From positions 2,319,504 through 2,383,503 of the forward strand of contig NZ_KI421517.1 of assembly GCF_000473365.1 (NCBI RefSeq): a stretch of 64,000 nucleotides of DNA, written 5' to 3'. A program made the position numbers and the translations under genes. This DNA comes from Adhaeribacter aquaticus DSM 16391. GTDB lineage: Bacteria; Bacteroidota; Bacteroidia; Cytophagales; Hymenobacteraceae. Below, piece after piece: positions 1 to 64,000 of this stretch. The notes beneath the pieces are model-generated. The model worked only from the letters and a program-made list of their open reading frames with translations, was not told the origin of the DNA and did no database searches. Position 1 is the first letter of the stretch; each line of letters opens with the position of its first letter.

Positions 1-416
1 GCAGCCCGCACTTTACTCTGGTCGCCCCGCACCCCGCTTATCCAAACATCGTTACTTGCCAAAATAGGCTCTAACGGTTGTATTTTATTTAGGTAGCAGC
101 AGTAGTCCGGATCGGAGGTAAACAACAAGCGCCCGGCGGCATCTTTTTGCTGATTACGCGGCACTGCTGAGTACAAATCGGTAATATTCAGGCCTAGTAA
201 ATCCTGCACCTGCTTCCGGAAACTTAAGGTTTCCGGGAAATGGTAACCAGTATTTAAAAAATAAACCGGCACATCGGGGGCTACCCGGCTTATAATATGC
301 AACAAAGGCATACTATTGGTTTGCAGCGAAGACGAAGCAAATACTTTAAGACCACGGTCTTTGTAGCCGTCTAAGTCCTTTTTTATCTCCTCTACCAAAC
401 TATCAAACTGACTCAT
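1..416 (-). CDS. cysH: Assimilatory APS/PAPS reductase, partial (3' end outside window)
   Basis: Reduces adenylyl sulfate (or PAPS) to sulfite with thioredoxin as electron donor, in the cytoplasm. The first 138 codons are visible from an ATG at 414-416. The N-terminal nucleotide-binding segment SSSLQTNS lies near residues 28-35, and NTGYHFPET near 55-63 is the conserved substrate-pocket stretch. A Cys-Cys pair at residues 106-107 (DYCCYLNKI) is typical of the iron-sulfur, APS-reducing branch of the family and absent from the E. coli-type PAPS reductases. The C-terminal CxxC and active-site Cys lie beyond the window. A good Shine-Dalgarno (AAAGGAG) precedes the ATG. It lies 146 nt downstream of the MoeB-rhodanese gene on the same strand and has its own possible promoter. 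Confidence 0.93.
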   Translation of the reverse strand, partial: MSQFDSLVEEIKKDLDGYKDRGLKVFASSSLQTNSMPLLHIISRVAPDVPVYFLNTGYHFPETLSFRKQVQDLLGLNITDLYSAVPRNQQKDAAGRLLFTSDPDYCCYLNKIQPLEPILASNDVWISGVRGDQSKVRA

Positions 417-469
417 AATTCTTCTCCTTTAAGATTCCCTTCAACGGAATTGGATGTTCAATAAATTTA

Positions 470-541
470 TTATACAAAATTATCTTGTTCCGGGAAACTG
501 GATAGGTTTAACTCCTTTTCAATTTCCTTACAAGCTGGCAT
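470..541 (-). CDS. Possible 23-residue small ORF between moeB and cysH
   Basis: An ATG at 539-541 opens 23 codons with a protein-like composition rich in Lys, Glu and Leu (MPACKEIEKELNL...) and ends at TAA 470-472, overlapping the possible cysH -7 box. The reading frame continues upstream of the ATG to include WCMPAC, so it could also be a decayed fragment. There is no terminator after it and no strong ribosome site, so it is unlikely to be a second attenuator. It is listed only because it sits inside a Cys-regulated unit. Confidence 0.15.
   Translation of the reverse strand: MPACKEIEKELNLSSFPEQDNFV
475..482 (-). promoter_or_regulatory. Possible -7 box upstream of cysH
   Basis: The minus strand reads TAATTTTG, a full match to the Bacteroidota -7 consensus TAnnTTTG. 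It would start transcription about 50 nt before the cysH ATG. No clear -33 TTG is present at the usual spacing, so this may be a weak internal promoter or a chance match in AT-rich DNA. Confidence 0.35.
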
Positions 542-562
542 ACACCAAACTGCCAATATTTC

Positions 563-1702
563 TTAGTATTTAGGCACAGTTGGATCTATCTGATCAGACC
601 AGGCCAGGATACCACCTTTCAAGTTGTACAGGTTATTATAACCATATTTCTGCTCTAAGAAAGTAACGGCATTACCACTACGGGCACCACTTCTACAATG
701 AATAACTACCTGCTTATCTTTAGAAATTTTATCTTTCTGAACATCAACCTGGCCTAATGGAATTAGCTCGCCACCTAAGTTGGCAATTTCAAATTCGTGC
801 GGTTCCCGCACATCTATTAACTGAAAATCGGCGCCACTGTCGCGTAATTCTTTTAGCTGTTCAACGGTTATTTCTTTCATATTCTTTTCATCGTTTACTT
901 TTTCATCTACTAAACAAGAAGCATCTGCCTCTACTTTTAATTCGGTTATGGCTGCAACTTTGGGATTTTTCCGGTACCGGATTATCCTGCTTTCCGCTGT
1001 TAATGCATCGTATAGCAATAATCTTCCGGCTAACGTTTCACCCACTCCGGTTACCAGCTTAATAACTTCATTGGCCTGCATGGAGCCCACAATACCCGGC
1101 AAAACACCAATTACGCCACTTTCAGCACAATTTGGTGATGCTCCCGGCACCGGATATAAGTCGCGGTAATGCGGACTGCGGTCTCCTTCTTTGGCTATGG
1201 CATTAAAAACACTTACCTGCCCTTCAAACCGGTAAATGCTGCCATAAACCAAAGGCTTTCCAGCCAGTACACAGGCATCATTCAGCAGGTAACGGGTCAG
1301 AAAATTATCGGTCGCATCTACAATTATATCATAGGGCGCTATTACTTCCAGCACGTTTTCCTTTGTTACTGCCTCATTCAACACTACAATTCGGGTAAAA
1401 GGGTTTAAAGCTAAAAGCCGCTGCTCTGCTAAAAACGCTTTAGATTTACCCACATCCGCCGTGGTAAACAAGATTTGCCGCTGTAAATTACTTTCCGATA
1501 CCGTATCGCCGTCTGCAATACCTAAGGTACCTATTCCGGCAGCCGCCAGATACAACAATACCGGACTACCTAAACCACCTGCTCCAACTACCAGTACTTT
1601 AGCTGCTTTTAGCTTTTGCTGGCCTCCCATTCCAATTTCCGGAATGACCAGGTGTCGCTGGTAACGGTTTATTTCTGCCCGGTCTAAATTCTCCAAAGCC
1701 AT
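563..1702 (-). CDS. MoeB/ThiF-family adenylyltransferase with C-terminal rhodanese domain
   Basis: The E1-like domain adenylates the C-terminal glycine of a small ubiquitin-fold sulfur carrier, and the rhodanese domain supplies persulfide sulfur. Visible motifs: nucleotide-binding GAGGLGSP at residues 40-47, the Asp-rich DGDTVSESNLQRQ stretch at 64-76, and DATDNFLTR near 130. The likely thioester Cys lies in PNCAESGV near 190, and the rhodanese loop is HCRSGARS near 337. The four zinc-binding Cys of classical MoeB are not evident. The layout matches MoeZ/MOCS3/Uba4-type proteins. It is the first gene after a poly-Cys leader ORF and terminator and is followed by cysH. This suggests a role in sulfur transfer for cysteine or thio-cofactor synthesis, which is inference. 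No carrier protein (ThiS/MoaD/CysO-like) is visible in the window. Confidence 0.9.
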   Translation of the reverse strand: MALENLDRAEINRYQRHLVIPEIGMGGQQKLKAAKVLVVGAGGLGSPVLLYLAAAGIGTLGIADGDTVSESNLQRQILFTTADVGKSKAFLAEQRLLALNPFTRIVVLNEAVTKENVLEVIAPYDIIVDATDNFLTRYLLNDACVLAGKPLVYGSIYRFEGQVSVFNAIAKEGDRSPHYRDLYPVPGASPNCAESGVIGVLPGIVGSMQANEVIKLVTGVGETLAGRLLLYDALTAESRIIRYRKNPKVAAITELKVEADASCLVDEKVNDEKNMKEITVEQLKELRDSGADFQLIDVREPHEFEIANLGGELIPLGQVDVQKDKISKDKQVVIHCRSGARSGNAVTFLEQKYGYNNLYNLKGGILAWSDQIDPTVPKY

Positions 1703-1743
1703 TTCCTACTATTCCGGTTGGTTAAGTGTTTAATTAAAAAAAT

Positions 1744-1780
1744 AAAAAGCCTTTCCGAAAAACGAAAAGGCTTTTTATTT
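1744..1780 (-). terminator. Intrinsic terminator of the leader (attenuator) before moeB
   Basis: On the minus strand a 14-nt arm AAAAAGCCTTTTCG (1776-1763) pairs with CGGAAAGGCTTTTT (1757-1744) with one G.U wobble across a 5-nt loop. The 3' arm ends in U-rich sequence (CTTTTTATTTTTTT). The hairpin lies 33 nt after the stop of the poly-Cys ORF and 42 nt before the moeB ATG, so it interrupts transcription within the leader rather than ending an operon. Confidence 0.85.
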
Positions 1781-1809
1781 TTTTATATCAATGCAAAATG
1801 ATACCAAAA

Positions 1810-1905
1810 TTAGCTAATAGCAAACCTTTCCGCGCTAAACGCACCCATACAACAGCAACAAGTTGCTTTATAGAAGGTCCGAGCGTTTTTAGGTTGTTCT
1901 TGCAT
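1810..1905 (-). CDS. Poly-cysteine leader peptide (31 aa), candidate cysteine attenuator
   Basis: ATG at 1903-1905 opens 31 codons ending TAA at 1810-1812. Residues 16-19 are four consecutive Cys codons (TGT TGC TGT TGT). The ORF starts about 19 nt after a predicted start site and is preceded by purine-rich AGAAAG. Within codons 25-28 the sequence CGGAAAGGTTT (1832-1822) nearly repeats the 3' arm of the downstream terminator (CGGAAAGGCTT). It can pair with the terminator 5' arm over 11 bp including two G.U pairs. It begins 16 nt after the last Cys codon, so a ribosome stalled there would leave it free. Segment ACCTTC at codons 10-11 could pair with GAAAGGT as the opposing hairpin. The likely role is in cis: stalling under low Cys-tRNA permits moeB-cysH transcription. 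The peptide itself probably has no function. Confidence 0.75.
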   Translation of the reverse strand: MQEQPKNARTFYKATCCCCMGAFSAERFAIS

Positions 1906-1928
1906 ATTAATTTTCTTTCTGAACGGCA

Positions 1929-1936
1929 CAAATTTA
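1929..1936 (-). promoter_or_regulatory. -7 promoter box for the cysteine leader/moeB/cysH unit
   Basis: The minus strand reads TAAATTTG, a full match to the Bacteroidota TAnnTTTG -7 box. A TTG lies upstream with a 24-nt spacer, slightly longer than usual. The predicted start near 1924 leaves a leader of about 20 nt before the poly-Cys ORF, as expected for an attenuator. Confidence 0.55.
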
Positions 1937-1990
1937 TATACTATTCATAAGATATAAAAACAATAACGGCAATTATTTAAAAGCGTTGCC

Positions 1991-2758
1991 TTAACGGACT
2001 TTACATAAAAATCCGCCGTTTAGTAAAGAAGGTTTATTATACCGGAATGGTTCCCCATTTGGCATCGTCATCACGCCGCCACTATTGGCTACAATGGCCT
2101 GACCAGAAGCTGTATCCCACTCCATAGTAGGCCCTTGCCGATAATAAATATGTGCCTTTCCTTCGGCTATTAAACAAAATTTAAGTGAACTGCCGGCTGT
2201 AATACTGGAAACAATCGGGTATTGCGCCAAAACAATCTCTTCTTCCGGTGAGGCATGTGAACGACTCCCCACAGACACCCATTCAGTAGCTTCGGCATTT
2301 ACCTGAAGCTGTATGGTAGTACCATCCGGGGTGCGTTTAAAACTTCCTATGTTTTCGCCGCCCCAATACAGGGTTTGTTGCACCGGCACATAAATTACGC
2401 CTAATACCGGACGTTCATTATGAATAAGTGCAATGTTTACGGTGAACTCACCATTGCGCTTTATAAACTCCTTTGTTCCGTCCAAGGGGTCTACACACCA
2501 AAAATATTCCCAATTTTTCCGCTCTTCGTAAGCAATACTTGCTCCTTCTTCCGATAAAATGGGTATTTCGGGGGTTAACTTTTGTAACCCTATTTCAATT
2601 ACTTTATGGGAAGCTTCATCTGCTAAGGTTAACGGCGATTCGTCGGTTTTCAATTTCACCTGTAAAGCCTCTTCCGGATGATTATATACCGTTAAAATAG
2701 CCTCACCAGCCTCTAATGCAATTTTCAACAGTTGCTCAATATTTATTTGGGACAGCAT
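1991..2758 (-). CDS. cysQ: 3'(2'),5'-bisphosphate nucleotidase
   Basis: Hydrolyses 3'-phosphoadenosine 5'-phosphate (PAP), the by-product of PAPS use, to AMP and phosphate in a Mg-dependent reaction. The inositol-monophosphatase-fold motifs are present: LSEEGA, the metal-binding DPLDGTKEF near residue 95, and the second metal motif WDTASGQAI near 213. The length of 255 aa is usual for CysQ. The reading frame extends upstream to 2815, but the ATG at 2756-2758 is preferred. It matches the family N-terminus (MLSQINIEQLL), and a full TAnnTTTG box lies at 2777-2784, between the two candidate starts. It sits beside cysC/D/N, consistent with PAP recycling. Confidence 0.92.
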   Translation of the reverse strand: MLSQINIEQLLKIALEAGEAILTVYNHPEEALQVKLKTDESPLTLADEASHKVIEIGLQKLTPEIPILSEEGASIAYEERKNWEYFWCVDPLDGTKEFIKRNGEFTVNIALIHNERPVLGVIYVPVQQTLYWGGENIGSFKRTPDGTTIQLQVNAEATEWVSVGSRSHASPEEEIVLAQYPIVSSITAGSSLKFCLIAEGKAHIYYRQGPTMEWDTASGQAIVANSGGVMTMPNGEPFRYNKPSLLNGGFLCKVR

Positions 2759-2776
2759 AAAAATCTGATTAAGCGG

Positions 2777-2784
2777 CAAAGTTA
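2777..2784 (-). promoter_or_regulatory. -7 box upstream of cysQ
   Basis: The minus strand reads TAACTTTG, a full TAnnTTTG match. A start about 5 nt downstream leaves a 5' leader of roughly 14 nt to the ATG at 2758. It helps to reject the longer upstream reading frame of cysQ. No convincing -33 element is visible. Confidence 0.45.
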
Positions 2785-2854
2785 GAAAGGATGCGCAAAG
2801 TCTGGCACATTTCAAATATTTTTAACCAAAGCCAACCGGTAACGCAAAAGCCTT

Positions 2855-3211
2855 TTATTTTTCAGGTCCTTCTTCCGGGTAATGCTCCGGATCCAAGCGG
2901 TGTAATTTATCTAAGGCCTGAGAAAATTTTGCCCGCACAGCCTCATCATTGGTGGCTACCTTCTGGTCTAAAGGCAAATTACTTAAACCCATTTCTTTTT
3001 CTATGGCCTGCAAATGAAATACATAAATATCCACACTACTAACCGCATCTACTGTAAAATCTTGATTTTCTTTGGTCATAGTGGCTACAAACCTGTTCTT
3101 CATCTCTTCGGCCAGCCTTATCTCCTGGTAAATAAACGCCCCCGGGTCCGGATTACCCCTTTCTATTTCTTCCTTCAGCCGTTCTTTAAATTACTTAATA
3201 TTTAAGTCCAT
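2855..3211 (-). pseudogene. Small gene of unknown function interrupted by an early in-frame stop
   Basis: An ATG at 3209-3211 follows a strong Shine-Dalgarno (GGAGGA, 4 nt spacing) and encodes MDLNIK. A TAA follows at codon 7 (3191-3193). The same frame then stays open to 2855 with a convincing protein sequence: FKERLKEEIERGNPDPG, then a helical region containing EAVRAKFSQALDKLHRLDPEHYPEE. Without the stop the product would be about 118 aa. An internal ATG at 3101-3103 gives an 82-residue C-terminal product, which could be made by reinitiation. A GAA-to-TAA change at codon 7 is the simplest explanation. Readthrough or an assembly error cannot be excluded. I do not recognise the family. It lies between cysQ and the divergent cysC. 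Confidence 0.6.
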
Positions 3212-3392
3212 GGTTCCTCCTTTTACTTGCCGCAGTTCCTAAACAAGTCATTACAATATATCCATTTCATAAACTCAGAATATTCCTGCTTAGTTTTATG
3301 GAATAACAATTAATCAGGAGCAGCTTTTGAAGCTTTTTTCATTAATAATCAAACTTATTTAAATAATTTTTAAATAATTAAACATAACCTCG

Positions 3393-3400
3393 TAATTTTG
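3393..3400 (+). promoter_or_regulatory. -7 box upstream of cysC
   Basis: TAATTTTG is a full TAnnTTTG match, 24 nt before the ATG at 3425. An alternative TTG start at 3398 would lie inside this box, which favours the ATG start. No clear -33 TTG is seen. Confidence 0.45.
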
Positions 3401-3424
3401 GCCTCCAAAACTTTAACCCTACAA

Positions 3425-4027
3425 ATGGCTGAAAATATTTATCCCATTTTTGACCAAACCCTGACCCGCCAGGATAAGGAAACCTTACTTAAACAACGGG
3501 CAATAGTGGTTTGGATGGCCGGATTATCTGGTTCGGGGAAAAGTACCTTGGCCAAAGGCCTGGAGCGGGAACTACACGCCCAAGGTTTTTTAACAGAACT
3601 GCTGGATGGCGACAACCTGCGCAGTGGCATTAATAATAACTTAGGATTTTCTGAAGCGGATCGGTTAGAAAACATTCGCCGGTCGGCGGAAACAGCAAAA
3701 TTATTTTTACAGGCTGGTATGGTAACTATTTGCTCCTTAATCAGTCCAACCGAAGAGGTGCGCCAAATTGCCCGTAATATTATTGGAGAAGCAGACTTTT
3801 TTGAGGTGTATGTAAATGCCCCTTTTGAAGTATGCGCCCAGCGCGATGTAAAAGGCTTGTACAAAAAAGCTTTGAATGGCGAAATCAAAAACTTTACCGG
3901 GTTAGATGCTCCTTTTGAGGCACCTGCTAATCCGGATTTAGAAATTCGTACCGACCAGGAAGATTATTCTACCAGTTTACATAAACTTATCAATACATTG
4001 CTGCCTCGCATCAAACCTAACAATTGA
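3425..4027 (+). CDS. cysC: Adenylylsulfate kinase
   Basis: Phosphorylates adenylyl sulfate (APS) to PAPS with ATP. The P-loop GLSGSGKST lies near residues 35-43, followed by the APS-binding segment LDGDNLRSGINNNLGFSEADRLENIRR. ICSLISPTEEVR and the mobile lid KGLYKKALNGEIKNFTGLDAPFE are also present. Length of 200 aa matches the family. The ATG at 3425 is chosen over an in-frame TTG at 3398 because of family N-terminus and the promoter box. It is the first gene of cysC-cysD-cysN; the spacings of 99 and 106 nt suggest one transcript. Confidence 0.95.
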   Translation: MAENIYPIFDQTLTRQDKETLLKQRAIVVWMAGLSGSGKSTLAKGLERELHAQGFLTELLDGDNLRSGINNNLGFSEADRLENIRRSAETAKLFLQAGMVTICSLISPTEEVRQIARNIIGEADFFEVYVNAPFEVCAQRDVKGLYKKALNGEIKNFTGLDAPFEAPANPDLEIRTDQEDYSTSLHKLINTLLPRIKPNN

Positions 4028-4126
4028 GGTGGCAGTTGCATTAATTTGAATATTTTAAAATAGTAAATCGTTAATCAGAAATAATAAGTCCTGGAATATC
4101 GACCAAGGCTATAGACTAAATAAAAA

Positions 4127-5035
4127 ATGTCTCATTCTTATAAATTAAGTTATCTGAAGCAACTAGAGGCCGAATCCATTTTCGTAATTCGGGAAGCCGT
4201 TGCTCAGTTTGAAAAACCGGTTTTATTATTCTCCGGAGGAAAAGATTCTATTGTAATGGCGCATTTAGCCCGTAAGGCTTTCTGGCCAGCTAAATTGCCA
4301 TTCCCTATGCTTCACGTGGACACCGGGCACAACTTCCCGGAGACCCTGGAGTTCCGGGATTACCTGGTAAATAAAATTGGCGCCCGCTTAATTGTGCGTA
4401 CCGTTCAAGACTCCATCGATCAGGGTTTAGCTGAAGAAGAAAAAGGGCCTAACCCAAGCCGCAATGGTTTACAAACCGTTACATTGCTAAGCGCGGTGGA
4501 AGAATTTAAATTTGATGTGGCCTTTGGAGGGGCACGTCGCGACGAAGAAAAAGCCCGTGCCAAAGAGCGTTTCTTCTCTCACCGCGATGAATTTAGTCAG
4601 TGGGATCCGAAAAATCAGCGACCAGAATTATGGCATTTATACAATGGCCGTAAAAATCCGGGCGAACATTTCCGGGTATTCCCGCTAAGTAACTGGACAG
4701 AGTTAGACATCTGGCAATACATTGCCGAAGAAAATTTAGAATTACCTTCTATTTATTTCTCGCACCAACGCGAAATAGTAAACCGTCAGGGCGTACTTTT
4801 GGCCAAATCAGAATACATTACTTTATTAAAGGGCGAGGAATACGAAGAAAGAACCGTGCGCTTTAGAACCGTTGGTGATATGAGCTGTACGGGTGCGGTA
4901 GAATCACCGGCCAGTAACCTGGAAGATATTATTGCGGAAGTAGCTGCTGCCCGGGTAACGGAGCGTGCTGCCCGTGCCGACGACCAGCGTTCTGAGGCGG
5001 CCATGGAAGACCGGAAAAAACAAGGTTATTTCTAA
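4127..5035 (+). CDS. cysD: Sulfate adenylyltransferase subunit 2
   Basis: Catalytic subunit of ATP sulfurylase: forms APS from sulfate and ATP, driven by GTP hydrolysis in CysN. The PP-loop signature SGGKDSIVMAHLARKAF is near residues 36-52. HVDTGHNFPETLEFRD, GGARRDEEKARAKER and the C-terminal GDMSCTGAVESPA segment are the usual CysD blocks. Length of 302 aa is standard. The ribosome site is weak, as is common in this phylum. It is followed by cysN on the same strand. Confidence 0.96.
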   Translation: MSHSYKLSYLKQLEAESIFVIREAVAQFEKPVLLFSGGKDSIVMAHLARKAFWPAKLPFPMLHVDTGHNFPETLEFRDYLVNKIGARLIVRTVQDSIDQGLAEEEKGPNPSRNGLQTVTLLSAVEEFKFDVAFGGARRDEEKARAKERFFSHRDEFSQWDPKNQRPELWHLYNGRKNPGEHFRVFPLSNWTELDIWQYIAEENLELPSIYFSHQREIVNRQGVLLAKSEYITLLKGEEYEERTVRFRTVGDMSCTGAVESPASNLEDIIAEVAAARVTERAARADDQRSEAAMEDRKKQGYF

Positions 5036-5141
5036 GCCCCTACCTGTTTGATGGTTCATTGCTTTTAGCGCTGACCCAATTATTAAAAGTATTTGTTAAA
5101 CAAAATTGAAGCTAAAGGCAAAACGCTGCTAGCTAACTATA

Positions 5142-6410
5142 ATGGACATAAAAGAACAAAAGAAAGAAGCTGACTTGCTCCGTTTTATTACCTGCGGAAG
5201 CGTAGACGATGGCAAAAGTACCTTAATTGGCCGCCTGCTTTACGATACCAAAACCATTTTTGAAGATCAGCTGCAGAATATAGAAAAAACGAGCCAGATG
5301 CGCGGCGAAGAGCACGTAAACCTGGCTTTGTTAACCGATGGCTTACGCGCCGAGCGGGAACAAGGTATCACCATTGATGTGGCTTATCGGTATTTTGCTA
5401 CGCCAAACCGGAAATTTATTATGGCCGATACCCCGGGTCATATTCAATATACCCGGAACATGGTTACCGGAGCCTCTACCGCTAACCTGGCCATTGTTTT
5501 GATAGATGCCCGTAAAGGAGTTATTGAACAAACCTGCCGCCATACGTTTATTGCCTCTTTGCTTAAAATAGACCACGTTATTTTGTGTATAAACAAAATG
5601 GACCTGGTTGATTACAGTGAGGAAGTATACAATAAAATTAAAGCTGATTACGAAGATTTTATTTCCCGTTTAGATATTCCGGATGTTCGCTATATTCCGG
5701 TAAGTGCTTTACAAGGCGATAATATCGTTAATAAATCAGAGAAGATGGCTTGGTACCAGGGCCCTACCCTGCTGTATACTTTGGAATCTATCCATATTGG
5801 CAGCGACCTGAACCTGATAGATGCCCGCTTCCCGGTACAATATGTATCGCGGCCACAAACTACTGAATATCACGATTTCCGGGGTTATGCCGGCCGGGTA
5901 GAAGGTGGAGTATTTAAACCAGGTGATGAAATCACTGTTTTGCCTTCCGGATTCAACAGCAAAATTGCTTCCATCGAAACCTTTGATGGCGCGGTAGAAG
6001 AAGCTTTCTCGCCCATGTCAGTTACCATGACGCTGGAAGATGAGATAGACATCAGCCGTGGCGATATGATTGTAAAGCCTAACAATCAACCACAGGTAAG
6101 CCAGGATTTAGAAGTAATGATTTGCTGGATGAATGAAAAACCGTTGGTTAAAGGCAAAAAATACATCGTTCGCCACACTACCCGCGAAGCGAAATGCCTG
6201 GTAAAAGAAATCCGCTATAAAATGAATATCAATACCCTGCATAAAATCGAAGACGACCTTACTATTGGCCTGAACGATATTGCCCGTATTGCTATTCGCA
6301 CCACTGTACCGTTGTTCTTTGATGAATACCGGAAAAATACCGCAACTGGTAGTTTAATTCTGGTAGATGAGTTTACCAACGAAACATTAGCGGCTGGAAT
6401 CATTTTATAA
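5142..6410 (+). CDS. cysN: Sulfate adenylyltransferase subunit 1 (GTPase)
   Basis: EF-Tu-like GTPase partner of CysD. G1 GSVDDGKSTLIG is near residues 19-30, the switch region near 70 contains EREQGITIDVAYRYF, G3 is DTPGH near 95, and G4 is NKMD near 150. Beta-barrel domains 2 and 3 follow. The 422 aa length fits the stand-alone CysN form with no CysC kinase fused at the C-terminus, agreeing with the separate cysC gene upstream. ATG at 5142. Confidence 0.96.
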   Translation: MDIKEQKKEADLLRFITCGSVDDGKSTLIGRLLYDTKTIFEDQLQNIEKTSQMRGEEHVNLALLTDGLRAEREQGITIDVAYRYFATPNRKFIMADTPGHIQYTRNMVTGASTANLAIVLIDARKGVIEQTCRHTFIASLLKIDHVILCINKMDLVDYSEEVYNKIKADYEDFISRLDIPDVRYIPVSALQGDNIVNKSEKMAWYQGPTLLYTLESIHIGSDLNLIDARFPVQYVSRPQTTEYHDFRGYAGRVEGGVFKPGDEITVLPSGFNSKIASIETFDGAVEEAFSPMSVTMTLEDEIDISRGDMIVKPNNQPQVSQDLEVMICWMNEKPLVKGKKYIVRHTTREAKCLVKEIRYKMNINTLHKIEDDLTIGLNDIARIAIRTTVPLFFDEYRKNTATGSLILVDEFTNETLAAGIIL

Positions 6411-6472
6411 TCAAGGCTTATTTCTAATTATAATCGCCTTGCCTGCCAGGCAGCTTACAATATTTTAATCGT

Positions 6473-6880
6473 ATGAAGAAAGTTTTAAGGAAGTTGGATG
6501 GTGGTGAGTTTATAACAATAGAATACAAATCGCACGAAGGCTGGGTTTACGTAAACTGGATAGGTTTACAATCAGTAGAAACAGTAAAAGCCGGAGGCGA
6601 AGCCATGCTGGAAGCTTTGAAAGAAACAGGTTGCAGTAAATTTTTAAACGATAACCGGGAACTGGTGGGACCTTGGGATAAAGCTAATGATTGGGTGCAA
6701 ACGAATTGGACACCCCGCATGCTGGAAGCCGGCCTCAAATACCTGGCCTTTATTGTGTCCCATGGCCGTTATGGCAAGTTATCAGCCGAGGATGCCCATA
6801 GACGGATTGGCAATAAGTTTGAAATGAAACTTTTTGACTCGTACGACAAAGCTACTACCTGGCTGCAAAGCGTAAATTAA
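6473..6880 (+). CDS. SpoIIAA/STAS-like hypothetical protein
   Basis: A 135-residue soluble protein without signal peptide. The layout (N-terminal strands IEYKSHEGWVYVNWIG, helix VKAGGEAMLEAL, then CSKFLNDNRELVGPW and later YLAFIVSHGRYGKLSAED) resembles the SpoIIAA-like/STAS proteins found widely in Bacteroidota, whose function is not established. It lies 62 nt after cysN and before a strong terminator, so it is probably the last gene of the cysC-cysD-cysN transcript. A role in sulfur metabolism is not shown by the sequence. Confidence 0.75.
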   Translation: MKKVLRKLDGGEFITIEYKSHEGWVYVNWIGLQSVETVKAGGEAMLEALKETGCSKFLNDNRELVGPWDKANDWVQTNWTPRMLEAGLKYLAFIVSHGRYGKLSAEDAHRRIGNKFEMKLFDSYDKATTWLQSVN

Positions 6881-6898
6881 AATAAGGATTCACAAACA

Positions 6899-6935
6899 AA
6901 AAACGCCAGACTTATTCCTCTGGCGTTTTTTTGTT
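6899..6935 (+). terminator. Intrinsic terminator after the cysCDN unit
   Basis: AAACGCCAGA pairs with TCTGGCGTTT across an 8-nt loop, followed by a run of T (6929-6931, then TTTTT). Confidence 0.9.
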
Positions 6936-7331
6936 TTTATAGCTTTCAAAACCTTCTATCCTCTAATCGCACTCCAGAAATCATAGTGCTGGATATAAAA
7001 ACGCCTGCCTTTAATAGGTCCCGCTTTCTAAATTCTTTCCTGGAAAATCCATGAGTTAAATTATCCTTCCTCTTTGATTATTATATTACTTTATAATCCA
7101 GGCAATATAAAGCGTACCTGCGCCACTACCCGGAGCTAGAAGTCTATATACCTGAACCTGAAAAGAGAGCTTTTAAGTAGTATATTTCAAATACCTGCAC
7201 CAATTCTTTAAGTCACTGGAAAAACTTAAAACCTAAAATGAGCCTGCAAAGCACTGAAAAGGTTAATCAGTTTTGAATAATTTTCAACTCAAAACTGTTA
7301 ACTTCAAACACTGAAACAAGAAAGAGAAAAG
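6936..7331. other. Spacer between cys cluster and sbcD, with a possible coding remnant
   Basis: AT-rich spacer. On the plus strand, 7097-7180 holds 27 stop-bounded codons (SRQYKAYLRHYPELEVYIP...) with protein-like composition but no start, possibly the tail of a decayed gene. No RNA gene or strong regulatory site was recognised. The last 60 nt before sbcD presumably carry its promoter, but no full TAnnTTTG was found there. Confidence 0.3.
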
Positions 7332-8558
7332 ATGCGCGTATTACATACTTCTGATTGGCACCTGGGAAAACGGTTGGAACAATGCGAACGCACCGATGAA
7401 CACCAGCACTTTTTAGACTGGCTGGTGCAAACCATTCAGGAGCAGCAAATTGAATTACTTGTCATTGCCGGGGACATTTTTGATACCGGCTCTCCTTCCA
7501 ATACCGCCCTTAAACAGTATTATGATTTTTTGTGGCACATGCGGCAAACCTGCTGCCGCGATATTGTAATAATTGGCGGCAACCACGATTCGGTTTCCAC
7601 CTTAAATGCTCCCAAAGAACTCCTGCGTTATTTTAATGTGCATGTAGTGGGCGGCGCTACAGCCACTATTCAGGAAGAAATAATTCCTATTACCGATAAA
7701 ACTGGTCAGGTGCAGCTGGTAGTTTGTGCGGTTCCTTTTTTACGGGATAAAGACATCCGTTTATCAGTGCCCGGCGAAACTTACGAAGAACAGGAAGCCC
7801 GTTTAAAGCGGGGCATTTGTGCCCATTATGAAGAGCTGGTGCAACACATTCAACCTTACAAGCAACAGCAAATTCCAGTTTTAGCTACCGGTCATTTGTT
7901 CGCGGCCGGAGGTTCTGCCTCCGATAGTGAAAAAGAAATTCACGTAGGTAACCTGGGGCAAATTTGTGGCGACCAATTCCCGCTTGAATTTGATTATGTA
8001 GCGCTAGGTCATTTGCACCGCCCACAAAAAGTAAACGGGTTCCAGCACATTCGTTATTCCGGTTCGCCAATCCCTTTAAGCTTTAGTGAAGTAGAAGACA
8101 GAAAAATAATCCTGATCCTGGATTTTGAAGAAGGCCAGTTAAAGCAACTGGAAGAAATAGAAGTACCGGTCTGCCGGAAGTTAATTCGTTTTAAAGGCGA
8201 TTTGGACAAGATACGGACACACCTAACTACCTTTGATAACGGCACCCATACTTACCCCGCCTGGGCGGAAATTCAGGTAGAAACTGAAAACTTTATTCAT
8301 GACCTGGAAAATCAGTTAGCCGGTTTTTTACAGGATAAAAACCACCTGCAAATAATTTTCTCCCGGCAAACCCGGTTAATTGCCCAGCAAACTTTAGATA
8401 CGCAATTACCGGAAATGCAAAGCCTCCACGAGCTTCTTCCAAAAGAGGTTTTCCGGAAGAAGTGCGAATCTACCTTTCCAACGGAGGACAATTATGATGA
8501 TCTATTATTGGCTTTTGATGAGTTGATGGAATTAATGCACCAGCAGGAGGGCACTTAA
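7332..8558 (+). CDS. sbcD: Exonuclease SbcCD subunit D (Mre11-type nuclease)
   Basis: Mn-dependent nuclease subunit of SbcCD, which opens hairpins and trims DNA ends. The calcineurin-like phosphoesterase motifs are complete: SDWHLGK at residues 7-13, AGDIFDTGSPS near 46-56, GGNHDS near 80, TGHLFAAGG near 190 and LGHLHRPQ near 230. A C-terminal SbcD capping domain follows. Length of 408 aa is normal. ATG at 7332 follows a purine-rich AAGAGAAAAG. It is separated from sbcC by 448 nt with a strong hairpin, so the two subunits may be transcribed separately. Confidence 0.96.
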   Translation: MRVLHTSDWHLGKRLEQCERTDEHQHFLDWLVQTIQEQQIELLVIAGDIFDTGSPSNTALKQYYDFLWHMRQTCCRDIVIIGGNHDSVSTLNAPKELLRYFNVHVVGGATATIQEEIIPITDKTGQVQLVVCAVPFLRDKDIRLSVPGETYEEQEARLKRGICAHYEELVQHIQPYKQQQIPVLATGHLFAAGGSASDSEKEIHVGNLGQICGDQFPLEFDYVALGHLHRPQKVNGFQHIRYSGSPIPLSFSEVEDRKIILILDFEEGQLKQLEEIEVPVCRKLIRFKGDLDKIRTHLTTFDNGTHTYPAWAEIQVETENFIHDLENQLAGFLQDKNHLQIIFSRQTRLIAQQTLDTQLPEMQSLHELLPKEVFRKKCESTFPTEDNYDDLLLAFDELMELMHQQEGT

Positions 8559-9006
8559 GAATTCGCCTAACCCAAATAGTTGATTACAACAAATTTACTC
8601 CCCTGCCAGAAGGTATTTATTAATTAATTGGAAAAATACCAGACACTGTTTATGCACCTAAGTTCGTTCAGAGATAAACGCTAAACTTAATTAAAATCAA
8701 AAGCAGCCGGTTAAGAAAGATAACTGGCTGCTTTTGATTATCCTAATTCCACAAATCTTATCAAAAAATTCACTGGGTACAAAACCGAGCAGTTCTTAAA
8801 AATTTGCTGTTTTTATCCAGAACAAAATCTAATTCAGTTTAAATTGAGCCACAGGTAAGGCAAAAGGAAATTAAACTATTATTTTTGTTTATAGGTAAGC
8901 GGGCAGGTTCTCTATAGCATCCTTTGCCCGTGTTTTAATGCAAGCTTATTAGAGCAAGAAGTAGCAACTCCTTTCTACTTTTATTAAAAATAACCCACAG
9001 GCGTAC
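8559..9006. other. Spacer between sbcD and sbcC
   Basis: Holds a terminator hairpin (8695-8738) and, downstream, a full -7 consensus TATTTTTG at 8880-8887. That box would give sbcC its own promoter and a leader of about 115 nt. The leader contains a weak CGGGCA/TGCCCG hairpin around 8900-8933. No gene was recognised. Confidence 0.4.
8695..8738. terminator. Terminator hairpin downstream of sbcD
   Basis: AATCAAAAGCAGCCGGTTA (from 8695) pairs with TAACTGGCTGCTTTTGATT across a short loop with one mismatch. A-rich and T-rich flanks make it usable in both directions. Confidence 0.8.
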
Positions 9007-12000
9007 ATGAAAATATTAGGTATCCGTTTTTTAAATCTTAATTCATTAAAAGGCAACCACGAAATTCGTTTCGATAAAAGCCCTTTTCTGGAGTCTGGTT
9101 TATTTGCTATAACGGGACCTACCGGTGCCGGCAAAACCACCATTCTGGATGCTATTACCGTGGCCCTTTACGGCAAAGTACATCGCCACGACCGTGATGC
9201 CTTTGAAATAATGACCCGCCATACTTCGGAGTGTTTTGCGGAAGTAGAGTTTGAGATAAAAGAGAAAGCCTACCGCGCCAAATGGTCGCTGCGCCGGAGC
9301 CGGGGCAAAGCCGATGGCAAACTGCAGGATGTAAAAATGGAGTTGAGCGAGGTAGCTACCAATGTAATTCTGGAATCTAAACTTACGGAAACCAAGAGCC
9401 GCATAGTAGAACTGACGGGCCTGGATTACAACCAATTCTTGCGGTCGGTTATGCTGTCGCAGGGCGATTTTACCCGCTTTTTAAAGGCCAGTGAAAGCGA
9501 ACGCAGTGAATTACTAGAAAAAATAACGGATACAGGTATTTATTCTCAAATATCGGTATGGGCTTTTGATAAAGCCAAAGCCGAAAAAAAAGAATTGGAA
9601 AACCTGCGGGCTAAGTTAAACGATGTCGTATTACTCTCTCCCGGCGAACAAACAGATTACCGCACCAGGTTACAGGAACTACATACCGAAGAAAACACCA
9701 TCCGGCAAACCAGGCAGGATTTGGATAATAAACTAAATTGGCTCCGCAACCTGCAAAAACTGGAAACGAAAAAACAGGAAGTGGCCACGCAATTGCAGGA
9801 ACAAACGGCTTTGCAGGAAGAACAACGTCCGGCCCTGGACCGGTTGCAAAAGCACCAACAGGCATTAGTTTATAAACCCAACTTAACTGCTATAACTACA
9901 ACACAGGATTATTGCACAACTATTTCAGTTTCCTTAGAGGCATTAAGTCAGCAGTTACCGGAACAGGAAAGTCAGGTTAAAACAGTCCGGGAGAAGTTAG
10001 CGGCCTTACAGATTCAGGCCGAAGAAGCTACTAATAACTTAAGCGCTATTCAGCCGGTACTGGAGAAAGTTATTCAGCTGGATGCGCACATTCAATATAA
10101 TCAGGATCACTTAAAACAAGTTATAGCAGTCCAAACAAAACTGGCCGAAGAAGTAAACCAGGCCGAAAAAGTTACACAGGAAAAAGAAACAGCACTAGCT
10201 GATTTAAATAAGCAGGTTATTGCGGTACAGAACTGGCTCCAGGAACACGAAAACGAAGCTTGTTTAGAGAAAGAATTACCAATTTATGAACGTTATTTAA
10301 CCGACCTGCAAAAAATAACTTCTGAAAAAGGAAAGTTAACAGCCGAAAAAGAACAACTCACCCAAACCCAGCTTTCAGGACAGCGCACCGTAAAAATGTT
10401 CCAGGAAGAAATTTCTCACATAAATAGTTCTTTAACCAATTCGGAAAAGCAAAAGCAGGAAATTCAGGTTCAGTTAAAGGCAAGCCTGGCAGGACAAACC
10501 TTAACCGAATTAGAAGCTACTGCTAATACATTGCCTTCGCTGATAAATATCTGCGGGCAACAAGCCCAACTGGCGGCCCAGTACCACCAAAGGCAAGAAA
10601 GGCTACAGCTTTTAACTACGCAAAGGGAAACCAATACCAAAAACCTGATAGCTGGCCAGGAACAGTTAAAGCAATTCCAGGAGCAACAAACCCAGGCCGA
10701 AACGCATTTAAAAAATTTACAGGCTTTGGTAGAGTTACAAATGCGTATTCAGAAGTACGAGACTGACCGGGAGATATTACAACCGGGCCAGCCTTGTCCG
10801 CTTTGTGGTTCAGAACATCACCCGTTTGTGGTGCACCAGGTAAAAAACCAGGTTACCGAAGCTGAGGAGAAACGAAATGCTTATCAGGATTATGTAACCA
10901 GCTTTGGTACCCAGGTAAACCAACAAGCAACGTTGATGGCCAAATTGGAAGCCCAAATCAAAGCCGAAGAAGAACAGGTAAGTCAGCTTAAAACCGATAT
11001 AGCTTCCCTGCTACAAAACTTCCAGGAAAATAATACCCGTTTACCTAAGTTTCTGGATATTGAGAAACGAACAGTTATTGAAGCTGTGCTGCAAAAGAAG
11101 CAACAGGATTTAGAAGCAACCCAGCGTACCATTGCCCAGATACGCCATTTTGAGACGCAATTAAAGCACCTGGAAACAACTGTATTTACCCAACGGGAAG
11201 AGTTGGCAAAAACAGAAAGCCTGTTAACCCAAACAGAAGAAAAACTAAAAGATGTAGGTAATAACGGGTTTCGGGTGCAGGAAGCGCTGGATGATTTGCA
11301 GGAACAGGAGGCTAATATTTCGGAAGAAGCCAGCTCATTCTTGTCCCGCTTTAACTTAACCTTTGATTATAAAAAAGGAGCTGAACTAACCACCGAATTA
11401 GCTAAAAGAGCGCACCGGTATACCAAAGGAACGGAAAAACAACGGGAGCTACAGCATTCCTTGACGCAAACCGAAACAGATTTACGTAACCTGAAAGACA
11501 TACTAATTGAGAAGAAGACGGCTTTAAAATTCCAGGAAGCGGAGTCAGAAAGAAAAAGAGATAGCTTAAAAGCTATAGAGCAGGAACGTTTTGAGCTATT
11601 TGGTACCAAAGAACCAACATCGGAGCGTACCCGATTACAGGAAACTGTAAATCAGAAAACAAATTTAGTAGAAGAGCTGCGGGCCGAGTTACAACAAAAA
11701 CAAGAACAGCTGCGGGTTAGCCTGGAGCAACAGGCAGCCCAAAACCGCGACTTAGAAAAGCTAAAACAAGAATACGAAAAGCTTAAACACCAACTGCAAA
11801 CGCAAATTCAGCAAGAAGGTATTAATTCCATTGAGGCGCTGGTTCAACTGTTTTTATCGGAGGAAGACGCCCGGCAAATAGCGAGCAAGCAACAACAACT
11901 GGAAAATAATATTGCCTCCTGTACCAGTTTGTTAAAATCTACGGAAGCCGAAATAAAACAGGAATTAAGTAAAAACCTGACTTCGGAAGAACCTGAATAT

Positions 12001-12675
12001 TTGCAGGACCAACTACAAAAACAGGAGGCGGCGCTAACTTCTCTTAACCGGGAAATCGGACGACTGGAACAAATCTTACAACGGGACGAAGAATTAAAAG
12101 CAAAGCACCAGGCCATTGCCGAACAAATAGAAGTGCAACAGAAGGAATTTATCCGCTGGGATAAACTAGCCACTTTAATTGGATCGGCGGATGGCAAAAA
12201 GTTCAGCAAATTTGCCCAGGGACTAACCTTAGCCCGTTTGGTGGTGCTGGCTAACCACCACCTACTAAAAATTAACCAACGGTACCGCATACTTAAAAGC
12301 CCGGAACAGGATCTGGATTTACAAATAGTGGATACTTACCAGGCAGATGCCGTACGCCCTATGACTACTTTATCCGGCGGAGAAAGCTTCCTGGTTAGTT
12401 TGGCCTTGGCCTTAGGTTTATCGGATTTAGCTGGCCGACAAGCTCAGATTAACTCTTTATTTATAGATGAAGGATTTGGCACCTTAGACGCAGAGACGCT
12501 GGATACGGCTATTTCGGCCCTGGAAAACTTACAGGCCAGCGGCAAAACTATTGGGGTTATTTCACACGTGGAAGCACTGAAAGAACGCATCAGCACGCAA
12601 ATTCAGGTACAAAAAATGGCCGGTGGTACCAGTAAGTTACGGGTGGCTGGTCATGTTACGGACAGCTTTGCTTAG
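9007..12675 (+). CDS. sbcC: Exonuclease SbcCD subunit C (Rad50-type ATPase)
   Basis: SMC-like ATPase that pairs with SbcD. Walker A GPTGAGKTT is at residues 37-45. Long coiled coils (about 190-590 and 640-1050) flank a zinc hook with Cys597 and Cys600 (CPLC, then GSEHH). The ABC signature LSGGES begins near residue 1122, Walker B (SLFIDEGFGTLD) is near 1151, and the D-loop and H-switch region SHVEALKER follow. The 1222 aa length is within the family range. It ends 7 nt before the convergent NuiA-like gene. Confidence 0.96.
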   Translation: MKILGIRFLNLNSLKGNHEIRFDKSPFLESGLFAITGPTGAGKTTILDAITVALYGKVHRHDRDAFEIMTRHTSECFAEVEFEIKEKAYRAKWSLRRSRGKADGKLQDVKMELSEVATNVILESKLTETKSRIVELTGLDYNQFLRSVMLSQGDFTRFLKASESERSELLEKITDTGIYSQISVWAFDKAKAEKKELENLRAKLNDVVLLSPGEQTDYRTRLQELHTEENTIRQTRQDLDNKLNWLRNLQKLETKKQEVATQLQEQTALQEEQRPALDRLQKHQQALVYKPNLTAITTTQDYCTTISVSLEALSQQLPEQESQVKTVREKLAALQIQAEEATNNLSAIQPVLEKVIQLDAHIQYNQDHLKQVIAVQTKLAEEVNQAEKVTQEKETALADLNKQVIAVQNWLQEHENEACLEKELPIYERYLTDLQKITSEKGKLTAEKEQLTQTQLSGQRTVKMFQEEISHINSSLTNSEKQKQEIQVQLKASLAGQTLTELEATANTLPSLINICGQQAQLAAQYHQRQERLQLLTTQRETNTKNLIAGQEQLKQFQEQQTQAETHLKNLQALVELQMRIQKYETDREILQPGQPCPLCGSEHHPFVVHQVKNQVTEAEEKRNAYQDYVTSFGTQVNQQATLMAKLEAQIKAEEEQVSQLKTDIASLLQNFQENNTRLPKFLDIEKRTVIEAVLQKKQQDLEATQRTIAQIRHFETQLKHLETTVFTQREELAKTESLLTQTEEKLKDVGNNGFRVQEALDDLQEQEANISEEASSFLSRFNLTFDYKKGAELTTELAKRAHRYTKGTEKQRELQHSLTQTETDLRNLKDILIEKKTALKFQEAESERKRDSLKAIEQERFELFGTKEPTSERTRLQETVNQKTNLVEELRAELQQKQEQLRVSLEQQAAQNRDLEKLKQEYEKLKHQLQTQIQQEGINSIEALVQLFLSEEDARQIASKQQQLENNIASCTSLLKSTEAEIKQELSKNLTSEEPEYLQDQLQKQEAALTSLNREIGRLEQILQRDEELKAKHQAIAEQIEVQQKEFIRWDKLATLIGSADGKKFSKFAQGLTLARLVVLANHHLLKINQRYRILKSPEQDLDLQIVDTYQADAVRPMTTLSGGESFLVSLALALGLSDLAGRQAQINSLFIDEGFGTLDAETLDTAISALENLQASGKTIGVISHVEALKERISTQIQVQKMAGGTSKLRVAGHVTDSFA

Positions 12676-12682
12676 AAAAGTT

Positions 12683-13087
12683 TCAGGTTTGCACTACCGT
12701 GGTTTTTAATCCGGCAAACGCTCCCGGTGCCAATTTGCCTAATACAAAAGCTTGTATTTCGGTTTCACCAACTTTATAAACGTTTATATCCTGCAAGTGC
12801 TGTTCCAGAAAATTAACCAGCTCCCGGAACCGGTTTGCTTCCTCCTCCCCTACCATTTCTTCCTGCACCATATTCCGGAAGAAATGGTTTAAGTTGTCCT
12901 TTTCTACGCTAGCTGCAGATTTACCCGCTAAATTTATAATAGCTTCGTCTGAAGGACACTCTGCTTCGTCCGTCTTTAGCTGGATTACTTCTAAAGGATA
13001 ATCACTTTCACTTATGTAATATAATCCATCAGCAAGCTCTTGTAGCTTATTTATAATAGCATCAGGTAAAAGAATTTCATCAGGCAT
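12683..13087 (-). CDS. NuiA-like nuclease inhibitor
   Basis: A 134-residue acidic cytoplasmic protein without signal peptide that resembles the nuclease A inhibitor (NuiA) family, whose cyanobacterial founding member is a similar size. It opens with a helix (AIINKLQELADGLYYISESDYPLEVI), and the pattern SESDYPLEV is the part I rely on. A second helical part and the C-terminal strands VYKVGETEIQAFVLGK follow. The start lies 36 nt downstream of the stop of a secreted NucA-like nuclease on the same strand, so they are probably cotranscribed. The expected role is protecting the cell from unexported nuclease. The family call is from recollection of motifs plus context. Confidence 0.8.
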   Translation of the reverse strand: MPDEILLPDAIINKLQELADGLYYISESDYPLEVIQLKTDEAECPSDEAIINLAGKSAASVEKDNLNHFFRNMVQEEMVGEEEANRFRELVNFLEQHLQDINVYKVGETEIQAFVLGKLAPGAFAGLKTTVVQT

Positions 13088-13123
13088 AAATAAAAGAGCA
13101 GTTTTAGCAATTAAGCAAAAGCA

Positions 13124-14065
13124 TTATTCTTTACGGGTTGGTCCGGCATCTCTTTTGGCTTCCAGCACATCCTGAATGGCTTTAGGTACATTCGAAAGTA
13201 GATCATAGCCGGTTTCGCTCTCAATTTCATCTACCGTAGTGCGGTAACGGCCCCAGCTAGGACTAATGGTATTGGCATTGGCAGTTTTTACGGCTATAAC
13301 CCGCGTATCGATTGTTATGCGGTTTAAATCATTATCTCCTTCTGGTAATATTACCAATACTTTCCAAATGTAAGCCGGCACCGTTATTCTGCCATTATCT
13401 ATTGTTTCAACCGAACCAGTAGCGCCTTTGCCACCTTTGCCATAGCTTCCCATTATTACATAAACTTCGTTTCCCGCATCTACCAGCGAGCGGGTATACT
13501 CTTCCATATTGCCCCATGTTTCGCGGTTATTCACCGGAGCCTGGGGGATTATGTTAGTCATCAGAAAAGTGGCAGCGTTATCTTCTTCTGTGCGGGTACG
13601 ATCGGCGGAAGGGCAATTATGGCCACGGTCAAAGCCTGTATTGGTATAGCTCCTAGGCGAGGCCCGGTACCAATCAGCCGGCAAGGAAGGGTCTGCCCGA
13701 AAATTATCCTGACGGTCAGCGCCGCCTATCCAGTCTTTGTTTACGTGCCAGCTTACCCAATTAGGTGTGCCCCGATCCCGGCTATAAGAAAGTACGTACT
13801 GAGGCCTTTCCAACAGGTAATTATTATGGTTGCTAATATCTGCGGTGGCATAGCTGGGATTCCCTAAAAGTAAATGTTCCTGGGCACCGGTTACTTTTTG
13901 GATATTTCCTACTGGTGCCTCACTTCCGGGTTCCGTAGTTGCTTCTCTTGTGGTTTCGGTTGATGCCTGTTGTGAACTTTCCGGCCCTCTGGTACAGGTA
14001 CCCAAAGCAGTAAATAAACCTGCCAGCACCACGAAGACTAGAAAAATAATAGAATTATTACGCAT
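13124..14065 (-). CDS. Secreted DNA/RNA non-specific endonuclease (NucA-like), probable lipoprotein
   Basis: Beta-beta-alpha-metal nuclease that cleaves DNA and RNA. The catalytic DRGH motif is in NTGFDRGHNCPSADRT. The downstream metal-ligand Asn lies in NIIPQAPVNNRETWGNMEEY. The N-terminus has a hydrophobic export segment followed by LGTC, a weak lipobox, then a Ser/Thr/Glu-rich linker, so it is probably exported and lipid-anchored. The ATG at 14063-14065 is preferred because it starts the signal peptide directly (MRNNSIIFLVFVV). An ATG 12 codons upstream (14101) is possible. It is followed by the NuiA-like gene, forming a nuclease/inhibitor pair. Confidence 0.9.
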   Translation of the reverse strand: MRNNSIIFLVFVVLAGLFTALGTCTRGPESSQQASTETTREATTEPGSEAPVGNIQKVTGAQEHLLLGNPSYATADISNHNNYLLERPQYVLSYSRDRGTPNWVSWHVNKDWIGGADRQDNFRADPSLPADWYRASPRSYTNTGFDRGHNCPSADRTRTEEDNAATFLMTNIIPQAPVNNRETWGNMEEYTRSLVDAGNEVYVIMGSYGKGGKGATGSVETIDNGRITVPAYIWKVLVILPEGDNDLNRITIDTRVIAVKTANANTISPSWGRYRTTVDEIESETGYDLLSNVPKAIQDVLEAKRDAGPTRKE

Positions 14066-14151
14066 ATTTTTGTAGTAATAACATTCAGTTAGTAATGCCA
14101 AATAAATAAAAGAGAATCATATAAACCAAAGTTGTTACTACTACCTTTTTA

Positions 14152-14985
14152 TTACGCATGAATAAAAAGAATAGGTAATTTACTTTGGTACGTAAGCTGC
14201 TCTGAAAAACTTTGAGTAAATAAATTACTAAAGAAACCTTTTCTTTTCTTTAGTATCACCAGTAAATCTGCTTCTTTGCGGGTTAAATAATCTTTCATTC
14301 CTACCACCTCATCCGGGTGCACTACCTCGTGAAATCCTAAATCATATTCGGGCAGGGCAGTACGTAAGTCTTGCCGGAACAGGTTAGCTTTCGATTCACT
14401 GGAACTACTTTCAGTTGAACTCACGTGTACTATTTCTACCGAGGCATCAAATAATCGGGCAAATCCTAACAGATAGCTTAAGGCCTCAGTATCTTCTTCG
14501 TTATAGTCAGAAGCATAAACAATTTTATTAAATTCAGCGGGCACAGCATTAACCGGAATGGAGAGCACCGGACACTTAACATTTTGAATAATTAATTCCG
14601 TATTACTGCCCACCAATATTTCTTCCAGGGTATTCCCTCCTCCCGTAGACCCAACTACTACCAAAGTGTAACCACCTTCCTCAGTAAGTTCTTCAACTGC
14701 ATCGCCCAGTAGATTTTCCTGCACCAAATAATCGACTTTTAGCTGGTGGCCGTGGGTTTCGGAAAGGTGCCGGCACAAAGCATTCAATTTATCAATTGCC
14801 TGACGACGTTGCTCGCCGGAAGCTTCCGTTGCAGCAAAAGCGGCATCAGTGGTTCCTATTTTGGGCAAGTGCAGCGCATGGAAAACGGTTAGAGGCGCCC
14901 CTGACTTTTGAGCAATAATGGCTGCAAATTCAACTGCTTTGGTAGCGGCTTTCGAAAAGTCAGTCGGGCATAAAATCTTGTTCAT
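14152..14985 (-). CDS. Universal stress protein with two USP domains
   Basis: Cytoplasmic tandem UspA-fold protein of 277 aa. Domain 1 (about 1-145) starts MNKILCPTDFS and keeps an ATP-binding-like loop, VVVGSTGGGNTLEEILVGSN. Domain 2 (about 150-277) starts NKIVYASDYN and ends in LTYQSKLPILFIHA but has lost the glycine-rich loop. So only the first domain is likely to bind nucleotide. Its ligand and stress signal cannot be read from the sequence. It is transcribed alone or ahead of the nuclease gene (50 nt gap). Confidence 0.9.
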   Translation of the reverse strand: MNKILCPTDFSKAATKAVEFAAIIAQKSGAPLTVFHALHLPKIGTTDAAFAATEASGEQRRQAIDKLNALCRHLSETHGHQLKVDYLVQENLLGDAVEELTEEGGYTLVVVGSTGGGNTLEEILVGSNTELIIQNVKCPVLSIPVNAVPAEFNKIVYASDYNEEDTEALSYLLGFARLFDASVEIVHVSSTESSSSESKANLFRQDLRTALPEYDLGFHEVVHPDEVVGMKDYLTRKEADLLVILKKRKGFFSNLFTQSFSEQLTYQSKLPILFIHA

Positions 14986-15027
14986 ATAAAAGTGGCTTTG
15001 GTTCTGCTCCTATTAGCAGCCTATTTA

Positions 15028-15035
15028 CAAATTTA
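15028..15035 (-). promoter_or_regulatory. -7 box upstream of the universal stress protein gene
   Basis: The minus strand reads TAAATTTG, a full TAnnTTTG match about 43 nt before the ATG at 14985. The intervening leader can form a small CTGCT/AGCAG hairpin. No well-spaced -33 TTG was found. Confidence 0.4.
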
Positions 15036-15183
15036 TTATACGTCTCAATATTATAAATTTGTTATGTTCTGCCCGGAAAGAAAGCCTAAATGAATAGCAA
15101 ATGCTTTTTTTTCTAAAAAGCATAGTTCCTATAGGATAAACAAAAGCTTTCACTTGCTTTAACTGACTTGAAAGGAAAGATTC

Positions 15184-15393
15184 TTAGTATTTTTGGCTTT
15201 TTATAAGTTTAACTAAGCGGTAGCTAAAAATACCAACAGCGAAAAGAAACATCACAGATTGAAGCAAAATCCCCGGCCGATCAGGTTGAAGGCCATTTAT
15301 ATTTGCCCAAATTTGGAACGGAAGTACCAGGATAAAGTAAACCGGAAAGAAAAAATTGAAGAATATTTTTACAATTTGAGAGAATGTTTTCAT
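15184..15393 (-). CDS. Small membrane protein of unknown function
   Basis: 69 residues with two predicted membrane helices, roughly 9-30 (FFNFFFPVYFILVLPFQIW) and 43-60 (LLQSVMFLFAVGIFSYRLV), and a basic C-terminus (KLIKSQKY). I recognise no family. It stands alone between the universal stress gene and the DUF6687-like gene on the same strand. The composition is typical of a real small membrane protein, but the start lacks a ribosome site. Confidence 0.5.
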   Translation of the reverse strand: MKTFSQIVKIFFNFFFPVYFILVLPFQIWANINGLQPDRPGILLQSVMFLFAVGIFSYRLVKLIKSQKY

Positions 15394-15592
15394 AGGGTTT
15401 ACCGTGATATTTGTATAAAAATATATTTACTGAATCTTCTATTTGCTACTTTTTCTTCCTGCTTCAATGCCCCTCATTTGCTAGATGCACATGAAACATA
15501 TTAGCTCTTCAATATACTAAAAAGATATAATCCAGTTCTTTCCAGCGGGTATTGTTTTCTCCTAAATACTTTACTTTCAATACCTGCCAGAC

Positions 15593-16648
15593 TTACTCTC
15601 TGCTAAAAGCTTTTATTTCTTCCCAATTCCAGTATTTTTTAGGTTGAATATCCGAGTAGCTGATTTGGAAATACTGCGTAATGATGGATTTTAAATTATC
15701 CGGAGTAATGGTTGAAGCATAAATGGGCCGCTCGGTAGGGTTTGCATACCGCTCCCGTTTGTTTAATGTATTTCCTGCTAATCGCAAAATAGGCCCAGTA
15801 TCTGTTATGTGTTCTCCGGTCCAGGAATAGCCGGATTTCTCCACGTTATTTAACTGCTTAATTAAGGGCTTCAGCGGAAGTCGGGGTAAAGTTGACCGCG
15901 ATGCCAGATCGATCCAGGTGGTATACTTGTATTCTAGTTCGTAACGCTGCCCATTGTATATAGCTAATACCATATCAAAACCTCGGGTTTTGCTAAAGAG
16001 CGCATAATAATGTACGGGTTCGGGTAAATTAATGATTACTAACCCAATCTCCGGATATTTTTGTATGCTAACTTCCGGTTGATTAATAAGTTTATAGCCC
16101 GCCATTACTTCCTTATATTCCTGCTCCCAGACTGATTTAAAGGCATCAGTATCGTTTAAAACCGCAGCAAACTCCTGTAAAAAATAGTTAAATTTAGGCA
16201 CCGAGGCCATTACCTCATTTTCTTCTTGTTCCTCGGCTCCAAATGGCGGATAAAACAGTTCCTTTTCCTTTGCATTAATCCAGCAAACTAATTTTAAAGC
16301 TTTATCCGCTTCGGGAACCTGTAAATCCAGTTCCCTGAAATCACCAATCAAGGCCATTTGGCGGAGTAGCTGTTCGTTTTGCAGGGCTACCTCCTGATTT
16401 AAAAGCGCCCACACCCCTACAAAGCCATCAATATCAAAATGATTGGCCGTAACGGCTTCTTCTTCTAAGCCTGCTACATTTTGATGCAAGGCATTAAAAA
16501 CAATGTCGGCACTGGTATCCCCCCGTAAGTCATCCGGCGTACGCGCTCCCCGCCAATGCGATAGTACCAGCCCATTCGGGTGCATACTATCTACAATAAT
16601 TGCTTTTTGCTTTTTTACTGCGGTAAAGGGTATGTATTTGCGAGGCAT
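15593..16648 (-). CDS. DUF6687-like conserved protein with an HFDIDG motif
   Basis: About 351 residues, soluble, no signal peptide. The N-terminal third contains IIVDSMHPNGLVLSHWRGARTP, RGDTSADIVFNAL and ANHFDIDGFVGVW. The HFDIDG motif is reminiscent of metal-binding motifs in DHH-type phosphoesterases, though I cannot establish homology. The C-terminal third contains LEYKYTTWIDLASR and YSWTGEHITDTGPILRL. I believe it belongs to the uncharacterised DUF6687 family; this is from memory. The ATG at 16646-16648 is preferred to an in-frame TTG three codons upstream. The HNH gene precedes it on the same strand with a 54-nt gap. Confidence 0.75.
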   Translation of the reverse strand: MPRKYIPFTAVKKQKAIIVDSMHPNGLVLSHWRGARTPDDLRGDTSADIVFNALHQNVAGLEEEAVTANHFDIDGFVGVWALLNQEVALQNEQLLRQMALIGDFRELDLQVPEADKALKLVCWINAKEKELFYPPFGAEEQEENEVMASVPKFNYFLQEFAAVLNDTDAFKSVWEQEYKEVMAGYKLINQPEVSIQKYPEIGLVIINLPEPVHYYALFSKTRGFDMVLAIYNGQRYELEYKYTTWIDLASRSTLPRLPLKPLIKQLNNVEKSGYSWTGEHITDTGPILRLAGNTLNKRERYANPTERPIYASTITPDNLKSIITQYFQISYSDIQPKKYWNWEEIKAFSRE

Positions 16649-16702
16649 ATAGGTCAATTCTGGTTTAAAGGTAGCTAAATACTGGTACGTACCACGGCAA
16701 AA

Positions 16703-16996
16703 CTACCTGCGCCCACTTCTTCGGTTTTTAATTTTATCTATGTTTTTATTCTTTATCCAGTTCAGGTACTTTTGCAGGGCTTCCGCTTTTTGTAAATCCT
16801 GAATGGTTCTGAAACTGCGGGCCAGCTCCTGATTAGAAAAGGTAAGATGAATAGTACTGTGGCAGGGCTGGCACAAACCTACTGTTTCTGTATGTTTGCC
16901 TCCTTCTTGTTTGGGCAACAAATGATGTTTGGTAACAAAACTTACTTCCCTATTACAAAGCTCACAAACTGATATGTCTTTCCGCTGCTGTGGCAT
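16703..16996 (-). CDS. Small HNH-type endonuclease-like protein
   Basis: 97 residues. A first CxxC (CELCNRE), then VTKHHLLPKQEGGKHTETVGLC and a second CxxCH (CQPCHSTIH) form the zinc-stabilised beta-beta-alpha HNH fold. The first His pair of KHHLLPK and the final His are the likely catalytic or metal-binding residues. The C-terminus is basic (KNKNIDKIKNRRSGRR). It lacks a recognition domain, so the target is unknown. Similar stand-alone small HNH proteins are common in Bacteroidota and are not by themselves evidence of a mobile element. Confidence 0.8.
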   Translation of the reverse strand: MPQQRKDISVCELCNREVSFVTKHHLLPKQEGGKHTETVGLCQPCHSTIHLTFSNQELARSFRTIQDLQKAEALQKYLNWIKNKNIDKIKNRRSGRR

Positions 16997-17131
16997 CCTG
17001 CATATATTTAAGTAAGGTTATACTGGTGGGTTACTCCTTATTTTTGTTTTCTAACGTATACAGCAGCTCGTTTATACGTTACTTACTTTGGCCCGGGCAA
17101 ATACAGGCTAATTCTATTTTTTAAGTATTTT

Positions 17132-18382
17132 ATGTCAACTACTCCTGATAACACTTTTCTTACCTCCAACCCCGAGGAAACTTTGGTACCCAAAGCTCAG
17201 ATACGGGAAGGCTGGTTACTTTTTTTGCTTGCAACCATTCAGTTTACGCATATTATTGACTTTGTCATTATGATGCCTTTAGGCCCCCAGCTGATGCGGG
17301 TGTTTCAGATTAACCCGAAAGAATTTGGGTTTATGGTGTCGGCCTACACATTCAGTGCTGCTATCTCGGGGTTTATCAGCACCTTGTTTATAGATAAGTT
17401 CGATCGAAAAAACGCCCTTTTGGCCTTATACGCTGGCTTTATATTTGGCACTTTTTGTTGTGCCATAGCTCCCACTTACGAACTGCTATTAGTGGCAAGA
17501 ATTATAGCCGGTGCTTTTGGCGGGGTAATCGGGGCATTAGTATTTGCTATTATTGGGGATGCCATTCCGGAAAACCGGCGTGGAGCAGCCACCGGTAAGG
17601 TAATGGCAGCGTTTTCGGTTGCCTCTATAGCCGGAGTACCAGTAGGCTTGTACCTGGCCAGCAAAGTAGACTGGCATGCACCATTTTACGCTTTGGCTGC
17701 TATGAGCTTATTGGTTTTAATTGGTGCTTACTTTTTATTACCAGCCTTGCGGGGTCATTTAACCAATGCCGTTAAAACTAACCCATTGGCGGTAGTGGGG
17801 GAAATACTCCGAAATAAAAACCTGCTGTGGGCCATGACCCTGATGGTGGCCTTAACCCTGGCCGGCTTTACCGTAGTACCTTTTGTAAGTCCTTACCTAG
17901 TAGCCAACGTAGGATTTGCCGAAAGTGAATTGGCCTTTATGTATTTATTTGGAGGTTTAGCTACCGTTGTGACCTCTCAGCTAGCTGGTCGGCTCTCCGA
18001 TCGTTATGGCAAACAACGTATTTTTATTTATACGGCCTTATTTTCTATTATTCCTATTTTAGCTATTACTCATTTACAACCAGCACCCCATTATTTGGTA
18101 TTGATGGTAACTACTACTTTCTTTATTGGTTTCGGGGCCCGGTTTGTACCTGCTATGTCCCTAATTACCTCAAGCGTATCCCCTAATTTAAGAGGTAGCT
18201 TCATGAGTTTTAATTCTTCAGTACAACAAATGGCCGCCGGGCTATCTGCCTTTCTTTCCGGCCTGATCATTCAAAAATCCAGCACAGGCCCGCTTCTCCA
18301 CTTTGGTACTATTGGCATTATTGCCACCGTAGCTACCATCCTTTGCCTGTTTATTGTGCGGCAACTAAAAGTAATTAGTTAA
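17132..18382 (+). CDS. Major facilitator superfamily transporter
   Basis: 416 aa with about 12 membrane helices. The cytoplasmic loop 2-3 motif A appears as IDKFDRKNALL and the equivalent in the second half as GRLSDRYGKQRIF. The helix 4 region LLVARIIAGAFGGVIGALVFAIIGDAIPENRRGAA is typical of drug/proton antiporter-like or sugar-efflux-like MFS proteins. The substrate cannot be read from the sequence. Monocistronic, with a strong bidirectional terminator behind it. Confidence 0.9.
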   Translation: MSTTPDNTFLTSNPEETLVPKAQIREGWLLFLLATIQFTHIIDFVIMMPLGPQLMRVFQINPKEFGFMVSAYTFSAAISGFISTLFIDKFDRKNALLALYAGFIFGTFCCAIAPTYELLLVARIIAGAFGGVIGALVFAIIGDAIPENRRGAATGKVMAAFSVASIAGVPVGLYLASKVDWHAPFYALAAMSLLVLIGAYFLLPALRGHLTNAVKTNPLAVVGEILRNKNLLWAMTLMVALTLAGFTVVPFVSPYLVANVGFAESELAFMYLFGGLATVVTSQLAGRLSDRYGKQRIFIYTALFSIIPILAITHLQPAPHYLVLMVTTTFFIGFGARFVPAMSLITSSVSPNLRGSFMSFNSSVQQMAAGLSAFLSGLIIQKSSTGPLLHFGTIGIIATVATILCLFIVRQLKVIS

Positions 18383-18391
18383 CCCTATTTA

Positions 18392-18434
18392 CATAAAAAA
18401 AAGGCTGCTTAAGTAAAGCAGCCTTTTTTTTATG
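18392..18434. terminator. Bidirectional terminator between convergent genes
   Basis: CATAAAAAAAAGGCTGCTT pairs with AAGCAGCCTTTTTTTTATG. The GC core is flanked by A8 and T8, so it can end both the MFS gene and the convergent hydrolase gene. Confidence 0.9.
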
Positions 18435-18447
18435 TAAGCTTAGTTCT

Positions 18448-19656
18448 TTATTTTAAAGATCGGAACCAGGGAATAACAGATAGCATCATTGGTTCAACAC
18501 TACTGCTGTGGGTACCTCCTTGTATGGTTATAAATTCCAAATCTTTGGCGCCAGCAGCTTTTAATTTATCATAGGTTGTTTTAGAATTTTCAAAAAATAC
18601 CGACTGATCAGCGGTTCCCTGATAAATTTTAGTTGGGGTGGCTGGTACCCAATTTGTATAAATAGAATTCGCAACGAGTGCTTTTTTCAAAGCTAATTCA
18701 CCATCACTTTTCTGCAAATTTGCATAAAACGTTGGGCTAAATAATTTAGTCGGATCGCTGGTCAGGGCCCTGTTAATAGTTCCGGCACTATTTATTCCAT
18801 TAAACAAACCAGGAATATTAGTGGCATAAGGTTCCTGAAAGAAATCACTCATAGGGCGGTTCCAATCATACGTTTTATTATACGACTGCAGAATAAACGC
18901 CAGGTAATTCGGATTAGAATAAGGCTTGCTTTCTGAAATTTCACCTAACATTCCGGTTAAATCAAAACCACCTGCTCCTGCTGCCGAAGCCGTAACCTTA
19001 AGTTTATGAGCCGAATTAGTTTCTATTTCTTTCTGGGCGGCCATGGTTACATATCCCCCTTCGGAATAACCGGTCAGAAATAATTTATCATTTAAAGTAA
19101 GGCTATTCTTTTTGGCATACGATTTAGCCGCTTTTATAAAGTCTACTACAGCTAATGCCGAATGCTTTTGGTCATAATACGGATGAAAGATTTGTTTAGA
19201 AACTCCATAACCAATATAATCCGGAATTAAGGTTAAATAACCCGCCGAAGCAAAAAGCTCGAATCCGGAAAAAACAGCCGGAAAATTAGTGGGTGCACCT
19301 GCCTGCGTAAAAGTGGTTCCATGCTGGCCAGACAAAATAGGCAGGGCCTCTTTTGCATTCTTAGGTACACATAATAACCCGGAGGCTTCAATCTCCTTAC
19401 CTTTATAAGTAGTTAAATAGGTTACATTATAAACCTGAACATCATATTTGATATCATTTTTGATTTGTGGAAAACCTTGCCTATCGGCCATAGCAACCAA
19501 AATGCTCTGGGGCAATTCGGTTATTAATTTTGCCGAAACAAAATAGTCTTTTTCTACTTCGGGCTGCGCCGCTGCTACCTCTTCTTCACGACAACTTACT
19601 CCCACTACCACCAGTAGCGCCAGTATCCAGGAGGCTAAAAAACTTCTTTTAAACAT
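18448..19656 (-). CDS. Secreted lipase-like alpha/beta hydrolase lipoprotein
   Basis: Envelope-anchored serine hydrolase of about 402 aa. The signal peptide MFKRSFLASWILALLVVVGVSC ends in a lipobox (GVSC). The nucleophile elbow is GYSEGGY, the likely acid is in GTADQSV and the catalytic His in GGTHSSS near the C-terminus. QHGTTF supplies the oxyanion-hole region. The layout resembles the secretory-lipase family; the substrate is unknown. The ATG at 19654-19656 is chosen over one 12 codons upstream because it starts the lipoprotein signal. Confidence 0.85.
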   Translation of the reverse strand: MFKRSFLASWILALLVVVGVSCREEEVAAAQPEVEKDYFVSAKLITELPQSILVAMADRQGFPQIKNDIKYDVQVYNVTYLTTYKGKEIEASGLLCVPKNAKEALPILSGQHGTTFTQAGAPTNFPAVFSGFELFASAGYLTLIPDYIGYGVSKQIFHPYYDQKHSALAVVDFIKAAKSYAKKNSLTLNDKLFLTGYSEGGYVTMAAQKEIETNSAHKLKVTASAAGAGGFDLTGMLGEISESKPYSNPNYLAFILQSYNKTYDWNRPMSDFFQEPYATNIPGLFNGINSAGTINRALTSDPTKLFSPTFYANLQKSDGELALKKALVANSIYTNWVPATPTKIYQGTADQSVFFENSKTTYDKLKAAGAKDLEFITIQGGTHSSSVEPMMLSVIPWFRSLK

Positions 19657-19753
19657 TATCTGATAGTTGATTTTGAAAAGTCTGAATCTCATATTGTAAA
19701 CTGATAAATCAGCTACATAAGTTCCAATCAGTTCTTTACTAAATAGCCTAAAA

Positions 19754-19779
19754 AAATAGCTGCTCTGGAGCAGCTATTT
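19754..19779 (-). terminator. Terminator downstream of the histidine phosphatase gene
   Basis: AAATAGCTGCT pairs with AGCAGCTATTT across a CTGG/CCAG loop. On the minus strand the hairpin runs into a T-rich stretch. Confidence 0.85.
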
Positions 19780-19799
19780 GTAAACCATTACCAAAATCC

Positions 19800-20345
19800 T
19801 CAGACATTAAGTTTGCCATATTTCTTGGGCTGCACCCTTACTTTTCCACGGGCGGATACCTCCAGTTTAAATATATTATCATAATCGTTTTCCCCAATTA
19901 AAGCTACTGGTTTTTTAGCGCCAAAAGCTTCCACAATTGGCAACAAACTATTGGAATGGCCAACTATCAGGACTGTTTTTCCCTGGAAATCTTTTAAAAT
20001 CCGGTCGCGCAGGCCGGTGTAATCATGCGGCTCGTAAAACTGGATAGGTTTACCAGCGGCAGTAGGTTTTATTGTTAACTGATTACGTTTATAAGGAGTA
20101 GAAAAAAAAGCATCTACCTCTACATCTCTTAAATACTGTTTCAGGTCTTCGGCTCTTTCCATGCCTGCCTCCGTTAAACCTGGGTTTTCATCATTCGGGT
20201 TGCTGGTAACTTTTTCTGCATGCCGTACCAGGTAAATAACGGTTTCCGCATTTTTACTGATAGCATTACCATTGGCCTGATTAGTACCCATTAACTTAAT
20301 CACGGCCTCTACTAAAAAAATAAAGAGTAAAAGAAAGCGCCCCAT
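19800..20345 (-). CDS. Exported histidine phosphatase family protein (SixA-like)
   Basis: Phosphoglycerate-mutase-fold phosphatase of 181 aa. The phospho-accepting His is in the RHAEK motif near residues 41-45, and the second catalytic His is in VGHSNSLL. An N-terminal hydrophobic stretch (FLLLFIFLVEAVIKLMG) suggests export or anchoring. GLTEAGMERAEDL is the usual third block. The substrate is not predictable. Monocistronic, with a promoter box about 50 nt upstream. Confidence 0.85.
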   Translation of the reverse strand: MGRFLLLFIFLVEAVIKLMGTNQANGNAISKNAETVIYLVRHAEKVTSNPNDENPGLTEAGMERAEDLKQYLRDVEVDAFFSTPYKRNQLTIKPTAAGKPIQFYEPHDYTGLRDRILKDFQGKTVLIVGHSNSLLPIVEAFGAKKPVALIGENDYDNIFKLEVSARGKVRVQPKKYGKLNV

Positions 20346-20398
20346 CGTATAAAATTTTATAAAAACTTTTAAAAGATATAAAGCTTATAAATTAAATT

Positions 20399-20406
20399 CA
20401 AATTTA
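20399..20406 (-). promoter_or_regulatory. -7 box upstream of the histidine phosphatase gene
   Basis: The minus strand reads TAAATTTG, a full TAnnTTTG match about 54 nt before the ATG. The spacer to the divergent thioredoxin gene is AT-rich, so a chance match is possible. Confidence 0.35.
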
Positions 20407-20502
20407 ACGTCAAATATTTTTACGTATAAATCCTTAAGGGTAATCAGTATTTTTAATAATTAGTAGATTAACCTTTATGATAACAGCCTTTATAGTAGAA
20501 AC

Positions 20503-20510
20503 TAATTTTG
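20503..20510 (+). promoter_or_regulatory. -7 box upstream of thioredoxin
   Basis: TAATTTTG, a full TAnnTTTG match, 60 nt before the ATG at 20571. The leader ends with a Shine-Dalgarno-like AGAGGAG about 8 nt before the ATG. Confidence 0.45.
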
Positions 20511-20570
20511 CTGGTTTCCGATAAATGGAGGGTAAATACTTTAAAAAGGAAGAATTAAAGAGGAGTTATT

Positions 20571-20879
20571 ATGGCAAAAAAATCATTTTCAGAACTAATT
20601 AATAGCCCTGGTATGCCGGTTTTAGTAGATTTTTATGCCGATTGGTGTGGCCCCTGTAAAACCATGGCTCCAATTTTACAACAGGTGGCTGCCGATAATG
20701 CCGGAAAAGTTAAAGTTATTAAAATAGATGTAGATAAAAACCAGCCGGTAGCCCAGCAATACCGCATTCAGGGTATACCTACTCTTATTCTTTTTCACCA
20801 TGGCAAAATAGTCTGGCGGCAGTCGGGGGTAGTACCACCTCAGCAGCTTAACCAGGTACTAAAGCAATTTGCGACTTAA
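20571..20879 (+). CDS. Thioredoxin
   Basis: Cytoplasmic dithiol oxidoreductase of 102 aa. The active site WCGPC is near residues 25-29, with the cis-Pro in GIPTLILF near 70-77. A good ribosome site AGAGGAG precedes the ATG. Its stop overlaps the stop of the convergent histidine kinase by a few bases (shared TTAA at 20876-20879), so there is no room for a separate terminator between them. Confidence 0.95.
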   Translation: MAKKSFSELINSPGMPVLVDFYADWCGPCKTMAPILQQVAADNAGKVKVIKIDVDKNQPVAQQYRIQGIPTLILFHHGKIVWRQSGVVPPQQLNQVLKQFAT

Positions 20880-22237
20880 AAGGATAAAGTAAAAACGGTA
20901 TGTCCTGGCGCAGCATGGGCCACCCGTATGTTCCCTTTGTGGAGCCGCATAATTTGCCGGGACAAACTTAAGCCAATGCCAGAACCATTTTTCTTAGAGG
21001 TATAAAATGGCACAAAAATTTGATCTAAAATCTCTTCCGGAATACCTTTCCCGTTATCCTGCACTTCCAGTTTTACCCGGTCATAATCTGCATCATCGGT
21101 ATAAGCCAGCAACTTTACCTGGGGGGCTAGTACTCCCTGGCAAGACTCCATAGCATTTTTAATTAAGTTAATGATTACCTGCTCAATTAGTTCCGGATCA
21201 ATTTGTACTGGTAAGGCCCTGGTAGGCACCTGTAAGGATAATTTTATGCCACATTCGCTACATTCTTTTTCTACTAAGGTATACACCCCCTGCAGTAAAT
21301 TTTTAAAATCAATTTCCTGGATGCGCGGGCGCGGAATACGGGTGAGTTTGCGGTACCGGTCTACAAACTGAAGCAGGCTCTGGCTCCGCTTTTCTATAGT
21401 TTGCAAGCCCATTCTTATATCATTTAAAGCTTCCTCATCTACCTCCGGTACCTGTGGTTTAAGCACCAGTTCAGTTTCTACCAGATTATTTATACTGGAA
21501 GCAAGCGAAATTACCGGGGTGATGGAGTTCATTATTTCGTGCGAAAGCACCCGCGTAAGCTTTTGCCAGGCATCCAGTTCCTGTCCTTCCATTTCGGAAC
21601 GTATATTCTGAAACGATACAATTTTAAGCAGTTGTCCCTGCAACCGGAAAGAACTTAATTTTACCATCAGCAATAACTGATCGTCTTTGCGATTAAAATT
21701 TATTACCCGGCTTTCTTCCTGTTCCAAGCCCTCTACTACGCGTACCAACTCCGGACTTAAACGGGTTAAAGCATAAATATTTTTCAGAAACTGAATTTGT
21801 AGCAAATCTTTAGCGGCCTGGTTAATTAAATTTATTTCGCCGGTTTCATCTAAAGCTAAAATACCAATGCGCAGGTGTTCAACCAGGTTTTGCAGGTAAA
21901 AATGGTTTGCTTCTTTATCGGCTTTAATCTTCTGAAAAGTCTCCAACACACTATTCATCTCCAGGTGTAAGTCAGCAAATAATCCTTTTGTATATACCGG
22001 ATCAAAACGCTGGGTAAAATCAGCATGACGTACCGCAGCAAAAAAGCGAGCCAGCTCCCGGTTTGTTTTTTCCAGAAACCGGAACAGTTCTATTACCTGA
22101 CCAGCTACCAATAACAACAAACAAAAGGCAGATATATAGAGCTGTTTATAAAGCAGCACATAACCAAACAAGCCCATTGTAGCTAAGAGCAAGACTAAAC
22201 GCCCTAAAACCCGCCACCGAAACTTATTATAAACCAT
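20876..22237 (-). CDS. NtrY-like membrane sensor histidine kinase
   Basis: 453 aa. Two N-terminal membrane helices (about 9-50) lie close together with little periplasmic loop. A PAS-like region (about 110-205, GILALDETGEINLINQAAKDLL) follows, then the HisKA H-box RVLSHEIMNSITPV near 231-244. HATPase motifs follow: N-box IINLIKNAMES, G1 DNGKGIP, F-box FVPFYTSKKNGSGIGLSLSRQIM. The short sensory loop suggests sensing inside the membrane or cytoplasm. Its start overlaps the end of the response regulator gene by 11 nt, so the pair is one operon with translational coupling. Confidence 0.92.
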   Translation of the reverse strand: MVYNKFRWRVLGRLVLLLATMGLFGYVLLYKQLYISAFCLLLLVAGQVIELFRFLEKTNRELARFFAAVRHADFTQRFDPVYTKGLFADLHLEMNSVLETFQKIKADKEANHFYLQNLVEHLRIGILALDETGEINLINQAAKDLLQIQFLKNIYALTRLSPELVRVVEGLEQEESRVINFNRKDDQLLLMVKLSSFRLQGQLLKIVSFQNIRSEMEGQELDAWQKLTRVLSHEIMNSITPVISLASSINNLVETELVLKPQVPEVDEEALNDIRMGLQTIEKRSQSLLQFVDRYRKLTRIPRPRIQEIDFKNLLQGVYTLVEKECSECGIKLSLQVPTRALPVQIDPELIEQVIINLIKNAMESCQGVLAPQVKLLAYTDDADYDRVKLEVQDNGKGIPEEILDQIFVPFYTSKKNGSGIGLSLSRQIMRLHKGNIRVAHAAPGHTVFTLSF

Positions 22238-23603
22238 ATTTTTCTATGCGTCGGTAAAGAGCGGTCCTGGTAATACCTAGCTCGCGGGCCGCATGGGTAA
22301 TATTGCCGGCATGCTTACTCAGCATTTTTTCTACCATCATTCGCTCCAGGGCTTCCAGGGTTAAATCTGTTTCCAGGTTAAGCGGTTTGGTAGTTGCCGG
22401 GGCAAAACTAAAATCTGCCAGTTGTAAGGTATTTTGCTCGCTCATAATAACAGCCCGCTCAACCGCATGATCCAGCTCCCGGATATTTCCCGGCCAATGG
22501 TATTCGTTTAGCTTCTTCAGAGTTTGTTTATCTATGCCCAGGTTAGGCTTCTGATACTTGCGGCGATACAACCGCAGAAAATGGTTCGCCAGCAAAGGAA
22601 TATCTTCTTTTCGCTCACGCAGCGGCGGCAGCTGTATTTCCACTGTGTTAATGCGGTACAACAAATCTTGCCGGAACCGCCCCTGCTCTACCATTTCGTA
22701 TAAAGGCATATTGGTAGCAGAAATAAGCCGGATATCAATGGGCTTGGGCTGGTTAGTTCCCAGGCGCGTAATCTGCCGGCTTTGCAAGGCGGTTAATAAT
22801 TTCGCTTGTAGAGGCAGGGTCAGGTTCCCAATTTCATCTAAAAAGAGCGTGCCTCCGGAGGCAATTTCAAAACGGCCGGCGCGATCCTCGCGGGCATCGG
22901 TAAAAGAGCCTTTAGCATGCCCAAATAATTCACTTTCAAATAAAGATTCACTTACAGCCCCTAAATCAACGGTTATAAAAGCTTCCTGAGCTCTTTTAGA
23001 TTTCTGGTGCAGGGCGCGCGCCGCCAGCTCTTTTCCTGTACCGTTTTCCCCTAAAATCAACACATTGGCATCGGTGGCGCCTACCTTTTCTATGGTCTGA
23101 TACACTTTTTGCATGGGGGCCGATAAACCAATAAAATCGCCGTAATGGGTATTCAGGGCCTGGTTCAATTGCTTTTGCTTATCTACAAGCTTTTTAACCT
23201 CCAGCGTAGACTTCCGCAAGCGGGAGGCGGCATGTAAAGTAGCCAGCAGCTTTTCGTTTTGCCAGGGTTTTAATACAAAATCAGTAGCTCCTTCTTTCAG
23301 GGCCCTTACCGCTAACTCTACATCTCCGTAGGCGGTTATCATAATCACCACCGCTGCCGGGTCTATTTCCAGAATCCGGGCCAGCCAATCAAAACCTTCT
23401 TTACTGTTAGTTGCGCCGGCCGTATAATTCATATCCAGCAAAATCACATCAAAAGTATCTATTTCCAGGTGCTGGGGAATTTTACTCGGGATAGGCTCGG
23501 TACGTACGTAGTTGAAATGCTGCTTCAGAAAAATTCGGCCGGCAGTTAAAATATCTTCTTCGTCATCTACAATTAAAATGCGGCAATCAGATTTTGGGCT
23601 CAT
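22227..23603 (-). CDS. NtrX/NtrC-like sigma-54-dependent response regulator
   Basis: 458 aa. Receiver domain (about 1-130) with phospho-acceptor Asp in VILLDMNYTAG near residue 58. AAA+ domain (about 160-390) with Walker A GENGTGKE, Walker B GGTLFLDEIGN and arginine-finger region RFRQDLLYR. C-terminal Fis-type HTH with ITHAARELGITRTALYRRIEKYG. The sigma-54 contact loop reads GSFTDA where the consensus is GAFTGA. It keeps the key Phe-Thr but departs at two positions, a variant I believe recurs in Bacteroidota. Cotranscribed with the kinase and divergent from an FtsX/MacB permease, a plausible target. Confidence 0.93.
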   Translation of the reverse strand: MSPKSDCRILIVDDEEDILTAGRIFLKQHFNYVRTEPIPSKIPQHLEIDTFDVILLDMNYTAGATNSKEGFDWLARILEIDPAAVVIMITAYGDVELAVRALKEGATDFVLKPWQNEKLLATLHAASRLRKSTLEVKKLVDKQKQLNQALNTHYGDFIGLSAPMQKVYQTIEKVGATDANVLILGENGTGKELAARALHQKSKRAQEAFITVDLGAVSESLFESELFGHAKGSFTDAREDRAGRFEIASGGTLFLDEIGNLTLPLQAKLLTALQSRQITRLGTNQPKPIDIRLISATNMPLYEMVEQGRFRQDLLYRINTVEIQLPPLRERKEDIPLLANHFLRLYRRKYQKPNLGIDKQTLKKLNEYHWPGNIRELDHAVERAVIMSEQNTLQLADFSFAPATTKPLNLETDLTLEALERMMVEKMLSKHAGNITHAARELGITRTALYRRIEKYGL

Positions 23604-24051
23604 GAAAAATCAGGCTTCAGGGAATGTACCTGGTACTTTTACTAAAAGAACAGATTATGTTTTAATATTACTTATTTGCGGTTGCTTTTACAAAGGTTTT
23701 TATCCAAACTAGCTTATTGAATGCTTTTTACCAGTGCCAGTTATCAAAAAAACAGAACGCTATGGCTGCATTAAAAATTAAACTTAATTAATAACTGGAT
23801 AGGTAAAATTGCTGCTTTATCACCTCCTCCAACCTTTTAGAGCCTCCTAGTAATCTATGGCAGCTCGTTTTCTGATACAGGTCCAGCATATTTTTTAAAA
23901 AAAAGAGGAATATAAGGGGTAGCCGGAGTGGCCATTTCTTTCTTTTGTGGCAATCAAGTATATTAGGAGGAGAATAACCATTTTAAGCATTCAGGCTAGT
24001 CTGCTTACAGGCTCACCTATTACTAAATGCGGAAAAGGTATAAAAGCACGC
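23604..24051. other. Divergent spacer between the NtrX-like regulator and the permease
   Basis: 448 nt containing the promoters of both divergent units. No full TAnnTTTG box or sigma-54 -24/-12 site was found. The closest permease-side match is TTCTTTTG at 23940-23947. An imperfect TGGCAG-N5-TTTCT at about 23858 lacks the essential -12 GC. No gene was recognised. Confidence 0.3.
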
Positions 24052-26463
24052 ATGTTAAAAAACTATTTCACAATTGCCTGGCGCAACCTGGTGCGTAATA
24101 AAATTTATTCTGCCATTAATATCATTGGGCTGGCAACGGGCATTTCGGCGTGTATCCTTATTTTTCTGTACATCGAGGATGAATTAACCTATGAGCGCGA
24201 CTTCCAAAATGTTGACCGGATTGCAAGGGTAGTTACCAATGTAAAAATGCAGGGGCAGGATGATAAATTTGCCCGCTCGCCCTATATTTTAGGAAAAACG
24301 ATAGCGGGAAAGTACCCTGAAGCAGAAGTCGTAACGCAATTAATGCCTATTACCAAACAGACCATCTGGATTGGGGAAAAGTCTTTTAACGAAGACTATA
24401 TGTTCTTTACAGACAGCCGCTTTTTCGAGGTATTTACTTATGAACTTATTAAGGGAAATTTCTCTACCGCCCTTATTGCCCCGCAAACTATTGTTATTTC
24501 AGAAGAGCTGGCCAAAAAATACTTTGGGGGTGCCGAGGAGGCCATGGGACAAACCATTCAGTTTACCCGTAACCGCTACCACATTACCGGTATATTTCAG
24601 GATCCAAAACATTCGCACCTCAAAATAAATGCCCTGCTTTCAGTAAATACACTAGTACAGTTGCCCCAGGACAGCAGTACTCAAGCTAAAGTATTAGAAA
24701 CTAACTGGCTGAGCTTAAATTGGTACACCTACGTATTGTTATCAGACAAAGATCAACTGCCTGTTTTAGAGCAAAAGTTAGCCGCACTAAGCCAGCATAC
24801 CGTTGCTCCCTGGATTAAAGAAAATGCACTGACCGCTCAGGAAACCTTCCACCTGCAACCTATCCAGGATATTCATTTAAACCCCGATTGGAAATTTAGC
24901 ATAACGCCTCCCGGCAATAAAGCCTATGTGTATATTTTTAGTTTGGTAGCCATTTTCATTTTACTAATAGCCTGTATCAACTACATGAACCTGGCTACGG
25001 CCCGTTCTGCCAAGCGGGGGCGCGAGGTAGGTTTACGCAAGGTGGTAGGTGCCACCCGCTCCCAATTAATAAAACAATTCATCGGCGAATCGGTATTTAT
25101 TGCATTTTTTGCCATTTTACTGGCCCTGGCCCTGGTAGAAATTTCCCTGCCTTATTTTAACTCCCTTACCGAAAAGAATTTCTCTTTTACTTATTTCAAA
25201 CAGGGCTCTTTTCTGTTGGCTTTAGCCGGAATTATTTTATTTGTTGGTTTAGCAGCCGGCAGCTATCCGGCCTTTTTCCTCTCCAGGTTTAAACCAGTTG
25301 ATGTTCTTAAAAAAGATAAATCGCCGTTAAGCAGCAATACTTTATTACGAAAAGCTTTAGTAGTTACGCAATTTACCATCTCCATTATATTAATAATAGG
25401 GACTATAATTGTTTTCAGCCAGTTGCAATACATAAAACAAGCTGAATTAGGGTTTAATAAAAACCAGCTAATAGCGCTGGAAATTCCGGTAGGCGATACG
25501 CTGTTGCTCCGGCAGATTCCAGAAATAAAAACAGCGCTCTTACGCAACCCCAACGTTGAGAAAGTAGCCACCACGGTTAATATACCCGGCGATATAAGCT
25601 CCCGCATTATTATGCTGCTGGAGCAAAATGGCAAACAGGAAGAAAAAACAAACCCGGTCATGTTTGTAGATTATGATTTTCTGGACTTATTGAACATTCA
25701 GGTAATGCAGGGAAGAAATTTCTCCCTGGACTTGCCAACTGACCTGACAAAAAGTGTACTGGTAAACCAAACGCTGGCAAAGGCCATGGGCTGGCAAAAC
25801 CCCATAGGTAAAAAAGTCCAGTTAATAGATTACGATGCCCGGGTAGTAGGCGTGGTAAAAGATTTTCATTATACCTCGTTACACACGCCTATTGAACCTT
25901 TGGTAATAGCCTTGGCTCCCAAACTTCCGGGTTATTTACTTATTAAAGTTAATACCAATAATTTATCCCGGACGCTTAACTTTATAGAGCAAAAATGGAA
26001 AGCATTTGATACCCGGCACCCCATGGAGTATTTTTTCCTGGACCAGTATTTTGATAAACAGTACCGCACAGAGGAAAAAATGCTAACCATATTTGGTTAC
26101 TTTGCCGGACTCACCATTATTATTGCCTGCCTCGGCTTATTTGGCTTAACGGCCTTTACGGCCGAACAACGAACCCGGGAAATCGGCATCCGGAAAGTTT
26201 TAGGAGGCTCGGTGGCAGATATCATTATTTTACTATCCAAAGATTTTGCCTGGCTTGTATTAGTAGCTATTGTACTGGCTTGCCCTATTGCCTGGTACAG
26301 CATGCACCGCTGGCTCCAGGGCTTCGCCTACCGGGTTACCATCCATTGGTGGATTTTTATGTTAGCCGGTACTTTCGCTATTTTGCTTACGATGCTTACG
26401 GTAGGGATGCAGGCGGCCAAAGCAGCCGGGGCCAATCCGGTTAAATCGCTCCGGTCAGAATAA
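24052..26463 (+). CDS. FtsX/MacB-type ABC transporter permease
   Basis: 803 aa inner-membrane protein with two FtsX halves. An N-terminal helix (IYSAINIIGLATGISACILIF) is followed by a MacB-type periplasmic domain (about 55-280). A three-helix FtsX block comes next (about 290-430, with LIACINYMNLATARSAKRGREVGLRKVVGA). A second periplasmic domain (about 480-680) and a C-terminal FtsX block with RTREIGIRKVLGG complete it. The ATP-binding partner is not in the window, which is common for these Bacteroidota permeases. The ATG at 24052 is preferred to an in-frame GTG 35 codons upstream because it gives the family N-terminus MLKNYFTIAWRNL. Confidence 0.92.
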   Translation: MLKNYFTIAWRNLVRNKIYSAINIIGLATGISACILIFLYIEDELTYERDFQNVDRIARVVTNVKMQGQDDKFARSPYILGKTIAGKYPEAEVVTQLMPITKQTIWIGEKSFNEDYMFFTDSRFFEVFTYELIKGNFSTALIAPQTIVISEELAKKYFGGAEEAMGQTIQFTRNRYHITGIFQDPKHSHLKINALLSVNTLVQLPQDSSTQAKVLETNWLSLNWYTYVLLSDKDQLPVLEQKLAALSQHTVAPWIKENALTAQETFHLQPIQDIHLNPDWKFSITPPGNKAYVYIFSLVAIFILLIACINYMNLATARSAKRGREVGLRKVVGATRSQLIKQFIGESVFIAFFAILLALALVEISLPYFNSLTEKNFSFTYFKQGSFLLALAGIILFVGLAAGSYPAFFLSRFKPVDVLKKDKSPLSSNTLLRKALVVTQFTISIILIIGTIIVFSQLQYIKQAELGFNKNQLIALEIPVGDTLLLRQIPEIKTALLRNPNVEKVATTVNIPGDISSRIIMLLEQNGKQEEKTNPVMFVDYDFLDLLNIQVMQGRNFSLDLPTDLTKSVLVNQTLAKAMGWQNPIGKKVQLIDYDARVVGVVKDFHYTSLHTPIEPLVIALAPKLPGYLLIKVNTNNLSRTLNFIEQKWKAFDTRHPMEYFFLDQYFDKQYRTEEKMLTIFGYFAGLTIIIACLGLFGLTAFTAEQRTREIGIRKVLGGSVADIIILLSKDFAWLVLVAIVLACPIAWYSMHRWLQGFAYRVTIHWWIFMLAGTFAILLTMLTVGMQAAKAAGANPVKSLRSE

Positions 26464-26655
26464 TTTTAATATAGAAATAAGCCTATTTACTATATTGCAA
26501 ACTTTCCAGTGCTGCTACCAAAGGCTTAACTATACCTATTACAATATTAAATGGCTTATGTAATTCCCTGCTTAAACAAATTGGTACAATATTAGCCATC
26601 ACCGAACTGATTACCCTTACCTGAGTGTTATACCCTAAACCCGATTATCCACTAT

Positions 26656-28521
26656 ATGAAGAAATTACTTTTGTTTTATGCCTGTTTCCTGTTACAAATG
26701 GCTGCTTTTGCCAATGAAGAACCCGAACTGGCTAAACAACAGACCTACCAGTTTTCTTTAGACCTAACCCAGGTGAAAGAAGACCGGATTCCGGTTACTT
26801 TAAAAGTACCAGCTATTAAACAAAAAGAAATAATTTATAACCTGCCCAAAATGGTACCGGGCACCTATGCTATTTACGATTTCGGAAAATTCGTTACCGA
26901 GTTCCGGGCCTACGATAAAAAAGGCCGCACCTTATCCGTACAACAGCTCGACCAAAACCGGTGGAAAATTAAAAATGCATCGGCTTTAGACCAGATAACT
27001 TATTGGGTGGACGACACCTTTGGCAATACCAAGAAAGCCGATATTGTTTTTGAACCGGCCGGTACCAACATTGAAGAAAACAAGAATTTTCTTATAAACC
27101 CGCACGGCTTTATTGGCTACTTCGATGGCATGAAACGGGTACCTTACGAAATTACCATTACCAAACCCGAACAATTTTACGGTTCCACGCCGCTAAAAGC
27201 AGTTAAGTCTACTCCTTCTACCGATACCTACCGGGTAGAATCGTACATGACCGTAGTGGACTCTCCGTTGATGTACAGCGAACCTGATACAGCCATGTTA
27301 AAAATTGGGGGGGCCGATATTCTGATTTCTGTTTACTCGCCTAATAAAGCGGTACGAGCGACTACCATACAGCAAAATATCCGGGAAACATTAGAAGCGC
27401 AGAAAAACTATTTAGGCGGTAAACTTCCTGTAGATAAGTACGCTTTTTTAGTTTATGTAGACGATGTTTTTAATTCCTCTGGCGCTTATGGAGCCCTGGA
27501 GCACTCTTATTCATCCGTTTATTATTTCCCCCCGCTGGAGCCGGAACAAATTGCCAACCAGATCAGAAGCATTGCGGCGCACGAATTCTTTCATGTGGTA
27601 ACGCCATTAAGTATTCATTCAGAAGAAATTGGCGATTTTGATTACATCCGGCCTAAAATGTCGAAGCACTTGTGGCTTTACGAAGGCGTAACCGAATACT
27701 TTGCCTCGCATGTACAGGTAAACCAGAAGCTAATTACCCCGGAGCAGTATTTAACAAAACTGAAGGGCTACATTGCTTTCTCTAAACAGTACAAAGACGA
27801 ATTGCCGTTTACCGTAATGAGTAAAGGAGCTTTAGATGACCATGCTGCCCAATATGGTAACGTATACCAGAAAGGCGCGCTGATAGGCATGGCCCTGGAT
27901 ATCAGGCTGCGTGAGTTATCAAACGGCAAATACGGTGTGCTTAATTTAATGACCGACTTAGCTAAAACCTACGGCAAAGACAGGTCTTTTAAAGACGAAG
28001 AACTCTTTGATAAGATTACAGCGCTTACTTACCCGGAAATAAGAGATTTCTTCCGGAAATATGTAGAAGGACCAACGCCTTTACCTTATACCGATATTTT
28101 TAACACCGTAGGTATTACTTACGCGCCTAAACTAACCGAACAGATTAACACCTTTGGCAAGGTAGAAACAGCTGTAAACAAAGATGGACGGGTACTTATT
28201 GCCGGCACCAGTAACATGAACGAATTCGGTAAAAAAATGGGTTACCAGCAAGGTGATGTGATCATGGCTGTAAATGGCCAGGAAGCTACTTCCGTTAACA
28301 TGAATCAATTAATCAGCCAGTATGTAACAAATGGGAATGTTGGTGATAAACTACAGGTAACGGTACAGCGGCGCGACAATAACGGCAAGCCCATTACCCT
28401 TAAATTAGAAGGAAACCTGATGAAAGTAGCCGTGGAAAGCACCCATGTATTACGCCCCGATCCGCAAGCAACAGAAAAACAGAAACAGTTGCTGGAAGCC
28501 TGGCTATACAGCTCTTTATAA
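26656..28521 (+). CDS. M61 family metallopeptidase with PDZ domain
   Basis: 621 aa secreted zinc peptidase related to glycyl aminopeptidases. A signal peptide (MKKLLLFYACFLLQMAAFA) is followed by an N-terminal beta domain. The zinc motif HEFFH is at residues 309-313, with the downstream Glu ligand in LWLYEGVTEYF. A PDZ domain (about 500-590) contains KMGYQQGDVIMAVNGQEA. Monocistronic, with a strong terminator. The physiological substrate is unknown. Confidence 0.93.
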   Translation: MKKLLLFYACFLLQMAAFANEEPELAKQQTYQFSLDLTQVKEDRIPVTLKVPAIKQKEIIYNLPKMVPGTYAIYDFGKFVTEFRAYDKKGRTLSVQQLDQNRWKIKNASALDQITYWVDDTFGNTKKADIVFEPAGTNIEENKNFLINPHGFIGYFDGMKRVPYEITITKPEQFYGSTPLKAVKSTPSTDTYRVESYMTVVDSPLMYSEPDTAMLKIGGADILISVYSPNKAVRATTIQQNIRETLEAQKNYLGGKLPVDKYAFLVYVDDVFNSSGAYGALEHSYSSVYYFPPLEPEQIANQIRSIAAHEFFHVVTPLSIHSEEIGDFDYIRPKMSKHLWLYEGVTEYFASHVQVNQKLITPEQYLTKLKGYIAFSKQYKDELPFTVMSKGALDDHAAQYGNVYQKGALIGMALDIRLRELSNGKYGVLNLMTDLAKTYGKDRSFKDEELFDKITALTYPEIRDFFRKYVEGPTPLPYTDIFNTVGITYAPKLTEQINTFGKVETAVNKDGRVLIAGTSNMNEFGKKMGYQQGDVIMAVNGQEATSVNMNQLISQYVTNGNVGDKLQVTVQRRDNNGKPITLKLEGNLMKVAVESTHVLRPDPQATEKQKQLLEAWLYSSL

Positions 28522-28541
28522 TACCTGCTATTCAGCTTTAG

Positions 28542-28585
28542 AATACCCCCTGGAGACTAAGTTCTTCAGGGGGTATTTTTTTTTA
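28542..28585 (+). terminator. Terminator after the M61 peptidase gene
   Basis: AATACCCCCTG pairs with CAGGGGGTATT across a 14-nt loop and is followed by a T-run. Confidence 0.9.
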
Positions 28586-28786
28586 CCGGCTACGCTTCCA
28601 GCAAAAAAAATTAAATCATTATAATAAATTTGTTACAAAACACCCAAAACTGCGCATAATAAACATTTACATAATTATTGATTATCAATATATTAAACAA
28701 ATTTAATATCTATTTATAACAATAAAACCTATGTTACGCAGCACCCGCAAATTTCCTTTATTCATGGCTTATTTAATAGTACGTTT

Positions 28787-29290
28787 ATGCCAGTGAAATC
28801 CGCTATAGCTATGAATACATCTGAAATTCTGAACCAAACCCTAGCTTGGCTTTATTACAAAGACCAGGAATCTCCGGGAAGCATGTGGGATATCTCCAGC
28901 TTCTTAAATACTTTAGGATTGAAAACAGAGAGCCAGCTAATTGGCTTAGAACTGGCAGAACGGGGCTATTTACGCACTTATTTTCGTTACGAAACCAGAA
29001 ATTCGTTTAATGCAGCCATTAACATGTCCGGAATTCAACAAGTGGCCCCAAAAGAAGTACACGCACTAACTCAGGTTATTCTTAATACGCTAAACAGCGA
29101 GCCAGAGAAGTATCATGATTTGTCTGAAATACCAGGCTTAGAGTCTAAAGAGTGGGCGCAGCTGGCAGAATTTGCCCGTTACCTGCTTAAGCAGGGCTGG
29201 ATTGAGGCTAATAGCCGCGAAGAGAAACTTTTTGTAAAGCTTACTATTAAAGGCAGCATCTACTTAAGAAATCAGGATACAATTGCTTAG
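28787..29290 (+). CDS. Hypothetical protein, 167 aa
   Basis: Soluble, mostly helical protein; I do not recognise the family. The C-terminal half (WAQLAEFARYLLKQGWIEANSREEKLFVKLTIKGSIYLRN) has the rhythm of a winged-helix module, with helix, turn and a beta wing, but this is only an impression. Two starts are possible: ATG at 28787, or ATG at 28811, which avoids overlap with a promoter-like TACGTTTA at 28780-28787. It stands alone between terminators. Confidence 0.7.
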   Translation: MPVKSAIAMNTSEILNQTLAWLYYKDQESPGSMWDISSFLNTLGLKTESQLIGLELAERGYLRTYFRYETRNSFNAAINMSGIQQVAPKEVHALTQVILNTLNSEPEKYHDLSEIPGLESKEWAQLAEFARYLLKQGWIEANSREEKLFVKLTIKGSIYLRNQDTIA

Positions 29291-29613
29291 ATTTTAAACG
29301 GATTTCGAAAGCTTTTAAATTATAACCCAGAAAAATAGCTGTACGGAAAACTGGGAGCTGAACCGACTTGGTAAATACTGACTTTACTGTCAATAAAGAA
29401 AAATACGAAAGAACCACCTGGCAAAATAAAAGGAAAATTTACGCCCAAGCCAGGCAAAATGCTTTTACTTAATTTTTTACTTCTTTTCTGAACAGGGGCG
29501 TTTGGAGAAGATTACCTGAAAAGGAATAACAATGGTTAATTTGTTAGTTTTGTTTGTGAGGAATCTGTAAAAAAAGAGCCTGCCTAAGCAGGTTCTTTTT
29601 TTTACAGAATAAC
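29291..29613. other. Spacer with terminator, otherwise empty
   Basis: 323 nt of AT-rich sequence. A full -7 consensus TAGTTTTG at 29545-29552 points directly into the terminator at 29567, so it would make only a very short RNA. No gene was recognised. Confidence 0.3.
29567..29605. terminator. Terminator between convergent genes
   Basis: AAAAAAGAGCCTGC pairs with GCAGGTTCTTTTTTT across CTAA with one G.U. It has A- and T-tracts on both sides and serves mainly the TerB-like gene on the minus strand. Confidence 0.85.
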
Positions 29614-30015
29614 TTAAGAGGCTCTCCGGTTAATTCGTCCGCCTGATAATTGCTTGATCATATCATCCAGAATCTCTTTCCCATAACCAATACGGTGAGC
29701 ATATTCCTGACATAATACATACTCGCGGTCGTGCAGGTGGCCGTCTTCCAGCATAAATTGCACCAGGGTTTGCAGCTCCATGGTTTTCTGTAAACCATCC
29801 TCCGGAATAATAAAACTTAGTACACTTAAATTATCGGCTATGGGCATTACGTCTTCGGCTCTTAGGCCCAAGCGGTTACCGTATTCCAGTAATAGCTTGC
29901 TTTCCTGTTCATCCAGGCGGCCATCGGCAGCAGCTATTAATATTAAGTTCTGAAAAAAAGACAGCTTCTTTTGGGTAGTATCCAATAAGCTTTCTATAGA
30001 TTGTTCTGGTTGCAT
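29614..30015 (-). CDS. TerB-like helical protein
   Basis: 133 aa, all-helical, cytoplasmic. The segment LILIAAADGRLDEQESKLL near residues 24-42 is the characteristic acidic metal-binding-like loop of the tellurite-resistance TerB fold. A second similar helix pair (LVQFMLEDGHLHDREYVLC) follows. Such stand-alone TerB-like proteins are common; tellurite resistance itself should not be assumed. Confidence 0.7.
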   Translation of the reverse strand: MQPEQSIESLLDTTQKKLSFFQNLILIAAADGRLDEQESKLLLEYGNRLGLRAEDVMPIADNLSVLSFIIPEDGLQKTMELQTLVQFMLEDGHLHDREYVLCQEYAHRIGYGKEILDDMIKQLSGGRINRRAS

Positions 30016-30099
30016 ATGCTACAAAAAAATAAAGTCCGTTTACATTATGGTAGCTTATTGAACGGAGGCGAAAGCGTAAAGTTTTAAACCGCCCACAGA

Positions 30100-30654
30100 C
30101 TAGAACCCAAATATGTTTCCCTTTTTAGGCTCTTCTTTTGCCTTATTTTTATTCTTTTTAGACTTGTTATCACTCCGGTCAAAAATGCCAAATAAACCTC
30201 TCTTTTCCCGCTTTTCTTTTACCAGGATGTAGCGTATCGAGAAGCCACCACTTATTCTCCCCCAGTCTTCGTGGTTTACATGAAAAGCCGGTTTCACGTC
30301 CAGCGACAATAAAATAGGGAATATAGGCAATTTCATTTCGGTACCCAGTATCACATCGCCACCGTAAAAACCACCGGCATCTTTTAGATGCCCCACGTGG
30401 GCACCCGCCCCCAGGTACCAGTTAAACCCCTTCCCCATTATCGGGAAGTGATGCTCAAACAAAGCAGTACCGGATACCTCGCGGGTACCGGCCAATACGA
30501 TACCTTCCAGGGTATTTCTTTCCATTATTTTTTGCTGAATGGTACCGCCAAAATCATTTTTACCGATTCTGATACCGGCTGCCGTACGGTACTTTTGTGC
30601 AGAGGCAGCTAAACAGAAAAAACAAAACGTTAGTAGTAGAAAATATTTTTTCAT
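30100..30654 (-). CDS. Secreted outer-membrane beta-barrel-like protein
   Basis: 184 aa with a clear signal peptide (MKKYFLLLTFCFFCLAASA, cleaved before QKYR). The middle contains alternating strands and Gly/aromatic residues (GFNWYLGAGAHVGH, GGFYGGDVILGTEMKLP, GRISGGFSIRYILV) as in small outer-membrane barrels. An unusual Lys-rich tail (about residues 145-184, SDNKSKKNKNKAKEEPKKG) follows. The function is unknown. Confidence 0.7.
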   Translation of the reverse strand: MKKYFLLLTFCFFCLAASAQKYRTAAGIRIGKNDFGGTIQQKIMERNTLEGIVLAGTREVSGTALFEHHFPIMGKGFNWYLGAGAHVGHLKDAGGFYGGDVILGTEMKLPIFPILLSLDVKPAFHVNHEDWGRISGGFSIRYILVKEKREKRGLFGIFDRSDNKSKKNKNKAKEEPKKGNIFGF

Positions 30655-31040
30655 GCGTAAATCTTTTTCTTAGCCTTTACCAAAATCTTTGCCAGAAAAG
30701 CCAGATCCAGTCAGGCCAATATACGCGCAATTGCTTTAGAAGAATGAATTTTTTTAAAAGGAAAACCGAGGACCCTGATTTACAATATTTTTAAAAAGTA
30801 GTAGGCAGCTTAAGCCAGGCTACTTTTGCCTCCTTTTAACCTCCCGGGCATACCTGCCTTAACTGCCAGCGGGAGTTAGTATATTTTAAGTTTTGGGGTA
30901 GGCGTTTAACTAAAGAGCCCGAAATAAAAAAGAGGGTTTATTGTCAGCATTTCAGTCCGGGAAAAAACAAGGGCAAAAAGACTATCACCCAAGCAAATAC
31001 CAGGTAAAATTACCCCTTTAATTACCCTAACGCCCTTGTT
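30655..31040. other. Spacer between barrel protein and CheB-like gene
   Basis: 386 nt containing the promoter region of the barrel gene and a possible terminator for the CheB-like gene (see 30964-31042). No coding sequence was recognised. Confidence 0.3.
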
Positions 31041-31042
31041 TT
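30964..31042 (-). terminator. Possible long-loop terminator after the first CheB-like gene
   Basis: AAAACAAGGGC (30964-30974) is the complement of GCCCTTGTTTT (31032-31042). On the minus strand the 3' arm ends in TTTTTTC. The 57-nt loop contains an inner GGTAA/TTACC hairpin. It overlaps the stop codon, so it is less certain than the other terminators. Confidence 0.45.
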
Positions 31043-32084
31043 AGCCGGCTTCCCGGTGGTGCTCAGCATCCGAAATAGTGGCCGCCTCCAGGATATACCG
31101 AATGCGCTCAATGTGTACTTTCATTTCTTCGGCCCGTTCGCGCTGTACATCTGCCCACTTTTTGTTGCCCCGGTTAGTATCCTGAGTCGCCAAATTAATA
31201 AGCATGTTGCGGCGTTCTTCCAGGGTGCGCATGGCCACCCACAAGGTTTCCTCCAGCGCCGAATTCATGCCCGATAGTAATGACAGATCGGTGTAGGCGT
31301 GGCCGGAATGGCACCGGAAACGCGTAATGCCTTTTTCTTCTTTATTTATTTCCCAAAGGCTCCCACCACAATCGGGGCAGGAATAAGGCGCTCGTTTGCC
31401 TAGATTATCCATATCAGCAATACTGCTTGTTTCACTATTTATCATCACACGTTGGGCTATTTTAGCTTCCAGAATTATTTCGGGCGGAATGTTTCGCTGC
31501 TCTTCAGCAGGCTGATGCACCAGGCTCTCCAGTAAAGCCCCCATTTTTGCAACAGGTGTGGTGTAATCTACCTTTAAATTCCGGATCACATTGCGCGGCA
31601 AATCCGGATACTCCGCATCATTAGGCTCCTGCACTACCGTAATACCGCCGCAACGGTAAACACATTCCATACCCACCAGGCCATCGTTTAAAAAACCGGT
31701 TAATATTACCCCAATAACCTTAGAACCATGAATAGCAGCTGCCGAACGGAAAAGCGGATCGATGGAAGGCCGGAACTGGTTTTCGCGAGGGCCTTTTGCT
31801 ACCAGAATATGCTGCTCATTAATAAGCAAATGATGATCACTGGGGGCAAAGTAAACCGTACCGTACCGGAAATGCGTGCCGTGGCTAGCCATTTCACAGG
31901 CTAATTCCGTACTTCTGGCCAGTCGCTTAACCAGGTAATCTGCATTGGAATCGGCAGAAAGGTGTTGCACAATAAAAATAGCGGCCGGCAGATTGGCTGG
32001 CAACGGGGCTAATAACTGGCAAAGCGCTTCCATGCCGCCCGCCGAGGTTCCGATAACAATAATATGATGGCCGCTTACCTGCAT
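31041..32084 (-). CDS. CheB-type methylesterase without receiver domain, with C-terminal zinc-ribbon-like module
   Basis: 347 aa. CheB catalytic domain (about 1-190): nucleophile Ser in GTSAGGMEAL, His in VQHLS, Asp in GFLNDGLVGM. There is no N-terminal receiver domain. The C-terminal part carries CPDCGG and, about 25 residues later, CHSGHAY, a probable zinc ribbon, then a helical tail (ALEETLWVAMRTLEERRNML). The adjacent plus-strand paralog at 32982 has the same two-part plan. No chemotaxis gene set accompanies it, so a signalling role other than classical chemoreceptor adaptation is likely; this is inference. Confidence 0.88.
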   Translation of the reverse strand: MQVSGHHIIVIGTSAGGMEALCQLLAPLPANLPAAIFIVQHLSADSNADYLVKRLARSTELACEMASHGTHFRYGTVYFAPSDHHLLINEQHILVAKGPRENQFRPSIDPLFRSAAAIHGSKVIGVILTGFLNDGLVGMECVYRCGGITVVQEPNDAEYPDLPRNVIRNLKVDYTTPVAKMGALLESLVHQPAEEQRNIPPEIILEAKIAQRVMINSETSSIADMDNLGKRAPYSCPDCGGSLWEINKEEKGITRFRCHSGHAYTDLSLLSGMNSALEETLWVAMRTLEERRNMLINLATQDTNRGNKKWADVQRERAEEMKVHIERIRYILEAATISDAEHHREAG

Positions 32085-32220
32085 AAATAATGGGTTAGTT
32101 TTAAGAGATAATTGCTTACGCAGGAATTTACATTTTGTCTATCCGGTTTACTATTTACCCATAAATGCTTCCGGGCCACATCCGGCAGCAGGCTACCATG
32201 CTTACTTCTTAAAGCAGTTG

Positions 32221-32786
32221 CTACACGTACACCAGGACTTGCTGTGCAACAAGCCGGGATACCTTATAGCCTACCGGCATATGAGCCAGCACTGCCTGGG
32301 GCATTTCCGGATACGGCGCATTTTCGGGGTCTTGTACTACAGTAATGCCCCCGCTCCGGCCCATAGCATTTAGCCCCTCTACTCCATCGTCGCGCATACC
32401 CGAAAGTACTACCCCAATTACCACTGAGTTAAAATCAGCCGCCGCCCACCGAAACAAGGTATCAATAGAAGGACGAAACGTGTTTTCCCGGGGCTCTTTG
32501 GTTACCCGTACCGCCTCGCCGGTTAATAGCAAATGATGGTCGGGCAGGGCCAGGTAAACCCGTTAGGCCGGATAGGTTCTTTATCTACGGCAAAATTGCA
32601 GGGCAATTCACTGTTTTTAGCTAAATGTTTTAAAAAGGCCTGCCCCATGGTTTCGCTGGAAAGGTGCTGCACCACAAAAACGGATGCAGGCAAGCCCTCG
32701 GGCAAGTTTTCCAGAATTACCGGCAAAGCTTCCCTCCCACCGGCGGAGGCTCCCAAAACAATAATGGGATGTGTTGGCGTAGTCAT
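32221..32786 (-). pseudogene. Frameshifted and truncated CheB-type gene
   Basis: The start (32786, MTTPTHPIIVLGASAGGREAL) and the end (IGVVLSGMRDDGVEGL to the stop at 32221) are both recognisably CheB but in different frames. The break lies at about 32559-32564 (AACGGG on the minus strand). After it the first frame runs into a stop at 32523, while the +1 frame gives RVYLALPDHHLLLTGEA, matching [17 protein letters not shown] in the 32982 paralog. Loss of one base from AACCGGG is the simplest cause. The zinc-ribbon module of the paralogs is absent. All three catalytic residues are still encoded. Confidence 0.85.
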
Positions 32787-32981
32787 AAGCCAGAATATAT
32801 ATCAAACAGGTTTTAACCATATGCAGAAAAGAGTACCAGGTAGGTTCTCCCGCAGATTTTGGTTGGGCTCCGGAATTAATGACTTAACATATACCTCCAA
32901 GATACCGGCTTTCCCTTTTTAACCTCCCGCTGCCGCACGCGTAAACAGTACATATAATTTTTAGTACAACCAACAACCAGC

Positions 32982-34052
32982 ATGTTCGGACACGAAGAAA
33001 ACACCCCGGGGAAAACCAAAAAAGATATTATTGTTATTGGCTCATCGGCAGGTGGTGTTAAAGCGCTTATTGAGCTGGTAAAGGGGCTGCCAAAAGATTT
33101 TCCGGGTTCTGTTTTTATTGCGCAGCACATAGCTCCTTACTCCGAAAGCCTATTACCCGACTTGCTGAGCCTGGCCGGCCCCTTACCGGCAGAACATCCG
33201 CAGGATGGACAAGCCATACTACCCGGTAGAATTTATATAGCCCCACCCGACCACCACTTGCTGCTGGAGGAAGGCAAGGTACTGGTAAAACGGGGCCCAA
33301 AAGAAAACCGGTTCCGGCCCTCGGCAGACGCGTTGTTCCGATCGGCGGCCTACGTATATGGGTCAAGGGTAATTGGGGTAGTACTTTCGGGATACCTCGA
33401 CGATGGCACCTCCGGGTTATGGACGGTGAACCAATTAGGTGGTACTACCATTGTGCAGGATCCTAAAGATGCGGAATATCCGGCCATGCCTGCTAATGTG
33501 CTGGAGTTTGTAGACGTAGATTATGCTGTTTCTCTTAAAGAGCTGGCCGGTTTACTCGTAAATCTTACGAATCAGGACGCGCCCCAGCCGAAAAAGATCC
33601 ACCAGAACGAACTGGAGAAACTGGAAATAGAAGTTAAAATAGCCCGTTACGATGATGCCTTCCGGATGGGGATAATAGAAAAAGGAGAACTTACCCCCTT
33701 TACCTGCCCCGATTGCCATGGTGCTTTAACCAAACTGATTGAAGGCAATATAATCCGGTTCCGGTGCCATACCGGCCACGCCTATACCATTAGTACGTTG
33801 CTGTCCGAAGTAACCGAATCCGTAGAAAGCACCATGACCCAAGCCATGCGCGGGCTGGAAGAAACCAATATGCTGCTGGATCATTTGGCCAAACATTTTG
33901 AGGAGGTAAAGAAACCCGAAATGGCAGAATTATTTTATGCGAAAGCCCAGGAAGTAAACAAACAGGCCCGTCAGATTCATGATTCTATTTTCCGGCACCA
34001 GCTGCTAAGCGGCGACCTTCAACCGCCGAAAAATAGAAACAAAAGCAAATAG
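32982..34052 (+). CDS. CheB-type methylesterase with C-terminal zinc-ribbon-like module
   Basis: 356 aa paralog of the 31041 gene, on the opposite strand. CheB domain about 15-205 with Ser in [10 protein letters not shown], His in AQHIAP and Asp in [11 protein letters not shown] linker (about 205-245) is followed by CPDCHG and CHTGHAY, a probable zinc ribbon, and a helical tail with [22 protein letters not shown]. No receiver domain. It lies upstream of a small gene and the CheB-CheR-kinase gene on the same strand. Confidence 0.9.
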
Positions 34053-34103
34053 CGTGGTTTTCGCCTTTAAAACAGCCAATTCTTTTCTTTTTAAGTATTT
34101 ATC

Positions 34104-34427
34104 ATGGCCTTTTTAGGTCTTTACCACCTTTTTATACCCCGGATTAAGTTGTTATATTCGTTATTTAAATTTATGCAACGGCTCATCGATTATATATATA
34201 CTCAACTGGAAGAACAGCACCTTTCGCGGGTTGAGGTTTTGGAACACCTGAATTACCTCGAGGAAATCATTACGCCCTCCATGTCCATAGCAGAACAGGT
34301 AAAATATTTAGCTTATAAAGTGCAGCTAAACCGACGCCTGATTCAGATGGATTATTTTATTCCGGTAAATGATGCAAGTTTCAGCGTGGCCACCCAACCT
34401 GGTAAAGCCTATCGGCCTAGGAACTAG
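34104..34427 (+). CDS. Small hypothetical protein between CheB-like genes
   Basis: Up to 107 aa. The more likely product starts at an internal ATG (34173, MQRLIDYIYTQLEE) and is 84 aa, because the first 23 residues look like untranslated AT-rich leader. It is helical and soluble, and I do not recognise the family. It sits 51 nt after the CheB-like gene and 52 nt before the CheB-CheR-kinase gene, so it may share their transcript. Confidence 0.5.
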   Translation: MAFLGLYHLFIPRIKLLYSLFKFMQRLIDYIYTQLEEQHLSRVEVLEHLNYLEEIITPSMSIAEQVKYLAYKVQLNRRLIQMDYFIPVNDASFSVATQPGKAYRPRN

Positions 34428-34479
34428 ATTTATTCCCTAATATCTTTGTAATTACATTTTATATTTCGCCGGGCCTTGC

Positions 34480-37400
34480 ATGAGCAGTAACGAGAACAAA
34501 CCAGAAAACCAACCAAAACATTCTATAGAACCAGCTAACTCGCCAGACCCGTATGTGGTAGGTATTGGCGCGGCGGCGGGCGGCTTGCAGGCCCTGGATG
34601 AACTATTTAAAAACATACCCCGCGACAGCGTAGCTTACGTAATTCTACAACATTTATCGCCGGAGCATAAAACCTTACTTAAAGAATTACTAAGCAAACA
34701 CACCCCACTGCGATTTCGGGATGTGGCGCACGACATGCCCCTGGAAGTAAACAACGTGTACTTAATTCCGGCGGGCAAGCAAATAACCCTGAAAGGCAAC
34801 CACCTGCAGGTTACCGACCGCGTGCCGGAAAATGCCACCGCCCGCACCATCGATACTTTTTTTAAATCGTTGGCCCGGGAAAAAGGCTCTAAAGCTATTG
34901 GCATTATTTTATCGGGCACCGGCGTAGATGGTGCCGAAGGCATTAAAGCCTTAAAAAAGGCAAAAGGCCTGGTGCTGGTACAAGATCCGGAAACAGCCCG
35001 CTTTGATGGCATGCCCCGCCATGCGATTAATTCCGGGTTTGCCGACTATATTTTGCCCCCCCAGGAAATGCCCGACGAAATTTTTAATTTTGTTAAGATT
35101 ACACCCCTGACCAATCACTTATCTACGTTGGTAAACGAAAATGATCCGGCCTTTTTGCAGATACTGGAACTGGTACGCGAGCGTTCCGGCATTGATTTCC
35201 GGAATTATAAACGGCCTACTATTATCCGGCGCATTAGCCGGCGCATGGCGGCCTGCAATACCAGTTCCCTGCTAGAGTATTTAGATTACCTGCAGCTGCA
35301 CACCGACGAAGCCGATTTGCTGGGCAAAGAATTTTTAATTGGCGTTACTAACTTTTTCCGCGACCCCGAGGCTTTTGAAGTAATTGAAAAAGAAGTAATA
35401 CCTGCTTTGGCAGACCAGAAAACACTTGCCGACCAACTGCGCATTTGGGTAGTCGGGTGCTCATCTGGCGAAGAAGCTTATTCCCTGGCTATACTGGTGC
35501 GCGAACACCTCGATGAAATAGGCAAAGAACTGGAAGTAAAAATATTTGCTTCGGATATAGACCGCGACGCCCTGGATTATGCCAGTAAAGCTCTTTACAC
35601 AAAAGAAAGTTTGGCTGATGTACCAGCTGATCGCAAAAAAAAATACTTTGTAAAAGAAGAAGGCAAATACCGCATCGTGCAACGGGTGCGCCGCATGGTA
35701 ATTTTTGCTCCCCACAACATCATAAACGATGCTCCCTTTAGTAATATAGATTTAATAACCTGCCGCAACATGCTTATTTACTTAAGCCCCATGTTGCAGA
35801 AAAAAGTAATTAACAAGTTTCATTATGCCCTACGGGTAAGCGGTTATTTATTTTTAGGCTCCAGCGAAAGCATTGGCGATGGTAAAAACTTTTTAGAGGT
35901 AAACAAAAAGTGGAAAATATTTCAGACCACCACCCAATCGCGGGCCCTGGGTGTTGAAAACTTTGGGGCTACCAATGTCCGCACTTTCAAATCTGAATTA
36001 AAAGCCGTGGAGCCTACTAAAGAACCAATTCCCCGGCAACAACTGCAACACCAGCTTTCTGAAATTCTGAATGAATCTATTCTGGATGAATACGGCTACG
36101 CGGCGGTATATGTAGACGAAAACTATGACCTGGTGCACGGCTTTGGCGAATATACCCGGTACCTGACTTTGCCTAACCGCACCTTTACGCTCAATATTTT
36201 TAAACTGGTACCCGCTGACCTGGCTTTAAACTTAGGCACCATGTTGCGCAGAGTAAACCAGGAAAAAGAACGGCTAACCGCGCGGGGGGTGCTTATCCGG
36301 GAAAACGACCAGCAACGGCACATAAATATTACCATCCGGCCTTATTTTAATGCCAGCAAAAGCCCTCAAAAACTATTTTTAATTTTATTCAGCGAAGATA
36401 ACAGCCTGGAGTTACCCCAAACCGATACGCAGACATTCTGGAATGCCACGCATTACGAAACCCGCGTTAGTGAGCTGGAAGGGGAACTGCAACTCACCAA
36501 AGAAGATTTACAAAATGTAGTAGAAGCTTTGGAAACGGCTAACGAAGAGCTGCAGAGCACCAACGAAGAACTACTTTCTTCTAACGAAGAACTCCAAAGT
36601 ACCAATGAAGAACTGCAATCGCTAAACGAGGAGTTGCATACGGTAAATGCCGAGCATCAGTATAAAATAAAAATGCTGATTGAGCTAGACGATGACTTGA
36701 ATAACTATTTCAGGAGCACCGATATTGGGCAGGTTTTCCTGGACCTGGATTTACGGATACGCAAATTTACTCCGGCTGCTACCCACCAGATAAACCTAAT
36801 TGAAAGTGATATTGGCCGTTCTATTACTCAAATTTCGATTAACTTAAAATATGACAATTTTATAGAAGATATAAAAGAAGCTATTCAGTACAAGAAACCG
36901 ATCGAAAGGGAAATCCAGAGTAAAAGTGGCGTTTGGCACCAAACCCGCATTCTGCCCTACCTAACCCAGGATAAGCGCGTAGATGGTGCCATTATTATTT
37001 TCATTAACATTCATGAGCTTAAAAGCCTGCATTTATTACAGGACAAGATCCTGGATAGCTCTCCTTCTACCATAATGGCATTAAGTGCCGTACGAAACAA
37101 CCTGAATATTATTGTTGATTTTGAGTGTACCTTATTAAACAAAGCCGGAGAAGAATTATTGGGGAAACCCGAAAAGACTTTACTAACAAATCCGCTGAGC
37201 AAAGCCTACCCGGCGTTGCTGCAACAAGGCTTACTAGAGCAATTTATCCGTGTAGTGGACGAAGGTGAAATGCTGAATAAAGAAATTTATCAGTTGGATG
37301 AGCAGCATAATGCCGGCAACTGGATACACCTGACCGCACTTAAATTAGAAGACGGCCTTGTACTAACCTTGCGGGATATTACCAAACGAAAAGCCTACGA

Positions 37401-38460
37401 ACAAAAACTGCTACAGCAGCAGGATGAAATCAGGGCCAGCGGCGAACAATTTAGAACCATGCTGGAAGCCTTTCCGCACATTACCTGGACAGGCCTACCC
37501 GATGGTCGGGTTAAAACTTATAACAAACAATGGTATGAATATACCGGGTTTCCGGAATCATCTGGCCCAGACTTAACCTGGGAACAAGCTGTTCATCCCG
37601 ATGACTTGGAACCAGGCTTTAAGGCTTTTACAGAAGCAACCCAAAATAAAACCAACTGCTCTTTTGAAGTACGCATCCGGCGTTACGATGGCGTATACCG
37701 CTGGCACCTGGTTCGCATGGTTCCTTACCAGACCGAAAACCAGGAAACCATGTGGATTGGGACCTCTACGGATGTACACGACCAGAAAGTGGCCGAAAGA
37801 GAAAATACCCGCCTGCGGGTACAACAGCAAAGAGAAGTACTAACCGCCATTTTACATACCCAGGAAGCCGAGCGAAAAAGAATTTCGGAAGCCCTGCACA
37901 ATGGCTTAGGCCAGATTTTATACGCCACCAAGCTAAACTTTACCGATCTGGCCGATAATGTACCGGCGGATAAGAAAACGCTGAAAGTGCGGGTAAACAC
38001 TCTACTGGATGAAGCCATTACCGCTACCCGTAACATTTCCTTTGAACTAACGCCTTCGGTACTAAAGGATTTTGGCTTAAAAACAGCTATAAAAGAATTA
38101 ATAACCCGGATAGCCAACCCGCAGATAAAAGTTACCTCGGATATTGATGGTTTTGAAGAGCGCCTGCCTTACCTGGTAGAAATATCGCTCTACCGCATTG
38201 TTCAGGAATTGCTGAATAATATATTAAAGCACAGCAAGGCCACCGAAGCAGTAATAGAACTGGTTCAGCAACAGGATAAAATTTACCTGAGCATCCAGGA
38301 CAATGGTGTTGGTTTCGAAAAAAATAAGTTTGACGATTCTAAAGGCCTGGGCTTAAGCAGCATTAAAAACCGGGTAAATGTATTGGGAGGTCAGTTACGC
38401 GTAGATTCCCGGCCGGGCCAGGGCACCGTATACGAAATAACAGCTAAAATCAGGAATTAA
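34480..38460 (+). CDS. CheB-CheR-PAS-histidine kinase fusion protein
   Basis: 1326 aa cytoplasmic signalling protein. Domains by approximate residue: CheB 24-197 (Ser in GAAAGGLQAL shifted to Ala, see below), CheR methyltransferase 220-484 (VVGCSSGEEAYSLAI, TCRNMLIYL), repeat-rich coiled coil 664-730 (NEELQSTNEEL repeated), PAS 730-847, PAS 848-977, PAS_3 987-1107 (WTGLPDGRVKTYNKQWYEYTG), HisKA_3-type dimerisation with His in EALHNGLGQ near 1136, HATPase 1229-1326 (DNGVGFE, GLGLSSIKNRV). The CheB nucleophile position reads GAAAGG, where active paralogs have GSSAGG or GTSAGG, so the esterase domain is probably inactive. No cognate response regulator lies next to it. Confidence 0.92.
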   Translation: MSSNENKPENQPKHSIEPANSPDPYVVGIGAAAGGLQALDELFKNIPRDSVAYVILQHLSPEHKTLLKELLSKHTPLRFRDVAHDMPLEVNNVYLIPAGKQITLKGNHLQVTDRVPENATARTIDTFFKSLAREKGSKAIGIILSGTGVDGAEGIKALKKAKGLVLVQDPETARFDGMPRHAINSGFADYILPPQEMPDEIFNFVKITPLTNHLSTLVNENDPAFLQILELVRERSGIDFRNYKRPTIIRRISRRMAACNTSSLLEYLDYLQLHTDEADLLGKEFLIGVTNFFRDPEAFEVIEKEVIPALADQKTLADQLRIWVVGCSSGEEAYSLAILVREHLDEIGKELEVKIFASDIDRDALDYASKALYTKESLADVPADRKKKYFVKEEGKYRIVQRVRRMVIFAPHNIINDAPFSNIDLITCRNMLIYLSPMLQKKVINKFHYALRVSGYLFLGSSESIGDGKNFLEVNKKWKIFQTTTQSRALGVENFGATNVRTFKSELKAVEPTKEPIPRQQLQHQLSEILNESILDEYGYAAVYVDENYDLVHGFGEYTRYLTLPNRTFTLNIFKLVPADLALNLGTMLRRVNQEKERLTARGVLIRENDQQRHINITIRPYFNASKSPQKLFLILFSEDNSLELPQTDTQTFWNATHYETRVSELEGELQLTKEDLQNVVEALETANEELQSTNEELLSSNEELQSTNEELQSLNEELHTVNAEHQYKIKMLIELDDDLNNYFRSTDIGQVFLDLDLRIRKFTPAATHQINLIESDIGRSITQISINLKYDNFIEDIKEAIQYKKPIEREIQSKSGVWHQTRILPYLTQDKRVDGAIIIFINIHELKSLHLLQDKILDSSPSTIMALSAVRNNLNIIVDFECTLLNKAGEELLGKPEKTLLTNPLSKAYPALLQQGLLEQFIRVVDEGEMLNKEIYQLDEQHNAGNWIHLTALKLEDGLVLTLRDITKRKAYEQKLLQQQDEIRASGEQFRTMLEAFPHITWTGLPDGRVKTYNKQWYEYTGFPESSGPDLTWEQAVHPDDLEPGFKAFTEATQNKTNCSFEVRIRRYDGVYRWHLVRMVPYQTENQETMWIGTSTDVHDQKVAERENTRLRVQQQREVLTAILHTQEAERKRISEALHNGLGQILYATKLNFTDLADNVPADKKTLKVRVNTLLDEAITATRNISFELTPSVLKDFGLKTAIKELITRIANPQIKVTSDIDGFEERLPYLVEISLYRIVQELLNNILKHSKATEAVIELVQQQDKIYLSIQDNGVGFEKNKFDDSKGLGLSSIKNRVNVLGGQLRVDSRPGQGTVYEITAKIRN

Positions 38461-38489
38461 AGGCTTTGTTCTTATAGTAATAACTGGCA

Positions 38490-38535
38490 GCCGGAGAAAG
38501 AAGAATAAAATTCAGCTTTCTCCGGCTTTTGCTTT
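38490..38535 (+). terminator. Terminator after the CheB-CheR-kinase gene
   Basis: GCCGGAGAAAG pairs with CTTTCTCCGGC across a 15-nt loop, followed by TTTTGCTTTT. Confidence 0.85.
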
Positions 38536-38735
38536 TAGCCTACCCGGCACCCCTATTTTTTATATACATTGGGCAAGACCGGTGCTGCCGGCTAACGCTT
38601 CTTTTAGCCCTAACAATTTTTTAAAGAAGCTTTTCCTGATTTAACTGGTATTATTTCTAAAACATTTTGCACCTTTAGGCGTTGTCTTTAAAACATTAAT
38701 TACCGAATGCCTAAATTTTTACTTCTGCTTTTCTA

Positions 38736-41057
38736 ATGTTCAGGCTGTTTTCTTTTACCTGCTTTTGCTGCCTGGCCTTTTTATTTTTGTTTAGCACCAG
38801 CCCTGCATTTGCTCAGAAAAAATATACCATTAGCGGCATTGTCCGCGATCCGGAAACCAAAGAAAGCTTAGTTGGAGTAGCCGTTTACAGTCCGGAGTTA
38901 CAAACCGGAACCAACACCAGCAATACTGGATATTACCAACTCACGGTTGCGCCGGGTACTTATACCCTGCAATTTTCTTATGTTGGCTACCAATCGCAAA
39001 CCCATACCCTTACCGTAACCAAAAACCTAAAGCTTAACCTCGATTTAATGGCTACTTCTCATGAGCTAAACGAGGTAGTAATAGAAGCCGGCGGTTTGCA
39101 GGAAAAACTAAAAACCTCGCAAATGAGTGTAGAGCAGCTCTCCATCCGCGAAGCCAAATTAATGCCTGCGCTTTTTGGGGAAGTAGATATTATCAAATCC
39201 TTACAGTTAAAGCCGGGGGTCCAATCGGGTGGCGAAGGCTCGGCGGGTTTGTACGTACGGGGCGGTGGCCCCGACCAGAATTTGTTTTTGCTGGATGGCG
39301 CTACTATTTACAATGCCTCGCATTTGTTCGGGTTCTTCAGTGTTTTTAATTCGGATGCCGTACGCAGTGTAGATCTGTACAAAGGCGGTTTTCCGGCCCA
39401 GTTTGGTGGCCGGCTTTCCTCGGTGGTAGATGTATCTTTGAAAGAAGGCAATACCCAAAAATATTCGGCCAGTGGCGGCGTGGGGCTTATTGCTTCCCGA
39501 CTTACCCTGGAAGGCCCTATTAAAAAAGGGAAATCTTCTTTTATTATTTCCGGTCGGCGCACTTACGTCGATTTATTTACCCGCCTCATGAACCAGGCTA
39601 ATGCCAAAGACCCGGAGTATGACCCCATACCCAATTATTATTTTTACGATTTTAACGCCAAAGCCCACTACGATATAAGTGCTAAAGACAAAGTGTACCT
39701 GAGCGGCTACCTGGGCAACGATTTAATTGGTTTCCGGAACAGTGGCTTTAACTTTGATTTTAACTGGGGCAATAAAGCCGGTGCCCTGCGCTGGCAACAT
39801 AATTTTTCGCCTAAGTTATTCCTCAATACTACCTTATCGGCTTCCGGCTACCGGTACAACATTACCAATACCATTGAGAACTTCAGTTTTAATATTTCTT
39901 CCAATATTAAAGACTATGGCCTGCGCACCGATTTGGATTACCTGCCCGGCAATAACCACAGCTTTAAATTTGGAGCACAAGCCGTTCATCACGCTTTTGA
40001 AGTAGGTCGTTTAAAAGCCGGCTCCGAAGACAATACCATTTCGTTTAGTTCCGGCTCTACTTACCAGGGGGTAGAATATGGCGTATATGCCGGCGACGAG
40101 TATACCCCCAGCCCCAGCTTTACTTTAAATTATGGCTTACGTTTTTCCGGGTTTAAAGCTGGCACCAGCAATTTTATGGGTTTGGAGCCGCGCGTAGCCG
40201 CCCGCTATGCCTTAACCGAAAACACCTCCTTAAAGGCCAGTTATACCCGCATGAACCAGTACATCCACCTGGTTTCTAATTCGGGCGCTTCTTTACCCAC
40301 TGATATCTGGTACCCGGCTAACAACGTAGTACGGCCCCAGCGGTCGCATCAAGTGGCACTTGGCATCAGTAAACTCAGCCAAAACGGCCAATACCTGCTA
40401 ACCAATGAAGTTTATTACAAATGGATGCTGAACCAGATTGATTTTAAAGACGGCGCCCAGCTCTTTGCCAACGACAACTTAAATGCGGAGTTTTTATTTG
40501 GCCGGGGCCGCAGCTACGGCAACGAATGGTATCTGGAGAAAAAACAAGGCCGCACCACCGGCTGGATTGGCTATACCCTTTCCTGGACCTATCGCCAGTT
40601 TGCCGAGATAAACGAAGGCCGCTGGTTCCCGAACCGCTACGACCGCCGCCACGATGTAACCCTGGTAGCCCTGCACCAACTAACCAAACGCCTGCATTTT
40701 ACCGGCACCTGGGTTTATGGCAGCGGCAATGCCTTCTCGGTACCGGTAGCCCGCATTATCCTGCAAGGGCACCCCGGCGAGCGCGAAAGCTACGTTCCGA
40801 TCTATTCGGAACGCAACAGCTACCGCCAGGCGCCTTATCACCGGCTGGATCTGGGCATCGTGTATCGGTTACGGCCAAAACGCGGCGAAGCTGATTTAAC
40901 TTTTAGCTTGTACAATGCTTATAACCGCCGGAACCCTTACTTTATTTATTTTAAGCAAATCCGGGACGAGGAAACAGAAGTAACAACTGGTTTTCAGGCA
41001 AAGCAGGTTTCGTTATTTCCGGCTATTCCGGCCATTACCTATAATTTTAAATTCTGA
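38736..41057 (+). CDS. TonB-dependent outer-membrane receptor
   Basis: 773 aa. A signal peptide ends near SPAFAQ. An N-terminal carboxypeptidase-regulatory-like beta domain (about 28-115, YTISGIVRDPETKESLVGVAVY) precedes the plug domain (about 120-230, GGEGSAGLYVRGGGPDQNLFLLDGA). The 22-strand barrel ends in a terminal Phe (ITYNFKF). It belongs to the family paired with DUF4249 lipoproteins rather than the SusC/SusD class. Its stop overlaps the next start (TGATG), so the pair is translationally coupled. The ligand is unknown. Confidence 0.93.
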   Translation: MFRLFSFTCFCCLAFLFLFSTSPAFAQKKYTISGIVRDPETKESLVGVAVYSPELQTGTNTSNTGYYQLTVAPGTYTLQFSYVGYQSQTHTLTVTKNLKLNLDLMATSHELNEVVIEAGGLQEKLKTSQMSVEQLSIREAKLMPALFGEVDIIKSLQLKPGVQSGGEGSAGLYVRGGGPDQNLFLLDGATIYNASHLFGFFSVFNSDAVRSVDLYKGGFPAQFGGRLSSVVDVSLKEGNTQKYSASGGVGLIASRLTLEGPIKKGKSSFIISGRRTYVDLFTRLMNQANAKDPEYDPIPNYYFYDFNAKAHYDISAKDKVYLSGYLGNDLIGFRNSGFNFDFNWGNKAGALRWQHNFSPKLFLNTTLSASGYRYNITNTIENFSFNISSNIKDYGLRTDLDYLPGNNHSFKFGAQAVHHAFEVGRLKAGSEDNTISFSSGSTYQGVEYGVYAGDEYTPSPSFTLNYGLRFSGFKAGTSNFMGLEPRVAARYALTENTSLKASYTRMNQYIHLVSNSGASLPTDIWYPANNVVRPQRSHQVALGISKLSQNGQYLLTNEVYYKWMLNQIDFKDGAQLFANDNLNAEFLFGRGRSYGNEWYLEKKQGRTTGWIGYTLSWTYRQFAEINEGRWFPNRYDRRHDVTLVALHQLTKRLHFTGTWVYGSGNAFSVPVARIILQGHPGERESYVPIYSERNSYRQAPYHRLDLGIVYRLRPKRGEADLTFSLYNAYNRRNPYFIYFKQIRDEETEVTTGFQAKQVSLFPAIPAITYNFKF

Positions 41058-41884
41058 TGAAGCAGTTCTGTTTTACCTATTTTACCAGGTTGCTGCCTTT
41101 GTTTTTTATAGGCGGTTTGGGTGCCTGTAGTAATATGGAAAAGGATATTAACGTGGTACTGCCGGAGCTGAAGCCGCAATTGGTAGTGGAATGTTACCTG
41201 GAACAAGGCATGCCTTACCAGTTAACGTTAAGCGAAAGCACCAGCTTTTTAGCTGAACCGCAACTTTCTTTAGTAAGAGATGCCATTGTGGTTATATCTT
41301 TCCGTGGCCGCCCCGATACTCTCCGGTACCGGCCTTTTTTTGATACCTATCAGCGGAAATATTACACCCACTATTCCCGAAATATTTTGCGGGCCCGGGC
41401 TGGCGAGGTCCTTACCCTGGTTATTACCGATAAAACCGGGCGTAAGCTTACCGGTACCACCATTGTTCAGGCACCGGTGCGCATAGATACTATTGAAGCT
41501 CATTACAACGACCGACAGGAAGCCTTCTTACTAACCAAATTTACCGATCCTCCACAAACCAGTAACTATTATTGGTATAGTGTTCATAAAAGACGGTTTA
41601 ACTCCCGGGCCGAATTAGATTATGCCGCCGATGATAAACTAAACGAAAGTTCTACTATAGCTTTTGGCTCTGGCTACGATTTTAAAAAGAATGACACCAC
41701 TATTGTATCGCTGTACCACATTGAGAAACAATACTATGATTTTCTGAATACCGTAGAAGCAGCCCGGGAAGCTAATTCCAATCCCTTTGCCCAACCTTCC
41801 GGGATAAAATCTACGGTGCAGGGCGGCCTGGGTGTTTTCACTAACCTGGCCTACGACAGGAGGGTATTTATTTTAAAGGATTAA
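41057..41884 (+). CDS. DUF4249 family lipoprotein
   Basis: 275 aa surface or periplasmic lipoprotein. The signal peptide ends with a lipobox (GLGAC, Cys near residue 24). The beta-rich body starts QLVVECYLEQGMPYQLTLSESTSF, typical of DUF4249. The start overlaps the receptor stop by one base. By analogy with other receptor-plus-lipoprotein pairs it probably works as a ligand-binding lid or accessory of the upstream TonB receptor, which is inference. Confidence 0.88.
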   Translation: MKQFCFTYFTRLLPLFFIGGLGACSNMEKDINVVLPELKPQLVVECYLEQGMPYQLTLSESTSFLAEPQLSLVRDAIVVISFRGRPDTLRYRPFFDTYQRKYYTHYSRNILRARAGEVLTLVITDKTGRKLTGTTIVQAPVRIDTIEAHYNDRQEAFLLTKFTDPPQTSNYYWYSVHKRRFNSRAELDYAADDKLNESSTIAFGSGYDFKKNDTTIVSLYHIEKQYYDFLNTVEAAREANSNPFAQPSGIKSTVQGGLGVFTNLAYDRRVFILKD

Positions 41885-41961
41885 ATCTTGAAATCAAGAT
41901 TATGGTCCATAACAAGGAAAAGGTATAAACTTAAAAAGATTGCCCCCAGGATAATTTGCCA

Positions 41962-42018
41962 AACCTATAAAAAGCAAAAGGCTCCTGAATTTCAGGAGCC
42001 TTTTGCTTTTTATAGGTT
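41962..42018. terminator. Bidirectional terminator with 28-bp perfect arms
   Basis: Arms 41962-41989 and 41991-42018 are perfect reverse complements around a single central T. The GC core AGGCTCCTGAA is flanked by AAAAAGCAAA and its complement. It separates the convergent DUF4249 and gltD genes. Confidence 0.92.
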
Positions 42019-42026
42019 AATTAAGC

Positions 42027-43511
42027 TTACGCGTAAGCATGCGTCGTGCTTAGCATAGATACATCCTTCGCTTCCAGTTTGGTTTCACCCATCAGGAACA
42101 AGTCTACATTGCGGGCAGCTTCGCGTCCTTCCGAAATAGCCCAAACTACTAATGATTGACCGCGGCGCATGTCACCGGCTGCAAATACCTTTTGTACACT
42201 GGTTTGGTAGCTGGCATTCGATTTTACGTTTCCACGCTCGTCCAAATCCACGCCCAGTTCTTCTAACATACCTTTATGTTGCGGATGTACGAAACCAATC
42301 GCTAATAAAGCTAAATCGCAAGGAACTTCTCTTTCGGTACCTGGTACTTCCTGGAATTTAGCGGGCTCACCTTCTTTGGTGCTTACAAAGCCCATATCCG
42401 CAATTTTAATTGCTTTTACGTGGCCTTCTGCATCGCCAACAAATTCTTTGGTTAAGATGCCCCAGTTACGGTCGCAGCCTTCTTCGTGTGAAGTAGAGGT
42501 ACGCAACTGCATTGGCCAGTTAGGCCAAGGTGTAGAAGCATCCCGTTCTTGCGGCGGCTTTGCCATTACTTCCACCTGCATAATGGATTTTGCTCCATGC
42601 CGGTTAGAAGTACCTACGCAGTCAGAACCTGTATCGCCACCACCAATAACCACTACGTGCTTATCGGTTGCCCACAGTTCTTCTTCCGGAGCAAATCCTT
42701 TACCAGCCACGCGGCCATTTTGCTGAGTCAGGAACTCCATCGCAAAATGTACCCCTTTCAGGTTACGGCCTGGTATTGGCAGATCACGGGCTACCGTAGA
42801 ACCACCTGTTAACACAATGGCATCAAAAGAGCGCAGGATATCAGCAACTTTTACGTTTTCACCAACATTTGCATTGGTTCTGAATTCCACACCTTCTTCT
42901 TCCATTACTTGCAACCGGCGGTCGATTACCCATTTTTCCAGTTTAAAGTCCGGAATACCATAGCGTAATAAACCTCCAATTTTATCAGCGCGCTCAAATA
43001 CAGTTACCGAATGACCGGCACTGTTTAACTGAGCAGCCGCAGCTAAACCAGCCGGACCAGAACCTACTACCGCTACTTTTTTACCGGTACGCATAATTGG
43101 GGTTTTCGCCCGTACGTAACCTTTTTCAAAGGCAGCTTCGGCAATGCTCTTTTCTATTTCTTCAATAGCAACCGGTGGTTTGTTTATACCCAGTACACAA
43201 GATGCTTCGCAAGGTGCCGGGCAAATACGGCCGGTAAATTCCGGGAAGTTATTCGTAGAGAATAAAATTCTCGCTGCTTCTTCCCAGTCTTTCTCATACA
43301 CGGCGTCGTTAAACTCCGGTATAATATTACCTAGCGGACAACCACTGTGGCAAAACGGCACACCGCAGTCCATACAACGGGCGGCCTGTGTCTGAATCTT
43401 CTCTTCCCCAAATGGTTCGTAGAGTTCATTATAATCGTTGATCCGTGTTTTTGGATCACGTTTTTTTGGCAGCTCTCTGCCATATTCCAAAAATCCTGTC
43501 GGCTTACCCAT
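42027..43511 (-). CDS. gltD: Glutamate synthase small (beta) subunit
   Basis: 494 aa. Feeds electrons from NAD(P)H to the large subunit. N-terminal iron-sulfur Cys clusters are in CMDCGVPFCHSGCPLGN and CPAPCEASC. FAD-binding VVGSGPAGLAAA is near residue 150 and the NAD(P)-binding region VVIGGGDTGSDCVG near 290. The C-terminal FAD segment is VFAAGDMRRGQSLVVWAISEGREAA. Its start overlaps the end of gltB by 8 nt, indicating coupled translation. Confidence 0.96.
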   Translation of the reverse strand: MGKPTGFLEYGRELPKKRDPKTRINDYNELYEPFGEEKIQTQAARCMDCGVPFCHSGCPLGNIIPEFNDAVYEKDWEEAARILFSTNNFPEFTGRICPAPCEASCVLGINKPPVAIEEIEKSIAEAAFEKGYVRAKTPIMRTGKKVAVVGSGPAGLAAAAQLNSAGHSVTVFERADKIGGLLRYGIPDFKLEKWVIDRRLQVMEEEGVEFRTNANVGENVKVADILRSFDAIVLTGGSTVARDLPIPGRNLKGVHFAMEFLTQQNGRVAGKGFAPEEELWATDKHVVVIGGGDTGSDCVGTSNRHGAKSIMQVEVMAKPPQERDASTPWPNWPMQLRTSTSHEEGCDRNWGILTKEFVGDAEGHVKAIKIADMGFVSTKEGEPAKFQEVPGTEREVPCDLALLAIGFVHPQHKGMLEELGVDLDERGNVKSNASYQTSVQKVFAAGDMRRGQSLVVWAISEGREAARNVDLFLMGETKLEAKDVSMLSTTHAYA

Positions 43512-46500
43512 TTACGACTGCCTCCAAATTACTGATTCCTACTTCTTTTAACTCTCTGCGTTTCAGCAGAACTACTTTATAATCGCTTGGCATAACTTTG
43601 ATGAAATGCTGAACTGCGTTGTCCCAGTCGCCCAGGATGCCTTCGGCTACGGCGCTACCAGTAAAATCAAAATGATTCTGGATTAAGCTTTTCAATTCAG
43701 CTTTATCGTCTGCATCAATCTCATCAAACTCTACCATTTCCATGTTGCAACGTTGCGGGAACGATTGTCCAGGATTGTACACGTACGCAATACCACCGCT
43801 CATACCAGCAGCAAAGTTACGTCCGGTTTCACCTAAAATTACGGCTACCCCACCAGTCATGTATTCGCAACCATGGTCACCTACACCTTCCACTACTGCT
43901 TTGGCACCCGAGTTCCGTACGCAGAAGCGTTCGCCGGCCTGACCTCTGATGTAAGCTTCACCGGAAGTTGCTCCATAAAATGCTACGTTACCAACAATAA
44001 TGTTTTCGCTGGCTTTAAAGGTGGCTGTTTTTGGCGGGTACAGAATTAACTGACCACCAGACAAGCCTTTACCGAAGTAGTCATTGGCTTCGCCTTCCAG
44101 TTCAAATTTAATACCCGGTGCACCAAACGCGCCAAAGCTTTGTCCGGCAGAACCGTTGAATTTATAGTGGATGGTACCAGCTGGTAAACCTACCCCTTTA
44201 AATTTCTTCGATATTTCGTTTGATAACATGGTACCAGTTGCCCGGTCGATGTTCGTGATTTTATATTCACCAAATACTGACTCCACATTTGTTAGAGCTG
44301 GTTGCGCAGCTTTAATTAGATCCTGATCCAGTACTGCTTCCAAAGCGTGATTTTGCTCTTCTTGCTTGTAAATGCCAACCTCTGGTCCGGCTGGTTCCTT
44401 ATGAAGAACCGCAGAAAGGTCAATAGACTGATGTTTCCAGTTTGGCAGGTTGTCAATCATTTCTAAACGATCTACCTGACCAACCATTTCGTTTACCGTC
44501 CGGAAGCCAAGCTCTGCCATTACTTCGCGTAACTCCTGGGCTAAGAAAGTAAACAGGTTTACTACGTGCTCAGGCTTACCGGTAAATAAGGCGCGTAACT
44601 CTTTATTTTGAGTAGCTACCCCTACCGGGCAGGTATTTAAATGACACTTACGCATCATAATACAACCTGTAGTTACCAGTGCAGCTGTAGCTACACCCCA
44701 TTCTTCAGCACCTAATAAAGCAGCAATGGCTAAGTCACGACCAGTTTTCATCTGACCATCGGCTTGTACCGTAATCCGGCTACGCAGTTTGTTGCGTACT
44801 AACGTTTGGTGTGCCTCTGCTAAACCAAGTTCCCAAGGTAAACCAGCATGCTTAATTGAGCTGATTGGCGAAGCACCGGTACCTCCATCGTAACCTGAAA
44901 TCAGAACCACATCGGAGAAAGCTTTCGCCACCCCGGCAGCTACTGTTCCTACTCCAGCCTCCGATACCAGCTTCACGTTGATACGGGCTTTTGGATTAGA
45001 GTTTTTCAGGTCAAATATTAACTGGGCTAAGTCTTCAATAGAATAAATATCGTGGTGCGGTGGCGGCGAAATCAAACCTACCCCTGGGGTAGAGTGACGT
45101 ACCTTTCCAATCCACTCATCTACTTTATGGCCTGGCAACTGTCCACCTTCACCTGGTTTCGCGCCCTGGGCCATCTTAATCTGCAGTTCGTCGGCGTTAG
45201 CTAAATAATAGCTGGTTACCCCAAAACGGCCAGAAGCCACCTGCTTAATAGCAGAACGTTCCCAGTCGCCGTTTTCCTTGCGCTCAAAACGAACTTCATC
45301 TTCTCCTCCTTCACCGCTGTTGCTTCTGCCACCAATCCGGTTCATGGCAATGGCTAAAGTAGTATGCGCTTCGTGCGAAATAGATCCGAACGACATAGCA
45401 CCCGTAGCAAAGCGTTTGAAGATGCTTTCAATTGGTTCTACTTCTTCTAACGGAACTGATGTACTTGGCTTAAAACGCAGCAATCCCCGTAAAGTAGCTG
45501 CTTTCGCACTCTGGTCATCAATTAGTTTAGAGTACTTCTTAAACACGCTGTAGTCATTAGCTTTGGTAGCGTGTTGCAGTAAGTGTATTGTTTGCGGGTT
45601 GAATAAGTGAAACTCACCCCGACGTTTCCATTGGTAAATACCGCCCACTTCCAGTTTTGGATTTGGTACAAACTTATCCGGGAAGGCCAGCTTGTGCTTA
45701 ATTAAAGCTTCCTTGGCAATACCATCTAAATCTAAACCACCAATACGGGATACTGTGCGGGTGAAATACTGATCAATTACTTTTTTGCTGATACCTAAGG
45801 CTTCGAAAATCTGAGCGCCCTGGTACGATTGCATGGTAGAGATACCCATTTTAGAGAATACCTTTAACAAGCCATCGTTGATCGCTTTCACGTAGTTGTA
45901 GAATAACTTTTCTACGGATGCATCCGATTTAATATCGCCTTTGTTTTTCAGGTCGGCAATAGTTTCGAAAGCTAAATAGGGGTTAATGGCAGAAGCACCA
46001 AAGCTAATTAAGGTAGCAAAATGGTGTACCTCCCAAGCATCGCCGGCCTCTACTACCAAACCTACTTTACCGCGTAAACCTTTACGCATCAGGTGGTGGT
46101 GTACCGCCGAAGTAGCTAGCAAAGAAGGAATTGGCGCATGGCTGCTATCCAGGCTTCTGTCAGATAATAAGATGATAGAGAATCCATCTTCCACCGCATC
46201 TGCTGCATACTGGCAGATACGTTTTAACGCTTTCTCCATAGAGCCCGGTTGTCCGTCGGCTTTGAAGTACGTGTAAATGGTTTTGGTTTGGAAGTGCGCC
46301 TGATCTAAGAACCGGATTTTCTCTAATTCTTGTTTCGTTAGCACGGGCTGGTGTAATTCTACCATGCGGCAGTGCTGCGGACTTTCTTCCAATAAGTTTA
46401 AGCCTCCACCTACATAAGAGGTTAACGACATAACCATCCGCTCCCGGATTGGGTCGATTGGCGGGTTAGTTACCTGGGCAAATAATTGCTTAAAGTAGCT

Positions 46501-48054
46501 GGAGAAATGCTGCGCCTGGTCAGACAGGATCGCCAGCGGCGTATCGGTACCCATAGAACCAAGTGGTTCTTTACCGGTTTCCGCCATCTCCGAAATAATT
46601 ACTTTCAGGTCTTCCGAAGAATAACCATACGCTTGCTGGTGCTTTAACAACGCCTCGTCATTTGGCTGATGGAAAGTACCTAGCGGCTCAGGTAAATCTT
46701 TGATGCTGATTTTATTTTTCAACCATTCCGCATAAGGCTGACGGGTGCAGATATCATTCTTTAATTCTTCGTCAGAAATAATACGGCCTTGCTCCAGATC
46801 AGCTACAAACATTTTACCTGGTTGCAGACGACCTTTCTTCACAATCTTAGCCGGATCTACTTCAATAACACCCGCTTCAGAAGCCATAATAACTTTATCG
46901 TCGCTGGTTACCAGGTAACGGGAAGGACGTAAACCATTACGGTCTAAGGTAGCACCTACTATTCGGCCATCGGTAAAGGAAATAGAAGCCGGACCATCCC
47001 AGGGCTCCATTAAAGCGGCATGATATTCGTAGAAGGCACGTTTGCTCTCGCTCATATGCGTGTTGCCATCCCAGGCTTCCGGGATAAGCATCATCATTAC
47101 GTGCGGCAGCGAACGACCACTCAGGGTTAATAATTCTACTACGTTATCTAAGTTAGCCGAGTCAGAAGCCGTCGGGTCGCAAACCGGCAGAATCATATCT
47201 AATTCTTCGCGGCTGAAATATTCAGAAGAGAAACCAGCTTCTGCTGCACCAATCCAGTTGATGTTACCTTTAACAGTATTGATTTCGCCGTTATGGGCAA
47301 TGTAACGGAATGGCTGGGCTAACCGGAAAGAAGGGAAGGTATTGGTAGAGAAGCGCGAATGCACTACTGCCAAAGCCGACACAACATTTTTATGCTGTAA
47401 ATCCGGGAAGTAAGAACGTACTTGCGCGGTTGTAAACTGACCTTTGTAAACAATTGTTTTGTAAGACAAGGTAGCAATGTAGAAGGCATCGTTAATATTA
47501 GGCAACGCAACCGACTCTCTTACTAAACGAGTGGTATAGTTACGTAATACAAATAACTTACGCTCAAATTCATCTGGGTTGGCAATATGGTCCGGACGCT
47601 TAATAAATACGTGTTCCATAATGGGCTCCACGTTTAAAGCGCTTGGTCCAATTTCACCATTATAAGTAGGCAGCTTGCGGTAACCCAGCAATTGCATGCC
47701 TAACTTCTCAATATTCCGGTTCAGAATATCCCGGCACTCCTCCCGTAACTTCTCGTCTTGTGGAAAGAACACTAACCCTACCCCGTACTGGCCATAGGCC
47801 GGTAACTTAATACCCAACTTCAAGCATTCATCTACAAAAAACTCATGAGGTACCTGGATCAGGATACCGGCACCATCCCCGGTATTAGTCTCGCATCCAC
47901 ATGCACCCCGGTGTTCCATCCGGGCTAACATATGTAATGCCTCCTCTACAATGTCATGGGATTTACGGCCCTTCAGGTGAGCGACAAAACCGATACCGCA
48001 TGAGTCATGTTCGAAGGAAGGATGGTATAAACCCAAATTCTCTTGTTCTGACAT
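43504..48054 (-). CDS. gltB: Glutamate synthase large (alpha) subunit
   Basis: 1516 aa. Makes glutamate from glutamine and 2-oxoglutarate. The class II amidotransferase nucleophile is Cys19 (HDSCGIGF), so an 18-residue propeptide is presumably removed. Central and FMN-binding synthase domains follow (about 860-1230, with SGEGGEDEVRF, PGEGGQLPGHKV and SGYDGGTGASP). The 3Fe-4S Cys are in CIMMRKCHLNTCPVG, and a GXGXG C-terminal domain lies at about 1270-1500. First gene of gltB-gltD. A possible -7 box TATTTTTG lies at 48070-48077. Confidence 0.97.
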   Translation of the reverse strand: MSEQENLGLYHPSFEHDSCGIGFVAHLKGRKSHDIVEEALHMLARMEHRGACGCETNTGDGAGILIQVPHEFFVDECLKLGIKLPAYGQYGVGLVFFPQDEKLREECRDILNRNIEKLGMQLLGYRKLPTYNGEIGPSALNVEPIMEHVFIKRPDHIANPDEFERKLFVLRNYTTRLVRESVALPNINDAFYIATLSYKTIVYKGQFTTAQVRSYFPDLQHKNVVSALAVVHSRFSTNTFPSFRLAQPFRYIAHNGEINTVKGNINWIGAAEAGFSSEYFSREELDMILPVCDPTASDSANLDNVVELLTLSGRSLPHVMMMLIPEAWDGNTHMSESKRAFYEYHAALMEPWDGPASISFTDGRIVGATLDRNGLRPSRYLVTSDDKVIMASEAGVIEVDPAKIVKKGRLQPGKMFVADLEQGRIISDEELKNDICTRQPYAEWLKNKISIKDLPEPLGTFHQPNDEALLKHQQAYGYSSEDLKVIISEMAETGKEPLGSMGTDTPLAILSDQAQHFSSYFKQLFAQVTNPPIDPIRERMVMSLTSYVGGGLNLLEESPQHCRMVELHQPVLTKQELEKIRFLDQAHFQTKTIYTYFKADGQPGSMEKALKRICQYAADAVEDGFSIILLSDRSLDSSHAPIPSLLATSAVHHHLMRKGLRGKVGLVVEAGDAWEVHHFATLISFGASAINPYLAFETIADLKNKGDIKSDASVEKLFYNYVKAINDGLLKVFSKMGISTMQSYQGAQIFEALGISKKVIDQYFTRTVSRIGGLDLDGIAKEALIKHKLAFPDKFVPNPKLEVGGIYQWKRRGEFHLFNPQTIHLLQHATKANDYSVFKKYSKLIDDQSAKAATLRGLLRFKPSTSVPLEEVEPIESIFKRFATGAMSFGSISHEAHTTLAIAMNRIGGRSNSGEGGEDEVRFERKENGDWERSAIKQVASGRFGVTSYYLANADELQIKMAQGAKPGEGGQLPGHKVDEWIGKVRHSTPGVGLISPPPHHDIYSIEDLAQLIFDLKNSNPKARINVKLVSEAGVGTVAAGVAKAFSDVVLISGYDGGTGASPISSIKHAGLPWELGLAEAHQTLVRNKLRSRITVQADGQMKTGRDLAIAALLGAEEWGVATAALVTTGCIMMRKCHLNTCPVGVATQNKELRALFTGKPEHVVNLFTFLAQELREVMAELGFRTVNEMVGQVDRLEMIDNLPNWKHQSIDLSAVLHKEPAGPEVGIYKQEEQNHALEAVLDQDLIKAAQPALTNVESVFGEYKITNIDRATGTMLSNEISKKFKGVGLPAGTIHYKFNGSAGQSFGAFGAPGIKFELEGEANDYFGKGLSGGQLILYPPKTATFKASENIIVGNVAFYGATSGEAYIRGQAGERFCVRNSGAKAVVEGVGDHGCEYMTGGVAVILGETGRNFAAGMSGGIAYVYNPGQSFPQRCNMEMVEFDEIDADDKAELKSLIQNHFDFTGSAVAEGILGDWDNAVQHFIKVMPSDYKVVLLKRRELKEVGISNLEAVVNG

Positions 48055-48594
48055 TATTATATATTGTTACAAAAATAAAAGGCTGATTCTGTATAAATTC
48101 CTAAAACTTTTATGCTTCCTGTTCGTTAGATTTTCCCATTTTTTCGAACCAATTCAACCTAAAATCCGGGTGCTTGCAGTTTTGGAGTTTCAAAGTATTA
48201 AATAAATACGACAATTCATAATATTAATTCCAAAATAATTCCCAAACCACCCCTAAAAAGAGTAAGAGAACTACCTAAACATTAAATATTTTACAAGGAA
48301 CTGACCGTAATTAAACATTAGGCAAAATTTAGGGCTTATAGAACTTCTTTTTTTAAAAAATATGAAATTCAAAAATTATTGCAGTGATTACTTACTAAAC
48401 CATCTGTATTTCACGTAAGTTCATAATTATTTAATAAACTTTATCTTCAGTATTGGCTATTTCTACTTACCATTTTTACTGTTTATCTGCACTGTCAAAA
48501 TTTTAAAAATACAAAAAAAATAAGGAATAAAATTAAAAAGTCCTGCTCTTGAGAAGCAGGACTTTTTAATTTTATTCCTTGAAAACCGGGACTG
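48055..48594. other. Spacer upstream of gltB
   Basis: 540 nt, strongly AT-rich. It contains the gltB promoter region (TATTTTTG on the minus strand at 48070-48077, without a clear -33 box) and, at its far end, the terminator of the purine nucleoside phosphorylase gene. I saw no gene and no recognisable riboswitch. Confidence 0.35.
48522..48580 (-). terminator. Terminator downstream of the purine nucleoside phosphorylase gene
   Basis: Arms 48522-48547 and 48555-48580 are perfect 26-bp complements with the GC core AAGTCCTGCT and A/T-rich flanks. It lies 14 nt after the stop. Confidence 0.9.
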
Positions 48595-49410
48595 TTATCC
48601 CTGACGTTTAATAAGTTCTTTCATCAGCAGGGTCATATGCGGCTCGGCTTTTGCGGCCGCTTCTAAAATATCCAGCAGTACAACTTTTTTTATTTTTCCC
48701 GGCACACACATATCGGTAATCACGGAAAGGGCAAAACAAGGCAAGTCCATATGCCGGGCAGCAATAATTTCGGGCACGGTAGACATGCCTACAGCATCGG
48801 CCCCTATCAAAGACAAATATTTATACTCCGCCTTGGTTTCGAGCATAGGCCCCGGCACACTTACATAAACCCCTGTTTGTACCAAAATAGCATGATCAGC
48901 GGCAATTACTAATGCTTCCCTTACCAAATCTTCATCATACACCTGGCTCATATCCGGAAAGCGGGATCCTAACTCATTTTTATTTGGTCCAATAAGTGGG
49001 TTAGTTGGCTGCAGGTTTATATGGTCGGTAATAACCATTAAATCGCTGGTATTAAAATCGGGGTTTAAACCTCCCGCGGCATTTGAAACAAATAACTTCT
49101 GAATACCCAGCAGTTTCATTACCCGTACCGGAAAAACGACCTGCTCCATGGTATACCCTTCGTAATAATGAAACCGACCCTGCATCACGACTACCTGACG
49201 GCCTCCCAACAACCCAAAAATGAGTTTACCTGAATGACTTTCTACAGTAGAAACCGGGAAATGCGGAATGGCTTCATAAGGAATGGCGTACTTCACCTTG
49301 ATATCATTTACCAAAGCACCGAGGCCAGTACCCAGTATTATACCAAAATCAGGTTGATAATTTTGCGTTTGCTCTTTTAAATACGCAACTGCTTCCTGTA
49401 ATTCTTTCAT
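48595..49410 (-). CDS. Purine-nucleoside phosphorylase
   Basis: Cleaves inosine and guanosine with phosphate to the free base and ribose-1-phosphate. 271 aa, trimeric low-molecular-mass class. Motifs: ILGTGLGAL near residue 26 (phosphate loop), QGRFHYYEGY near 76, VSNAAGGLNPDF near 110, GPMLETKAEYKYL near 190, VGMSTVPEIIAARH near 213 and a C-terminal VITDMC. It lies 92 nt downstream of sppA and may be cotranscribed. Confidence 0.94.
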   Translation of the reverse strand: MKELQEAVAYLKEQTQNYQPDFGIILGTGLGALVNDIKVKYAIPYEAIPHFPVSTVESHSGKLIFGLLGGRQVVVMQGRFHYYEGYTMEQVVFPVRVMKLLGIQKLFVSNAAGGLNPDFNTSDLMVITDHINLQPTNPLIGPNKNELGSRFPDMSQVYDEDLVREALVIAADHAILVQTGVYVSVPGPMLETKAEYKYLSLIGADAVGMSTVPEIIAARHMDLPCFALSVITDMCVPGKIKKVVLLDILEAAAKAEPHMTLLMKELIKRQG

Positions 49411-49502
49411 AGTTTATGTTGTGGATAATCCTCTAAAAGATCAAGTTATAAGTACCATCTCTGTACCAGGTCCACTGGAGCCCATCGGTTTGGGATAGTG
49501 GT

Positions 49503-51266
49503 CTATTGAATGTACATATCAAATGGCATCCGGGCCTGAATGCCTTCCATTTGTTTTACAGCTTTTAGCTTTTCGTATTGTGGATATAAATCCCCTAACT
49601 CAGTTTTTAAAAACTGGGTACGTGCCTTGGCCTCCATGCCAGACATTAATTCAGTAAAGAAACCCTTCCTGACTGGCAAGTGGCGTAAACGATATTCTTT
49701 GCCTACTCCGGCCCGGTTGGCCGCAATTTTTACGGCATCATCTAAATTTCCAAAAACATCTATCAGGCCAATTTGTTTTGCTTCCAGACCCGACCAAACA
49801 CGACCAGAAGCCACCTTCTGTAATTGGGCTACCGGCATCCGCCGCCCCTGAGCGGCTTTGGTGGTAAAATCTGTATAAATCCGCTCTACCTGGTCCTGAA
49901 TAATTTTTTGCTCTACCTGGGTTAGGTTGCGGGTAAAAGAAGGCAAATCAGAATACGGCCCGGTTTTAACCCGGTCTACTGTTATACCTAATTTATTATT
50001 TAAAAAGCTTTCCAGGTTGGCAAACATACCAAACACCCCAATGCTTCCGGTAATGGTATTCGGATGTGCCACAATAGTATCGCAGGCCATCGCAATGTAA
50101 TACCCACCAGAAGCCGCCACATCTGACATTGAGGCAATTACCGGTTTTTCTTTTTTAGCCAGCATTACCTCCCGCCAGATTACGTCAGATGCCATAGCGC
50201 TTCCGCCCGGCGAATTGATGCGCAATACAATAGCTTTTACATTTTTATCTTTCCGGGCTTTTCTTATTTCTTCAGCAAATTTGGTTCCGCCTATATTGTC
50301 GTCCGAGCCTTCGCCGTTTACAATTTCCCCCTCGGCATAAATAACAGCAATGCGGTTTTTAGCATATTCAGATTCACTCTTCATAGCTGCTTTTTTATAT
50401 TTCTTTAAAGACACCAGGTACATCTTGTCGTCTTCTTTAAGCCCGGAACGCTTTTTCATGTAACTCAGTGCTTCGTCGTAATACCCTACATTAGAAACCA
50501 ACCCGTATTTAACAGCGTCTTCCGGCGTACGCACCAGCATCGAGTCAGAAACCCGCTTCATTTCCTGAAAAGTCTTACCCCGGGACTTAGCAATATTCTC
50601 CAGCGAATAATTATTTAATGAATTCAGAAAGGAAGTAACCTGTAACCGGTTAGGTGCACTCATTTTTTCTAATATAAAAGGCTCTACCGCACTCTTAAAT
50701 TCGCCTACTTTAAAGATGTAAGGCTTAATATCCAGTTTATCCAGGGTTCCTTTAAAAAACATTACCTCGGAGCTTAACCCATTCAGTTCTAAAGCTCCCT
50801 GCGGATTTAAATATTGTTTATCGGCAACAGAGGTCAGGTAATAGGCTTTTTCGGAGCAGATATCGTTATAAGCCACAATAAACTTACCGGACTTTTTAAA
50901 CGCCAACAACTCATCCCGTATTTCCTGTACACTTGCCATACCCGCCGTTAATACCTCTACATTCAGGAAAATCCCTTTTATATTCTCATCCATTTTAGCC
51001 TGACGAATAGAAGCTCTTATCTCGTCTAACCCATAAGCGGTAGGCATAGAACCAATAGGCAAATCCAGTTCTTCAAAAGGATTTTTAGAACCCCGTTCTG
51101 AAATGGCATTATCTAACTTCAACTCCAATATAGAATTCTTTTCAACCTTCACCTCGCTGTCGGAACCTGCCGCCGCTACAATGCCCATTAAAAGTAAAAT
51201 GGTGATAAAAAAGAAAATAACCAGCCCCACAACGGTAGCCAGGGTAAATTTTAAAAATTGTAACAT
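49503..51266 (-). CDS. sppA: Signal peptide peptidase SppA, long form
   Basis: 587 aa inner-membrane serine protease that degrades signal peptides. An N-terminal membrane helix (VGLVIFFFITILLLMGIVAAA) precedes the two tandem protease domains of the 67-kDa class. The likely catalytic Lys is in ICSEKAYYLTSVADK in the first half. The Ser is in INSPGGSAMASDVIWREV in the second half, followed by DVAASGGYYIAMACD. It shares the typical two-domain arrangement of the E. coli enzyme. Confidence 0.94.
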   Translation of the reverse strand: MLQFLKFTLATVVGLVIFFFITILLLMGIVAAAGSDSEVKVEKNSILELKLDNAISERGSKNPFEELDLPIGSMPTAYGLDEIRASIRQAKMDENIKGIFLNVEVLTAGMASVQEIRDELLAFKKSGKFIVAYNDICSEKAYYLTSVADKQYLNPQGALELNGLSSEVMFFKGTLDKLDIKPYIFKVGEFKSAVEPFILEKMSAPNRLQVTSFLNSLNNYSLENIAKSRGKTFQEMKRVSDSMLVRTPEDAVKYGLVSNVGYYDEALSYMKKRSGLKEDDKMYLVSLKKYKKAAMKSESEYAKNRIAVIYAEGEIVNGEGSDDNIGGTKFAEEIRKARKDKNVKAIVLRINSPGGSAMASDVIWREVMLAKKEKPVIASMSDVAASGGYYIAMACDTIVAHPNTITGSIGVFGMFANLESFLNNKLGITVDRVKTGPYSDLPSFTRNLTQVEQKIIQDQVERIYTDFTTKAAQGRRMPVAQLQKVASGRVWSGLEAKQIGLIDVFGNLDDAVKIAANRAGVGKEYRLRHLPVRKGFFTELMSGMEAKARTQFLKTELGDLYPQYEKLKAVKQMEGIQARMPFDMYIQ

Positions 51267-51393
51267 CTTGTTTTATTTCTTAATACAGAAATTGCTTTTG
51301 CTAATATCGGTACAAACATTTATTAGTTCTATTATAACCAATAAATGTTTACCTGCTTTATTTTTAGATAAAACATAATCCAAAGGCAAGCTA

Positions 51394-52662
51394 CTAATAT
51401 TTGTATTTGTCACCCCACATGTTTTTCAGGTTTTTACGCATCTCGTTTTCCCGGGCATTATTACCAGGTTCAAAGAATTTAAAATTACTTAGTTGTTCCG
51501 GCAGAAATTCCTGCTGCACAAAATTCTGGTCATAATCGTGGGCATATTTGTAATTATCGCCATAGCCCATTTCTTTCATGAGCTTAGACGGTGCATTGCG
51601 CAGGTGCAAAGGCACCGGTAAACTACCGGTTTTTCTAACCAACTCCTGCGCCTCCCATATGGCCATATACGACGAATTACTTTTAGGCGAAGTAGCCAGG
51701 TAAACAACTGTTTGTGCTAAAACAATATTGCTTTCAGGATAACCTATTACCTGCACCGCCTGAAACGTAGCATTGGCCATAATTAAAGCGGTTGGGTTGG
51801 CATTGCCAATATCTTCGGAAGCCAGGATAAGCATTCGGCGGGCAATAAATTTAGGGTCTTCGCCTCCCTCTATCATGCGGGCCAGCCAATACAGGGCAGC
51901 ATTTGGGTCGCTGCCGCGCATCGATTTAATAAAGGCCGAAATAATATCATAATGCATTTCGCCGGACTTGTCGTAAAGCGCAATATTTTGCTGCGCCATT
52001 TCTTTTACAAACTCATCCGTAATAACTACTTCTGCAGCATTTGCACCTTCTACTACAATATCAAGTAAATTTAATAGTTTCCGGGCATCGCCCCCCGATA
52101 GCATCAGCAAGGCATCGTATTCCTTTACTTCCACCTTTTTCACTTTCAGAAACTCATCCTCTGCAATCGCTTTATTAATCAGATCAATTAAATCTTCTTT
52201 AGACAAATGTTTCAAAACATACACCTGCGACCGGGAAAGCAAAGCCGATATTACTTCAAACGAAGGATTTTCGGTAGTGGCCCCAATTAAAGTAACTGTA
52301 CCTTTTTCTACTGCTCCCAGCAAGGCATCTTGTTGCGATTTACTAAACCGATGAATTTCGTCTATAAATAAAATAGTACCGGGTCTCTTCTTTGCCCGTT
52401 CTATTACTTCCCGAATATCTTTTACGCCAGCATTTATGGCACTTAATGCTTCAAAAGGCAATTTTAACTGCGAAGCAATAATATTGGCTAAGGTAGTTTT
52501 ACCTACACCAGGCGGCCCCCAGAAAATCATGGATGGAATCATGCCTGATTCAATGTAGCGACGCAGAATACCTTTCTCCCCAACTAAATGTTTTTGTCCG
52601 GCAAACTGATCTAAAGTATGCGGCCGCATGCGCTCGGCCAAGGGAATTTTAGGCGTATTCAA
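51394..52662 (-). CDS. rarA: Replication-associated recombination protein A (RarA/MgsA AAA+ ATPase)
   Basis: 422 aa clamp-loader-like ATPase acting at stalled forks. Walker A GPPGVGKTT near residues 50-58, Walker B LFIDEIHRF near 97-105, sensor 1 GATTENPSF, then the MgsA C-terminal tetramerisation part with GSDPNAALYWLARM and ASEDIGNANP. The frame starts with TTG at 52660-52662. The only nearby ATG is 11 codons later and would drop part of the conserved IPLAERMRP block, so the TTG start is preferred. Confidence 0.94.
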   Translation of the reverse strand: MNTPKIPLAERMRPHTLDQFAGQKHLVGEKGILRRYIESGMIPSMIFWGPPGVGKTTLANIIASQLKLPFEALSAINAGVKDIREVIERAKKRPGTILFIDEIHRFSKSQQDALLGAVEKGTVTLIGATTENPSFEVISALLSRSQVYVLKHLSKEDLIDLINKAIAEDEFLKVKKVEVKEYDALLMLSGGDARKLLNLLDIVVEGANAAEVVITDEFVKEMAQQNIALYDKSGEMHYDIISAFIKSMRGSDPNAALYWLARMIEGGEDPKFIARRMLILASEDIGNANPTALIMANATFQAVQVIGYPESNIVLAQTVVYLATSPKSNSSYMAIWEAQELVRKTGSLPVPLHLRNAPSKLMKEMGYGDNYKYAHDYDQNFVQQEFLPEQLSNFKFFEPGNNARENEMRKNLKNMWGDKYKY

Positions 52663-52750
52663 AGAAGTGTTAAATTTTAAGTTATGAGTGGTAAGTTATA
52701 CGGGAATATTAATAAAGGCAACTAGAATTCGGTAAGCTTGTGTAAAAGAA

Positions 52751-52776
52751 AAGGGTGGAAAAACCTTTCCACCCTT
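52751..52776 (-). terminator. Terminator downstream of lpdA
   Basis: AAGGGTGGAAA pairs with TTTCCACCCTT across a 4-nt loop. On the minus strand TTTTCTTTT follows. Confidence 0.85.
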
Positions 52777-52803
52777 ATAACTTAAAACTAATTACTTATC
52801 ACC

Positions 52804-54201
52804 TTAAATATGGATTACTTCGCCGTAAGCAGCAGCAGTAGCTTCCATTAAAGCCTCAGACATAGTTGGGTGCGGGTGAACCGATTTAATAATTTCGTGG
52901 CCGGTAGTTTCCAGTTTACGGGCTACCACTACCTCGGCAATCATTTCTGTTACGTTGGCTCCAATCATATGCGCTCCTAAAAACTCACCGTATTTGGCAT
53001 CAAAAATAACTTTAACAAAGCCATCTTTAGCCCCACCGGCACTAGCTTTCCCCGAAGCCGAGAACGGGAATTTACCTACTTTAATTTCTCTACCCAATTC
53101 GCGGGCCTCTTTTTCGGTATATCCAACCGAAGCAATTTCTGGAGAAGCATACGTACAGCCCGGAATATTTTTATAATCCAAAGGCTCCGGATGATGACCG
53201 GCAATTTTCTCTACGCAAATAATACCTTCGGCCGAAGCAACGTGAGCCAAAGCAGGACCTTTTACAATATCACCAATGGCATAAACGCCCGGTACATTGG
53301 TAGCATAATAATCGTCGGTTATTACACGGCCTTTTTCTACTTTTATACCTAATTCTTCTAAACCTAAGTTTTCTAAGTTAGTAACTACCCCTACAGCCGA
53401 AAGAACAACGTCACAGTCAATAAACTCTTCGCCGTTAGCTTTCTTTACTCTTACCTTACAGCCTTCGCCGCTGGTATCTACCGCCTCTACTGAAGCATTG
53501 GTAATAATATTGATACCTGATTTTTTGAACGAACGCTCTAATTGCTTTGATACTTCTTCGTCTTCTACCGGAACAATGTTTGGCAGGTATTCCACGATAG
53601 TAACTTTAGTACCCATCGCGTTATAGAAGTAAGCAAACTCAACCCCAATAGCACCGGAACCCACTACTACGATTGATTTTGGCTGGTTTTCCAGCACCAT
53701 GGCCTGGCGATAGCCAATAATCTTTTTACCATCAATTGGTAAGTTTGGCAATTCGCGCGAACGGGCACCGGTAGCCAGGATAATGTGCTTGGCTTCTATT
53801 GTACTCTTAGCGTTATCAGCCGCCGTAACTTCTACTTTATTATTGGCAATTAATTTACCGAAGCCGGCAATCTGATCAATTTTATTTTTCTTGAAAAGAA
53901 ACTGAATCCCTTTACTCATGCCGTTAGCTACCCCCCGGCTCCGGGCTACAACAGCACCAAAATCGGCAGAGGCTTCACTTACGTTAATGCCGTAATCCTT
54001 TGCATGCTGAATATATTCAAATACCTGTGCACTTTTTAATAATGCTTTGGTTGGGATACAACCCCAGTTCAAACAGATACCACCTAATTCGGCTTTCTCT
54101 ACCACGCCCACTTTCATCCCTAGTTGCGAAGCCCGGATAGCGGCTACGTATCCGCCCGGACCGCTGCCTATTACTACTAAATCGTATGATGTTGATGCCA
54201 T
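52804..54201 (-). CDS. lpdA: Dihydrolipoyl dehydrogenase
   Basis: 465 aa FAD flavoenzyme, E3 of the 2-oxoacid dehydrogenase complexes. FAD-binding VIGSGPGGYVAAIRA is near residues 9-23, and the redox-active Cys pair is in GGICLNWGCIPTKALL near 40-55. NAD-binding VVGSGAIGVEFAYFY is near 180. A second FAD contact YAIGDIVKGP lies near 310, and the catalytic His-Glu region is HPHPTMSEAL near the C-terminus. The E1 and E2 genes are not in the window. A well-formed promoter precedes it. Confidence 0.96.
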   Translation of the reverse strand: MASTSYDLVVIGSGPGGYVAAIRASQLGMKVGVVEKAELGGICLNWGCIPTKALLKSAQVFEYIQHAKDYGINVSEASADFGAVVARSRGVANGMSKGIQFLFKKNKIDQIAGFGKLIANNKVEVTAADNAKSTIEAKHIILATGARSRELPNLPIDGKKIIGYRQAMVLENQPKSIVVVGSGAIGVEFAYFYNAMGTKVTIVEYLPNIVPVEDEEVSKQLERSFKKSGINIITNASVEAVDTSGEGCKVRVKKANGEEFIDCDVVLSAVGVVTNLENLGLEELGIKVEKGRVITDDYYATNVPGVYAIGDIVKGPALAHVASAEGIICVEKIAGHHPEPLDYKNIPGCTYASPEIASVGYTEKEARELGREIKVGKFPFSASGKASAGGAKDGFVKVIFDAKYGEFLGAHMIGANVTEMIAEVVVARKLETTGHEIIKSVHPHPTMSEALMEATAAAYGEVIHI

Positions 54202-54234
54202 TGTATTAGCAATTTATCGTTTGTTAAGTTGGCG

Positions 54235-54264
54235 CAAATTTACCCGAATATCTTTATTTCACAA
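54235..54264 (-). promoter_or_regulatory. Promoter of lpdA (-33 TTG and -7 TAAATTTG)
   Basis: On the minus strand TTG (54264-54262) is followed by 18 to 19 nt of spacer to about 54243 and TAAATTTG (54242-54235). This is the best-formed Bacteroidota-type promoter in the window. The predicted start near 54230 gives a leader of about 29 nt. Confidence 0.6.
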
Positions 54265-54425
54265 ATGTCAATTGCATGGAGCTGCTGCAAAACTGAATAC
54301 CCAAAATATTAGCTTACCCGTATATAAGAACAAACTGGGCAACAAAAACTAAATACTCCTGGATTTTAAATTTATAATTAACTGATAAAAACAAGCGTTA
54401 AATTCCTGGTCATCTACCTAATTAC

Positions 54426-55136
54426 ATGAGAACCTTCTTTTTTTATTTATTTTTTATATTACTAATTACAAGTGCCTGTACCCGAAAAACAGCTAAATAC
54501 TTTTTTAAAAGCGGCCTGGAAAAAGCAGAAACAAAAGATTTTGCCGGCGCCATAGAAGAATACACCAAGGCCCTTACGCTGAAACCAGACAATCCGGAAT
54601 TATATAAGTTGAGAGGCATAGCCAAATACGAACTTCAGGATTTTAATGGTGCCGCCCAGGATATTAATAAATCGTTGGTCTTAAAAGGTGACGATGCCGA
54701 AGCCTTTAAATACCGTGGCGATATAAAAACTAACCTGAAAGATTTTAAAGGTGCCGTAGCAGATTACAACCAGGCCCTGAGTTTAAATGCTGATTATGCC
54801 ACGGCTTATAACAACCGGGGCTTTTGCCGAACCAAACTTAAAGATGTATCTGGTGCAATTACAGATTACAATAAAGCTATTATGTTAAACCCGGATTATG
54901 CCATTGCCTATTTAAACCGGGCTAATGCCAAACTCCGTAATAAAATTTATTCCGAAGCCCTTCTGGACTACAATAAAACCTTAGACTTAAATCCGGACCT
55001 GGCGGAAGCTTATTACAACCGTGGCATTACCCATAAAAATTTAAAGAAAGATCCGGAAGCTTGTCAGGACTGGAAATTAGCCCTGGAAAAAGGAATTGAA
55101 AAAGCAGAGAGCTTTCTTAGAAAGTACTGCAAATAA
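54426..55136 (+). CDS. TPR-repeat lipoprotein
   Basis: 236 aa. A lipoprotein signal (MRTFFFYLFFILLITSAC) is followed by about five tetratricopeptide repeats, each with the DFxGAIxDYxKALxLNPDxAxAYxNRG pattern. The C-terminus ends ACQDWKLALEKG...LRKYCK. The Cys pair in this tail is shared with the next TPR gene and may form a disulfide. It probably acts as an envelope protein-protein scaffold; the partner is unknown. Confidence 0.88.
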   Translation: MRTFFFYLFFILLITSACTRKTAKYFFKSGLEKAETKDFAGAIEEYTKALTLKPDNPELYKLRGIAKYELQDFNGAAQDINKSLVLKGDDAEAFKYRGDIKTNLKDFKGAVADYNQALSLNADYATAYNNRGFCRTKLKDVSGAITDYNKAIMLNPDYAIAYLNRANAKLRNKIYSEALLDYNKTLDLNPDLAEAYYNRGITHKNLKKDPEACQDWKLALEKGIEKAESFLRKYCK

Positions 55137-55673
55137 TTTTTAGAACAACTGCTAAAGTAAGCACCTTTCTAAGTTTATCAAATAACCTGCAACTTTTATG
55201 CACCTGATTTAAGAATTTATTACCGATACCTGACTTATAGTAAAATTTATATAAACATATAATAATTTATATATTTATATAAACCTTTATAAATATAATT
55301 TTTCATATATAAATTAAACCTAATAATTGGCAAAACCCTTCTTAAAAACCAGATATTACGGATATTTTTGGCTCCTATTATTTTTAAATATATTTCTATT
55401 AAAATATATACTTTAGCATATCCATTTCTAATAAACCCCGTAACAGCATGTAAATTAAAAGGTTGTTATTTCAATATCTTCTAATTTAACTATAAAGTTT
55501 TTAGTTAATTCAGAAGAAAAAAGAGAGATATCTGCTATTTTGATATAAATAACATAAATAACAATTTAATTACAGGATTACCTTGTCGAATATTATTATT
55601 CCAATTAAATTTGTTAAAATCACTTATCCTTTTGATCTGATATTAAAATTTCAAACTCAAAATATTAGTACCC
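55137..55673. other. Very AT-rich spacer between the two TPR genes
   Basis: 537 nt, especially AT-rich at 55240-55330, where runs such as TTATATAAAC recur. Such DNA is often flexible or easily melted. No gene, terminator or RNA motif was recognised. Confidence 0.4.
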
Positions 55674-56276
55674 ATGAAAAGAACTTTACTATTAATCTGT
55701 GTGCTATGCTTTACCCTGACAGCTAATTCTCAAGACTTAGTAGCCGAGAACACAGGAGTTGTTACGTCTAAACGTAATGCAGATTTTAAAAAGGATATTA
55801 AAGACTACACCCGGGCTTTAGAAGTTAATCCCAAGGATGCTTCTGCGTATGAGAAACGTGCCATAGCTTATGCTGAATTAAAGAACTATAAAGAAGCCAT
55901 TAAAGATTATACGGCAACTATTCGCTACAACCCTGCTAATATCGACGCAGTTTATAACCGGGGAGTGGCTAAAATGCAGGTAGCCGATTATAGGGGCGCA
56001 ATGGCCGACATGTCAAAAGTTATCAAATTAAAGCCTCAGGATTTTGAAGCGTACAACAGCCGGGCCATTTGCAAAATGGAATTAAACAACCTAAAAGGCG
56101 CTATTCAGGATTATAATATTGTTTTACAGTTAAACCCGGAATACAATGATGCTTATTATTACCGGGGCTTAATGAAATATGAAACCAAAGACGATAAAGG
56201 GGCTTGTGAAGATTGGTCTAAAATAGCTGAAACCGATTCGCGTGCGTCTAAAGCTTTAAAGAAATATTGTAAATAA
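55674..56276 (+). CDS. Secreted TPR-repeat protein
   Basis: 200 aa. A cleavable signal peptide (MKRTLLLICVLCFTLTANS, then QDL) and about four TPR units (FKKDIKDYTRALEVNPKDASAYEKRA and following). The C-terminal GACEDWSKIAETDSRASKALKKYCK closely resembles the tail of the upstream TPR lipoprotein, suggesting duplication. The partner is unknown. Confidence 0.88.
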   Translation: MKRTLLLICVLCFTLTANSQDLVAENTGVVTSKRNADFKKDIKDYTRALEVNPKDASAYEKRAIAYAELKNYKEAIKDYTATIRYNPANIDAVYNRGVAKMQVADYRGAMADMSKVIKLKPQDFEAYNSRAICKMELNNLKGAIQDYNIVLQLNPEYNDAYYYRGLMKYETKDDKGACEDWSKIAETDSRASKALKKYCK

Positions 56277-56284
56277 TTACATCC

Positions 56285-56331
56285 AGACAAAAAGAGGCCG
56301 CTGCTTTATAAGCAGCGGCCTCTTTTTGTCT
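56285..56331 (+). terminator. Terminator after the second TPR gene
   Basis: 22-bp perfect arms, AGACAAAAAGAGGCCGCTGC... and its complement, around a TAT loop. The GC-rich core is flanked by A and T runs, so it can work in both directions. Confidence 0.92.
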
Positions 56332-56400
56332 AACGACTTTCCTCTTTTAGAAAATGAGTTAACTTTTATTTAAGAGCACCTTATTAAATCTCACTAGGTT

Positions 56401-56865
56401 TTATTTATCGATGACAAAAAAGTGGAAAAAGCCTTCTTTCTTGCTGGCTACTTCACTATACGTGAAGCCAACCTTCTTTCCCATCCATTCTATCATGTTA
56501 TCAAACTCCTCGGTCTCGTCATACACCCGTTCCCCTTCTCCGTAAATACCCTGAAAAAACTGTAATAACTGCCGGCTATTCTCAATACCCGGGGAGGTTA
56601 AATAAATATGTGTCAGCCTGTTTTTATAGAAGCCATACACAATCTCGGTAAGCGGCATCCCATTGATGGATAGTTTATCGGTTACCCTTCGATAGTTTTT
56701 ATCATCTCCTTCCTGAGAATCCAGTTTTATTCTTCTGAAGAACTTTAAATGAGTACCAAAAGTAACATCCCTGAAACCATATCTTTTATCTAGCCGCTCT
56801 ACCGACTGCCCCTGAACACTTAGCTTTAGAGACAAAAGCATTATAAATACAACTACGCTCCTCAT
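56401..56865 (-). CDS. Secreted hypothetical protein, 154 aa
   Basis: A signal peptide (MRSVVVFIMLLSLKLSVQG, then QSVERLDKR) followed by a mixed alpha/beta body (YGFRDVTFGTHLKFF, LTEIVYGFYKNRLTHIYLT). I do not recognise the family. The start is uncertain: GTG at 56883 would add six residues, but a full TAAATTTG box at 56869-56876 lies inside that extension, so the ATG at 56863-56865 is preferred and may be leaderless. Confidence 0.65.
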   Translation of the reverse strand: MRSVVVFIMLLSLKLSVQGQSVERLDKRYGFRDVTFGTHLKFFRRIKLDSQEGDDKNYRRVTDKLSINGMPLTEIVYGFYKNRLTHIYLTSPGIENSRQLLQFFQGIYGEGERVYDETEEFDNMIEWMGKKVGFTYSEVASKKEGFFHFFVIDK

Positions 56866-56868
56866 CAA

Positions 56869-56876
56869 CAAATTTA
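56869..56876 (-). promoter_or_regulatory. -7 box immediately upstream of the 56865 start
   Basis: The minus strand reads TAAATTTG. If transcription starts the usual 4 to 6 nt downstream, the RNA would begin at or next to the ATG at 56865. Confidence 0.35.
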
Positions 56877-56944
56877 ATTTCACTGCAATTTTAGTTAAAA
56901 TTAACCACGCCAGACAAATATTTAACTCTTCCGTCCCGAAAAAA

Positions 56945-56975
56945 TTGTCAAATCTGATAGTAGTTAATACCTTTA
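56945..56975 (+). promoter_or_regulatory. Promoter of fabG (TTG, 20 nt, TACCTTTA)
   Basis: TTG at 56945-56947 and TACCTTTA at 56968-56975 (one mismatch to TAnnTTTG) with a 20-nt spacer. The predicted start coincides with the fabG ATG at 56980, so the mRNA may be leaderless. Confidence 0.4.
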
Positions 56976-56979
56976 ACCC

Positions 56980-57726
56980 ATGAAACTACTCGAAGGAAAA
57001 ATAGCTTTAATCACGGGCGCGTCTAAAGGTATTGGTCGTGCTATTGCCCAAAAGTTTGTAGAAAATGGAGCTCAGGTAGCCTTTACCTACTTATCAAGTG
57101 TAGAAAAAGGGCAAGCCTTAGAAGAAGAATTAGCCGCTGGCGGCGTAAAAGTAAAGGGCTACCGTTCTGATGCATCTGATTATGCTCAGGCTGAAAAATT
57201 AGTGGAAGATGTAGTAAAAGAATTTGGCCGCCTGGATATTCTGGTAAATAATGCCGGTATAACCAAAGACGGTTTATTGATGCGGATGACAGAAGAACAG
57301 TGGGATGCCGTATTAAATGTAAACCTGAAATCGGTATTTAACTTAACAAAAGCAGCTACCAAACCAATGATGCGCCAGAAAAGTGGCTCTATTATCAACA
57401 TGACTTCGGTAGTAGGTATTAAAGGTAATGCCGGACAAGCTAATTATGCAGCCTCCAAAGCCGGTATTATAGGTTTTACTAAATCTGTGGCGCTGGAACT
57501 AGGATCCCGCAACATTCGCAGCAACGCTATTGCACCGGGCTTTATCGAAACCGAAATGACCGGCGAATTAGACGCGGCCGTGGTAGATGGCTGGAAACAA
57601 GCGATTCCTTTAAAAAGAGCAGGTGCGCCAGATGACGTAGCCAATGCAACTGTTTTCTTAGGCTCCGATTTATCAGCTTATATTTCCGGGCAAGTACTGC
57701 AGGTAGATGGCGGTATGCTTACCTAA
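56980..57726 (+). CDS. fabG: 3-oxoacyl-ACP reductase
   Basis: 248 aa NADPH-dependent short-chain dehydrogenase of fatty-acid elongation. Cofactor loop TGASKGIGRAIAQ is near residues 12-24, NNAGITKD near 90. The catalytic Ser is in NMTSVVGIKG near 141, Tyr and Lys in YAASKAG near 154-158. The C-terminus SGQVLQVDGGMLT is the usual FabG ending. Other fab genes are absent from the window. Confidence 0.93.
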   Translation: MKLLEGKIALITGASKGIGRAIAQKFVENGAQVAFTYLSSVEKGQALEEELAAGGVKVKGYRSDASDYAQAEKLVEDVVKEFGRLDILVNNAGITKDGLLMRMTEEQWDAVLNVNLKSVFNLTKAATKPMMRQKSGSIINMTSVVGIKGNAGQANYAASKAGIIGFTKSVALELGSRNIRSNAIAPGFIETEMTGELDAAVVDGWKQAIPLKRAGAPDDVANATVFLGSDLSAYISGQVLQVDGGMLT

Positions 57727-58219
57727 AAAATAAATTAACTTACTGTTGTTGGTTTAACCGGCATCTTAACTTCTATACATTTTAAGTATCCAGACTTCCT
57801 CCTTCACATGAGTTAATTTTGTGGAGGAGGATTTTTTTTATTTATTGCCAATTTTTGATTCTTCCTTTTACCGATGCCGTTATAATAGCCCCTTCTGTTG
57901 GATGGGAAATCAGAGAGTTTGCCTCATTCCTGATTAATGAAAACAGGAAGCATGAAAAAATTCCAAAAAAAGCCTGCTATAATTCGATACTTCCCGTATT
58001 AAACTCGCCGTCTATTTTCTAAAAGTAGAATCAGAAAGAGAAAAGGCTTTTTTCAAAATAAGTAAAACAGATTAAAGTTTTATTTCCTACCTTAAGGGGT
58101 AACCAATAGCTACATATTATTTTATTTATATTAAGTGTTGATCAAAATAATATTTAGTCTTTTAATCCGTATAAATTATATTTATTCCCCTAAAGGTTTA
58201 ATGTATAACAAAACGAACG
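57727..58219. other. Spacer between fabG and the VWA-domain gene
   Basis: 493 nt. It contains a terminator (57798-57838). The remainder has open frames of up to 67 codons but with biased, low-complexity codon content and no recognisable protein. I call no gene. Confidence 0.35.
57798..57838 (+). terminator. Terminator after fabG
   Basis: CCTCCTTCACA pairs with TGTGGAGGAGG (one G.U or mismatch) across an 11-nt loop and is followed by A and eight T. Confidence 0.75.
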
Positions 58220-60319
58220 TTGGGTCAATTTAAGCTATTAACCACGTATTCTCCTTGGCTCATACTGGCCTGCCTGGCTGTTGGCGCGTTGTATGCCTGG
58301 CTGTTGTATTCAAAAAAAACTCCCTGGTCGCCTAAACTGAATTATTTTTTGGCCAGCATCCGGTTTATAGTAATCAGCTTTCTTTGCTTTTTATTACTGG
58401 GCCCTTACGTTAAGGCCGTAACCAATACCACCGAAAAGCCAACCATTGTTGTAGCCATAGATAACTCACAATCTGTCGGTTTATTTACCGATAAAAATAC
58501 CCTGGCCAACACCACTACAGGATTAGATGATTTAATTCAGAAACTGGAGGACCATGATTTTAATGTAAAGGTAAAAACGCTGGATCTTTTGCCGAACAAC
58601 AACACAGACTTAAAACCAAGCGAAACAAAATTTACCAATGCCACCACTAACCTGGACGAATTATTAAGTGAAACCCAGGCCATGTACGCAAGCCAGAATT
58701 TGGCCGGTGTAGTTTTATTATCAGATGGTATTGTTAATAAAGGCAAATCGCCGGTTTATTCTAATTATAATTTTAATATTTTTCCGGTAGCTATCGGCGA
58801 CACCATACCCAAGAAAGATATTTACATACCATCGCTGCTCTACAATAAAATAGCTTACAGCGGCAATAAATTCCCGGTGGTAGCCGAGATTAATTCAGAA
58901 GGCTTTCAGGGTGGCACTACTACGGTGGTTATAAAAGAAAACGGCCGTATTCTGGACCGAAAAACCGTTACCTTATCCCGTAACCAATCATCTACCCGGG
59001 TAGAATTTACTTTAACGGCTGCAGAACCAGGCAAAAAACATTATGAAATAACCGCCCTGCCCCAAAAAGGAGAATACACTACCGTAAACAACACCAAACA
59101 CGCTTACCTGGATATTATAAAAGGTAAATTAACGGTATTGATTGCCGCTGCGGCTCCACACCCCGATATTAAAGCCTTACGCGCCGCCATTGAAACGAAT
59201 GACAATTTTGAAACGGTGCTTTACATTCCGGGAATTCTGCCACTTAAAGCTGCCAAATACGATGTAGCCGTACTACACCAGATTCCGTCTCGCTTAAAAG
59301 CCAGCGACGAAGCGTTAACATTTATCCGGGACAAAAATATTCCGGCCCTGTACATTGTTGGTTCACAAACCGACATTGGCGCCTTTAACAATTTAAGGGC
59401 CGGCATTACCATAAACCGACGCGGCTCCCAAACCGACCAGGTAACACCTGCCCTAAACGCTAACTTTACAAAATTTCAGATAGACGAAACCATTTCGGCT
59501 GATTTTACCCGCTATCCGCCGGCTGAAGTTCCGTTTGCCGACTTTGCCCTGGCGCCCAATACCGAGGTAATTTTATTTCAGCAGGTAGGCCGGGTAAAAA
59601 CAACTAAACCCTTGCTTACTTCCCAGGTAAACAACGATAAACGCAGTGTAGTGCTGGTAGCAGATGGTATCTGGCAGTGGCGCTTAACCGAATCGGCTAC
59701 TACTAAAAATGAAAAACCCGAGGCTTTTGACAAGCTGATGGTTGGCGTGGTTCAGCTTTTATCTGCCCAACAGAATAAAAAACGATTAAATGTGTATCCG
59801 GTACAAGACGAGTTTTATGTTTCCGACGAAATCCGTTTTGAGGCCGATGTTTACAATGCTATTTATGAAAAGATTTACGGCCAGAATATTAGCCTCCGGA
59901 TTACGGACGAGAAAAACAAAAACCGTTCTTTTAGCTTTGTGAACGGCGAAGGATTTACTGGTTTAAATGTGGGCAGTTTACCGGGAGGTGTTTATACCTA
60001 TACGGCCTCCGCTTCTATTGATGGTAAAACCCAACAGGATAAAGGTGAGTTTGTGGTACAGGAATTACAATTGGAAACTATTAATTCCCTGGCTGATCAT
60101 GACTTACTGCACCAGTTAGCTCAAAAAACCGGAAGCCATTTGTATTACCCTACTCAACTGGAACAGTTACAACAAGACCTGCTAAAAGCTGATTATAAAA
60201 ATATTATTTACTCCAATGAAAATCTGGAAGATCTCATAAACCTTGAGTGGCTGTTTTTTATAGTTTTGGCCCTGGTTTCTGTAGAATGGTTTCTGCGCAA
60301 ATATTACGGCACGTTTTAA
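58220..60319 (+). CDS. Membrane protein with a von Willebrand factor A-like domain
   Basis: 699 aa. Two N-terminal membrane helices (about 11-60) are followed by a VWA-type domain (about 75-210) with metal-binding VVAIDNSQSVG (DxSxS) and VVLLSDGIVNKG. A large extracytoplasmic beta region follows, and a final helix near the C-terminus (LEWLFFIVLALVSVEWFLRK). It resembles the aerotolerance-related BatA-like and glutamine-amidotransferase-like membrane proteins of Bacteroidota. The frame begins with TTG at 58220; no upstream ATG is in frame. The function is unknown. Confidence 0.82.
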   Translation: MGQFKLLTTYSPWLILACLAVGALYAWLLYSKKTPWSPKLNYFLASIRFIVISFLCFLLLGPYVKAVTNTTEKPTIVVAIDNSQSVGLFTDKNTLANTTTGLDDLIQKLEDHDFNVKVKTLDLLPNNNTDLKPSETKFTNATTNLDELLSETQAMYASQNLAGVVLLSDGIVNKGKSPVYSNYNFNIFPVAIGDTIPKKDIYIPSLLYNKIAYSGNKFPVVAEINSEGFQGGTTTVVIKENGRILDRKTVTLSRNQSSTRVEFTLTAAEPGKKHYEITALPQKGEYTTVNNTKHAYLDIIKGKLTVLIAAAAPHPDIKALRAAIETNDNFETVLYIPGILPLKAAKYDVAVLHQIPSRLKASDEALTFIRDKNIPALYIVGSQTDIGAFNNLRAGITINRRGSQTDQVTPALNANFTKFQIDETISADFTRYPPAEVPFADFALAPNTEVILFQQVGRVKTTKPLLTSQVNNDKRSVVLVADGIWQWRLTESATTKNEKPEAFDKLMVGVVQLLSAQQNKKRLNVYPVQDEFYVSDEIRFEADVYNAIYEKIYGQNISLRITDEKNKNRSFSFVNGEGFTGLNVGSLPGGVYTYTASASIDGKTQQDKGEFVVQELQLETINSLADHDLLHQLAQKTGSHLYYPTQLEQLQQDLLKADYKNIIYSNENLEDLINLEWLFFIVLALVSVEWFLRKYYGTF

Positions 60320-60439
60320 CAGTTTCAGAGTCCATACTCGATAGGCCAAAGTATTTATTTAATTGTTTGTGAAGCGTTATCAGACATAGTGGTATTGGTA
60401 GTTTAGCCTATTGAAACTTCTTACCGTTAAACAAAACCG

Positions 60440-60447
60440 TAACTTTG
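60440..60447 (+). promoter_or_regulatory. -7 box upstream of the pseudouridine synthase gene
   Basis: TAACTTTG, a full TAnnTTTG match, 33 nt before the preferred ATG at 60480 and downstream of the alternative TTG start at 60411. It supports the shorter protein. Confidence 0.45.
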
Positions 60448-60479
60448 CCCCAGAAACCAGGCCCTCCGGAAAATCTGCA

Positions 60480-61064
60480 ATGGAAAAATTTACTTACATT
60501 CTTCTAAACAAACCATACGAAGTACTTACCCAATTTTCAGATGAAAATGGCCGGGCCACCCTGAAAGATTTTGTAAAAGTACCCAATATTTATCCGGTAG
60601 GTCGATTGGATTATGATAGTGAAGGGTTGGTTTTATTAACTGATGATAAGATCCTACAACATAAATTGGCTAATCCTAAATTTAAAATAGAGAAAACCTA
60701 TTGGGTACAGGTAGAAGGGATCCCTACCGAAGAAGCATTAGCGCAATTACGAACCGGTGTGTACCTGAAAGATGTAAAAACCTTACCGGCCAAAGCCAGC
60801 ATTATAACGCCTGCGCCCACCGTTTGGGAACGCTCTAAACCTATCCGGTTCCGGCAAAACATACCCACCACCTGGGTAGAAATAAAAATTACCCAAGGCA
60901 TGAACCGGCAAGTGCGTAAGATGACCGCCGCGGTAGGCTTTCCTACTTTACGCCTCATCCGGGTTGCCATTGGCACCTTACTACTGGGCAATCTGCAACC
61001 CGGCGAATACCGCCCTCTCACCCCTGCCGAGATTAAATCGCTTCGTAATAACATGAAAAAGTAA
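60480..61064 (+). CDS. Pseudouridine synthase, RluE-like
   Basis: 194 aa RsuA-family enzyme that isomerises uridine in rRNA. The catalytic Asp is in GRLDYDSEGLVLLTDD near residues 41-56. KTYWVQVEGIP and the C-terminal VEIKITQGMNRQVRKMTAAVG are the conserved family blocks. There is no N-terminal S4 domain, as in RluE-type enzymes, which modify 23S rRNA; the exact position is not predictable here. The ATG at 60480 is chosen over an upstream TTG at 60411. Confidence 0.92.
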   Translation: MEKFTYILLNKPYEVLTQFSDENGRATLKDFVKVPNIYPVGRLDYDSEGLVLLTDDKILQHKLANPKFKIEKTYWVQVEGIPTEEALAQLRTGVYLKDVKTLPAKASIITPAPTVWERSKPIRFRQNIPTTWVEIKITQGMNRQVRKMTAAVGFPTLRLIRVAIGTLLLGNLQPGEYRPLTPAEIKSLRNNMKK

Positions 61065-61379
61065 TTTCACCTCATTTAATTTATATTTACTATCTCTACC
61101 CCCTCACTTAAGTATTAATTACTTCCAGGTTCTGGCTACTTCCGCCTTTCCTCTTTAAATCTTTATTCCTTTAATGGTATAGTTCCACTTGGTTCTTAAA
61201 CTTAAGTACGCTGACAGCCGCGTGGCTCCATTTGCTTATTCAGGCTACAAACCTTTTCTTATCGAGTTCCTCCAAAGGGCTCATACTTCACCACTAGAAA
61301 GCCGATAACCCCCTGCGCAAAGGCTCCCTCTCCCAAATTTTGAATTATAAAAGCTTCCCCGTTTTTAAACGTCCGACCA

Positions 61380-61496
61380 GTCATCCTGAGCCTGTCGAAG
61401 GATCTACTACATACCGCCAGTGCTCTTATCTTAAAGTCCGGGAACCCTGAGTTAATGCCCGGTAACCCTTAGATTCCTCCACAGGCTCGGAATGAC
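61380..61496. repeat. MITE/REP-like inverted-repeat element
   Basis: 117 bp. The left arm (61380-61405) begins GTCATCCTGAGCCTGTCGAA. The right arm (61471-61496), read on the other strand, begins GTCATTCCGAGCCTGTGGAG. The arms agree at 21 of 26 positions. I recall similar sequences as dispersed intergenic repeats in many Bacteroidota genomes. No transposase is encoded inside. Confidence 0.7.
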
Positions 61497-62118
61497 TTTT
61501 ACTAATAAACTATGTTTTTAAAGAAAGGAGAAAACTTAAATTTACAAAAACTCCTATATAAGGATTACGCGGGCGTCCTCTCCAAGGCCTTCCCTGTTTC
61601 TAGTCTCTCACCAGTATACCCACAGACCAGATAAGATTTATCTGCACCATTTGCAGGCAGAGGCAGAGGAAAATCGTCAGGAGTAAAGTTGCCCACGACC
61701 GAAACATCTTTTAAAAGGAAAACTGCTCAACAAGAAAAAAGAACTAATACCATTCTGCCAATCGCTAGTTCTGCCAATGACTAGCTTTTAGCAGCAATAT
61801 CTGCCGGCATTCTGGTGCTAGCATTTAAAGCAAAACGGGTAAAGAAAAGAACATCCAGTGAGGCCGTCTGAGACCCTGCGACCGTTAGCAAACTTAGGTA
61901 GCTGCCACCTATCAGCACCAGTCGATTGACAAATAAAACCTTGTAAAATCTTAAGCATTAAAAACTACTCAACGTCATCTCCCAATTACCTATTAAAACT
62001 AAAAATAAACCTTAAACCTAAACACCCGGTATAAAAAGGCACTTATGTCAGTAAAAAAACAGCCCGCTAAAATATTTTAGAATATTCGGCAGAAACTAAA
62101 ATAGAGGCAGAAATAAAA

Positions 62119-62131
62119 TGACAAACTGTCA
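62119..62131. promoter_or_regulatory. Inverted repeat TGACA-AAC-TGTCA upstream of dnaK
   Basis: Perfect 5-bp arms with a 3-nt spacer, 23 nt before the sigma-54-like -24 element. It could be an activator or repressor site; this is inference. Confidence 0.35.
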
Positions 62132-62153
62132 CAGAAAACAATATTTTTTGAGA

Positions 62154-62169
62154 TGGCACGCTGCTTGTT
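62154..62169 (+). promoter_or_regulatory. Sigma-54-like promoter of dnaK
   Basis: TGGCACG-CTGC-TTGTT compares with the consensus TGGCACG-N4-TTGCW: 11 of the 12 specified positions match, with a T for the C of the -12 GC. The predicted start near 62180 leaves a leader of about 44 nt to the dnaK ATG. Confidence 0.5.
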
Positions 62170-62223
62170 AAGTACCTCTTAGCAATTAAAACTGTGGAAT
62201 AAGAATTTAAAACTATATAGATA

Positions 62224-64000
62224 ATGGGAAAAATAATAGGAATTGACTTAGGTACTACCAACAGCTGCGTGGCCGTAATGGAAGGGAACGAGCCAGTGGT
62301 AATACCAAACAGCGAAGGCCGTAGAACAACACCTTCTATCGTAGCTTTCCTGGACAATGGTAACGGAGAACGCAAGGTAGGTGATCCGGCTAAGCGTCAG
62401 GCTATCACCAACCCACAAAATACAATCGCTTCTATTAAGCGTTTTATGGGTCGTGGTTATTCTGAAGTAACCGGCGAAACATCGCACGTGTCATACAATG
62501 TAGAAAGTGGTAGCAACAATACCGTACGCGTACGGATTGGCGACCGTCAGTATACACCACAAGAAATTTCGGCAATGGTTCTGCAAAAAATGAAGCAAAC
62601 TGCCGAAGATTATTTAGGTACAACGGTAACTGAAGCGGTTATTACTGTACCTGCTTACTTCAACGATGCCCAGCGTCAGGCTACCAAAGAAGCCGGTGCT
62701 ATTGCAGGTTTAGAAGTAAAACGGATTATAAACGAACCAACTGCTGCGGCATTAGCCTACGGCTTAGATAAAAAACATAGCGACCAGAAAATTGCCGTTT
62801 ATGACTTAGGTGGTGGTACATTCGATATCTCTATCCTGGAATTAGGTGACGGTGTATTTGAAGTACTTTCTACTAACGGTGATACGCACTTAGGTGGTGA
62901 TGACTTTGACCAGGTGATTATAGCTTGGTTAGCCGATGAGTTTAAAGCCGAAGAAAACATGGACCTGCGCCAGGATCCAATGGCTTTACAGCGTTTAAAA
63001 GAAGCGGCAGAAAAAGCAAAGGTTGAATTATCCAGCTCTAACGAGACCGAGATCAACTTACCTTATATTACCGCTACGCAAACCGGCCCGAAACACTTAG
63101 TACGTAAATTATCGCGTGCTAAATTCGAGCAATTAGCCGATGATTTAGTTCGTCGTTCGATGGAGCCTTGCCGCAAAGCCTTACAGGACGCTGGTTTATC
63201 GGCTTCCGATATCGACGAAGTAATCCTGGTAGGTGGTTCTACCCGTATTCCACGAATTCAGGAAGAAGTAGAGAAATTCTTTGGTAAAAAACCATCTAAA
63301 GGTGTTAACCCGGATGAAGTAGTAGCAATTGGTGCTGCTATCCAAGGTGGTGTATTAACCGGTGAAGTAAAAGACGTTCTTTTATTAGATGTAACGCCAC
63401 TTTCTTTAGGTATTGAAACCATGGGTGGTGTAATGACTAAATTAATTGAGTCTAACACAACCATTCCGAGCAAGAAATCAGAGACGTTCTCAACGGCTTC
63501 TGACAACCAGCCAAGCGTGGAAATTCACGTATTACAAGGTGAGCGCCCAATGGCCCGCGATAACCGCACCATCGGTCGTTTCCACTTATCTGATATTCCA
63601 CCAGCGCCACGTGGTGTTCCGCAAATCGAAGTAACCTTCGATATCGACGCCAACGGTATTCTGCACGTATCGGCTAAAGATAAAGGCACTGGTAAAGAGC
63701 AGAAAATCCGGATCGAAGCTTCTTCTGGTTTATCCGAAGCAGAAATCGAGCGGATGCGTAACGAGGCGAAAGCCAACGAAGAAGCGGATAAACGTGCGAA
63801 AGAAGAAATTGAAAAGCTGAACAGCGCTGACTCGATGATCTTCCAGACCGAGAAACAGCTGAAAGAATACGGTGATAAACTTTCTGCCGGTAATAAATCA
63901 GCTATTGAAGGTGCCTTAGCTCAGTTAAAAACGGCACATGGCTCTAAAGACTTAGCTGGTATTGATGCCGCTTTAGAAAGCCTGAACAACGCGTGGCAAG
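62224..64000 (+). CDS. dnaK: Chaperone DnaK (Hsp70), partial (3' end outside window)
   Basis: ATP-dependent chaperone; 592 codons are visible. ATPase motifs: [16 protein letters not shown] at the N-terminus, [11 protein letters not shown] near 175, [19 protein letters not shown] near 191, [11 protein letters not shown] near 340. The linker [16 protein letters not shown] near 385 precedes the substrate-binding beta domain, and the helical lid begins near 500. A glycine after Met is unusual but fits many Bacteroidota DnaK. It reads off the window end, so the C-terminal tail is not seen. Confidence 0.97.

Follow-up and report, generated by a model that had tools for sequence, protein, structure and literature searches.

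What does a short open reading frame (ORF) with four consecutive Cys codons do in front of the sulfur-assimilation genes of Adhaeribacter aquaticus DSM 16391? The ORF lies in a window of 64,000 nucleotides, the whole stretch of DNA that was analysed (NCBI RefSeq assembly GCF_000473365.1, contig NZ_KI421517.1, positions 2,319,504 to 2,383,503 of the forward strand). The first-pass annotation of this DNA had placed a promoter box, the ORF, its Cys codons and an intrinsic terminator in that order on the minus strand before moeB-cysH, and had proposed a candidate cysteine attenuator. Its coordinates for the four elements were exact to the base (Table 1). The order of terminator and genes was also right; the first gene, named simply moeB, had to be amended to a MoeB-rhodanese fusion with ThiF and Rhodanese domains. 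The leader sits between cysQ and this fusion gene.

Table 1. Features of the focal leader and of the genes around it, in positions of the window.
Feature	Position	Strand	Basis or remark
Presumed Bacteroidota-type -7 promoter box, TAAATTTG	1929..1936	minus	Read in sequence; 23 nt upstream of the leader ATG
Leader ORF, 31 codons, MQEQPKNARTFYKATCCCCMGAFSAERFAIS	1810..1905	minus	ATG at 1905; homologous leaders in relatives
Regulatory codons Cys-Cys-Cys-Cys-Met	1846..1860	minus	Sequence; Cys and Met enriched in such leaders
Antiterminator 5' strand (segment 2, CGGAAAGG)	1816..1833	minus	In frame, final third of the ORF; duplex energies and folds
Shared segment 3 (5' arm and loop side of the terminator), which can pair with segment 2 instead	1761..1780	minus	Folding, duplex energies
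Intrinsic terminator hairpin (segments 3:4)	1744..1776	minus	Stem -21.1 kcal/mol; U-tract to ~1735
MoeB-rhodanese fusion (sulfur-carrier adenylyltransferase/sulfurtransferase), regulated gene 1	563..1702	minus	ThiF and Rhodanese domains
cysH, phosphoadenylyl-sulfate reductase, regulated gene 2	1..416	minus	Cut by the window edge
cysQ (3'(2'),5'-bisphosphate nucleotidase)	1991..2815	minus	Upstream of the leader, same direction; outside the switch
cysC, cysD, cysN, sulfate activation	3398..6410	plus	Divergent; outside the switch

The promoter box fits TAnnTTTG, which we take to be the -7 promoter motif of Bacteroidota. Read by eye, the -33 element is weak, just a run of T. With 23 nt between box and ATG, the focal ORF is not leaderless. 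Its Cys codons are TGT TGC TGT TGT (1860-1849), and a Met codon comes next. Sixteen nucleotides after the last Cys codon begins CGGAAAGGTTT (1832-1822), which lies in frame in the ORF and is identical to the terminator 3' arm, CGGAAAGGCTT, at 10 of 11 bases. This near-copy and its spacing had been pointed out in the first pass and were confirmed in the sequence. We folded the leader and compared energies as had been suggested there. The whole leader folded at -58 kcal/mol (z -6.1 versus its shuffles), and the terminator stem of -21.1 kcal/mol stood against an antiterminator duplex of -17.1 kcal/mol (p = 0.005, 200 shuffles of the intervening sequence). In an Rfam search of window positions 1-6000, every match, the focal leader included, stayed below its gathering score. 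Several of these sub-threshold matches fell at the focal terminator (PyrR, Thr leader, miRNAs), and we took them as chance.

Runs of four Cys codons are not in themselves rare in this genome. We found 48 TGY-TGY-TGY-TGY sites, and the loci surrounding them (30 loci and 17 stretches) held 16 short ORFs with CCC. A terminator lay within 115 nt in three of the 16. The focal leader was one of them, and the second stood before a Cys/Met-PLP-like gene. The third, with its terminator 100 nt away and off the TGY x4 site itself, was set aside as a probable chance case. At the focal locus, the Cys run and the terminator together are more than chance.

A third Cys-leader locus of the genus was noted, where MILPLKDLTCCCCMQVCNC and a terminator were found (G000:C1 ~2431750-2431890, minus strand, L059). 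It is flanked by a TonB-receptor-like gene, identified by eye, and by a gene that weakly resembles the Cys/Met-PLP family (26 bits, cut-off 27). Its antiterminator is weak (-7.5). At the corresponding place in G003-G006 (L249-L255) we saw ORFs such as MNKMKTLSKIYGLCCMRGCCS, without a plain U-tract terminator.

The first pass had also proposed looking in relatives, and there Cys-run ORFs with terminator and antiterminator proved to be conserved. Cys leaders before the cys operon were present in seven of the eight genomes of the genus. The exception, G007 (78% complete), yielded none; its best MoeB match (49% identity, L025), which may be a paralogue, had no Cys-run ORF. The leader is single in G000. 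It is also single in G001 and G002, where a rhodanese gene comes next and a cysH-like one after that. G003-G006 carry two complete leaders in series. The genes after them encode a cysteine synthase (PALP, cysM/cysK type), a JAB-domain protease, MoeB-rhodanese, a cysH-like and an epimerase-like protein, the first three families assigned by domain search and the last two by resemblance only. The operon at L081-L084 (cysteine synthase, JAB protease, MoeB-rhodanese, cysH-like) resembles the actinobacterial protein-thiocarboxylate route to cysteine. Antiterminator-encoded residues come back from leader to leader in the genus (AERF, SERF, PERF, TERL), and the start of the peptide varies. When 30 moeB loci were scanned for short Cys-run ORFs, no plausible leader except the focal one was found; the scan missed those of G003-G006 because they lie ~2 kb upstream of moeB, outside the scanned loci. 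The focal leader peptide was also used to search 59 genomes. This search brought up true relatives within the genus, the G003-G006 leaders among them, and the matches inspected beyond the genus look like chance. Among the genomes compared, a leader at the moeB/cys operon was thus seen only in the source genus.

The same device was found at a second operon. We built a covariance model (R1) from the cys-operon leaders and searched 200 genomes of the family. R1 was dominated by the terminator, with matches at E<=1 in 200/200 genomes, and only the top matches were followed. In addition to sites already known, they gave tandem Cys leaders before a 710-aa NirA-like sulfite reductase with two NIR_SIR domains: of 13 stretches, ~7 had sulfite-reductase leaders and the rest none. 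With the protein as query, such leaders were found in all eight genomes of the genus, including the source genome (MELVYFSPAIFTYTQTCCMCCGKLS). G040, of another family, has two Cys leaders in series before its sulfite reductase.

We extended the comparison with two sets. The named-genome scan took the best 80 of 589 relatives, giving 80 loci. Among these best 80, a terminator with an ORF could be detected within 700 nt at 38 loci; in 28 of the 38, 2 or more Cys fell within 5 codons. The leaders from these best 80 of 589 belong to Pedobacter, Mucilaginibacter, Chitinophaga, a Fulvivirgaceae genome, a Cyclobacteriaceae genome and others; the Sphingobacterium loci among the same 80 showed no such leader. 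In nine named loci inspected by eye, siroheme-type genes follow the sulfite reductase, accompanied in L161 and L191 by cysH-like genes. At L215 (515-650), a Cys/Met leader (MKANTSNSIFFSHQIAMCCCMRRCC) and a terminator precede an aldo/keto-reductase-like gene (by eye), which lies directly before the sulfite reductase. The class-wide set was drawn separately from 247 genomes, of which 60 had the enzyme and 57 upstream regions were used; the source genome (G046, examined earlier) and one partial match were excluded. One locus is shared between the sets (G272 is L154, no leader) and G449 lies near L200; beyond these, the class-wide set does not overlap with the other. L143 and L208 are one and the same locus, again without a leader. 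A usable terminator was found in 37 of the 57 class-wide regions, and 3 or more Cys within 5 codons were seen in 14 of the 24 families. No terminator was detected in families f19, f24, f26, f55, f73 and f83, and f32 had at most weak Cys ORFs. The 20/57 class-wide loci without a usable terminator stand outside the enrichment counts below, as do the 52/99 earlier-set loci (which include the best 80 of 589) without a terminator with ORF.

To quantify the Cys content, we counted residues in windows of 5 codons and compared them with dinucleotide shuffles. The earlier set comprised 47 terminator-bearing leaders (from the best 80 of 589 plus 9 relatives). At least 2 Cys were present in 37 (6.6 in shuffles), at least 3 in 20 (0.46) and at least 4 in 11 (0.01). 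Residues other than Cys were much nearer the shuffles in these 47 (best 80 of 589 plus 9), Met being left out of that test. The 37 class-wide leaders gave the same picture, with at least 2 Cys in 31 (expected 6.4), at least 3 in 23 (0.54) and at least 4 in 11 (0.04). As a control, 108 other terminators from the window and the named loci had at least 2 Cys in 11 cases and at least 3 in two; one of these two stands before an aldo/keto-reductase-like gene (by eye) that ends just ahead of sulfite reductase in the operon, and is therefore a real leader.

Met was the second enriched residue. Class-wide, at least 2 Met in 5 codons (initiator excluded) occurred in 22/37 leaders (null 2.8), and mixed windows, 8 codons holding 2 Cys and 2 Met, in 22/37 loci (0.15 expected). 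The control terminators had a mixed window in 1/108, the real leader itself. Besides Cys, only Met was strongly enriched in the class-wide leaders; Asn ranked next, with 7 against 1.9 expected at the level of 3 or more. The earlier set showed an excess of Met at up to 2 codons from clustered Cys (odds ratio 5.5, 27/33 peptides), and without the hand-found peptides the values were 5.3 and 20/26; nine such peptides were listed, seven of them used in one of the three tables. Trp was also enriched near Cys in the earlier set (10 versus 0 codons; e.g. ACWFWCC, RCACWYWCC), and Ala less so. Both sulfur amino acids may be sensed, the methionine response being inferred from these codons.

Some qualifications attach to the counts. 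Because the sequences are related, locus counts overstate independent events. The L155 (Chitinophaga rupis) uORF and one of the two G421 uORFs look spurious and stayed in the counts; L155 was dropped from the Met test. The false L133 uORF was kept in the duplex test and dropped from the cognate-exchange and Met tests. Class-wide leader G355, which has unread letters, was kept.

For the antiterminator, we computed the energy of the duplex that the sequence following the Cys codons, starting at 6 nt from the last one, can form with the terminator 5' arm plus loop. The duplex was significant against shuffles (p<0.05) in 32/56 units of the earlier set and in 29/41 class-wide units. Most single antiterminators of Pedobacter and Mucilaginibacter were not significant alone. 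In the genus and G040 leaders, one spurious unit excepted, the duplex begins 6-15 nt after the last Cys codon. When cognate partners were compared with exchanged ones (39 types, 55 units), the mean residual was -3.64 versus -0.19 (sd 0.42), a difference of 8 sd, and 0/5000 permutations did as well. The focal segment 2 had a rank fraction of 0.036 with its own terminator. In several leaders the pairing extends to the loop side of the terminator, and loop-side bases differ in step with segment 2 (TTCGG:CCGAA, TACGG:CCGTA, GCAG:CTGC, TGAGG:CCTCA). The RNAalifold consensus of seven first cys-operon leaders was the antiterminator helix, with 2/14 pairs changed on both sides; the four second cys-operon leaders had no antiterminator pair changed on both sides. 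The alternative pairing put forward in the first pass therefore holds in relatives, in the cognate preference, in the in-step differences and in those two helix pairs.

The two structures were mutually exclusive in constrained folds of 39 units, which had been preselected at p<=0.12. With the ribosome stalled on the last Cys codon and the 3' arm still missing, the antiterminator formed in 39/39. With the ribosome at the stop codon, the terminator formed in 38/39. The full-length fold kept the antiterminator in only 13/39 units, and the focal leader is not one of them. Since full-length folds favour the terminator, in the focal leader as well, the switch must be kinetic, decided during transcription. 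A 1:2 protector hairpin reached p<=0.05 in 7/39 units, including the first leader before sulfite reductase in three of the four genomes G003-G006; its focal p is 0.45. In the first leader of L131-L133, early codons imitate the 5' arm of the terminator and are able to pair with the antiterminator (p 0.005-0.010). Either a true 1:2 hairpin or a decoy is possible there.

We conclude, with high though not full confidence, that the focal element is a ribosome-mediated transcription attenuator of the sulfur-assimilation operon, of a design shared across Bacteroidota. Its working is inferred from the arrangement and the folds. As RNA polymerase transcribes the leader, a ribosome would already be translating the short ORF. 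When charged tRNA-Cys is ample, the ribosome would cross the Cys run and cover segment 2 up to the stop codon; the terminator would then fold and moeB-cysH would be off. When tRNA-Cys is poorly charged, the ribosome is predicted to stall at the Cys codons and leave segment 2, 16 nt downstream, free. Segment 2 could then capture the 5' arm of the terminator while the 3' arm has yet to be transcribed, and transcription would continue. The same design is predicted to act at Bacteroidota sulfite reductase operons, frequently as two units in series and often with Met mixed into the Cys runs. The proposal of a cysteine attenuator is thus supported by the conserved leaders, the alternative pairing and the Cys enrichment; the stalling, the readthrough and the response to cysteine itself remain inferences. 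The comparison supports a wider reach than the first-pass annotation had allowed, with the same device across the phylum before sulfite reductase, often doubled and with Met beside Cys.

Could the peptide rather than its codons be the sensor? A nascent peptide rich in Cys and Met might bind a soft metal (copper, zinc) or sense thiol stress and stall the ribosome, with the same antitermination; induction of the sulfur genes would in that case serve a demand for thiols or Fe-S. Cys, Met and some Trp are clustered in these leaders, and residues of this kind are soft-metal ligands. However, the genes under control are part of the cysteine-making pathway, the run varies from 2 to 10 Cys within differing flanking peptides, and what stays constant is where the Cys codons lie with respect to the antiterminator, as codon sensing requires. 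We regard a metal or thiol sensor as unlikely and keep to the codon-reading attenuator.

The promoters bear on how doubled attenuators are arranged. In the doubled cys-operon leaders, TAnnTTTG stands before the first unit in 4/4 and is absent before the second in 4/4. With the box only before the first unit and little room between the units, both leaders are probably on one transcript. The sulfite-reductase leaders of the genus had no exact box before either unit, except the first of G007; several show TAnnTTTA instead, read by eye. Class-wide, 10 of the 31 genomes with units had two or more, one of these (G421) being doubtful. We also checked promoters in 28 named-locus units, which derive from the best 80 of 589 relatives. 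In nine of them (L160, L167, L170, L172, L173, L179, L181, L188 and L209) the ATG lies exactly 4 nt after TATATTTG. Given where transcription starts relative to the box, this spacing predicts a leaderless or nearly leaderless mRNA.

A different leader was found in seven loci (L138-L141, L151-L153), which belong to four genomes of the family and, among the named genomes, to two of Pontibacter and one of Botryobacter. All seven have a SAM riboswitch (60.6-71.9 bits) first and then an ORF in which 4-10 Cys codons stand in a row, ahead of the sulfite reductase gene. No terminator was detected in the ~230-440 nt between the poly-Cys ORF and the sulfite reductase gene. SAM and cysteine could be read there in one leader, perhaps through Rho. 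These leaders, with their long stretch before the gene and no detected terminator, are also what speaks for a further explanation, in which translation of the ORF acts by way of Rho, or of mRNA structure around the first gene, and not through an intrinsic terminator, as proposed for mycobacteria. Against it, the focal leader and most of the counted leaders have a terminator with a U-tract, many with a matched antiterminator, and for them we consider this explanation very unlikely. That the ORF is a small functional Cys-rich protein whose hairpin only ends its transcript or sets basal readthrough is hardly credible, for although the relatives we examined retain an ORF, in some of them longer than codon sensing needs, the peptides differ except in Cys/Met and the residues encoded by segment 2 (AERF, TERL), and the complementarity of segment 2 to its cognate terminator would be left unexplained.

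With attenuation by Cys codons as the preferred reading, a broader proposal can be made, which we judge evenly balanced between right and wrong. The leaders would form a phylum-wide sensor, in which Cys/Met codons (MCMCMCMCCCMR, AMMCCCCCMMN) read both tRNA-Cys and tRNA-Met, the series arrangement steepens the response and Pontibacter adds a SAM riboswitch. If this is true, doubled attenuators would multiply two readthrough probabilities and give a steep, tightly repressed switch, and the Pontibacter relatives would read SAM and cysteine on one transcript.

Classical amino-acid attenuators are of the trp, his, leu and thr type. The leaders described here share with them a short ORF, codons for the pathway product, an intrinsic terminator and a mutually exclusive antiterminator with its 5' strand at the end of the ORF. 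They differ in that the codons are Cys (with Met), the hosts are Bacteroidota with their own promoter type, the protector pairing of segment 1 is weakly supported and two complete attenuators often stand in series. Canestrari et al. reportedly described poly-Cys leaderless sORFs in mycobacteria in 2020. Those sORFs and the present leaders have in common a poly-Cys uORF before cys genes, and a leaderless start is predicted in 9/28 of our named Bacteroidota units. The focal ORF is not leaderless. In actinobacteria, poly-Cys leaders before cys genes were predicted without conserved terminator hairpins, as far as the accessible part of that article goes (PMC1262725), whereas here there is a strong terminator with a matched antiterminator. 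Attenuation in mycobacteria is treated in an article available in part (PMC13236596). The uORFC-8-2 motif, according to the accessible portion of its description, is likewise a predicted Cys-codon attenuator; it has two tandem Cys codons before cysS, ends in a terminal U-run and is given only for Rhodobacterales (PMC8632094). In contrast to what that portion describes, the genes downstream of the focal leader are moeB-rhodanese and cysH, not cysS, and Bacteroidota leaders have 2-10 Cys with Met mixed in. Within the same phylum, strong clues for leader-peptide attenuation before amino-acid biosynthesis operons come from Flavobacterium psychrophilum (PMC9723704); the available part of that article names no cysteine or sulfur operon, and overlap is not excluded. 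sORFs in B. thetaiotaomicron are covered by another article, likewise available in part (PMC7366714). Our full-text literature search found no cysteine attenuator described in Bacteroidota, most subscription journals being outside its coverage. The class of mechanism is known; what appears to be new, within the literature covered, is its occurrence in this phylum, the use of Cys/Met codons, the tandem arrangement and the joint use with a SAM riboswitch.

Bacteroidota are major bacteria of soil, water and gut, and the control of their sulfur assimilation is little known. These leaders carry cysteine attenuation into a new phylum, in a form complete with terminator and antiterminator. Such a switch implies working transcription-translation coupling in Bacteroidota, which are mostly without Shine-Dalgarno sites.
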